DNA of 31,623 bases, from IMG/VR virus record IMGVR_UViG_3300042563_004759, positions 1-31,623 of that record; one strand, written 5' to 3'. A model generated the notes under the pieces. It saw nothing but the letters and a program-made list of their open reading frames with translations. It did no database searches and was not told the origin of the DNA. This stretch comes from a virus. The translations under genes and the position numbers were made by a program. Within the stretch, counting starts at the first letter, position 1, and each line of letters begins with the position of its first letter. Below, piece by piece: positions 1 to 31,623 of this stretch.

Positions 1-54
1 CCTATTGCCAAACCCATGGGGTGGCGTTTAATTTCCGCCCGCCCCGGCACAAAG

Positions 55-125
55 AGCCTTATAGTGTAATGGTAACACCCCGGATTTTGATTCCGTTATT
101 CTAGGTTCGAATCCTAGTAAGGCTA
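55..125 (+). tRNA. tRNA-Gln (anticodon TTG)
   Basis: The sequence folds as a complete tRNA cloverleaf. The 7-bp acceptor stem AGCCTTA (55-61) pairs with TAAGGCT (118-124), and base 125 is the discriminator A. The D stem is GTGT/ACAC (64-67 and 75-78). The anticodon arm spans 80-96 with loop TTTTGAT, giving anticodon TTG at 87-89 and hence glutamine. Its outermost pair (C80/T96) is a mismatch. The T arm is CTAGG...CCTAG (101-117) with the usual GGTTCGAATCC core. No 3' CCA is encoded. It is the only feature on the + strand, and the strongly G-rich phage DNA begins right after its 3' end, so it is the likely attachment gene of the prophage. Confidence 0.95.
101..125 (+). other. candidate attachment core in the 3' half of tRNA-Gln
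   Basis: Phage tyrosine recombinases commonly use the T arm and 3' end of a tRNA gene as attB (established knowledge). Here the base composition switches from ordinary to G-rich immediately after base 125, which is what an insertion boundary would look like. I searched by eye for a second copy of this segment in 31137-31623 and found none. The matching att copy, if it exists, is therefore outside the window. The call rests on position and composition only. Confidence 0.35.
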
Positions 126-181
126 CTTGTGGGGGTTGGGTTTTTGGGTTGGGTTCCGAGTTTGTTCCGATGGGGGGAAGG

Positions 182-796
182 TTATAGGGTGGGGATTTTG
201 GAGGGGAGGCCGAGGCGGGTGCGGAGGTGGATCATGTGGGGGGTGAAGGCGGGGCCGGGGTCGGTCTTGCGGCCGCGGGAGATGTCTTCGTGGCCGATGA
301 GGTCGTCGAGGTTGTAGCGTTCGAAGAGGAGGAGGGTGAGGGCTTCGAGGGCGGCGATTTGGGGCTCGGGGTAGTCTTCCCATTTGCGCTCGGGTCCGCC
401 GTGTTTGTGGTAGGCGACGACGGGGGGGAGCTTGGTCCAGTTGCCGGCGAGTTTCCAGTTGTCGCCAGCGTTGGCAAGTTCGATGCCGATGGAGCAGGCG
501 TTGAGGCCGTGGTAGAGGATGCCGGTTTTGGGGTCTTTCCATTTGCTGGATCCTGCGTGGCCGGCGGTGCGGTTGAAGGGGCGGCATTGGTAGATGGTGC
601 CGTCTCGGTCGATGACGATGTGGGCGCTTGTGCCTTTGGCTTTGGGATCGCGCCACCAGTTGATGCTGGATTGGGCAGAGGCTCCGGCGGTGAAGTGGAT
701 GACGAGGAAGCGGCGGATGGCCATGGTGGCGCCGCCGGGGATGGGGCTGTGGATGACTTCGGGGCCGGTGAGGATGTGGAGTGGGGAGATTGTCAT
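182..796 (-). CDS. endolysin, N-acetylmuramoyl-L-alanine amidase (Amidase_2 type)
   Basis: This 204-aa protein is a zinc amidase that would cleave the bond between muramic acid and the peptide stem of peptidoglycan during lysis. The Amidase_2 pattern is clear. H34 in VIHFTAG, H169 in GHEDIS and D179 in KTDPGPAF fit the zinc ligands, E105 in IGIELAN fits the conserved acidic position, and K177 precedes the last ligand. There is no signal peptide or cell-wall binding domain, so export would need a holin. The start at 796 gives 24 residues before MAIRRF at 724. The later methionine is possible because the fold begins there. It is the last gene of the phage, running toward tRNA-Gln, and lies 11 bases after a membrane micropeptide gene. 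Confidence 0.93.
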   Translation of the reverse strand: MTISPLHILTGPEVIHSPIPGGATMAIRRFLVIHFTAGASAQSSINWWRDPKAKGTSAHIVIDRDGTIYQCRPFNRTAGHAGSSKWKDPKTGILYHGLNACSIGIELANAGDNWKLAGNWTKLPPVVAYHKHGGPERKWEDYPEPQIAALEALTLLLFERYNLDDLIGHEDISRGRKTDPGPAFTPHMIHLRTRLGLPSKIPTL

Positions 797-807
797 TGGG
801 GGAGGGG

Positions 808-879
808 TTAGAGGATGGCGAGGAGGCAGAGGGTGAGGAAGAGGAGGAGGATGGCGGCGGCGATGGGTTTGGGGTTCAT
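808..879 (-). CDS. 23-aa single-span membrane peptide, possible holin-like lysis peptide
   Basis: The frame encodes MNPKPIAAAILLLFLTLCL followed by LAIL and a TAA stop. It is a short polar start followed by about 17 hydrophobic residues, so a single membrane helix is expected. Its ATG overlaps the TGA of the membrane-cupin gene in an ATGA junction, the same coupling used elsewhere in this phage, which argues that it is translated. It sits directly before the endolysin gene, where holins and their regulators usually lie. A 23-aa holin would be exceptionally small, so it could instead be an antiholin-like or regulatory peptide. Its function is inferred from position and hydrophobicity only. Confidence 0.6.
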   Translation of the reverse strand: MNPKPIAAAILLLFLTLCLLAIL

Positions 880-1487
880 GAGGCGCGGCGTTGGTGGTTG
901 TCGTAGATGTGGGTGATGCCTGCGAGTTGCATGGGGCGGGTTTTTCCGTTGGGGAGTGGGGGGCGCATGCGGGCGACGGCGAAGGCGCAGTGAAACTCGG
1001 TGGTGTGGTCGGTGCCGGGTGGGATTTCCCATGTTTCGCCGGCGCGGTAGACGCGGCCGGTGGAGGTGTCGGTCATGGTGCCTTCGATGATGGTGACGGT
1101 TTCGGTGCCGTCGTGGTGGTGCCAGGGGATGCGGATGGGGAGTGGGTGGTTGACGGTGTCGATTTCGTAGAGGGAGCAATCCGGGCGGGCGGCGATGAGG
1201 CGGAGGCGGAGGCCGGTGAGGGGCTCGGAGATGTGGATGGGGTGGAGGGGGACGAAGAGTTCGCGGGAGCCGTCGACCTGGCGGAAGTCGAGGGTGAGGT
1301 AGGTTTCGGGGGGGACGGTTTCAAATTGGCGGAGGAGTGCGGTGCCGGTGTCTTGGAGGATGTGTTCGAGGCCGGTTTGAACGTTTTTGGAGGCGGCGTT
1401 GATCCACTTTTTTACGATGGCGAGAATGGTGGTGATGGCTCCGAGGATGATGGCAAGGTGGGTGAAGAAGGTGGAGATGTCTTGCAT
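876..1487 (-). CDS. membrane-anchored cupin-domain protein of the lysis region
   Basis: This 203-aa protein has a hydrophobic segment at about residues 8-26 (LAIILGAITTILAIV), a linker, and a C-terminal cupin-like domain. The first cupin motif is visible as PWHHHDGTETVTIIEG (121-136). The second is visible as VYRAGETWEIPPGTDH (146-161), with H123-H125, E129 and H161 as candidate metal ligands. I chose the ATG at 1487 because the frame upstream of it is low-complexity shadow. This start overlaps the upstream hydrolase gene by 76 bases. The gene overlaps the next one by ATGA. Position suggests a holin or lysis accessory role, but a cupin in that place is unusual and the domain could bind a metal or a cell-wall sugar. 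The exact function is unknown. Confidence 0.75.
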   Translation of the reverse strand: MQDISTFFTHLAIILGAITTILAIVKKWINAASKNVQTGLEHILQDTGTALLRQFETVPPETYLTLDFRQVDGSRELFVPLHPIHISEPLTGLRLRLIAARPDCSLYEIDTVNHPLPIRIPWHHHDGTETVTIIEGTMTDTSTGRVYRAGETWEIPPGTDHTTEFHCAFAVARMRPPLPNGKTRPMQLAGITHIYDNHQRRAS

Positions 1488-2086
1488 GGCTCGCAAACGG
1501 GGATAGCTGCGGGAGGGTTGGCCCAAGTGGTGAGTTCTTGGCGGATGAGGTCCACCCAGCGGGGGGCGTGGTCGATGAGGGTGTGGCGGAGGGGGATGAT
1601 GAGGGGGTCCGCAACGTGGGTGCTGGTGGGGTCTTCGGCGATGAGGTCGTGTCCGCGGGGGAGGTCGATTTTTTGGCGGACCCATGCGACGCGGCGGATG
1701 CAGCGGGGGACGGTGATTTTCCCGTTGGGGAGCATGGCGCGGAAGGCAAGGGGCTGGAGGCAGTTCCAGCGGGGGAGGAAGGTGGGGCGGTAGACGGGAT
1801 CGCAGGCAAGCCAGAGGTCGGTGGAGATGCCGAGGGTGTAGGCGAATTTGGCGAATGCGACGGCGGCGGCTTGGCCGTGGGAGTAGGAGACGAGGGCGAC
1901 GTTGCGGATGCCTTGGCGGGCGAGTTCGTGGGCGAGTTCTTTTACGTCGGCGGTCCAGTTTTTCGGGTGATAGGTGGTGATTCCTGATGAGGCGAAAAGA
2001 CGGATGATGGAGTAGAACGCATCTTCGGTTCCGGTGCGGGCTGCATTGGACTCGCGGAAGCCTTGGAATGTGAGGATGGCTCTCAT
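1412..2086 (-). CDS. alpha/beta hydrolase-like protein, possible LysB-type lysis esterase
   Basis: This 224-aa protein shows an alpha/beta hydrolase layout. A strand leads into a nucleophile elbow VALVSYSHGQAA, with Ser69 in S-Y-S-H-G (67-71). A later strand ends in DLWLACDPV, where D96 is a candidate acid. H173 in IDHAPRW is a candidate catalytic histidine. No signal peptide is seen. It starts within an ATGA overlap with the upstream gene and its last ~25 residues, rich in Ser and Pro, overlap the cupin gene. Its place among adhesin and endolysin genes suggests it attacks an envelope ester bond during lysis, as mycobacteriophage LysB does on a different substrate. The fold is fairly well supported; substrate and role are inference. 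Confidence 0.65.
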   Translation of the reverse strand: MRAILTFQGFRESNAARTGTEDAFYSIIRLFASSGITTYHPKNWTADVKELAHELARQGIRNVALVSYSHGQAAAVAFAKFAYTLGISTDLWLACDPVYRPTFLPRWNCLQPLAFRAMLPNGKITVPRCIRRVAWVRQKIDLPRGHDLIAEDPTSTHVADPLIIPLRHTLIDHAPRWVDLIRQELTTWANPPAAIPVCEPCKTSPPSSPTLPSSSEPSPPFSPS

Positions 2087-2361
2087 GTCTGAGGTAGCGA
2101 GGGGACTTCTACCAAGGTTTGGTTGGCGATGAGTGCGGCGAGGGCTGGGGCGATTTGGGGGAGTTTGGAATGTTCGTCGGCGAGGGTGATGTAGGCGTTG
2201 CCATCGGCGTCCTTGGTGGCGCTTTCAACGGGAGGCATGCAGGTCTCGGTGGTGGCAACTGTTGGGTTCTCGGGGTCGCTGAAATATGGGTAGCCGAAAG
2301 CGGCGTCGATCTGTGCGCGGATGGCCTCGTATGCTTGAGGAGATGTGCGGAAGATTCTCAT
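2083..2361 (-). CDS. small phage protein of unknown function after the adhesin
   Basis: This 92-aa soluble protein begins MRIFRTSPQAYEAIRAQIDA and ends with a helix-rich segment around ALAALIANQTLVEVPSL. No motif is recognised. It is joined by ATGA overlaps to the adhesin gene upstream and the hydrolase gene downstream, so it belongs to the same translationally coupled run. Small proteins of this size near tail adhesins are often chaperones or trimming factors for the fibre, but nothing in the sequence demonstrates that. Base composition is intermediate between the skewed phage core and the balanced adhesin gene. Confidence 0.75.
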   Translation of the reverse strand: MRIFRTSPQAYEAIRAQIDAAFGYPYFSDPENPTVATTETCMPPVESATKDADGNAYITLADEHSKLPQIAPALAALIANQTLVEVPSLPQT

Positions 2362-3386
2362 GGCGTCCCGTATTGAGTTTTAAGGTAATTTCGCACCTGC
2401 GCTTCCTCGTCAGCCGTTAGACTCCGTGAGTAGGCGACGATGGCAGCGATGGCGACGTGCGCGTGCGTGCTCGCAAGAGTTGCTCCGCCAATCCTAAATT
2501 CTGTCGAATCAACTGCTGTGATTGGCGTGGAATCAATGCCCGGAGTCGCGGCGTTAATCCTTACACTCCTTTGAGCGTTTGAAGACCCAACGGTAATAAC
2601 ATCCCAGTTGTTGAGCGTCTGGATATTGTTCGTGGCCGGAGAGTCGGCAGTTGTCCTTAGCATGCCTGAGATATTTCGCTGGATCAGCAACATACGGATG
2701 CCGCTTGCCCTAGAGTCGATGATGACGTCATTTAGCGTGTAGGATAACTGCTTAAGAACGACAAACATCGTGTAAGGCAGGCTGAAAAGGTTGCCCGCTT
2801 TGACGAGGAAATCATCAGCTCCGTCCCACTCGATACATCGGCCTGAGCTTGGACCTGCGCTGGTCGAGAGAAGCGGGCGACTGCCAGCCGTGGTTTGCGC
2901 GAGGATATGTGCGTTTGCGGATTTATCCACCCAGCGTGCCACGGCTTCGCCGTTCGCGGCAGGAACGAATCCGCTTCCGGTGTCGCGTAGGACGGTGCTG
3001 GGGTCCATCGCGTCCAGCCAGACTTGGAGGTTTGCGATGTCGTCAAGGGTGAGAATGTCGAGGCTGTTGGACTCGGCCATGGTGCTTCCGCCTGCGTTGG
3101 TGGCGGTGACTTCGCAGGTGATGAGCGTGCCAGCGTCGGCGAGGACGGTGTTGTAGGTGGAGGATGTCGCGCCTGAGATGTTTGCACCACCCCGTTGCCA
3201 TTGATAGGCATAGGATGCGGGTGAATTGTCCCAAGTGCCTGTGGTGGCTGAGAGTGTTTTCCCGATTTCGGCGGTGCCGGAGATGACGGGTGCGATGGTG
3301 TTGACTGGCGCGGTTGCGTAGACGCGGCCGGTGAGGGGGGTGACCAGCGGGCGGACGAGGGAGCGGACGAGGGGGGAGGTGGTCAT
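2358..3386 (-). CDS. tail adhesin: Ig-like domain plus concanavalin/LamG-type lectin domain
   Basis: This 342-aa protein probably forms the receptor-binding part of the short tail. Residues 1-20 are an amphipathic anchor with repeated L-V-R-P-L-V pattern. Residues ~27-110 form an Ig-like repeat recognisable by GKTLSATTGTWDNSP, YAYQWQR and TLITCEVTATNAGG. Residues ~118-342 form a jelly-roll lectin-like domain, recognisable by LQVWLDAMDPS, ARWVDKSAN, CIEWDGADDFL and a C-terminal helix SLTADEEAQVRNYL. It overlaps both neighbours by ATGA. From about 2360 to 3050 G and C are balanced (15 G and 17 C in 2461-2520), unlike the C-rich coding strand elsewhere, so the lectin part looks recently acquired. 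Specificity cannot be read from the sequence. Confidence 0.8.
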   Translation of the reverse strand: MTTSPLVRSLVRPLVTPLTGRVYATAPVNTIAPVISGTAEIGKTLSATTGTWDNSPASYAYQWQRGGANISGATSSTYNTVLADAGTLITCEVTATNAGGSTMAESNSLDILTLDDIANLQVWLDAMDPSTVLRDTGSGFVPAANGEAVARWVDKSANAHILAQTTAGSRPLLSTSAGPSSGRCIEWDGADDFLVKAGNLFSLPYTMFVVLKQLSYTLNDVIIDSRASGIRMLLIQRNISGMLRTTADSPATNNIQTLNNWDVITVGSSNAQRSVRINAATPGIDSTPITAVDSTEFRIGGATLASTHAHVAIAAIVAYSRSLTADEEAQVRNYLKTQYGTP

Positions 3387-3664
3387 TTCCCGGTGATTTC
3401 GCGGAGGTGGATGATGATGGGTTCCGCTGGTGTGTCGTCGTCGAGGGTGAAGCGGACGTTTCCGGTGGTGGTGGCGATTTCGTTGCCGCCGGGTTCGGTG
3501 TGGGCGGCGAGGAGAAGTTGGAAGGAGTCGTCGTCGGCCTGCCAGACGTTTACGGTGGCACCGGCGAAGGATCCAATGCAGTGGACGGAATAGGCGTAGC
3601 GGCGGCCGGGGAGGACGGGGATGGTTAGGACGTCTCCGAGGGTGGTGAGCGATGGCGCGGGCAT
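3383..3664 (-). CDS. small beta-rich tail-associated protein
   Basis: This 93-aa protein has alternating hydrophobic strands (VLTIPVLPGRRYAYSVHC, VRFTLDDDTP, EPIIIHLREI) and no membrane segment or signal peptide. It lies between the giant polyvalent gene (37 bases upstream) and the adhesin gene, which it overlaps by ATGA. Position suggests a connector or fibre-attachment protein, but no family is recognised. The leader before its ATG is C-rich with no Shine-Dalgarno motif. Confidence 0.75.
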   Translation of the reverse strand: MPAPSLTTLGDVLTIPVLPGRRYAYSVHCIGSFAGATVNVWQADDDSFQLLLAAHTEPGGNEIATTTGNVRFTLDDDTPAEPIIIHLREITGK

Positions 3665-3701
3665 GGGGGGAAGGATGCCAGCGGAAAGGCGGGGGGGCTA
3701 T

Positions 3702-6700
3702 TCAATCAGGGAAGAGGATGGCGTAGCGATCGGCGAGGGCTTCGCGGCGGGCGGGGTCTTGGATGGCGGCGAGGATGCGGGCGATGGCGGCTTGGCGCTG
3801 GGCGGCGGGGAGGGAGTCGAGGATGCGCTCGTCGGGCGCGAGGGTGCGGGTGCGGAGACGGCGGCGGAGGGTGGCGGCTTGGGTGCCGTCCATGGCTGCG
3901 AGGCGGGCTTCGCGGGCTTCTGGGGAGAGGGTGATGAGCTGGGCTTCGAGGTCGTCGAGGGTGGTGGTGCGGGATTCGCGGGTGGTGGTGGTGTTTTGTT
4001 TTTCCTCCTCGAGGATGCGGTCGATTTTGGATTGGTCTGACTCGTAGACGAGTTCGAAGATGTTTGAGGTGATGCCGCCGAGGTCGCGGGCGGCGCGGAG
4101 GAGGGCGGGGACGATGGCGGCGCGGGAATCGAAGGCGCCGATGAGGGCGGCGGCGGCGGCGGAGTCTTTTTGGGCGGCGGAGATGAGGTCGGTGAAGTCG
4201 AGGGGTTTGTCTTCGTTGGCGATGGCGGCGAGGTCTTCGTAGAGTTTGGAGTTCACGCCGCTTTGGGTGAAGATGGAAGCGGCGGCCTTGTCGAGCGGGT
4301 TGGCGGAGTTGGCGAAGGCTTTGGTTCCGAGTTGGGAGCGGATGATGTATTCGATGCCGGAGCCGATGATGGGGACGCCGGCGATGGGACCGGCGACGGC
4401 GGCGGCGAGGTAGTCTTGCCAGGACCAGCGCTCGGGATCGTCGTCGTCGCGGGAAATGGCGTGCCAGGTGTCGGTCATGAGTTCGGACATGATGCCGTAG
4501 ATGGCCCATGACCAGAGGGCGCGGTTGGCGGCTTCTTTTTTGGACATGCGGCCGGTGAAGGCGCGGCGGAGGGCATCGAGGGTGATGGCGAATTTCTGGC
4601 GGGGATCTGAGCGGAAGAGGAAGAGGAGTTTGCCGAAGCCAACGGCGGAGAGTTCGGCAAGGGATTTGTCTTGGGTGGTGGCGGGTTGGGCGGTGCGGGT
4701 GACGACGCGGTCCATGACGGCGAGGGCGGCTTCGTGGGCCTGTGAGTCGCCAAGGCCGGCTTTGATGGCTTCGTCGTAATGCCAGCGGTAGGCGATGGAT
4801 CCGGCGGCGGTGGTGAAGGCGGCGTCTGCGTAGGCGATGGGGAGGCGGCCGAGGATGAGGAGTTCCATGATCTCCGAGGGCGATGCTTGGGCGGCTTCGA
4901 GGATGCGTCGATCTTCTGGTGAGACGCCGGAGAGGATGCGCTGTTGGATGGATTCGGTTTGCCAGATGGTGCGGAGGTCTCCGGGGTTTTGGAATACGCC
5001 GATGATGCCGCGGATGGCGGCGGCGGTGGGGAGTTCCATGAAGACTCCAAAGGCGGCGGAGGCTTGTTTGAAAAGGGTTCCGACGTTGTAGGCGAGGCCA
5101 ACGGCGGAGGTGGTGTTGAGGGTGGATTGGACCATGGCTTGCATGGCGGCGACGTTGGCGGATTTGAAGCGGCCATCGAGTTCGAGGCCATCGAGCCAGC
5201 GGGACCAATCTCCGGCGACGCGGGTGCCGTAGATGCCTTCGATTTTGCGGCGGAGATCGGGGTTGCGGAAGAGGATGCGGGCGTCGCGCATGGTTTCCCC
5301 GTAGGCGACGAAGTATTCGGTGGCTTCGAGGTGGGACCAGTAGAGGCCGAGGGCGTTGGCTTGTTTGGGCCGGGCCATGTGGTGCGTCCGGGACTTGGTG
5401 AAGCCGGTGGACATGGCGTTGATGGAGGAGGTGGTGGGGTTGCCGTGGGCGTCCAGCTCGGAAGGGGCTCCGGCGACGTTCTCGAAACTGCCGGGGGCGT
5501 AGTTGCGGATGCGGGGCATGTCGAGGTTGTAGAGGCGGCGGAAGACGGGGTTGAGCCGGTCATACTCGGCATTGTATTCGCGGCGGAGGTGGGCGTAGAC
5601 GTCGAGGGCTTTGGGGGAGAGCTTGGCGCGGATCTGGTCGATGACTTCGGCGGTGAAGCCGTGTTTGTCGAGGGTGGGGCGGTATTGCTCTTGGTCCCAA
5701 AGTTGGAGCCAGTAGACGGCTTCCATGTCTGAGGCGTGGAGCCAGACTTGGGGGGCGCGGGAGCGGACTTTTTGGAAGCGGATGACTTTTTTGGTGAAGG
5801 CTTTGTCTTCGGCCTGGGCTTTGCGGCGTTGGGCTCGGAAGTCGGTGAGGGATTGGCGGAGGGATTCCATGGCGATGGGGTCGGTTTCCCATCCGGGTTT
5901 GAGGGTGCCGTCGAGGATGGCGGCGGCTTGTTCCTCGGACATTTTGATTTCCTCGGTGCCGTTGGATTCGCGGATGCCGATGTTCCAATCGTCGCGGCGT
6001 TTGGAGAGGCCGGCGAGGATGCGGTTCATGCGGCGGCGTTTGCTGCGGCCGGTGAGGTTCCATGCGGCGAACATGGCGGCGTCGAAGCGGTCGCGGGCGT
6101 CGATCTTGGCGCGGGTGAAGGCGCGGTCTGCTTTGCGGATTGCGTCTTGGAAGTCGCGGGCGGCGAGGCTGTTTGGGAGGATCCACTCAATGACCTGGTG
6201 GAATGAGGAGAGGCCGAGGCGGAAGGATTCGAGGTTGTCGAGGATGCCTTGGTTTTCGGTGCGTTTTGCCCATTGGGGCTGGGTGACGTCTGGGAGGCTA
6301 TCGAGAATTTCCCTGCGGGCCTGCATGAGCTCCTGGCGGTTTGCCTGGTCGATCATGGTGCGCTGGCTGCGGCCGGTGGAGTAGAGGGTGAGGAGTTCGC
6401 GGTAGGCGTTGGCAAGCTGGGGGGCGGACATGCTGCCGATGTTGCCGAATGTTTCGAGGAAGTGTTGGGTGAGGTAGGCATCGACGACGGCGGCTTCGAG
6501 GTCTGGGAGGCGGTCGGGATCGGTCTCGGCATCGCGCTGGGCTTCGAGTTCGGTGATGGTGGCTTGGTGGGTGATGGTGGCGACGGAGTGCTCTTGGGGT
6601 GTGAGCCCCATGGCGGCGATGGCGCGGTTGACTACGCGCTGGATTTCCGGGGTGAGGCGGCCTCGGATTTGTTTGTTGGGCTGGAGGTTGGGCTTGGCGA

Positions 6701-9700
6701 GGTCGCTGAGTTTTTCGAGGGCCTCGGTGTATTGGGTGATGAGGAGGGCTTCGAGGGCTTCGTCGGCGCGGTCGATGAGGCGGAGGAGGGCATTGACGCG
6801 GCCGCGCTCGGTGGTCTGGGAGACGAGGTCGTTGTAGTCGATGCCGACACGGCCGCGGGCTTCGGGCGGGAGGGTGTCGATGATGGTGCGGGCTTCGGCG
6901 ATGGCGTCGGCAATGCGGCGGCGTTCATCGATGACGGGATCGGCGGTGGCGGTGCGTCCGAATGGGCCGAGGCCTGCGTTGGTGTCTTCGATGCGTTGGA
7001 CGATGGCGGCGAGGCGGTTGCGGAGGCGCTCGAAGAAGTCGGCGCGTTCCTCGGGGCCGGCGTTCATGCGCCGGGCGATGGCGGTTTCGATGCGTTGGAG
7101 GGAGTTGAGGGAGAGGGAGAAGGAGGTGGAGTTGCTGACAAGCTCTGCGTCGCTGGCGGTGGTGAGTCCGCTGGGATTGAATCCGTTGGTGTTCTGGTAG
7201 AATTCCTGTGCGGCTTGTTTGATGGCATCAACATTGGCCAGGGCGGAAATGTCGAGTTCCTGATAGCTGGAGATGGAGGAGGCGACGAGGTGCGGGATGA
7301 TCTCCCGAGGGATTTGCTCGGGGTTGTAGTTGCGGCTTTCGAGCCACGTTTCAATGCCGGCTTTCTCGGTGGGAGAGAGGAGAGACAAGAGGCGCGTCTC
7401 GAGTGCCTCATAGGCGGAGGCGGAATCGCGTTGTGCGGAGTGGATCAGCTCATGGGAGAGCAGGGAATCCAGCGGAGATCCGACGGTGGCGTTGAGGAAT
7501 AGGACGCCGGGGAGAGTGGGGGAAACGAAGGCGGCGGTGGTTGCCGTTACGTTGGAGCCGGCAGGCTCGCGCTCTTGTCGGTAGAAGGCGATTTTGATTC
7601 CAGAATCTCTTTCAACGTCGGCAAGCCGGGCGGATAGATCGGATGGTGGCTCAAGAATGGTGAGTCCATGCCGGGCTGCGACTTCGGTGATTCGTTGGCC
7701 GGGGCTTTGGGCGACTTCATAAGAGTATTCTTTGGGGGAGTTGCTGAGGTTGTCAAATGCGATGGAGAAGGATTCCCCGGGCTGGGTGAGGTTGACGGGT
7801 TTGCCGTTTTCTTCGGTGATGGTGATGTCTGCGTCGTCGAAGATGACGTAGTTGTAGGAGCCTTGGCCTTGGTTGCGGGAATTGCCGTCGAGGAAGCGGA
7901 TGCCGCGGATGCCGACGGATGCGAGGAGGCGGGAAGCGAGTTCTGGAGTTCCTGCGCCATAGGCTTCTCCGGCTCCGGAGGAGAGTTCTTTGTAGGCAAA
8001 GGAAACTTTGCGGGAGGTGCCGTTGCCTTGGAATAGTGGGGCGATTTTGGCGGCTTGCTCGTCTGTCATTTCTCCGTCGTAGTCGAGAAGTTGGTCGTCG
8101 GTGACGTTGAGTTCAACCTGATATACGTTCCCTTCAACCATCTCCACTTCGGGGCTGTAAAGACTTGCTGATGATTCTATGTATCTTGGCTCAATATATC
8201 TCACTCCATCGCCTTCAAGTAATACAGGGAGTCCGCGTGCCCACCGATTCCTAGCTTCTTTCAACGATATTGGTTTGCTGAAAATTCTCTTCTGATTTTC
8301 AAGACTTGCCAGTTTCCTACGATACCCCTCCGCCACGCTCTCTGTCTCGGTGAAATACAGTCCCCACCCGTATGCCTGCGCTCCTTCTCCGGATCCGATC
8401 TTGTCGAGGCTGAATTTGTCGACCTTGTGCGGGGTGCCGTGGAAAGCGGAGATGGCGAAGGATTCGTCGAGGGTGAAGGTGGCGGGGCCGGTGGCGGAGA
8501 GACCGCCGGGGACGCCGGGGAAGGTGGGAGCGATCGAGAAGGATTCGTCTGTGAGTGAGCTGGTGCCGTATTGGGGTTTGCCGTAGGCGAGGGAGTCGAT
8601 GGCGGCGTCGAGCATGTCGGCGGGGGTTTCGAAGGCGAAGCCGCGTTCGTTGAGGGAGCGGCGGACGTCGTCGAGGTCGACCATTTGGCCGATGGGGAGG
8701 AAGAAGGCGTTTGCTTCGTTGGTGCGGTCGACGGTGCGGCCGGTTTTGGAGCGGCGGCGGGTGGGTTTGAGGAGGGATTGCCAGAGGGTGCGGACTTCGC
8801 CGAGAAGAGGGTGGTTTTCTTTGCGGAGGGTTTCCGGGTGGGGGAGGCGTCCGGAGATGGAGTCGGCGATTTCCGGGAAGCCTTCCATGGCCTCAGCGGC
8901 GAGTTGGGCGCGGGCTTGGATCTCGAAGCGCTGGGCGCGGGCTTCCTGGTTGAGGCCGAGGGAGTCTTGGATGAGGGATTCGAGTTCGGGGGTGAGGTTG
9001 CCGTTGTCGAGGGCGGCTTTCCAGTCGGCGGTGCGGCGGAGGTCGGCGGCGAGTTTGTTGGCTTCGCCAATGGTGGAGGCCATGGTGGCGGTCTGGAGTT
9101 CTATCCATTGGGCGATTTCCGGCGGGAGGAGACCGGTGCGGACTTGCGACATGGCCGCGGCGCGGGCGAGTGGGGCGAAGGCTTCGAAGAGCGGGAGGGA
9201 ATTCTCTTTGGTGTAGGTGTAGCCGGCAGGGAGGAGCGGTTTGCCGGTGGCGGCTTGGAACGTCTGGATGTCCCGGACGATGGCCTCGGGCCGGATGATG
9301 CCATCCGCGATGCCACGGGCAAGGAAGTCTTCGGAAAACTCCTCCATGACGTCCTGGATGGTGCGGCCACGGAAGAGCTGGACGACGTAGCGGGTGAGAC
9401 CGGTGCGCGTCTTCTCGGTAAAGCGGCGGCCGGTGATGATGAAGTCGTCGAGCTTCGAGGCGGCGGCGGGTCCGTGCTGGAGAATGAACGCTTGGATCCG
9501 GGCGTCGAGGCGGGCGCGTGAGGCGGCGATGTCGTCGAGAGTCTGGCGGAGGTCGCGCTGGCGGACCGGGTTGGTTTCCTTGTCGAGGGCGGCGAGGGTG
9601 GTTTTCTCGCGGGTGTTGAGCTCGGCGCGGACGTCTGCGAGGCGGAGGGGTTTGGTGGAGATTTCGACGTCGGAATCTGCGGAGGCGGTGCCTTCGGATT

Positions 9701-11738
9701 GGATGAAGTCGAGGAAGGAGGTTTCGGCGAGGTCTGAGAGGGTGTCGAGGTCGGTCTCGCGTTGGTTGGCGGCGTAGTCGCGCCAGTGGTCGAGGGCGGC
9801 TTCTTCGGTGTCGAAGGTTTGTTGTTCTGAGGTGACGGGGTTGGTGAAGGTCCACTCCTGTTCTCCGGTGAAGGTGTTGGTGGAGGGTTCGATGCGGGCG
9901 AGGCCTGCTTGGGTGAGGAGGGCGTTGGTCTCGCGGAGGACGTCGAGGGCGGCTTGGCGTTGGGCGGCGGTGCGGGTCTCGAGGCCTTCTTTGAAGGCGG
10001 CAGCGGTGGCGGCGTCTGCTTCTGCGGGGGTGGCGGCGTTGGCGATGGATTCGATTTTTGCATCCGGGACGCCGAGGGCGGATAGGACGGTGCGGTTTTT
10101 CCGCATGGCTTCGCCCTGGCGGAAGTGGGAGAAGGAGGCGCCACCGCCGGCGACGAGGGCGAAGATGGTGACGGTGGGGATGATGTCGCGCTGGGCGGCG
10201 CCCCAATCGTCAAAGAAGCCTTGCCAGTCGTAGGGGGAGCCGAGGTTTGAGAGGTCGCGGGCGACGGCTTGGGTGAATTCGCGGGTGCCGGCCTGGAGGA
10301 ATTCTTCGGTGTATTCGGTGGCGCCGGTGATGGTGGCGGCGGCGAGGCCTCCGGCGGCGGCGCGGGGGAGGCCGGTGAGTTTGGCGCGGTTGAGGAGGTT
10401 GAAGACGGTGGGGAGTTTTCCTTGCATCGATTTGACGCCGAATTTGGTGAACGTGGTTTCGATGGCGCTTTCGATGGTGCCGGTGACAAGGGAGCCGGGG
10501 AGTTGGATGGTGCGGTCGCCTTCTGGGTTGGCGATGCGTTGCTCGGTGTAGGATTCCCCGGCGAAGCTGCCGGCGTTCAAGAGCATCCCGTAGGGGCCCG
10601 CGAGGGCGGCGAAGGTGTAGGGGAGTGATGCGCCGACGCCGATGGCTCCGCGCTGGAAGAAGGTGTCGGTTGCTTTTTGGAGGCCTGCGCCTTCGGTTTG
10701 GAAGAGTCGCTGGAATTGGCGGAAGTCTTTTGACAGGTCTTCGTCCGCTTCGGTGAAGCCGGCGCGGCCGGTGGTCTGGGTTTCCACGGCCCGGGCGATG
10801 TCGCCGACGTTTTCGCCGATGGTGTTGAGGGTGCGGCCGACCGATTGGAAGGCGCGGGTGACGGCCCCGCGTTGATCTTGCGGGAGAGCCTGGAGCTTCT
10901 GCGCGAGAAGGACGAAGTAGAGGGGGCGGTCGGCTTTGTTCTCTGGGTAGGAATCGCGAAAGGCGGAGAGGATGAGTTCGTTGGCTACCATTTGGGATCC
11001 GGCTTTTAGGTCCTTCTCCAGTTCCGCGGCGCGGGTGAGGAGCGGGATGGCGCGGTCGACATTTGGCAGGACGGCTCGACGCATGCGCCGAGCCTCGAGG
11101 CGGGCGTCTGAGATGGCGGCGACGGCGGCATCGCGGTGGCGCTCGGGGATGGTGGTGAGGTCGATTTCCGGTGCGGCGGATCCGGCGAGGACGGATTGGA
11201 AGACTTGATTGCGGAGGGTGTCGGTGGTGGTGGTGGCGGCTTGGTCTTCGAGGATGCGGGTTTTGACGGCTTGGTGGAAGGTGGTGTCGTCGACATTTGG
11301 AGTGAGGCCGAGGTGTTGGGTGGCGAAGGCGGCGCGGGTGGCTTCGTATCCGGGACCGGAGAGTGGTCGACCGACGAGGGCGGATAGGTAAGTTCGATTG
11401 ATTTCGCGCTGGCGGAAGGCGTCGGGGTTTGGGTGATACGCGGCTTTTTTTTCCAGATTGGCAAGGGTGGGACCGTCGAGGAGGTCTTCGAGGGGCTTGG
11501 TGTAAAGGCCGGTGAGGTAGTCGGTACGCTTCTTGTTGGCTTGGGCGGTGACGTTTGGGAAGAGGGGGAGGCCGTTGGATTGCTGGCGTGTGACGTAGTC
11601 CTGGAGTGTGGCGCGGACGCGGTCGCGGGGGATGGTTCCATCCGGGAGGGGGCGGTCGAGCTCGGGGTCGTTGGCTTCGAGGGTGAGGAGGGAGCCAAAT
11701 GCGGCTTGCTCCGGATCGATTGGGATGGTGGTTTCCAT
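3702..11738 (-). CDS. giant polyvalent internal virion protein with ADP-ribosyltransferase and metallopeptidase domains
   Basis: This 2678-aa protein fits the phage polyvalent protein class and sits where T7-like phages encode the gp16-type core protein. Residues 1-360 are helical. About 370-560 contain Gly/Ala-rich hydrophobic stretches (IGVGASLPYTFAALAGPYG, TIFALVAGGGASF) suited to membrane insertion. About 1094-1310 form an ADP-ribosyltransferase-like polyvalent domain: FHGTP at 1099-1103, YGWGLYF at 1123-1129, YQVELNV, then GIRFLDGNSRNQGQGSYNYV. A zincin-like domain has HELIH at 1429-1433 and a possible third ligand E1479. The rest is mostly helical, including a hydrophobic C-terminal associated domain around NTTSAVGLAYNVGTLFKQA. 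No lytic transglycosylase motif is visible. Recurrent SFSI-like motifs mark domain borders. The ADP-ribosyltransferase and peptidase stretches have atypical base composition. It is probably ejected into the host with the DNA. Confidence 0.85.
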   Translation of the reverse strand: METTIPIDPEQAAFGSLLTLEANDPELDRPLPDGTIPRDRVRATLQDYVTRQQSNGLPLFPNVTAQANKKRTDYLTGLYTKPLEDLLDGPTLANLEKKAAYHPNPDAFRQREINRTYLSALVGRPLSGPGYEATRAAFATQHLGLTPNVDDTTFHQAVKTRILEDQAATTTTDTLRNQVFQSVLAGSAAPEIDLTTIPERHRDAAVAAISDARLEARRMRRAVLPNVDRAIPLLTRAAELEKDLKAGSQMVANELILSAFRDSYPENKADRPLYFVLLAQKLQALPQDQRGAVTRAFQSVGRTLNTIGENVGDIARAVETQTTGRAGFTEADEDLSKDFRQFQRLFQTEGAGLQKATDTFFQRGAIGVGASLPYTFAALAGPYGMLLNAGSFAGESYTEQRIANPEGDRTIQLPGSLVTGTIESAIETTFTKFGVKSMQGKLPTVFNLLNRAKLTGLPRAAAGGLAAATITGATEYTEEFLQAGTREFTQAVARDLSNLGSPYDWQGFFDDWGAAQRDIIPTVTIFALVAGGGASFSHFRQGEAMRKNRTVLSALGVPDAKIESIANAATPAEADAATAAAFKEGLETRTAAQRQAALDVLRETNALLTQAGLARIEPSTNTFTGEQEWTFTNPVTSEQQTFDTEEAALDHWRDYAANQRETDLDTLSDLAETSFLDFIQSEGTASADSDVEISTKPLRLADVRAELNTREKTTLAALDKETNPVRQRDLRQTLDDIAASRARLDARIQAFILQHGPAAASKLDDFIITGRRFTEKTRTGLTRYVVQLFRGRTIQDVMEEFSEDFLARGIADGIIRPEAIVRDIQTFQAATGKPLLPAGYTYTKENSLPLFEAFAPLARAAAMSQVRTGLLPPEIAQWIELQTATMASTIGEANKLAADLRRTADWKAALDNGNLTPELESLIQDSLGLNQEARAQRFEIQARAQLAAEAMEGFPEIADSISGRLPHPETLRKENHPLLGEVRTLWQSLLKPTRRRSKTGRTVDRTNEANAFFLPIGQMVDLDDVRRSLNERGFAFETPADMLDAAIDSLAYGKPQYGTSSLTDESFSIAPTFPGVPGGLSATGPATFTLDESFAISAFHGTPHKVDKFSLDKIGSGEGAQAYGWGLYFTETESVAEGYRRKLASLENQKRIFSKPISLKEARNRWARGLPVLLEGDGVRYIEPRYIESSASLYSPEVEMVEGNVYQVELNVTDDQLLDYDGEMTDEQAAKIAPLFQGNGTSRKVSFAYKELSSGAGEAYGAGTPELASRLLASVGIRGIRFLDGNSRNQGQGSYNYVIFDDADITITEENGKPVNLTQPGESFSIAFDNLSNSPKEYSYEVAQSPGQRITEVAARHGLTILEPPSDLSARLADVERDSGIKIAFYRQEREPAGSNVTATTAAFVSPTLPGVLFLNATVGSPLDSLLSHELIHSAQRDSASAYEALETRLLSLLSPTEKAGIETWLESRNYNPEQIPREIIPHLVASSISSYQELDISALANVDAIKQAAQEFYQNTNGFNPSGLTTASDAELVSNSTSFSLSLNSLQRIETAIARRMNAGPEERADFFERLRNRLAAIVQRIEDTNAGLGPFGRTATADPVIDERRRIADAIAEARTIIDTLPPEARGRVGIDYNDLVSQTTERGRVNALLRLIDRADEALEALLITQYTEALEKLSDLAKPNLQPNKQIRGRLTPEIQRVVNRAIAAMGLTPQEHSVATITHQATITELEAQRDAETDPDRLPDLEAAVVDAYLTQHFLETFGNIGSMSAPQLANAYRELLTLYSTGRSQRTMIDQANRQELMQARREILDSLPDVTQPQWAKRTENQGILDNLESFRLGLSSFHQVIEWILPNSLAARDFQDAIRKADRAFTRAKIDARDRFDAAMFAAWNLTGRSKRRRMNRILAGLSKRRDDWNIGIRESNGTEEIKMSEEQAAAILDGTLKPGWETDPIAMESLRQSLTDFRAQRRKAQAEDKAFTKKVIRFQKVRSRAPQVWLHASDMEAVYWLQLWDQEQYRPTLDKHGFTAEVIDQIRAKLSPKALDVYAHLRREYNAEYDRLNPVFRRLYNLDMPRIRNYAPGSFENVAGAPSELDAHGNPTTSSINAMSTGFTKSRTHHMARPKQANALGLYWSHLEATEYFVAYGETMRDARILFRNPDLRRKIEGIYGTRVAGDWSRWLDGLELDGRFKSANVAAMQAMVQSTLNTTSAVGLAYNVGTLFKQASAAFGVFMELPTAAAIRGIIGVFQNPGDLRTIWQTESIQQRILSGVSPEDRRILEAAQASPSEIMELLILGRLPIAYADAAFTTAAGSIAYRWHYDEAIKAGLGDSQAHEAALAVMDRVVTRTAQPATTQDKSLAELSAVGFGKLLFLFRSDPRQKFAITLDALRRAFTGRMSKKEAANRALWSWAIYGIMSELMTDTWHAISRDDDDPERWSWQDYLAAAVAGPIAGVPIIGSGIEYIIRSQLGTKAFANSANPLDKAAASIFTQSGVNSKLYEDLAAIANEDKPLDFTDLISAAQKDSAAAAALIGAFDSRAAIVPALLRAARDLGGITSNIFELVYESDQSKIDRILEEEKQNTTTTRESRTTTLDDLEAQLITLSPEAREARLAAMDGTQAATLRRRLRTRTLAPDERILDSLPAAQRQAAIARILAAIQDPARREALADRYAILFPD

Positions 11739-11774
11739 TGGTGAGCTATTGGAGAGGGAAAGAGTTTTGGAGGC

Positions 11775-13376
11775 TTATGGGGCGGGAACTGCTGGGACCA
11801 TTCCTGATTTGGGTTTGGGGGGTAGCAAGGAACTGTCTGCGCCGCCGGGGACTTGGAGATTCGGAGGAAGTTTCGCGTTTGGATTTCCCAAAATGCTGTG
11901 GACGCGGTCGTCGAAACCGACGTGGCCGGGGACGGTGGGGATGGTGAGGTCGGGGGCTTCGGCAACCTCGCCGTTGATGAGCTGGTTGGTGTAGTCGATG
12001 ACGTCTGGCCAAGTGGCTTGCGGCTTATCATCTAGCCAGTTGGAGAGTTGAATGGAATAGGCGGTGAATTTGTCAAAGGATTCGATTTTGTTGGGGTCTC
12101 CAAATACACCGTCATCGAAGGCTTTTTTGATGCGGGCCTTGCCGCTGGTGCCGAGTTCTTTGTTGCGGGGAATGGCTCCGGGCTTGGCGGCGCCGCTTTT
12201 GCGATTGGCCGGGGAGCGGTAGGTAAGTTCTTGGCGAAGGTCTCCGGAATACTTGGGATTGATTTCACTGAGAACGGCGGTGCGTGTGTCGTTGAACATT
12301 GCGGCGTATTGCTCATCGGTAATAGTTGGGTTTTCGAAGGCGCGGCGGAGAGCAAAAAGCCTGTCCCATGCTTGCGAGTGAGCATGTGTGAGAGGGATTC
12401 CGAGAGTGGTTTGTTCGGCTTTTAGTTTTTCCTTTTCGAGAGGTGAAAGGTGTTTGGCGGCGTCAATTTGTTCCGGAGTTAGCGGGCCTTTGAGTCCTTG
12501 AAGTTCCAGTGCTTCACGTTCGGCGGCGGCGGCGTGTTTGTCCATGCCTTCCATGAATTTGGCGCGGTCGTTGGGAGTGATATATTCGGCAGATTTAATA
12601 TCCTCTTCTGTGAGGGTGTCTTCGATCATGGCCGTTTCGAGAAGGTCAATTTCTTGGGCGCGGCGGTCTTGGATGAGGCCTTCGGCGTATCGTTGTAGTT
12701 TGGGGATCGAGGAGGGAATAATGCTGGGGTTGCGGGTGGAGAAGTCTTCGGATTGGAGGTCGAGGAGTGCGCCTTGGGGTTCCTGCTGGATGAGGGCGAG
12801 GAAGTTGGTTTCTGCGGCGGATTGTTGGAAGTCTGCCATGAGGGCTTCGCCGTCTTCGGGTAGGCCGAGGCCGCTTTCGACGTAGTCGGTGACGGCGTTT
12901 TGGAAGGCGACGGGGTCGTTGTATTGTTTGGCGGCTTCGAGTTCGTTTTGAATGGCTTTCCGGGCGCGGGTCTGGGTGAGTTCGGCGGCGTCTTGGGCGG
13001 ATCGGATTTGGGCGGTGGTGGCGAAGTCGTCGTAGTAGGTGCGGAGTTCTTCGACGAGGACGGGGGGGAAGTCGGGGTTGTCGACGTTGGCGCGTTGGGA
13101 GGCGAGGAAGTCGTTGGTGAGTTGGAGGCGCTGGGCGGGATCGGTGATGGTGAGGAGTTGGTTTTGAAGGTCGGCGTAGTTTTTGCCGAGGGTTTGGCGG
13201 AATTCGGATTTTTTGCGGGCGTTGTCTGCGCGGGCGATGTCGTGGGAGATTTTGACGAAGGCGCCGGAGACTTGGCCGATGGCGTTGGCGATTTGGTTGG
13301 TGCCGGAGGAGACGTCGGGCGTGGGCGCGGCGGGGTTGCCGAGGGAGGTGGGGGAAAGTTGGGGGAGGCGGATCAT
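11775..13376 (-). CDS. putative internal core protein (gp15-like by position)
   Basis: This 533-aa protein is almost wholly helical and hydrophilic, with charged repeats such as ADNARKKSEFRQTLGKNYADL and PLTPEQIDAAKHLSPLEKEKL, and a Pro/Gly-rich C-terminal tail. No enzymatic motif is visible. In T7-like phages the order is gp14, gp15, gp16. Here it lies between the gp14-like protein and the giant polyvalent protein, which supports a gp15-like tube role during DNA ejection. That is inferred from order, size (T7 gp15 is larger, about 750 aa) and helical composition. The region around 12000-12700 is less skewed than its neighbours. The ATG at 13376 is preceded by a short-repeat leader. Confidence 0.65.
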   Translation of the reverse strand: MIRLPQLSPTSLGNPAAPTPDVSSGTNQIANAIGQVSGAFVKISHDIARADNARKKSEFRQTLGKNYADLQNQLLTITDPAQRLQLTNDFLASQRANVDNPDFPPVLVEELRTYYDDFATTAQIRSAQDAAELTQTRARKAIQNELEAAKQYNDPVAFQNAVTDYVESGLGLPEDGEALMADFQQSAAETNFLALIQQEPQGALLDLQSEDFSTRNPSIIPSSIPKLQRYAEGLIQDRRAQEIDLLETAMIEDTLTEEDIKSAEYITPNDRAKFMEGMDKHAAAAEREALELQGLKGPLTPEQIDAAKHLSPLEKEKLKAEQTTLGIPLTHAHSQAWDRLFALRRAFENPTITDEQYAAMFNDTRTAVLSEINPKYSGDLRQELTYRSPANRKSGAAKPGAIPRNKELGTSGKARIKKAFDDGVFGDPNKIESFDKFTAYSIQLSNWLDDKPQATWPDVIDYTNQLINGEVAEAPDLTIPTVPGHVGFDDRVHSILGNPNAKLPPNLQVPGGADSSLLPPKPKSGMVPAVPAP

Positions 13377-13386
13377 GGGGGTAGAT

Positions 13387-13436
13387 GCTGAAAGGCTGAA
13401 AAGCTGAGATGCTGAAAGGGATCAGCAGGATCAGCG
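13387..13436. repeat. tandem short repeats filling the leader of the core protein gene
   Basis: On the + strand four 8-bp units follow one another: GCTGAAAG, GCTGAAAA, GCTGAGAT and GCTGAAAG (13387-13418). Two 9-bp units GGATCAGCA and GGATCAGCG (13419-13436) come next, and the last overlaps the stop of the gp14-like gene. Almost the whole intergenic gap is therefore repetitive. The adjacent 16 bases CATGGGGGTAGATGCT (13374-13389) recur exactly at the start of the small terminase gene (26884-26899). The function is unknown; a leader or processing element is possible. Confidence 0.8.
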
Positions 13437-13913
13437 TGCGCCGAGTTGGCGGTTTTGGTTGAAGGTGGAGGCGGCTTGGGCGATGCCTTGGATGGCGAGT
13501 CCGCGGATTTGGTTTTTGGTGTTGAGGGATTGGACTTTGGATTGCCAGAGTTCCATGGCGCCGCGTTGGCGGAGGGCGGCGGCTTGGATGGATGCGGAGC
13601 GGGCGGCATCGTTGATGGCGAGGGTCTGGGCGGCGGCGGCGCGGCCGAGGATGAGGGGGATGGAGCCGGAGGTGGTGGAGGAGCCGGAGGCGGCGGCGCG
13701 GGTGAGGAGGGTGGCGCGGGCGGAGCGGTCGTTGATGGATTGGCGGCGGATGGATTCGGCGGTTTCGAGTTCGCGGTTGTGGGCCTCCATTTCCGCGAGG
13801 CGGGCGTTGTATTTGGCAACTTGGCGTTGCATTTTGTCTTGGGCCTTTGCGCCGGAGATGGCGAGGCCGGTGGAGAGGAGGCCGCCGATGAGGCCGATAG
13901 CGCCGAAGAACAT
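13431..13913 (-). CDS. internal virion protein, gp14-like
   Basis: This 160-aa protein starts with a hydrophobic Gly/Ala segment (MFFGAIGLIGGLLSTGLAIS). A long Ala/Gln/Arg-rich helical region follows (KMQRQVAKYNARLAEMEAH, then the QAAALRQRG region). This matches the build of T7 gp14-type internal proteins: small, Ala/Gln/Ser-rich, one membrane-active N terminus, otherwise helical. Those proteins leave the virion first and form a pore in the outer membrane. Its position between the tail tube genes and the large core proteins agrees. The length is slightly short of T7 gp14 (196 aa). No SD sequence precedes the ATG, only CCCCACCATCACC. Confidence 0.75.
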   Translation of the reverse strand: MFFGAIGLIGGLLSTGLAISGAKAQDKMQRQVAKYNARLAEMEAHNRELETAESIRRQSINDRSARATLLTRAAASGSSTTSGSIPLILGRAAAAQTLAINDAARSASIQAAALRQRGAMELWQSKVQSLNTKNQIRGLAIQGIAQAASTFNQNRQLGAR

Positions 13914-13926
13914 GGTGATGGTGGGG

Positions 13927-14112
13927 TTATGCGAAAGCGTGTTTTTTGCCGGCGGCGTGGGCGCGGCGGCGGTCTTTGCGGTTTTTGCGCTGGTTTTTTG
14001 TGGGTGAGCTTACTGGGTGGTATGAGATGGAGGTGGCGTAGTTGGCGCGGTTGTCGAACATTGCGAGAGATGCGGCAGCGGCGAGACCGATAATGGATAT
14101 GGCGGAGTTCAT
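13927..14112 (-). CDS. small protein with N-terminal hydrophobic helix and basic tail
   Basis: This 61-aa frame begins MNSAISIIGLAAAASLAMF, a short hydrophobic segment. It ends in a strongly basic stretch containing KNQRKNRKDRRR and AHAAGKKHAFA. It fills the gap between the tail tubular protein B gene and the gp14-like gene. Small proteins in the same place of podovirus genomes are virion or assembly components, but I recognise no family. The basic tail could bind DNA or packaged core proteins. The call is based on its fit between neighbours and a plausible start. Confidence 0.6.
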   Translation of the reverse strand: MNSAISIIGLAAAASLAMFDNRANYATSISYHPVSSPTKNQRKNRKDRRRAHAAGKKHAFA

Positions 14113-14161
14113 GGGGTAATTGGTGGGAAGTGAGGGGATGATGGCTGGGGTTTTGGGTGGG

Positions 14162-14174
14162 GGCGATTGAAGGG
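14162..14174 (-). repeat. dispersed 13-bp motif CCCTTCAATCGCC, copy 1
   Basis: Reading the - strand, CCCTTCAATCGCC lies one base after the TAA of the tail tubular protein B gene. Exact copies occur at 20250-20262 (non-coding leader of the coat gene) and at 23988-24000 (inside a head gene). The non-C core TTCAATCG makes a purely compositional origin less likely. Confidence 0.6.
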
Positions 14175-14175
14175 T

Positions 14176-17100
14176 TTAGGGTTCTTGGGGGTTCCAGGAG
14201 AGGGAGGCGGCGCGGAGGGTGAGGGGGTAGGGGGAGGCGTGGGTGATGTTGATGGTGGTCTCGGTGAGGTTGCCGGGATCGAGGACGATTTCTTGCCAGC
14301 CATCGAGGAGAGGGGTGGTGACGTCCGGGTTTCTGTGGATGAGTTGGGCGCGGGCGGGCGAGGCGTTCCAGACGGTGCCTTCGCGGGAGCGGTAGGTGTT
14401 GAGGCGGATCCGGTTGAGGCGGCGGAGGCGGCCGGCGGTGGAGCCGTCTTGGGCGGAGAGGTCGATGGGGAGGGAGTTGTAGGTGGCGGTGTAGGGACGG
14501 CCGAGGTGGTAGCGGGCGTTGGTGATGGTGATGGGGCTGGTGTTGTAGTTGACGCTGGTGGTGGTGGGGACGACGGCGGCGCCGGGGAGGGTGAGGAGAG
14601 TGAGGGGGGTGTTTTGGAGGTGGGTGGGGACGGTGATGGTGGTGCCGGTGCCTTCGATGCCGTCGAGGTAGAAGTAGGGCCATGCGGGATCTGCGGGGAG
14701 GCCGGGGGTTTGGGCGGTTTCGAGGGTTTGGAGCCAGTGGGCGGGGAGGCGTTCGAGGTGGGAGGTGTTGCCGCGGTCGATGATGAAGAAGACGTCGTCG
14801 TCTCCATCATCCGAGGGGAGGACGATGACTTCGCGGAAGGTGCCGGAGGGGGTGGTGTGGCGGGACCACGCGGAGAGGCGCTCGGTGCGGTTGTAGGCGA
14901 GGTGGAGGAGGGTGCCGGGGCGGGTGACTGCCCAGAGTGCGGGCTCGCGGGTTTGTTGCCAGGCGAGGGAGCAGATTCCGGGCTGGGTGAGGTGCTCGGC
15001 GAGGCGGGTGAGGTCGCCGGCGGCGTTGGTGTCGTCTGGCGTGTAGGCCAGCTCGCGGAGGCGGGAGCCTTTGCGTTCGACGAAGAGGATGGCGTCGTTG
15101 GCGGGGACGGGTTGGAGGGGGATGGTGCCGAAGGCGGTGTAGGAGCGGGCGAGGAAGTTGGAGGGGGTGAGGGGTTGGTCGGATGTTTCGCTGCCGATGA
15201 TCCACTCTCCCCGGGAGGTGCCGATGATGAGGCGGCGTTGGGAGATGATCCAGCGGATGGGGGCGAGGGCAGGGGTGGGGATGGGGTAGGTGATGGAGGT
15301 GTTGTCGTCTGTGCCGGTCTCGAAGTTGTTGAGGTCGTCGGATTGGGATAGCCAGAGTGTGGCGGGGGCGTAGGTGGTGCCGCCGAAGATGAGGCGTTTT
15401 TCGTGGAGGCCGATGGCGGCGGGAAAGCCGCGAAGGGAGGAGAAGGCGCCTTCTGCCCAGATGTCCGTTTGTCCGGAGAGGAGGGCGGTGATGGCGGTGC
15501 CGGTCATTTTTGAGCCGGAGACGTAAGTGGTGGCGAGGGCGGTGCCGCGGACGGCGGGGGTTTCTGGAGTGAGGACGGCGCGTTGGTTGCCGCTGCCGGC
15601 GGTGCCGGTTTCGCTTTGAAAGCCGAGGCGCATGAGGACGGGGGTGTCTTCTACTCCAGAATCCGCGACGTTTCGATCTGCGGTGGCTTGGTAGCTGCGG
15701 ATGGTTTCCCAGGTGGTGCCGTTGTCGATGGAGCGTTGGAGGATGAAGGTGCCTGACCAGGTGCCGAAGGTGTTGAGGTTCCAGCCGCCATCGACGGCGA
15801 TGATGGGGGAGAAGAGGCCATCGGATGCGGAGATGGCGCGGATTTCGATTTGGAAGTCTTTGGCATCGCGGGAGGGTGAGACTTGCCAGTAGGAGCCGGG
15901 GGTGACGTTGGTGGTGGCAGCATGGCCGGAGACGAAGAGGGAGGTCTCGGTCATGTAATCATCCCAATCGACGCCGACGCCGGGCTCGGTGTCTGGCTCC
16001 GGGGTGTGGGCGGTGGTGACGGTGAAGGAGCGGCCGAGGTGGAGGATGCGGGTGCCGATGGCTAAGGTTTCGGCAAGTTCCCAATCTTCGACGGTGTAAT
16101 TGGCAAAGGGGCCAAGGTTTTGCCAATAGGTGGCAGTGGATGCTCCTACTCCGGGTTCATCTCCGGTGACGGCTGTAGGATCGTGTGAAAGAATGCATTT
16201 GAATAGGGTGTTGTTGTGAACGACGTAGGAAGCACCGTTTGGGCCGCTTTCGTCATACCAATAAATGGAGTTTGACCATGCGGGTTCCACGACTCGCCAG
16301 AGCGCTGGAAGAGGAAGATCGAGTTCTGGCCGCGGCGATGTGGGAAGGTTACGAAAAGCGGAGGGGTTGATGTATCCGACATCTGCGCCCCCTGGGGTAA
16401 AGGGTCCGGTGTTGGCGTTTACGATGGTGAGAGCTTCCCATTGGCGGAAGGTGTCGAGCCATGCGACGTCGTTGCGTTGGGATGCGGTGAGGGTGATGGC
16501 TTCGCCAGTGAGGAAGAGGCGGCGCCGCCAGTTGGTTTTCCAGTTGGATCCGCGCCCGGGTTCGCTTTCGAGGGATGCGGTGTGGGCGGTGAGTGCTACC
16601 CATTCGGCGTTTTGGGAAAAGACTTTGTCTCCGATGGTGTAGGTGGCGCTTGCCAGCCATGCGTTGGCGACGGGGTTGCCGAGGACGGTGAGGGTTTTGT
16701 TTGGGTCGAGGTTTTCGTCGAGGGAGGGGGCGTTGGTGAAGGGGATGTAGTCGAGGGTCCAGGAGGTATCTGTGAGGCGGCGGAGGCGGAGGGGTGCGGT
16801 GGAGGGGTGGGTGATGAAGGCGGTGTCGTTGATGGCGATGAGTTGGAGGTCGCGCAAGGGAGCGTCCCAGTAGCCGGTGGTGAGGGGGCTGGGTGGGGTG
16901 GCGAGGGTGAGGTTTGGCAGGCAATCGAGGGTGGCGGCGGTGGTGCCGTTTGGGCGGAGGATGCGGAGTTTGCCGGCGGTGAAGTGGAGGATGTAGCGTG
17001 AGCGGTCTGTGGCTTGGAAGGGGAAGGCGCGAGTGTTTGCGCCGGCGGTGAGGGTCTGGGCAAGCCAACGGAGGCCGGGGCGTTTGGTGATGGAGCCGTA

Positions 17101-17220
17101 GGGGAGGGCGAGGAAGTTTTCGAGGGTGGAGGCTGCGCCGAGGTGTTTTTCGAGGTCTAGCCGGAAGCGGAGGTGGGGGGAGATTTCTCCGGAGTTGAAG
17201 GTGAGGAGTAGGGAGTTCAT
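14176..17220 (-). CDS. tail tubular protein B (nozzle), gp12-like
   Basis: This 1014-aa protein would form the nozzle of the short tail. Its N terminus has the family signature: FNSGEISPHLRFRLDLEKH, then ENFLALPYGSITKRPGLRW and FPFQATDRSRYILHFTAGKL. A beta-rich body follows (for example RRLIIGTSRGEWIIG and DDDVFFIIDRGNTSHLERL). The C-terminal part has the sheet pattern GRPYTATYNSLPIDL. T7 gp12 is 794 aa, so this homologue carries roughly 200 extra residues, probably in surface loops. The ATG at 17220 overlaps the stop of the upstream TTPA gene by ATGA; longer upstream extensions of the frame are low-complexity shadow. Small carbohydrate-binding-like inserts rich in W and Y occur around residues 210-340. 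Confidence 0.9.
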   Translation of the reverse strand: MNSLLLTFNSGEISPHLRFRLDLEKHLGAASTLENFLALPYGSITKRPGLRWLAQTLTAGANTRAFPFQATDRSRYILHFTAGKLRILRPNGTTAATLDCLPNLTLATPPSPLTTGYWDAPLRDLQLIAINDTAFITHPSTAPLRLRRLTDTSWTLDYIPFTNAPSLDENLDPNKTLTVLGNPVANAWLASATYTIGDKVFSQNAEWVALTAHTASLESEPGRGSNWKTNWRRRLFLTGEAITLTASQRNDVAWLDTFRQWEALTIVNANTGPFTPGGADVGYINPSAFRNLPTSPRPELDLPLPALWRVVEPAWSNSIYWYDESGPNGASYVVHNNTLFKCILSHDPTAVTGDEPGVGASTATYWQNLGPFANYTVEDWELAETLAIGTRILHLGRSFTVTTAHTPEPDTEPGVGVDWDDYMTETSLFVSGHAATTNVTPGSYWQVSPSRDAKDFQIEIRAISASDGLFSPIIAVDGGWNLNTFGTWSGTFILQRSIDNGTTWETIRSYQATADRNVADSGVEDTPVLMRLGFQSETGTAGSGNQRAVLTPETPAVRGTALATTYVSGSKMTGTAITALLSGQTDIWAEGAFSSLRGFPAAIGLHEKRLIFGGTTYAPATLWLSQSDDLNNFETGTDDNTSITYPIPTPALAPIRWIISQRRLIIGTSRGEWIIGSETSDQPLTPSNFLARSYTAFGTIPLQPVPANDAILFVERKGSRLRELAYTPDDTNAAGDLTRLAEHLTQPGICSLAWQQTREPALWAVTRPGTLLHLAYNRTERLSAWSRHTTPSGTFREVIVLPSDDGDDDVFFIIDRGNTSHLERLPAHWLQTLETAQTPGLPADPAWPYFYLDGIEGTGTTITVPTHLQNTPLTLLTLPGAAVVPTTTSVNYNTSPITITNARYHLGRPYTATYNSLPIDLSAQDGSTAGRLRRLNRIRLNTYRSREGTVWNASPARAQLIHRNPDVTTPLLDGWQEIVLDPGNLTETTINITHASPYPLTLRAASLSWNPQEP

Positions 17221-18449
17221 GCGTTCGGGGGTTCTGGGGTGTAGTCTGGGGAGCCGGAGTAGCGGCGGCGGGCGCGGGCGAGGGGGGAGCGGAGGATCAT
17301 TTCCCGCATGGGGTTGTTTTCGTTTGAGGAGGTTTCCTGGGAGTCTTTGAGGGTGGCGCGGGCGAGGGTCTCGCGGTGGTCTTGGAGGAGCTGGGCGGCG
17401 AGGTTTGGGGAGCCGGTGATGCGGGTGGCGATGCGGGAGGCGAGGAGGTAGCGGAAGGCCTCGCGGAAGGTGGCAGACCAATCGGTGGCATCGCTGGTGA
17501 TGTATTCGATGTGGAGGCGATCGGTGAGGGCGGCGAGGGGGGAGAGGAGGAGTTTGCGGCCGATGATGCGGAAGTCGGTGATAGGGGCGCCGCGATCTGG
17601 GCCGGTGAGTTTGAGGACGCGGAGGCAATCGGCCGGGAGGTCGTAGGCGGTTCCCCAGTCCGGGAGGAGGGTGGTGCGGCCGCCTTGGAATGGGGTGGAG
17701 GGGACGGCGGCGAGGGTGCCGGTGCCGTCTGAGCCGGGGGCGTTGGCGAAGGTTTCTTCGAGGGCGGCGTTTGCTGCGGCGATGGCTTGGGCGGCGGTGG
17801 GCGGGGAGGCGACGAGAGTGGGGGTGCCGGTGGCGGATCCGGTGGCGGTCCAAGAGGTGACGAGGTCAGGAGTGGCTCTGTCTTCGGTGGATTCCCAGCT
17901 GGTGCCGGGGCTTGGCGGGTTGGTGATGATGAGCCATTTGGTCCCGGTCCAGTAGATGATGGAGGTGAAGGATAAAGTGAATTCCGGATAGTAGTAGGCG
18001 GGGCGGTCGTTTTGGAGAGTGCCGAAAAGGTGGGTTTCGGTTACGTCCGGAGAGAGGGGGCCGGTGATGGTGATGCGGTGTTTGGCTCCGGCGGTGATGA
18101 GGATGTGGTTTGCGGTTTTGGCGACGGTGAGGGCGTGGCCGGTGGAGGTGGCGATTTCTGCGGTGAGGAGGTTGCCATCCGGGCCGGTGGCGGCGGCGGT
18201 GATGAGGATGTCGTTGTTAGTGCCGGTGGGGTTGAGGGTGGCGGTGGCGGCGCGGGCTTCGTCGAGGGGAAGGAGATTGGCGGGGGCGGTGCCGAAGGCC
18301 CAGTGGTGTTGCTCGAGGAGGACTTCGAGGGTGTGGTTGTAGTGGAGGCGGACGGTCTCGGCGGTGGTGGAGGTGTCCGTTTCGAGGTCGGTGAGGGGTG
18401 GCTCGCCGAGGAGGTCGAGGGCGAGGTTGGCGATTTGGGTGGAGGTCAT
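17217..18449 (-). CDS. tail tubular protein A, gp11-like, with a large internal insertion
   Basis: This 410-aa protein is the adaptor between portal and nozzle. The family halves are clear. The N-terminal helices (TSTQIANLALDLLGEPPLTD, then LHYNHTLEVLLEQHHWAFG) cover residues 2-53. The C-terminal part (WGTAYDLPADCLRVLKL, IIGRKLLLSP, LHIEYITSDATDWSATFRE) covers residues ~265-370. The family is normally about 200 aa. The extra ~200 residues (about 65-260) sit exactly between them and are beta-rich, with SIIYWTGTKWLIITN and SWTATGSATGTPTL, resembling a surface beta-sandwich. It lies downstream of a strong terminator, so it probably needs its own promoter or read-through, and it overlaps the nozzle gene by ATGA. 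Confidence 0.88.
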   Translation of the reverse strand: MTSTQIANLALDLLGEPPLTDLETDTSTTAETVRLHYNHTLEVLLEQHHWAFGTAPANLLPLDEARAATATLNPTGTNNDILITAAATGPDGNLLTAEIATSTGHALTVAKTANHILITAGAKHRITITGPLSPDVTETHLFGTLQNDRPAYYYPEFTLSFTSIIYWTGTKWLIITNPPSPGTSWESTEDRATPDLVTSWTATGSATGTPTLVASPPTAAQAIAAANAALEETFANAPGSDGTGTLAAVPSTPFQGGRTTLLPDWGTAYDLPADCLRVLKLTGPDRGAPITDFRIIGRKLLLSPLAALTDRLHIEYITSDATDWSATFREAFRYLLASRIATRITGSPNLAAQLLQDHRETLARATLKDSQETSSNENNPMREMILRSPLARARRRYSGSPDYTPEPPNA

Positions 18450-18485
18450 TGGGGAGCGGAGAGTGGGATGGTGAGAGGAAAGAAA

Positions 18486-18514
18486 AACACCCGGCCCGAG
18501 TTGGGCCGGGTGTT
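18486..18514 (-). terminator. rho-independent terminator after the decoration protein gene
   Basis: On the - strand a perfect 12-bp stem AACACCCGGCCC...GGGCCGGGTGTT with 5-nt loop AACTC is followed by a T-rich run (TTTCTTTCC). It lies 61 bases after the decoration protein stop and before the TTPA start at 18449. It separates head from tail transcription. Confidence 0.9.
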
Positions 18515-18575
18515 CCCCTAATTACCCCACCGGATCCTCAACCGATGGGAGATGGTTTGTGTGTGGCGTGGTGGC

Positions 18576-19049
18576 TCAGGCCTTGGCGCGGTAGGCGATG
18601 ATGAAGGTGAGCGTGGTGCCGTTGGTGATGGTGTTGGCGCTGGCTACGGTGGCGTAGATTTTGCCTTGCTCGGTGATGCGGTAGGGGGTGACTGCCGCCT
18701 CGGGGACGCCGGTGGAGCAGAAACCGACCAGGCCGCCGGCGGAGAGGACGATGCCGTCCGCGTAACGGTCGGTGTTTCCTGCGTCTCCGACGTCGAGGGT
18801 GAGGGTGGTGCCGGGATCTGCGGAGCATTGGACTGAGCAGAGCTGAGGGACGACGACGGCGCCGACCGGGACTTGGGCCGCGGGGACGATCTCGAGGATG
18901 TCGTTTGCGGTGGTGGCTCCGGTGAGGGTGACGGTGGCGGTGGCGAGGGCGACGATGCCGAAGGCGTCGTCTCCATCGCGGAGGCCGTCACTGGCGCGAA
19001 GGGCTGCGGCTTCTTGCAGTTGGACGAGGGTGGATTTGAAGGTGGCCAT
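18576..19049 (-). CDS. capsid decoration / head fibre-like protein (Bbp16-like)
   Basis: This 157-aa protein starts with a short helix (FKSTLVQLQEAAALRASDG) and continues as a beta-rich domain with many Thr, Val and Ala (VTLTGATTANDILEIVPAA, TTLTLDVGDAGNTDRYADG, then ITNGTTLTFIIAYRAK). This composition and position, directly after the coat gene, fit small head-decoration proteins of BPP-1-like podoviruses. The gene starts 66 bases after the coat stop and ends before a strong terminator, so coat and decoration protein probably share a transcript. The identification rests on context and composition and no invariant residue is known to me. Confidence 0.7.
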   Translation of the reverse strand: MATFKSTLVQLQEAAALRASDGLRDGDDAFGIVALATATVTLTGATTANDILEIVPAAQVPVGAVVVPQLCSVQCSADPGTTLTLDVGDAGNTDRYADGIVLSAGGLVGFCSTGVPEAAVTPYRITEQGKIYATVASANTITNGTTLTFIIAYRAKA

Positions 19050-19115
19050 GGTGGTAAGTGTGTGAGTGTTTGGTGGGGTTATGCCGGGGAGGTGGTGCCT
19101 CCCCGGCGGTGGGGG

Positions 19116-20069
19116 TTAGGCGGCGGACAGGTCGAGGCAGTTGATTTGGACGACTTGTTCTTCCTGGTGGCGGCAGGCGTTCATCGCGTATTTGGTGACG
19201 AACTGGACGGCGTCGTCGAGGTCGTTGCGGATGGAGACCTTGTGGGCCATGTCCTTCCAAATATCGAGGTGGAGGCCATCGGAGGTCCAGACGGCGGATT
19301 TGACGATGGATTCTCCGCCATCGGTGCCGGTGAGGAGGCCTTCGTAGTGGATCCAGTTGACTCCAAGGAACTGGGTGATCATGCCGTTTTCGTCGAGGAC
19401 GGGCGGCAGGAAGTCTTTGGAGAAGAGGCGGGAGCCGGTGGCGGCGTTGGCATCGTTGAGGAGGGCGGCGTTGAGGTCTGCGTTGAGGAGTCCGCAGAGG
19501 CGGACGCCGGCGGCGCGGGCTTCATCGTTCCAGGCCTCCGACTTGCGGAGGAGTTTGACGGACTCGATGATTTTGGCGACGGTCATGGCGGAGTCTGCGG
19601 CAGCGCCGGTGTGGACGTAGTCGATGGGGATGGTGTGCTCGGCGAGGATTTCGACGGGAGTGGCTCCGGTCTTGCCTTTGTAGTTGGTGCCGAGGAGACC
19701 TTCGACGAGGATGGAGTCGGTGCGGCGGCCGAAGGTGGCGGCGTGGACCATGAGATGATCGCCTCCCGGGAGAATGGTGGGGGCAAGGAGGATTTCGTCG
19801 AATTCGTCGGCGCCGGTGACTTTGCGGAATTTGCGCGGGGTGTTCCAGCGCTTCTCGGTGTCGAGGTCGGAGATGACGACTTTCTTGTAGCGTTGGCCGG
19901 TGGTTTCCTCATCTTCGCCAGGGAGGACGAGGTTGTGGGTCTTTGCTTCTCCGGTGCAGCCAGTGGTTACGACGGCGCATTTGCGGAGGCGGGAGACTTT
20001 CTGTTGGACGGTGTGTTGGAAGTTGCGACCGAATTGGGTCGTGAAGTGGTCTGGTACGGCGAGTGGCAT
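19116..20069 (-). CDS. major capsid (coat) protein
   Basis: This 317-aa protein would build the icosahedral shell. It has the build of podovirus coat proteins: an N-terminal arm (VPDHFTTQFGRNFQHTVQQK), a basic loop region (TTGQRYKKVVISDLDTEKRW), a spine helix (AKIIESVKLLRKSEAWN) and a C-terminal beta/helix part (WTSDGLHLDIWKDMAHKVS, TKYAMNACRHQEEQVVQI). The length of 317 aa is typical for this group. It follows the scaffold gene after a terminator and a ~200-bp non-coding leader, then leads into the decoration gene. The leader next to the ATG reads CCACCACC with no Shine-Dalgarno motif, although coat proteins need very high translation. Confidence 0.88.
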   Translation of the reverse strand: MPLAVPDHFTTQFGRNFQHTVQQKVSRLRKCAVVTTGCTGEAKTHNLVLPGEDEETTGQRYKKVVISDLDTEKRWNTPRKFRKVTGADEFDEILLAPTILPGGDHLMVHAATFGRRTDSILVEGLLGTNYKGKTGATPVEILAEHTIPIDYVHTGAAADSAMTVAKIIESVKLLRKSEAWNDEARAAGVRLCGLLNADLNAALLNDANAATGSRLFSKDFLPPVLDENGMITQFLGVNWIHYEGLLTGTDGGESIVKSAVWTSDGLHLDIWKDMAHKVSIRNDLDDAVQFVTKYAMNACRHQEEQVVQINCLDLSAA

Positions 20070-20272
20070 GGTGGTGGTGGGGTTGGCGTGAATGCGGGTG
20101 GTTAGATCGCGTTCCGATAGTCCTGAGCGGGTCGGTCCTTGCGCGTGTCCTTGCGCCGAGGGCTGATTGGCTGTGACAGGTCCCCACCAAAGGGAGGATA
20201 GGCTGTGGCCGTTGTGGCGTGGTTAAGATGGTGCTGTTAGGGAGAGTTTGGCGATTGAAGGGGAGAATGAAG
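20070..20272 (-). promoter_or_regulatory. non-coding leader of the coat gene, presumed promoter region
   Basis: This is the longest gap between genes in the phage. It sits downstream of the scaffold terminator and upstream of the coat gene, so a promoter must lie here if the terminator is efficient. I see no convincing -35/-10 pair on the - strand. It contains a 10-bp direct repeat GTCCTTGCGC with a 12-bp period on the + strand (20135-20144 and 20147-20156). It also contains one copy of the 13-bp motif CCCTTCAATCGCC (20250-20262). Frames through it are low-complexity and unconvincing. Confidence 0.5.
20250..20262 (-). repeat. dispersed 13-bp motif CCCTTCAATCGCC, copy 2
   Basis: This exact copy lies 10 bases downstream of the scaffold terminator hairpin in the transcription direction and about 180 bases before the coat start. 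Like copy 1 it is non-coding and follows a gene end. Confidence 0.6.
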
Positions 20273-20300
20273 AAACCCGCCCCTTTGTGGGGGCGGGTTT
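20273..20300 (-). terminator. rho-independent terminator between scaffold and coat genes
   Basis: A perfect 11-bp stem AAACCCGCCCC...GGGGCGGGTTT closes a 6-nt loop. On the - strand the stem ends in TTT followed by CTTCATTCTCC, a weak U-tract. It lies 29 bases after the scaffold stop codon. Terminators between scaffold and coat are used by phages to set different expression levels. Confidence 0.8.
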
Positions 20301-20329
20301 GTGTGGCCAGGGGTGGAGGGGAGGTGAGG

Positions 20330-21217
20330 TTATTGGCCGGAGGCTTGTTTGAGGAGGTTGGCGACGGTGTTGTAGGCGTCTGGGTCTCCGTTTTTGTAGC
20401 GTTCTGACCAGGTGGGATCGGTGCCGTCCATGATGGCGTTTGCGCGTTCTTGTGGGGAGCGGAGGTCTCCGAGGCCGTTGGGGGTGCGGGCGTGGTCTTC
20501 TGCGGTGAGGCGGGCGACTTGGAGCATGAGTTTTGAAACCTCGGGCATGTTGGCAAGCTGGGCGAGGACGGGGGAGTCTGCGGGGATGCCGGCGGCCTCG
20601 GCGTGGAGGGCGAGGTGGTGGCGGACGATGGAGGAGTTTTCGTTGAATTTGCCTCCCCACTCGGCGACGAGGGCGTCTTGTGCGGCGCGTGTTGCTTCTT
20701 GCTGGGCGGTGGTGAAGGCGGTGTGGCGGGCGACTTCGGCTTGGAATTGGGCGTCGACGAGGGCTTGGAGGGCGGGAGCGGGGACGTGGTTGGCGTGGGC
20801 GATTTTGGCAATGTTCGCGGCGAGGTCTGCATCGAAGGTGATGCCTTCTGGGATGTCTGCTGGGGGCTTGATGTTGTAGCCTTCCGGAGCCTCGGGGACG
20901 CGGGCGAGGGTCCGGAAGCGGGCGACGTCTTCGGGGGCGGCGTTGGCTTCTGGGTAGGCGGGGCCGTTGGAGCGGAAGTGGAGGTAGGATTTGGCGAGGT
21001 CTCCTACGTTTTTGAAGGGGGTGAGGGAGGAGGCGTGGGGGGCGAAGTTGTCGCCAAGGGCGGTGTGCCAGTTTTCTCCGAAGGTTCCGTCTGGGTTGAG
21101 GAGTGGAGGGGGTGTGGCTGCTGGGGCGGGAGTGGGTGCGGGGGTTCCGCCGCCGGCTGGTGGGGCTTCGAGGATGGCTTCGGTGCGGAGGATCTGGAAT
21201 GGTGTGCGGTATTTCAT
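20330..21217 (-). CDS. scaffolding (head assembly) protein
   Basis: This 295-aa acidic, helical protein would guide coat assembly and then leave the head. It has a Pro/Ala-rich flexible N-terminal part (GGGTPAPTPAPAATPPP), a conserved segment NVGDLAKSYLHFRSN followed by APEDVARFRTLARVPEAPEG, long central helices (AKIAHANHVPAPALQALVDA) and a C-terminal region ending SERYKNGDPDAYNTVANLL. The arrangement and the place between portal and coat match podovirus scaffolds. A terminator follows it directly. The start ATG at 21217 lies 27 bases after the stop of the preceding coding frame. No SD motif is present. Confidence 0.85.
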   Translation of the reverse strand: MKYRTPFQILRTEAILEAPPAGGGTPAPTPAPAATPPPLLNPDGTFGENWHTALGDNFAPHASSLTPFKNVGDLAKSYLHFRSNGPAYPEANAAPEDVARFRTLARVPEAPEGYNIKPPADIPEGITFDADLAANIAKIAHANHVPAPALQALVDAQFQAEVARHTAFTTAQQEATRAAQDALVAEWGGKFNENSSIVRHHLALHAEAAGIPADSPVLAQLANMPEVSKLMLQVARLTAEDHARTPNGLGDLRSPQERANAIMDGTDPTWSERYKNGDPDAYNTVANLLKQASGQ

Positions 21218-21243
21218 GGGGTTCGGTGGGGTTGTGGGTAGAG

Positions 21244-21427
21244 TTAGGGGTTGAGGAGGGCGTGGAGGCGTTTGTTGGCGGCGTTGGCATCTGGCCAGCG
21301 GGCTGCCATTTTCTCGGCGCGTAGGCTGTAGAGGCGGAGGAATTCGGCGTCGGTATCGTGGGCGGCGGACCAGGTGAAGTATTCGAGGGAGCCGTGGCCG
21401 AGGGTGGGGCAGGGCTTGGGGCGGTCA
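21244..21427 (-). CDS. start-less coding frame, probable +1 continuation of the upstream gene
   Basis: This stretch is clearly coding in one frame. It gives SDRPKPCPTLGHGSLEYFTW, continues with HDTDAEFLRLYSLRAEKMA and ends NKRLHALLNP, with C-ending codons throughout. The frame has no ATG, GTG or TTG near its beginning. It begins exactly over the stop codon of the upstream Bbp19-like gene, in the +1 frame. The junction reads GGC CCC GAG TGA in the upstream frame. Options are a programmed +1 shift producing a ~238-aa product, a true frameshift mutation, a sequencing error, or a small gene with an unrecognised start. The overlapping GTG at 21428 belongs to another frame with poor codon use. Confidence 0.5.
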
Positions 21428-21955
21428 CTCGGGGCCGAGGATGGAGTGCTCGGCTTTGGCGTCGGCGAGGGTGGAGAGGATTTCGAGGTGGAGTTGGCGG
21501 AGGCCGTCTTTGGTGGCTGCAAGGGTGTCGCCGGGGATTCCCGGGTGGTAAGTGCCGTTGACAAGGGAGCGGAGCATGGCAGGGATGAGGCGGCGGCCTT
21601 CCCGGACGCAAGCGGCGAGGGGGTCGAGGTGGGCGTTGGCGGGGAGTAGCTGGTAGACTGGGCGGTCTGTTCCTCCGATGTGGCAAAGCCAGGCGAGGGT
21701 GGTGCGGCCGGGGACGGTGGTGAAGAGGGCGAGGAAGACGGCGGGATCGAAGGTGGAGTCGAAGTGGTCGGCTTCGTTGAGAGGGCAGTCGATGGGGGCG
21801 GCGGTGTGTAGCCAGGTGAGGAATTGTTTGCCGGGGTCGCTTGTGAGGGTGGCATGGATGGCGGAGAGGAGTTTGGCGCGTTCTTGTTTGGCGGCGTCAC
21901 TTTGCGAGGGGCGGTTTTGCGTGGGGGAGTGGGCATGGCGGGGAGGTTGGGTCAT
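21425..21955 (-). CDS. Bbp19-like head/packaging-associated protein
   Basis: This 176-aa protein follows the portal gene by 33 bases. It contains two similar short segments, LTSDPGKQFLTWLHTAA (about residues 37-53) and FTTVPGRTTLAWLCHIGG (about 78-95), then CVREGRRLIPAMLRSL. The pattern of a Pro-Gly-basic turn, a Leu/Trp helix and an REGRR helix resembles the small Bbp19-type proteins found next to portals in BPP-1-like phages, here apparently duplicated. The function in those phages is poorly known. The reading frame ends ...HSILGPE-stop, but coding signal continues in the +1 frame, so the native protein may be longer. The start ATG at 21955 has a C-rich leader. Confidence 0.65.
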   Translation of the reverse strand: MTQPPRHAHSPTQNRPSQSDAAKQERAKLLSAIHATLTSDPGKQFLTWLHTAAPIDCPLNEADHFDSTFDPAVFLALFTTVPGRTTLAWLCHIGGTDRPVYQLLPANAHLDPLAACVREGRRLIPAMLRSLVNGTYHPGIPGDTLAATKDGLRQLHLEILSTLADAKAEHSILGPE

Positions 21956-21988
21956 GGGGTGGGGTTGAGAGGATTTTGGGGGCTGGTG

Positions 21989-23653
21989 TTAGGCTTCGAG
22001 GGGTGCGGCTTGTTGGGCGGCGCGGAGGGTTTCTTGGGGGCCGCCGAGGTTGCGGATGGCTTCGGTGGCTTGGAGGGCTTGTTGGGCTTGGGCTTGGGCG
22101 GCGCGGGCTTCTTGGAGTTCCTGGAGTTCCTGGGGTGTGCGGAGGAGGACGGTGGGGAGGCCGGAGGTGCGGTGGAAGTGGGCGCCAATGGTGGCGGGGT
22201 TGATGTAGTCGAGGATGGTGGGATCCAGATTGGCGAGGGGGGATAGGACGCCGATGATTTCTTGGAATTTGTGGAGGTGGGAGGCCTCGAGGGCGAGGGC
22301 CATGGCGGAGACGTATTCGACGGCGGGTTCTTCGAGGAAGGCGGAGAGGCTGTCTGTCTGGAGGATGGAGAGGGGCGGCGGAGGGATGACTCCTTGGCGG
22401 AGGAGGAGGGCGAAGGAGCGGCGGAGGACGGGGGTGAGGAATTCCCGGACCATGTTGGAATAGATGGGGTGGAAGAGTTCCCGGGACTCGGTGATGATGG
22501 CGGAGATTTGGGTGGCGGTGGCTTTGGGGTCGAGCTGGGAGATGGCGTTGAAGAGTTCGACGTGGAAGGCGGTTTCGATGGCGCGGCGTTTTTCGAAGGC
22601 GCGGTCTTTTCCGACATCGTAGCGGCCGCCGGTTAGCCATTCTTGGGGGACTTGGGTGATGGCGGGATCGAACATGGTGAGGCCGCAGGCGGTGAAGTCG
22701 ATTTCGTTCTTCATGCCGGCGGGGGCGAGGACGCGGGGGAAGGCGGCGGTTTCGACGAGGGTGTCGAGCATTTGCTCGAGGAAGTCGAGTTGGGAGGCTT
22801 CGGGGAGGGCGGCGTAGGCGGGTGCCCAGCCGTAGGGGGACTCTCCCCAGGTGGACCAGCGGGAGACGGCGGTGGGGAGTTCGTCGAAGCCGGAATCGAG
22901 GATGATGGTGTTGGTGCCTTTGTGGAGGTAGGTGGAGGCGTAGGGTTTGTGGGCTGCGTCTTGGCGGCGGGGGTCGCGGTCGGTGCGGGGGTGGATGGCG
23001 TGGATGAGTTGTTCGGTGCGTTGGTAGCGGGTGGCGGGGTTGTCGAATTTTTTGAGGATGTCTTCGTGGAGGGCTTTGCGGCCGAAGGCTTCGAGGAGTT
23101 GAGCGGGGGTTTGCTCGTAGTTGCGGTGGATGACGTCGACTTCGTCGAAGGAGTTTTGGGCGATGGAGAAGGAGCCGACTGGGTAGGTGCGGAAGTGGAG
23201 GCCGCGGTTGTTTGGGCCGCCGGTGACTTCGAGGGCGGCGATGCCGAAGCATCCGCGATCGAGGTAGCATTCGTGGCCGCGGTTGTAGAAGTTGGAGGTG
23301 CCGAGGGAGGCGACGAGGATTTCGGTGGCGCGGGCGAAGTAGTTTTCGGCGATTTGGTTTCCTTGGAGGGAGGGCGGGGGCCGGAGGATGAACCAGCGGG
23401 CGCCCATGGGGGTGATGCGGACGGATTGGCCGGTGGCGAGGGTGTTGTTTGCCCTCATGGCGGTGCCGTCGTTGTTGCGGTGGAGGGTGGTGCGATCGGG
23501 CGGGCCGATGGGGGTTTTCTGGGTGATTTGGTTGCGGCGAGGGTGGACGATGTCGGCACAGTCTTGCCAGAGGCTATCCCAGGCGGAGCGCTCGGCGACG
23601 AGGGTGGCGTTTTGGGCGAGGAGTGCTTCGGCCTTTGGGTCTGGGGTGGACAT
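21989..23653 (-). CDS. portal (head-tail connector) protein
   Basis: This 554-aa protein would form the dodecameric ring through which DNA enters and leaves. The podovirus connector pattern is visible: LWQDCADIVHPRRNQITQ near the N terminus, TGQSVRITPMGARWFILRP, ENYFARATEILVASLGTSNF, then SRWSTWGESPYGWAPAYAAL and QLDFLEQMLDTLVETA. The C-terminal crown is helical and Gln/Ala-rich (EARAAQAQAQQALQATEAI). The length matches the T7/BPP-1 connector family (about 530-560 aa). It is 2 bases after the preceding small gene and is followed by the Bbp19-like gene, scaffold and coat, the standard head order. Confidence 0.93.
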   Translation of the reverse strand: MSTPDPKAEALLAQNATLVAERSAWDSLWQDCADIVHPRRNQITQKTPIGPPDRTTLHRNNDGTAMRANNTLATGQSVRITPMGARWFILRPPPSLQGNQIAENYFARATEILVASLGTSNFYNRGHECYLDRGCFGIAALEVTGGPNNRGLHFRTYPVGSFSIAQNSFDEVDVIHRNYEQTPAQLLEAFGRKALHEDILKKFDNPATRYQRTEQLIHAIHPRTDRDPRRQDAAHKPYASTYLHKGTNTIILDSGFDELPTAVSRWSTWGESPYGWAPAYAALPEASQLDFLEQMLDTLVETAAFPRVLAPAGMKNEIDFTACGLTMFDPAITQVPQEWLTGGRYDVGKDRAFEKRRAIETAFHVELFNAISQLDPKATATQISAIITESRELFHPIYSNMVREFLTPVLRRSFALLLRQGVIPPPPLSILQTDSLSAFLEEPAVEYVSAMALALEASHLHKFQEIIGVLSPLANLDPTILDYINPATIGAHFHRTSGLPTVLLRTPQELQELQEARAAQAQAQQALQATEAIRNLGGPQETLRAAQQAAPLEA

Positions 23654-23655
23654 GG

Positions 23656-23883
23656 TTAGCCGAGGGTTTGGCGTCCGGTGGTGCCGGGGGCGATGATGGT
23701 GTTCTCGAAGGTGTAGCGTTTGCCTTTGCGGCGGCGTTCCTCGATGTCGGCGGTGGCTTGTTCTGTGCCGGTGGCGCTAACGGGGGGAGGTGGCGGGGCT
23801 GGTTCGGGGAGTTTTGGAGATTTCTGGGAGCCCATGGCGGAGGAGGGTGTGAAGTTGGTGGAGGCGGATGCGGTCTTGCCCAT
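23656..23883 (-). CDS. small phage protein with Pro-rich linker and conserved basic C terminus
   Basis: This 75-aa frame starts MGKTASASTNF, passes through a Pro run (PEPAPPPPPVS) and ends with TADIEERRRKGKRYTFENT and a Gly/Thr tail ending TLG. The same architecture, a low-complexity front and an EERRRKGK segment near the end, is familiar from small proteins upstream of portals in short-tailed phages. Its role is not established. The start at 23883 overlaps the end of the upstream gene by 107 bases in another frame; starting at MGSQKS (23835) would reduce the overlap to 59. Both frames show C-ending codons, so real dual coding is likely. Confidence 0.65.
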   Translation of the reverse strand: MGKTASASTNFTPSSAMGSQKSPKLPEPAPPPPPVSATGTEQATADIEERRRKGKRYTFENTIIAPGTTGRQTLG

Positions 23884-24199
23884 GCCGGCAGTAAGAGACC
23901 CACGGGAGGGGGTGACGGTGTGCAAGCATGAGCAAGGCGCGAACGCTTCCTGCTGCGGAGGCAACGTGCCAGCAATCGGCGATGGGTGGCGATTGAAGGG
24001 GGGAAGTGAAGTGGAGGTGTGTTTCTGGCTGCGCGGCGATGACGGGGCGGGCCATGAGGAAGGAATCCGGCAGGGAGATGACGACGGCGCCAGGGGTGGA
24101 GAGGTGGAAGTCGAGGATTTCCGCAAAGGTGTTTGGCGGATCCGGGGTGGAGTGCCAGGCGACGGCGGCGAGGTGGAGGGGTGACGGTGTTATGGACAC
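23777..24199 (-). CDS. unknown head-region protein with GTG start
   Basis: This 140-aa protein has a plausible domain between residues ~10 and 118: LHLAAVAWHS, FAEILDFHLSTPGAVVISL, then LMARPVIAAQPE and HVASAAGSVRALLMLAHRH. A mixed alpha/beta fold is likely, and acetyltransferase-like phage proteins occupy this place in some podoviruses, but I cannot see a defining motif. The only upstream start in frame is the GTG at 24199, which abuts the TAA of the preceding gene directly. The first bases of the gene belong to a 15-bp repeat also found at 26915. Its last ~35 codons overlap the next gene. Confidence 0.6.
   Translation of the reverse strand: MSITPSPLHLAAVAWHSTPDPPNTFAEILDFHLSTPGAVVISLPDSFLMARPVIAAQPETHLHFTSPLQSPPIADCWHVASAAGSVRALLMLAHRHPLPWVSYCRHGQDRIRLHQLHTLLRHGLPEISKTPRTSPATSPR
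23988..24000 (-). repeat. dispersed 13-bp motif CCCTTCAATCGCC, copy 3
   Basis: This exact copy lies inside the 140-aa head-region gene, encoding part of LQSPP. Being coding, it weakens a purely regulatory reading of the motif, although promoters and processing sites can lie inside phage genes. Confidence 0.5.
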
Positions 24200-24200
24200 T
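24186..24200. repeat. 15-bp repeat GGTGTTATGGACACT, copy A
   Basis: These 15 bases match 26915-26929 exactly. They include a small inverted repeat GTGT-TATGG-ACAC. Copy A spans the last base of a small gene's stop codon and the GTG start of the next gene. Both copies sit at the downstream edge of a block with balanced base composition, which suggests a shared insertion footprint or control element. A 15-bp match could also arise by chance in a sequence this long. Confidence 0.6.
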
Positions 24201-24502
24201 TATTGGGGTGATATTACACTGTTCTCTGGGGAATCGCAGAGCCGCCCGATTTCTTCGATTGCCCAGTATGTGTCGTCGTGAGTAGTGAGTTCCAGGATGC
24301 GGTCGAGCTTTGCGGATAGCGCATCCCTTTCCTTTTCGATGTCCTCCCAGTCCTTACCGGTTTTCCCGGTGTCCCAGTATCGAGTGCGCTGTCCGCGCTG
24401 CTCGCCGTAGAGTTTGCCATGGTATCTCATTGATCGGAGTTTGTTGGTGATTCGGAAGACGGAGAACAAGTTGCAGATCGCGACGACGGGCAGCGCGTCC
24501 AT
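24200..24502 (-). CDS. small accessory protein with coiled coil, unknown function
   Basis: This 100-aa protein has an N-terminal hydrophobic segment (ALPVVAICNLFSVF) and a charged coiled-coil-like stretch (DWEDIEKERDALSAKLDRIL). Its ATG directly abuts the TAA of the upstream small gene (TAAATG), and its own TAA abuts the GTG of the next gene. Base composition is balanced, unlike the C-rich phage genes around it. That marks this pair of genes as an insert (moron-like) between terminase and the head genes. The coiled coil resembles that of the 80-aa protein at 26919-27161. No function is recognised. Confidence 0.7.
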   Translation of the reverse strand: MDALPVVAICNLFSVFRITNKLRSMRYHGKLYGEQRGQRTRYWDTGKTGKDWEDIEKERDALSAKLDRILELTTHDDTYWAIEEIGRLCDSPENSVISPQ

Positions 24503-24697
24503 TTAGGGAGTGGGCTTATTCCCGTCGTCGCGCGATTGCTCGGCGTTGGAGGGACTGAAATTTAACGCCGCGAGGACGATGGTAACGTCTTCTGGCCTGA
24601 CCCACGCCGTGATGTGGCTAGCGTCTTCGTGGTAAGTATCCACAATGCCAATCCATCCAGCGGTGTTTCTGATTTTGTGTTTCTTCCAGCGTTTCAT
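24503..24697 (-). CDS. small accessory protein of the same insert, unknown function
   Basis: This 64-aa protein starts MKRWKKHKIRNTAGWIGIVD and continues with a mixed segment (SHITAWVRPEDVTIVLAAL) and a polar tail. No membrane helix or known motif is seen. It lies 74 bases after the terminase stop and abuts the next small gene (TAAATG). Composition is balanced and codon use is unlike the terminase and portal genes, which supports later acquisition. Confidence 0.7.
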   Translation of the reverse strand: MKRWKKHKIRNTAGWIGIVDTYHEDASHITAWVRPEDVTIVLAALNFSPSNAEQSRDDGNKPTP

Positions 24698-24771
24698 GGT
24701 TTTGCAGGTTTAGGCCATTCTTTCAGCCCAGCAGCAGCCTCGGCGCGGTCGCATGGCTTCAATCGTTGGAA

Positions 24772-26349
24772 TTAGCGGCGGCGGACAGGGGGGCGGATGA
24801 TTTTGGGGGTGGTGGTTTTGGTGGTTTGGTTGAGGCGGTCCAGGAGGTTGAGGTGGCGGGCTTCGGCAAAGGTGCGGAAGGCGTCGGCGGAGTGGGAGAA
24901 GGCGTCGTGTTTTGGTTTTTCGCGGAGGGTGGAGGAGGTGGGGGAGATGTCCCGGGAGTAGCCTTCGAGGCAGGCGATGCCGGAGGGGTGTTCTTCTCCC
25001 ATGTAGTCGCGGGGTGTGTCGCAATGGGTGGCGTGAAACCAGCAGTGGGGGAGGACGTCGCGGACGTGGCCGATGCCAAGCCAGATGTCGGGGGTGCGGG
25101 GGACGATGATGGTGTTGTTGAGGCCGTATTGGGCAAGGGTTTGTTGGTAGGAGAGGCCGGTGCCGCGGTCGCGGGTGGCGGCATCGTGGGGAAGGTAGTG
25201 GAGGGTAATGGGGCGGCCGAGGTCGCGCTCGAGGCGGAGGATGTGGTCTGGCATGGCAGAGGCGGGATCGCCAATGGTTTCGAGCCAGTGGAGGACGAGG
25301 AAGGCGCGGTCGTGGGGCTGGACGATCCAGAGGGCGGTGGAGTCTGAGAGGCCGAGGTCCCAGAAGGCGGCAAGGGGGTAGCCGGGCTCGGGGGCGAAGT
25401 CGATGATGCGGCGGGAGGCGCGGAGGTCTGCCATTTGTTTTCCGTAGATGGCGTGGTCGTTGATGGCTTGAAAGGCTTCGCCGGGGGTGCTGGGGAATTC
25501 TTTGAGCATGCCATGGCCTTGTTCGTCTTGTTTTCTGTCATACCAAAGCATCTGGGAGTGGGTGAAGGTGCGATTGAGTTGTTTGGAGAGGTCGGTGAAG
25601 TATTGGGTGATTTCGGTGCGGATGGGGTGAGAGGGTTGGTGGAGGCGGTAGCGTGGGTCGAGATACCAGGGGAAGAAGTGGAAGCGGCGGTCGACGGGGG
25701 TGAGGTGGTCGTCGTTTTGTTTCATGGTTTTGCGGAGGAGGGTGTAGTGGCCGCCTGCTTTGCCTCCTTCGTGGGTGGATTCGATGTCGATGGTGTTGCC
25801 GGGGGTGATGGAGTTGAGGGCTCCGTTGACGATTTCGGTGAATTTGCCGGGAAACCAGATGGCGGTTTTGCCGGCTTCGGACCAGTGGATGCGCTGGGGG
25901 GTGGCGCCGCGGAGGGAGGTGGAGCAGCGGATGGTGGATTTGTTGGCAAATTCGAGTTTGATGGTGGAGCCGGAGATGGGGATGGTTTGTTTGATGATGG
26001 CGCCGAGTTTGTGGGTGGTGGGGTGGAGTTCCGGGTTGTCGAGGTTTTCGTAGGCGGTGCGGAGCATGAAGAGTTTTTCTTTGGCATCGGGGAGGGTGAA
26101 GTCGATGATGCCGGCGGTGAGGCCAGGGGTGAAGAGGAGGGCATCGAGGTTTTCGATTTGGAGGAAGGTGGAGAAGCCGAGTTTGCGGGCTTTGAGGACG
26201 TGGTTGGAGTTCCAGCGGCGGTTCCAGAAGTGGCGTTGGGCGATGTTTGGGACGAAGGGGATGAGGTTGCTGTCTGAATCCCGGATGGTGTAGAGGTTCA
26301 TGAGCCGCCAGGCACGGGAGACGAGGGGGGTGTTGGCGAGCTGGAGCAT
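24772..26349 (-). CDS. terminase large subunit
   Basis: This 525-aa protein is the packaging motor. The ATPase domain carries a Walker A-like KARKLGFST (53-61) and a Walker B with catalytic glutamate in RIHWSEAGKT (E158). The nuclease domain has the expected acidic residues: D331 in AFWDLGLSDST, D389 in LPHDAATRD, and D482 and D489 in KHDAFSHSADAFR. The length and motif order are complete, so it should be active. It starts 21 bases after the small subunit stop. The C terminus is basic (KIIRPPVRRR). Downstream lies the insert of small genes, which separates it from the portal block. Confidence 0.95.
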   Translation of the reverse strand: MLQLANTPLVSRAWRLMNLYTIRDSDSNLIPFVPNIAQRHFWNRRWNSNHVLKARKLGFSTFLQIENLDALLFTPGLTAGIIDFTLPDAKEKLFMLRTAYENLDNPELHPTTHKLGAIIKQTIPISGSTIKLEFANKSTIRCSTSLRGATPQRIHWSEAGKTAIWFPGKFTEIVNGALNSITPGNTIDIESTHEGGKAGGHYTLLRKTMKQNDDHLTPVDRRFHFFPWYLDPRYRLHQPSHPIRTEITQYFTDLSKQLNRTFTHSQMLWYDRKQDEQGHGMLKEFPSTPGEAFQAINDHAIYGKQMADLRASRRIIDFAPEPGYPLAAFWDLGLSDSTALWIVQPHDRAFLVLHWLETIGDPASAMPDHILRLERDLGRPITLHYLPHDAATRDRGTGLSYQQTLAQYGLNNTIIVPRTPDIWLGIGHVRDVLPHCWFHATHCDTPRDYMGEEHPSGIACLEGYSRDISPTSSTLREKPKHDAFSHSADAFRTFAEARHLNLLDRLNQTTKTTTPKIIRPPVRRR

Positions 26350-26370
26350 GGGTGGGAGTGATCAGCGGGG

Positions 26371-26886
26371 TTAATCGAGGGGCATGGGGGCGTCTGGGAG
26401 GGCGGAGCGGACGGCGAGGGAGGCGAGGGCTTGGTGGAGGGCTTGTTGAAGGTCGCGCTGGCCGTCGTCTCCGGAGAGGGTGTTGTCGATTTCGATGGCT
26501 TTGAGGGGGTCGAGTTTTTCGATGCGTTCGGAGCGGGAGGCTTCGGATATGGTGAGGGAGTAGGATTTGATGAGGTCTCCGTCTTTGGCGGAGGGGTCTG
26601 TGGCATCGAGGGTGGCAAGGGGGGTGCGGACGACGCGGGCGAGAAATTGGCGTTTTTCGAGGACGGTGAGGACGCTGGCTTGTTCTGCGGCGGCTTGGGC
26701 GGCGGTTTTGATGTGGTCGAAGTAGGCTTTGACGTCTGGCCGGCGAAGAACGCGGGTGACGGCGTGGTAGGCGGAGGCGCGGGTGGATTTGAAGCCGGAG
26801 GCAAGGTAGGCATCGACTTTGCTGCTGCCGGCGAGGATGAGGTCGGCAATGCGCTGGTGCCGGGGATCTTTGGGGTAGGGGGGCAT
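26371..26886 (-). CDS. terminase small subunit
   Basis: This 171-aa protein would recognise the phage DNA start site and load the large subunit. The N-terminal DNA-binding part shows the family pattern: KDPRHQRIADLILAGSSKVD, then AYLASGFKSTRASAYHAVTR and VLRRPDVKAYF. Helices for oligomerisation follow (HIKTAAQAAAEQASVLTVLE). It is followed directly by the large subunit gene. The 16 bases covering its ATG and leader (26884-26899) also occur at the start of the core protein gene at 13376. A block of balanced composition with the 80-aa gene lies just upstream. Confidence 0.9.
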   Translation of the reverse strand: MPPYPKDPRHQRIADLILAGSSKVDAYLASGFKSTRASAYHAVTRVLRRPDVKAYFDHIKTAAQAAAEQASVLTVLEKRQFLARVVRTPLATLDATDPSAKDGDLIKSYSLTISEASRSERIEKLDPLKAIEIDNTLSGDDGQRDLQQALHQALASLAVRSALPDAPMPLD

Positions 26887-26914
26887 GGGGGTAGATGCTA
26901 AAATGGAGGATTAG

Positions 26915-26929
26915 GGTGTTATGGACACT
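26915..26929. repeat. 15-bp repeat GGTGTTATGGACACT, copy B
   Basis: This is identical to 24186-24200. Copy B covers the last codons and the TAA stop of the 80-aa accessory gene, 29 bases upstream of the small terminase start. Confidence 0.6.
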
Positions 26930-27161
26930 CCTTGTATCGGGCATGGAGATCCACCGCTTTCTTCCGCCATTCGTCGCGCTCGCGTTCCAGCGTCCGCGTT
27001 AGCTCCACCATCCGCCAGTATGCGGAGGCCGGGCAGCTTTCATCGTCTTCCAAGTGGTGCAGATCGGCGGCGAGCATCGCGTCTGTTTCCGGCGTCAATG
27101 AAGACGGAGAACAGTCTTGTGTCCCGAGCGGGGCGATCGATCCTTCGTAGTGTTTTTTCAT
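26919..27161 (-). CDS. small accessory protein with coiled coil, unknown function
   Basis: This 80-aa protein has an acidic middle (DLHHLEDDESCPASAYWRM) and a C-terminal coiled-coil-like helix (VELTRTLERERDEWRKKAVD) ending ECP. Its composition is balanced, in contrast to the strongly skewed genes on both sides. The last codons lie in the 15-bp repeat. It starts 10 bases after the upstream gene. Similar small proteins with an ERERDE-type coil are, to my knowledge, common in Verrucomicrobiota phages and of unknown role. Confidence 0.7.
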   Translation of the reverse strand: MKKHYEGSIAPLGTQDCSPSSLTPETDAMLAADLHHLEDDESCPASAYWRMVELTRTLERERDEWRKKAVDLHARYKECP

Positions 27162-27171
27162 GGATTCCGAG

Positions 27172-27606
27172 TTAAAGTTTTGCGGCGATGGTGCGGGTGG
27201 TTCTTTGGACTTGGAGAAGTAGGCGGATGGCGGGGGCGGTGATGGTGAGGCGGATGAGGGCGTGGCCGGTGGGGGGTTTTTCGGTTTGTATGAGGTCGTT
27301 GTGTTTGGCGGCGTGTTGGGCGATGGCTTGGAAGGTGCAGGCGAGTTGGGCGGCGAGTTGGGGGATGGTGGCGTGGGCGGCGGGGGTGGCTTGGAGGCGG
27401 CCGATGGCGGTGAGGAGGGTGTAGAGGGGGGCGCGAAGGTTGTGACGTTGGAGGGCTGCGGCGAGGGCGACGGTGAAGGTGGCGGTGTTTAGGCCGGGTT
27501 TGGGCTTGGGAAGGCGAGGGGTGGGGGGATCCGGTAGCTGGGAGAGGAGGGTGGCAAATTCGCCTTGGGTGAGGGAGGCGGGGCGGTGTGTGGTGGTGGA
27601 GGGCAT
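27172..27606 (-). CDS. putative winged-helix DNA-binding protein
   Basis: This 144-aa protein has a Pro-rich N terminus and a C-terminal region that reads like a winged helix: LYTLLTAIGRLQATPAAHA, then TIPQLAAQLACTFQAIAQHA and a hairpin LIQTEKPPTGHALIRLTIT. MarR-like folds have this order of helix, helix-turn-helix and wing. No CI- or Cro-type repressor was found, so this is the best candidate regulator among the early genes, though it could equally be a replication accessory. It lies 14 bases after the helicase loader gene. Confidence 0.5.
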   Translation of the reverse strand: MPSTTTHRPASLTQGEFATLLSQLPDPPTPRLPKPKPGLNTATFTVALAAALQRHNLRAPLYTLLTAIGRLQATPAAHATIPQLAAQLACTFQAIAQHAAKHNDLIQTEKPPTGHALIRLTITAPAIRLLLQVQRTTRTIAAKL

Positions 27607-27620
27607 GGCGAGGGTAGTGG

Positions 27621-28373
27621 TTAGGCGGCGGTTTCGATGCGGGAGTTTTGGATGATGCGGCCGATGATGGGGCCGGCGCGGTCTGGGGTGAGTTCTCCGG
27701 ATTTGAGGATGGTGAGGGGGTGGGTGTTGGCGGTCCAGAGGATGCGGAGGTAGTGGTTGGCGCGGTGGTCGAGGATTTCGAAGAGGTGACGTTCGAGGGA
27801 GGGGTTCCAGGTGTTTTTGCCGATGTCGTCGAGGATGAGGAGGTGGCAGGTTTTGGCGCGGTGGATGGTTTTGAGGGCTTGGCGTTTTTCGGTGTCGGTG
27901 CCGATGCGGAGGATTTCGGTTTGGGTTTGGAGGCCGGGGAGGGTGGTCCAGTGGACGAAGTCTCCATGGTCGAGGATGGCTTGTTTGACGAGGAGGGCGA
28001 GGATGCGGGTTTTGCAGAGGCCGGGGTGGCCGACGATGCCAATCCAGCGGGGGTCTTCCCGCCAGTCGAGGAGGCGGTGGTAGAGGGCGGCGTTGAAGGT
28101 GGGGTGGGTGATGGTGGTGTCGATGAGGGCGGGGTCGAGGGTGTCAATGAGGTGGGCTTGGCGTTTGCGGTGTTCGGCTTGGAGGTGGTGGAGGTGTTCG
28201 GCTTGGCGGGCTTGGGCATCGATGGCGGCGGCGCATGGGGCGCAGTGAGGGACGGGGATGAGGTTGGGGAAGCGATCGTGGAGTTCGAGTTGGTCCAGAT
28301 CGGCGAGGGATCCGCAGGGGCAAAGCCAAGGGACATGAGGGATTGGAGATTGGGAGATTGGTGCGGGGTGCAT
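27621..28373 (-). CDS. DnaC/IstB-like helicase loader ATPase
   Basis: This 250-aa AAA+ protein would load the host replicative helicase at the phage origin. Walker A is GHPGLCKT (115-122), Walker B is LLILDD (178-183), and sensor 1 lies in WTANTHP (213-219). A candidate arginine finger is in DRAGPIIGRI near 240. Four cysteines (C18 and C20 in CPCG, C44 and C47 in CAPC) could form a zinc site in the N-terminal helicase-binding part, which is seen in some phage loaders. It lies 12 bases after the initiator gene, the same pairing as lambda O and P or phage DnaD-like/DnaC-like pairs. Confidence 0.88.
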   Translation of the reverse strand: MHPAPISQSPIPHVPWLCPCGSLADLDQLELHDRFPNLIPVPHCAPCAAAIDAQARQAEHLHHLQAEHRKRQAHLIDTLDPALIDTTITHPTFNAALYHRLLDWREDPRWIGIVGHPGLCKTRILALLVKQAILDHGDFVHWTTLPGLQTQTEILRIGTDTEKRQALKTIHRAKTCHLLILDDIGKNTWNPSLERHLFEILDHRANHYLRILWTANTHPLTILKSGELTPDRAGPIIGRIIQNSRIETAA

Positions 28374-28385
28374 GGGGTGGTGGGG

Positions 28386-29249
28386 TTAGGGGGTGGCTGG
28401 GGCGCGGCCGCCGAGGAGGAGGAGGGCTTGCTCGTCGGTCATGGGTTGGTGTTTGGCGTGGGGGTGGGGAAGGGCTTTGCGGGATTTCCAGTTGTCCGGG
28501 GGTTGGTTCCAGGTGTCTTCGTTCCAGAATTTTTCGGGGTTGGTGATGAAGTTGAGTTTTTCGGCTTCGGTCCAGGTGGCGACTTGGTGGGCGTAGGCGC
28601 GGACGCCGGCGAGGAGGGTGGTGTAGGGGTGACGACGAAGGGCAGTGAGGGCGGAGGTGAGGGCGGGTTGGGTGAGGGCGCGTTTGGGGTGGATGGAGCA
28701 GAGGTGGCGGGCTTGGATGGAGGGGTCGATTTCGTGTTCGATGGCGAGGAGCGGCGGTGGTGGTTGTTCCGCTTCCTTTCCTTTCCCTTCCATTTCCTTT
28801 CCTTTCCCTTCCCTTCCTTTTAAAGGTTTTGGTTCCGGTGTTGGTTGGGTGATTGGCGGGGTGATTGGTGCCAATGTTGGGGCCGATATTGGTTCCGATA
28901 TTGGTTCGGGTGTTGGTGGGGTTGTTGGTTGGTGTTTGGTGCCGTTGTGGTGGGCAATGTGGCGTTTTCGTTGGACGATGGCTTGTTTGTCGATGGGGTA
29001 GAAGGTGACGTGGAGGTCTGGGCCTTGCCATGTCCAGAGGGGTGTGGTGGCGCGGAGTTCGCGGTTGGTGAGGCGGAGGATTTGTTGGGTTTTGCGGTCT
29101 TTCCAATCGCCAGCGCCGAGGATGATGCCGGAGTTTTCTTGGCTGACGCAGTAGGCGAGGAGCATGAGCCAGGTGGAGCGCTCGGTGGGGTTGGCTCCGA
29201 GGACTTCTGGGGAGAAGAGGACTTCGATGGGGAGGTTGAGGTAGTTCAC
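28386..29249 (-). CDS. phage replication initiator (O-like) with central repeat linker, GTG start
   Basis: This 287-aa protein has three parts. Residues 1-100 form a winged-helix-like DNA-binding domain (NLPIEVLFSPEVLGANPTER, then ILGAGDWKDRKTQQILRLT, YPIDKQAIVQRKRHI). Residues ~107-160 form a linker of tetrapeptides of the form [TI]xxP (TPEP, ISEP, ISAP, TLAP, ITPP, ITQP) followed by a Lys/Gly/Glu run. Residues ~200-265 form a C-terminal helical domain with FITNPEKFWNEDTWNQPP, typical of phage initiators. The start codon is GTG at 29249. It precedes the helicase loader gene. The linker DNA is a possible origin. The family assignment rests on pattern and neighbour, and the style is familiar from Verrucomicrobiota phages. 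Confidence 0.8.
   Translation of the reverse strand: MNYLNLPIEVLFSPEVLGANPTERSTWLMLLAYCVSQENSGIILGAGDWKDRKTQQILRLTNRELRATTPLWTWQGPDLHVTFYPIDKQAIVQRKRHIAHHNGTKHQPTTPPTPEPISEPISAPTLAPITPPITQPTPEPKPLKGREGKGKEMEGKGKEAEQPPPPLLAIEHEIDPSIQARHLCSIHPKRALTQPALTSALTALRRHPYTTLLAGVRAYAHQVATWTEAEKLNFITNPEKFWNEDTWNQPPDNWKSRKALPHPHAKHQPMTDEQALLLLGGRAPATP
28772..28821 (-). other. polypurine tract on the coding strand beside the 12-bp repeats
   Basis: The + strand is all C and T from 28772 to 28821 except a single A at 28792, so the coding strand is 50 nt of almost pure purine. It encodes the low-complexity run KGREGKGKEMEGKGKEAE. Homopurine/homopyrimidine DNA can unwind easily or form triplexes, which is relevant next to iteron-like repeats. 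It could also be a simple charged linker. Confidence 0.75.
28831..28938 (-). repeat. nine 12-bp tandem repeats inside the initiator gene, possible replication origin
   Basis: On the + strand the units are GGTTCCGGTGTT, GGTTGGGTGATT, GGCGGGGTGATT, GGTGCCAATGTT, GGGGCCGATATT, GGTTCCGATATT, GGTTCGGGTGTT, GGTGGGGTTGTT and the degenerate GGTTGGTGTTTG. Each begins with GG and the first eight end in TT. They encode the [TI]xxP linker of the initiator. Lambda has its iterons inside gene O, between the two domains, next to a region that melts easily. The arrangement here is the same in outline. An origin function is inference. Confidence 0.6.
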
Positions 29250-29278
29250 GGTGAGGAGGCCGGGGTGGGTGGTGTGGA

Positions 29279-29953
29279 TCAGTCGCGGAGGATTTCGGTG
29301 TCTGGGTCGATGGCTGGGGGCCAGTTTTTGAGGCCGAGGTTGGGGCGGGGTGGTTGTGTGTGGGGGAGTTTGGTTTGGGTTTCTGGATCGATGCGGGGTT
29401 CGAGGTGGCGGAGGATGGGGCGGGATTCGTGGAGGTGGGGTTGTGGGGCGACGAGGACGATGCCGCCGTTGTAGTGGAAGGTGAGTTGTTCGCGTGGGCC
29501 GTGGGAGGTATCGATGCGGATGTTGGGGAGGCGGAGAATGAGTTGGATGTGGGAGAGGAGGATGGGTTGTTGGTTGATGGTGAGGTGGGGGCTGGGAAAG
29601 GGTTGGTGATTTGGGTAGAAGAGGGGGATGGTGGGGCGTTTGCGGATGCGGGGGAGGAGGTCGTCGATGGGGATGAGTTTGGCGGGGTCCGTGGGGTTTG
29701 TGTGGAGTTTGTGGGCGTAGGTAGCGCTGCGGTGGGCTGCGGTGGGCGGTGGGCCGGTCGTGGGCTTTGCGTTGGATGGTTGGATGAGGGCGAGGTCTCG
29801 GGTTTTGTTGATGTGTGCGGCGATGCTGATTTGTCCGTTGGAGGCGATGTAGTAGTCCCAGATGCGGCAGATGTGATGGTGGAGACTGTTGGGGGCGGGG
29901 TGGGTGAAATGGAGGAGGACGGCGTTGTCGATGGGGTAGGGGAATGGTTTCAT
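29279..29953 (-). CDS. early-region protein of unknown function
   Basis: This 224-aa protein is rich in His, Pro and Ile, with segments such as HICRIWDYYIASNGQISIAA, LTINQQPILLSHIQLILRL and EQLTFHYNGGIVLVAP. No recognised motif, signal peptide or membrane helix is present. Its ATG overlaps the stop of the lipoprotein gene by ATGA and it lies 29 bases before the replication initiator. The N-terminal part could hold a helix-turn-helix, but the evidence is thin. The frame is accepted because of the overlap and its fit between known genes. Confidence 0.6.
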   Translation of the reverse strand: MKPFPYPIDNAVLLHFTHPAPNSLHHHICRIWDYYIASNGQISIAAHINKTRDLALIQPSNAKPTTGPPPTAAHRSATYAHKLHTNPTDPAKLIPIDDLLPRIRKRPTIPLFYPNHQPFPSPHLTINQQPILLSHIQLILRLPNIRIDTSHGPREQLTFHYNGGIVLVAPQPHLHESRPILRHLEPRIDPETQTKLPHTQPPRPNLGLKNWPPAIDPDTEILRD

Positions 29954-30159
29954 GGTTGGATGGGTGCGGATCCGAGGATGGGTGGGATGTAGATGGCGGG
30001 ACCGGGGGGAATGATGGGGAAGGTGGGTGCGGCGACGGAGATGGTGTGAATGATGTGCGGGCTGTGGATTTCTGGGGCTTCGAGGCGATCGAGGGGGTTG
30101 GCGGGTCCGATGGGTGTGCAGGAGGGGAGGAGGGCGAGGAGGAGGAGGTGGGGTTTCAT
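29950..30159 (-). CDS. small proline-rich lipoprotein next to the integrase
   Basis: This 69-aa protein has a short lipoprotein signal MKPHLLLLALLPSC with the lipobox LPSC, so Cys14 would be lipidated and the mature protein of ~56 residues would face the periplasm or outer membrane. The mature part is rich in Pro and Ile (APTFPIIPPGPAIYIPPIL). It overlaps both neighbours by ATGA: the integrase stop upstream and the 224-aa gene downstream. Rz1-type outer spanins are also tiny Pro-rich lipoproteins, but those lie in lysis cassettes. Here a lysogenic-conversion or superinfection-exclusion role is as likely. It is absent as a long frame because it hides inside a larger open frame. Confidence 0.7.
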   Translation of the reverse strand: MKPHLLLLALLPSCTPIGPANPLDRLEAPEIHSPHIIHTISVAAPTFPIIPPGPAIYIPPILGSAPIQP

Positions 30160-31136
30160 GCGGAGCGGGGGAAGGGGATGATGCGGTCCAGGGGGCTTTG
30201 CATTGCTTCGCAGTCTTTGCGGCCGTAACCGGCGGTGGTGCGGATGTCTGTGTGGCCCATGGCTTCGGCGACTCGTTTGATGTTTTCTCCGCCGTCGAGG
30301 AGGTGAGAGCAAAAGGAATGACGGAGGCAATGGGGGGTGACTTTGCCGGCGACTCCGGCGGCTTGGGCGGCGCGTTTGACAGCGCGTTGGATGACGTCCG
30401 GGCCGATGCACCAGCGGACGATTTTGCGAGTCCGTGGATGTGGGCATGGGGCGATGGAGGGAAAGAGGAAGTGCCAGCGGGTGTCGAATTGCCACGCGGG
30501 GCATTTGACGTCGAGGCGGCCGGGGAGTTGGACGGGTTGGTTGGAGGCGATGTCGATTTCCGCGAGGGCGGTGGCGCGGGCGATTTGCTTGCGGATGGCG
30601 GGGAGGAGGATTTCCGGAATGCGGACGGTGCGGTCTTTGTCGCCTTTGCCTTCGAAGACGGTGAGGACTTTGCGGGCTAGGTCCAAATCCTTGATTCTTA
30701 GCTGGCAGGCTTCGGAGACGCGGAGGCCGCAGGCGTAGAGGAGGGAGACGGCGAGGCGGATGTTGTAGGCGGGGGTGTTTTTGAGATGCCGAAGCATGGC
30801 AAAAATCTCTTCCTGGGTGGGGGTGTAGCGGGCGCGTGAGGTCTTGCGGGCGCGGAGTGCGTTGATGTCTTTGAGGTCGATTTTGAGGATGTGGCGATAG
30901 AGGAAGAGGAGGGCGTGGAATGCCTGATTTTGAGAGATGGAGGAGTAATCGTCCCGGGCCATTTTGGAGAGGAAGATTTCCATTTTGCGCTCGGATTCGG
31001 TTGCGCCATGGGCTTCATCGGTTTTGAGAAAATCGATGTATTTGCGGATCCATACGCGGTAGGATTGTTCGGTGGTGAGGGCGAGCTTGCGGGCGGCTAC
31101 GAGGTCGAATTCGGCAAGGATTTGGGATGGTTTCAT
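30156..31136 (-). CDS. tyrosine recombinase (phage integrase) of the integron-integrase-like type
   Basis: This 326-aa protein would insert and excise the phage. The N-terminal SAM-like core-binding domain covers residues 5-90 (TEQSYRVWIRKYIDFLKT, QNQAFHALLFLYRHIL). The catalytic domain has R139 in CGLRVSEAC, K164/K167 in GKGDKDR, H269 and R272 in TPHCLRHSF, H295 in MGHTDIRT and the nucleophile Y304 in TAGYGR. Between the Lys and the HxxR box lies a segment WHFLFPS followed by HPRTRKIVRW and VIQRAVKRAAQAAGV. This matches the extra region typical of integron integrases (IntI) rather than XerD. It is the first gene of an ATGA-coupled run. No SD motif precedes it. Confidence 0.93.
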   Translation of the reverse strand: MKPSQILAEFDLVAARKLALTTEQSYRVWIRKYIDFLKTDEAHGATESERKMEIFLSKMARDDYSSISQNQAFHALLFLYRHILKIDLKDINALRARKTSRARYTPTQEEIFAMLRHLKNTPAYNIRLAVSLLYACGLRVSEACQLRIKDLDLARKVLTVFEGKGDKDRTVRIPEILLPAIRKQIARATALAEIDIASNQPVQLPGRLDVKCPAWQFDTRWHFLFPSIAPCPHPRTRKIVRWCIGPDVIQRAVKRAAQAAGVAGKVTPHCLRHSFCSHLLDGGENIKRVAEAMGHTDIRTTAGYGRKDCEAMQSPLDRIIPFPRSA

Positions 31137-31178
31137 GGTTTTTTTGGGGGGGATGGTTAAACCGCGGGTGTGGTTGAA

Positions 31179-31415
31179 TCAGTGGTTAGCGAAGAAATAC
31201 TCAGCGTCCTTGCCGAGCTGCTCGATGGCGTCCTCGGTGTTGTCGTCGCAGTGTCCCATGTCCTCCTCTTTTTCGTTTCCAGACGGATCGAGCGGGTAGG
31301 TGCTGAACACCCATTTTCCGGGCATTCCGTCAGTCCATCCTCCTCGAACGTATTTCCCGCCAGGGCGGATTCCGAGACCTAGACGTTTGGCTTCTTTCTG
31401 TATTCGAGCATTCAT
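31179..31415 (-). CDS. small protein of unknown function beyond the integrase
   Basis: This 78-aa protein begins MNARIQKEAKRLGLGIRPGG and ends in an acidic helix (DDNTEDAIEQLGKDAEYFF). I chose the ATG at 31415; a TTG at 31427 would add four residues. A central W-rich part (GGWTDGMPGKWVFSTYPLD) suggests a compact fold. Composition is balanced, as in the other small accessory genes. It may be phage cargo or lie outside the phage. No function is recognised. Confidence 0.65.
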   Translation of the reverse strand: MNARIQKEAKRLGLGIRPGGKYVRGGWTDGMPGKWVFSTYPLDPSGNEKEEDMGHCDDNTEDAIEQLGKDAEYFFANH

Positions 31416-31440
31416 AATCGCTAACAAGTCGGTGGATTGC

Positions 31441-31457
31441 GACGGCGATAAGCCGTC
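31441..31457 (-). other. short stem-loop between the last two genes
   Basis: GACGGC (31441-31446) pairs perfectly with GCCGTC (31452-31457) around a 5-nt loop. It lies 10 bases after the stop of the truncated gene at the window's right edge. No U-tract follows on the - strand, so termination is doubtful. Confidence 0.4.
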
Positions 31458-31466
31458 AATTTGAAT

Positions 31467-31623
31467 TCAGGCATCTGCACCGCCGCGCATCACCTCGGCG
31501 TTCTGTGAAGAGAATGAATCGGCCTCGCTCATGCAGAAGAGGCCGCAAGATATTTTCGGATCTGCCCCCGTTGGATCGCCTGGGGGGATGTCGTAGAGCG
31601 GCACGTCGATTTTCACGCCCTTC
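31467..31623 (-). CDS. C-terminal part of a gene cut by the window edge, unknown function
   Basis: The - strand reads an open frame from the window edge to a TGA at 31467-31469, giving 51 residues: KGVKIDVPLYDIPPGDPTG, then ADPKISCGLFCMSEADSFSS and QNAEVMRGGADA. The frame has sensible composition and points the same way as the phage genes. Two cysteines (CGLFC) are noticeable. The 5' part is missing, so neither function nor origin can be decided. Confidence 0.55.
   Translation of the reverse strand, partial: KGVKIDVPLYDIPPGDPTGADPKISCGLFCMSEADSFSSQNAEVMRGGADA

Follow-up and report, generated by a model that had tools for sequence, protein, structure and literature searches.

What has kept a run of tetrapeptide repeats in the middle of a phage replication initiator: the protein that they form, or the DNA that encodes them? 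The locus described here raises this question. It comes from a viral sequence record 31,623 bases long, which in its entirety is referred to below as the window. An earlier note on this DNA had proposed that 12-bp units inside the initiator gene act as binding sites of a replication origin and, their length being a multiple of three, as a protein spacer as well. We show that, in a family of initiator genes neighbouring helicase loaders or helicases, the repeats and an adjoining purine tract are conserved as DNA, at one place in the gene and independently of reading frame.

The initiator gene, its domains and its neighbours

The initiator gene (28386..29249, minus strand) encodes 287 aa from a GTG start. 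Its identification draws on the ORF call, on relatives of its N-terminus, which in tblastn searches is 39-45% identical over ~105 aa to Akkermansia phage proteins, and on a weak match of residues 131-251 to PHROG 270 'replication initiation protein' (E 0.0026). Compared with Pfam, the protein matched no family at E 0.1, and hence neither Phage_rep_O nor RepA_N by sequence. No lambdoid phage was found among its tblastn matches, a tblastn search of phages with the C-terminal domain gave no match, and a profile search of PDB sequences gave nothing relevant.

An AlphaFold2 model built from a 31-sequence alignment contains an N-terminal winged-helix domain (residues 1-105, 28935..29249, minus strand; pLDDT mostly 87-98), which presumably binds the iterons, and a C-terminal helical domain (residues 174-245, 28515..28730, minus strand; pLDDT 80-96 over blocks 171-250), the presumed partner of the helicase loader. 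The linker that holds the array and the tract is modelled at low confidence, with pLDDT < 50 at residues 134-172. In structure comparisons, the best match of the N-terminal domain among initiators was to the N-terminal domains of pSK41-type RepA_N proteins (4pql/4pt7/4pta/5kbj; Z 3.6-4.1); generic winged helices scored equally well.

The next gene downstream (27621..28373, minus strand) encodes a DnaC-like AAA+ helicase loader (PF01695 IstB_IS21, E 6e-7; PHROG 50 DnaC-like loader, E 1e-8). Directly upstream of the initiator lies a 224-aa ORF with no Pfam or PHROG match (29279-29953, minus strand). The virus is probably temperate, since a tyrosine-type integrase gene is present at 30156-31136 (minus strand).

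The array and the purine tract in the window

Nine 12-bp units (TTGGnnnnnnnn on the plus strand; coding-strand core AACC/CCAA), presumed to be iterons, occupy 28829..28936 when counted in TTGG phase and encode a P[TI]xx linker on the minus strand. The nine in-register units encoding [TI]xxP that the earlier note had placed at 28831-28938 are this same array, shifted by 2. Units start with TTGG on the plus strand; seen from the coding strand, most have the form CCA AYN nnn nnn. Their translation is PTTP PTPE PISE PISA PTLA PITP PITQ PTPE. In the gene the array covers codons 104-140, with one modelled domain (1-105) before it and the other (174-245) after it; its proposed resemblance in position to the iterons of lambda gene O, between the two initiator domains, is thus borne out by the AlphaFold model and the gene order. 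Lag-12 identity in the array is 0.70, and most other short lags give 0.2-0.42. TRF also detects the array, at low scores, and GGAACCAATATC at 0-1 mismatch has no occurrence in the window outside it.

The polypurine tract announced beside the array is likewise real: 50 nt of GGAAAGGA type on the coding strand (28772..28821, minus strand), pyrimidine on the plus strand, with one interruption, presumed to be the unwinding or entry region. It is the longest plus-strand pyrimidine run of the window when one interruption is allowed, and its duplex stability places it in the lowest 0.34% of 50-bp windows in this 62.6% GC genome; the stability minimum of the window lies elsewhere, which we count against an origin here.

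Synonymous codon shuffles that keep the protein fixed, including shuffles confined to the linker, provided the null expectation. The window array has a lag-12 identity of 0.698 against 0.611-0.641 expected (p 0.002-0.03 depending on the null), a modest excess beyond protein coding that could reflect duplication history. Taken alone, the window gene contains no more AACC than its protein requires (8 vs 8.4, p 0.77). The array uses ATA for Ile twice; in the other window genes ATA makes up 5/301 Ile codons. Because the array's own excess is modest and AACC is not in excess, a DNA-level reading of this array leans on the evidence from the family, which is much stronger. Considered by itself, the window gene would also suit a protein feature, a Pro/Thr-rich flexible linker grown by DNA slippage in which the DNA has no role: the linker is predicted to be disordered, its excess over shuffles is small, and slippage constrained by coding would be expected to leave 12-bp repeats that stay in frame.

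A family of initiators with a shared gene plan

Scanning viral contigs with the whole protein revealed one near relative only, with 6 base differences in the gene and 0 in the array; the whole-protein scan of genomes revealed none. A profile search with the N-domain recovered ~60 loci from phages and from genomes; most belong to Verrucomicrobiota, including Akkermansia, and some are assigned to other phyla. Nearly all have the same plan, consisting of a winged-helix domain, a basic tail (often NGRxGGRPKK), a repetitive linker, a K/R/E/G tract and a member-specific C-domain, and in most members scanned the gene after the initiator encodes a DnaC-like loader, a DnaB helicase or a primase-helicase. 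The N-domain is conserved across the family, the C-terminal domains are not alignable, and the linker peptides are unrelated between members (TNIG, ETQQ, NPTE, KAET, SSPP and others). Whatever the reading frame, ~30 relatives retain 11-12-bp DNA repeats in the linker.

Several members differ in ways that merit mention. L013-L069 have unrelated C-terminal halves despite a common N-domain, with the switch point at the origin-like linker, which from the sequences appears to be a modular exchange of the helicase-recruiting part. L032 (2501-3421) and L036 (3-893) have nearly identical N-domains and differing 12-bp arrays (AACCCAAGCGAA vs CCTTCAAGCCCC type), both of which run into CAACGGAAAGGAAAGG; the core common to the two may be only CAAGC/CAACG. 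The linkers of L063 and L049 are made of 24-bp units in which AACCAnnTGGTT, a palindrome, occurs, as though a pair of opposed half-sites had taken the place of two head-to-tail ones.

Selection acts on the DNA across the family

In an unbiased hexamer scan, linkers were enriched above all in two word families, AACC(A/C)A and GGAAAGGA, neither of which was enriched when the N- and C-domains were scanned in the same way. The excess was found in 16-25/29 genes and in all three frames, even under linker-only shuffles. The core word is AACCnA in most members and occurs in all three frames. Distances between AACC words in the relatives cluster at 11-12, 22-24 and 34-36 bp, a ladder that is also seen without preselecting any word and that holds after thinning to 14 divergent genes. 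Its largest excess falls at frame-breaking lags, those that are not multiples of three, with 213 matches against 67 expected and a maximum of 96 in 300 shuffles. Periodic excess is absent between the rungs and in both flanking domains. The best linker DNA period is 11.65 bp (bootstrap 11.4-11.8); relatives mix 11- and 12-bp steps, and in arrays such as those of L046, L066 and L045 the reading frame shifts within the array while the step is kept. Five members (L020, L039, L068, L072 and L075) are without the AACC word, which we count against the origin reading, although they have different repeats with a spacing of 12 bp or some multiple of 12 bp.

The test of synonymous-site conservation in relatives that the earlier note had suggested favours constraint on the DNA, as do the frame-breaking lags. 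Synonymous differences in aligned Akkermansia genes affect 3% of linker core codons vs 24% of other linker codons, a comparison drawn from non-independent pairs; column counts, the safer figure, give 1/23 core codon columns synonymously variable in the Akkermansia phages vs 23/48 other linker columns. Core codons were those with the word present in either sequence, a rule that biases against low core variation.

As for the purine tract, 25 genes have more GAAAGG words than the protein calls for, and the excess is seen in each of the three frames. With the tract delimited by amino acids only, its Arg and Gly codons are biased to purines in the relatives: AGR encodes 41/48 Arg in the tract vs 91/585 outside (41:7 vs 91:494), and GGR encodes 84/88 Gly vs 275/552 (84:4 vs 275:277). 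The purine tract of the L014 linker is a simple hexamer run, (GGAGAA)n, and in L066 another such run, (GAAGTA)n, immediately precedes the tract.

As judged from these comparisons, the selected unit is the DNA and the tetrapeptide a by-product, because the ~11.65-bp repeats are frame-independent and the synonymous core sites are frozen; the xxP peptide is incidental, since the conserved quantity is the ~11.65-bp DNA step. We rejected the proposal that the 12-bp unit length was selected for the reading frame, as 11-bp steps are equally enriched over expectation. Therefore, of the dual use suggested for the repeats, the constraint on DNA stands, and the part assigned to a length that is a multiple of three falls with the mixed 11/12-bp steps and the frame shifts.

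The family evidence also bears on the slippage account. Relatives use 11-bp steps and switch frame inside arrays, one and the same word falls in three different frames depending on the phage, core synonymous positions are nearly frozen in the aligned Akkermansia genes, and members encode unrelated peptides. Slippage alone could yield self-similarity, but not frame-breaking steps, cross-frame words or frozen synonymous sites, and we therefore regard it as quite unlikely to explain the array. Another proposal is that the conserved words form a recombination joint for swapping the C-terminal domain and helicase module between phages. Such words could promote exchange, and the C-terminal halves are unrelated while the N-domain is conserved, with the junction at the linker. 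However, a joint requires neither an 11.65-bp phase nor a frame-independent ladder, and homology exchange favours long identical stretches over degenerate short units, which makes this proposal highly improbable.

A candidate origin within the initiator gene

Selection on the DNA leads us to a reading in which the phage's replication origin is likely the part of the initiator gene that encodes the linker, the N-domain binding the iterons, the tract opening and the loader being handed over. The best explanation of the data is a lambda-O-like or RepA_N-like origin with half-size iterons; binding of the N-domain to the repeats, melting of the tract and the start of replication at the array are steps that we infer. 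As in other gene-internal origins, the repeats lie within the initiator gene between the DNA-binding and partner domains, are conserved across the family as DNA independently of coding, and adjoin an asymmetric tract of low predicted duplex stability. Phage_rep_O membership is not indicated, given the lack of a profile sequence match and a unit of 11-12 bp rather than 18-19-bp iterons.

In the mechanism that we propose, copies of the initiator winged-helix domain would bind the iterons head-to-tail, stepped by ~11.65 bp, slightly over one DNA turn. Once assembled, the complex would open the adjoining tract, which is purine/pyrimidine-asymmetric and less stable, whereupon the C-terminal domain would deliver the DnaC-like loader to the opened strand or, in relatives, the DnaB helicase or primase-helicase.

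It could be argued that the repeats are instead DNA-level sites at which the initiator or another phage protein exerts autoregulation, copy control or partition. Our tests show DNA-level selection rather than the kind of function, and in other replicons iteron arrays do work as operators and in partition. Yet the position between initiator domains, the conserved purine tract and the loader or helicase neighbour match proven origins (lambda, pSK41), and an operator would more naturally be expected at the promoter; we consider a purely regulatory or partition role unlikely.

If the repeats are an origin, it is tempting to go further, and we do so tentatively, in proposing that these phages perhaps use a class of origin not described before, made of monomer sites that follow one another head-to-tail every 11.65 bp and drift freely through the frames inside the initiator gene, along which the winged-helix domains could form a continuous helical filament beside a conserved GGAAAGGA polypurine loading tract. 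This class would be common to phages of Verrucomicrobiota and neighbouring phyla, and would be kept while the C-terminal helicase-recruiting domains swap.

Periodicity at frame-breaking lags offers a signature, readable from sequence only, of phage origins concealed within initiator genes, and predicts an origin in Akkermansia phages such as Chantilly and DTMo-2021a; our literature searches found none for Akkermansia phages, nor any 12-bp linker-encoding iterons. Our results also suggest that repeat-plus-K/E/R linkers, common in phage initiators, can serve as origins instead of being junk protein.

Comparison with known systems

The lambda origin lies inside gene O, with the iterons within the initiator gene (PMC7466680), as four 18-19-bp sites spaced 20-24 bp and bound by O dimers (PMC3985674). 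In gene O we find the iterons in frames 0, 2, 2 and 1; successive ones are spaced by 20, 24 and 23 bp, and a purine-rich stretch encoding KEKRK comes after them. The present genes resemble lambda O in having iterons of mixed frames between DNA-binding and partner-binding domains, a purine-rich K/E/R-coding tract on the C-terminal side and a helicase-loader gene next. They differ in that the units are 11-12 bp long, head-to-tail and more numerous, and the initiator has no Phage_rep_O sequence match. Two 11.65 steps make 23.3 bp, near lambda's two larger spacings, which may be a coincidence. The lambda O relatives from our scan were near-identical and unusable for rates. Of two unrelated initiator families considered, TP901-1 Rep had relatives that were near-identical or partial and were left out of the analysis; in the other, Listeria A118 gp49 (L176:3609-4541) and its relatives, three distinct genes only, weak linker lags of 8, 16, 22-23 and 44 bp exceed synonymous shuffles.

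In pSK41 Rep, the Rep boxes lie centrally within rep and the protein can do without the linker that the origin encodes (PMC5703833), in keeping with the lack of relationship among linker peptides in the present family. The RepA_N proteins (pSK41/pSK1 Rep) share with our initiator a winged-helix N-domain, predicted in ours, central repeats in the gene and a separate C-domain. The present initiator, however, has no RepA_N sequence match, and the structural likeness of its modelled N-domain, at Z ~4 and tied with generic winged helices, is suggestive only. Moreover, the C-terminal domain of pSK41 Rep contacts DnaG primase, whereas the neighbour here is a DnaC-like loader or helicase.

Vibrio chromosome II ori2, with its RctB 11-mers and 12-mers, also places short head-to-tail iterons beside an AT-rich unwinding element (PMC6090056). 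Unlike the present repeats, the ori2 12-mers are described as regularly spaced by 10 or 11 bp, which we take to mean one site per ~two turns; the ori2 sites lie outside the initiator gene, and RctB is an unrelated initiator. Francisella phage KIRK has a predicted lambda-like origin at a repeat-encoding stretch (KDNNK x3) in its replication gene (PMC7924643). The likeness is that of a repeat-encoding putative origin in a phage replication gene, KIRK being a prediction only, without a comparative test; searches of the present family gave no link to it.

Origins within initiator genes are therefore already known, from lambda and from RepA_N plasmids. What differs here is the half-size step, which is free of the reading frame, together with the large arrays and an initiator that by sequence matches neither Phage_rep_O nor RepA_N.
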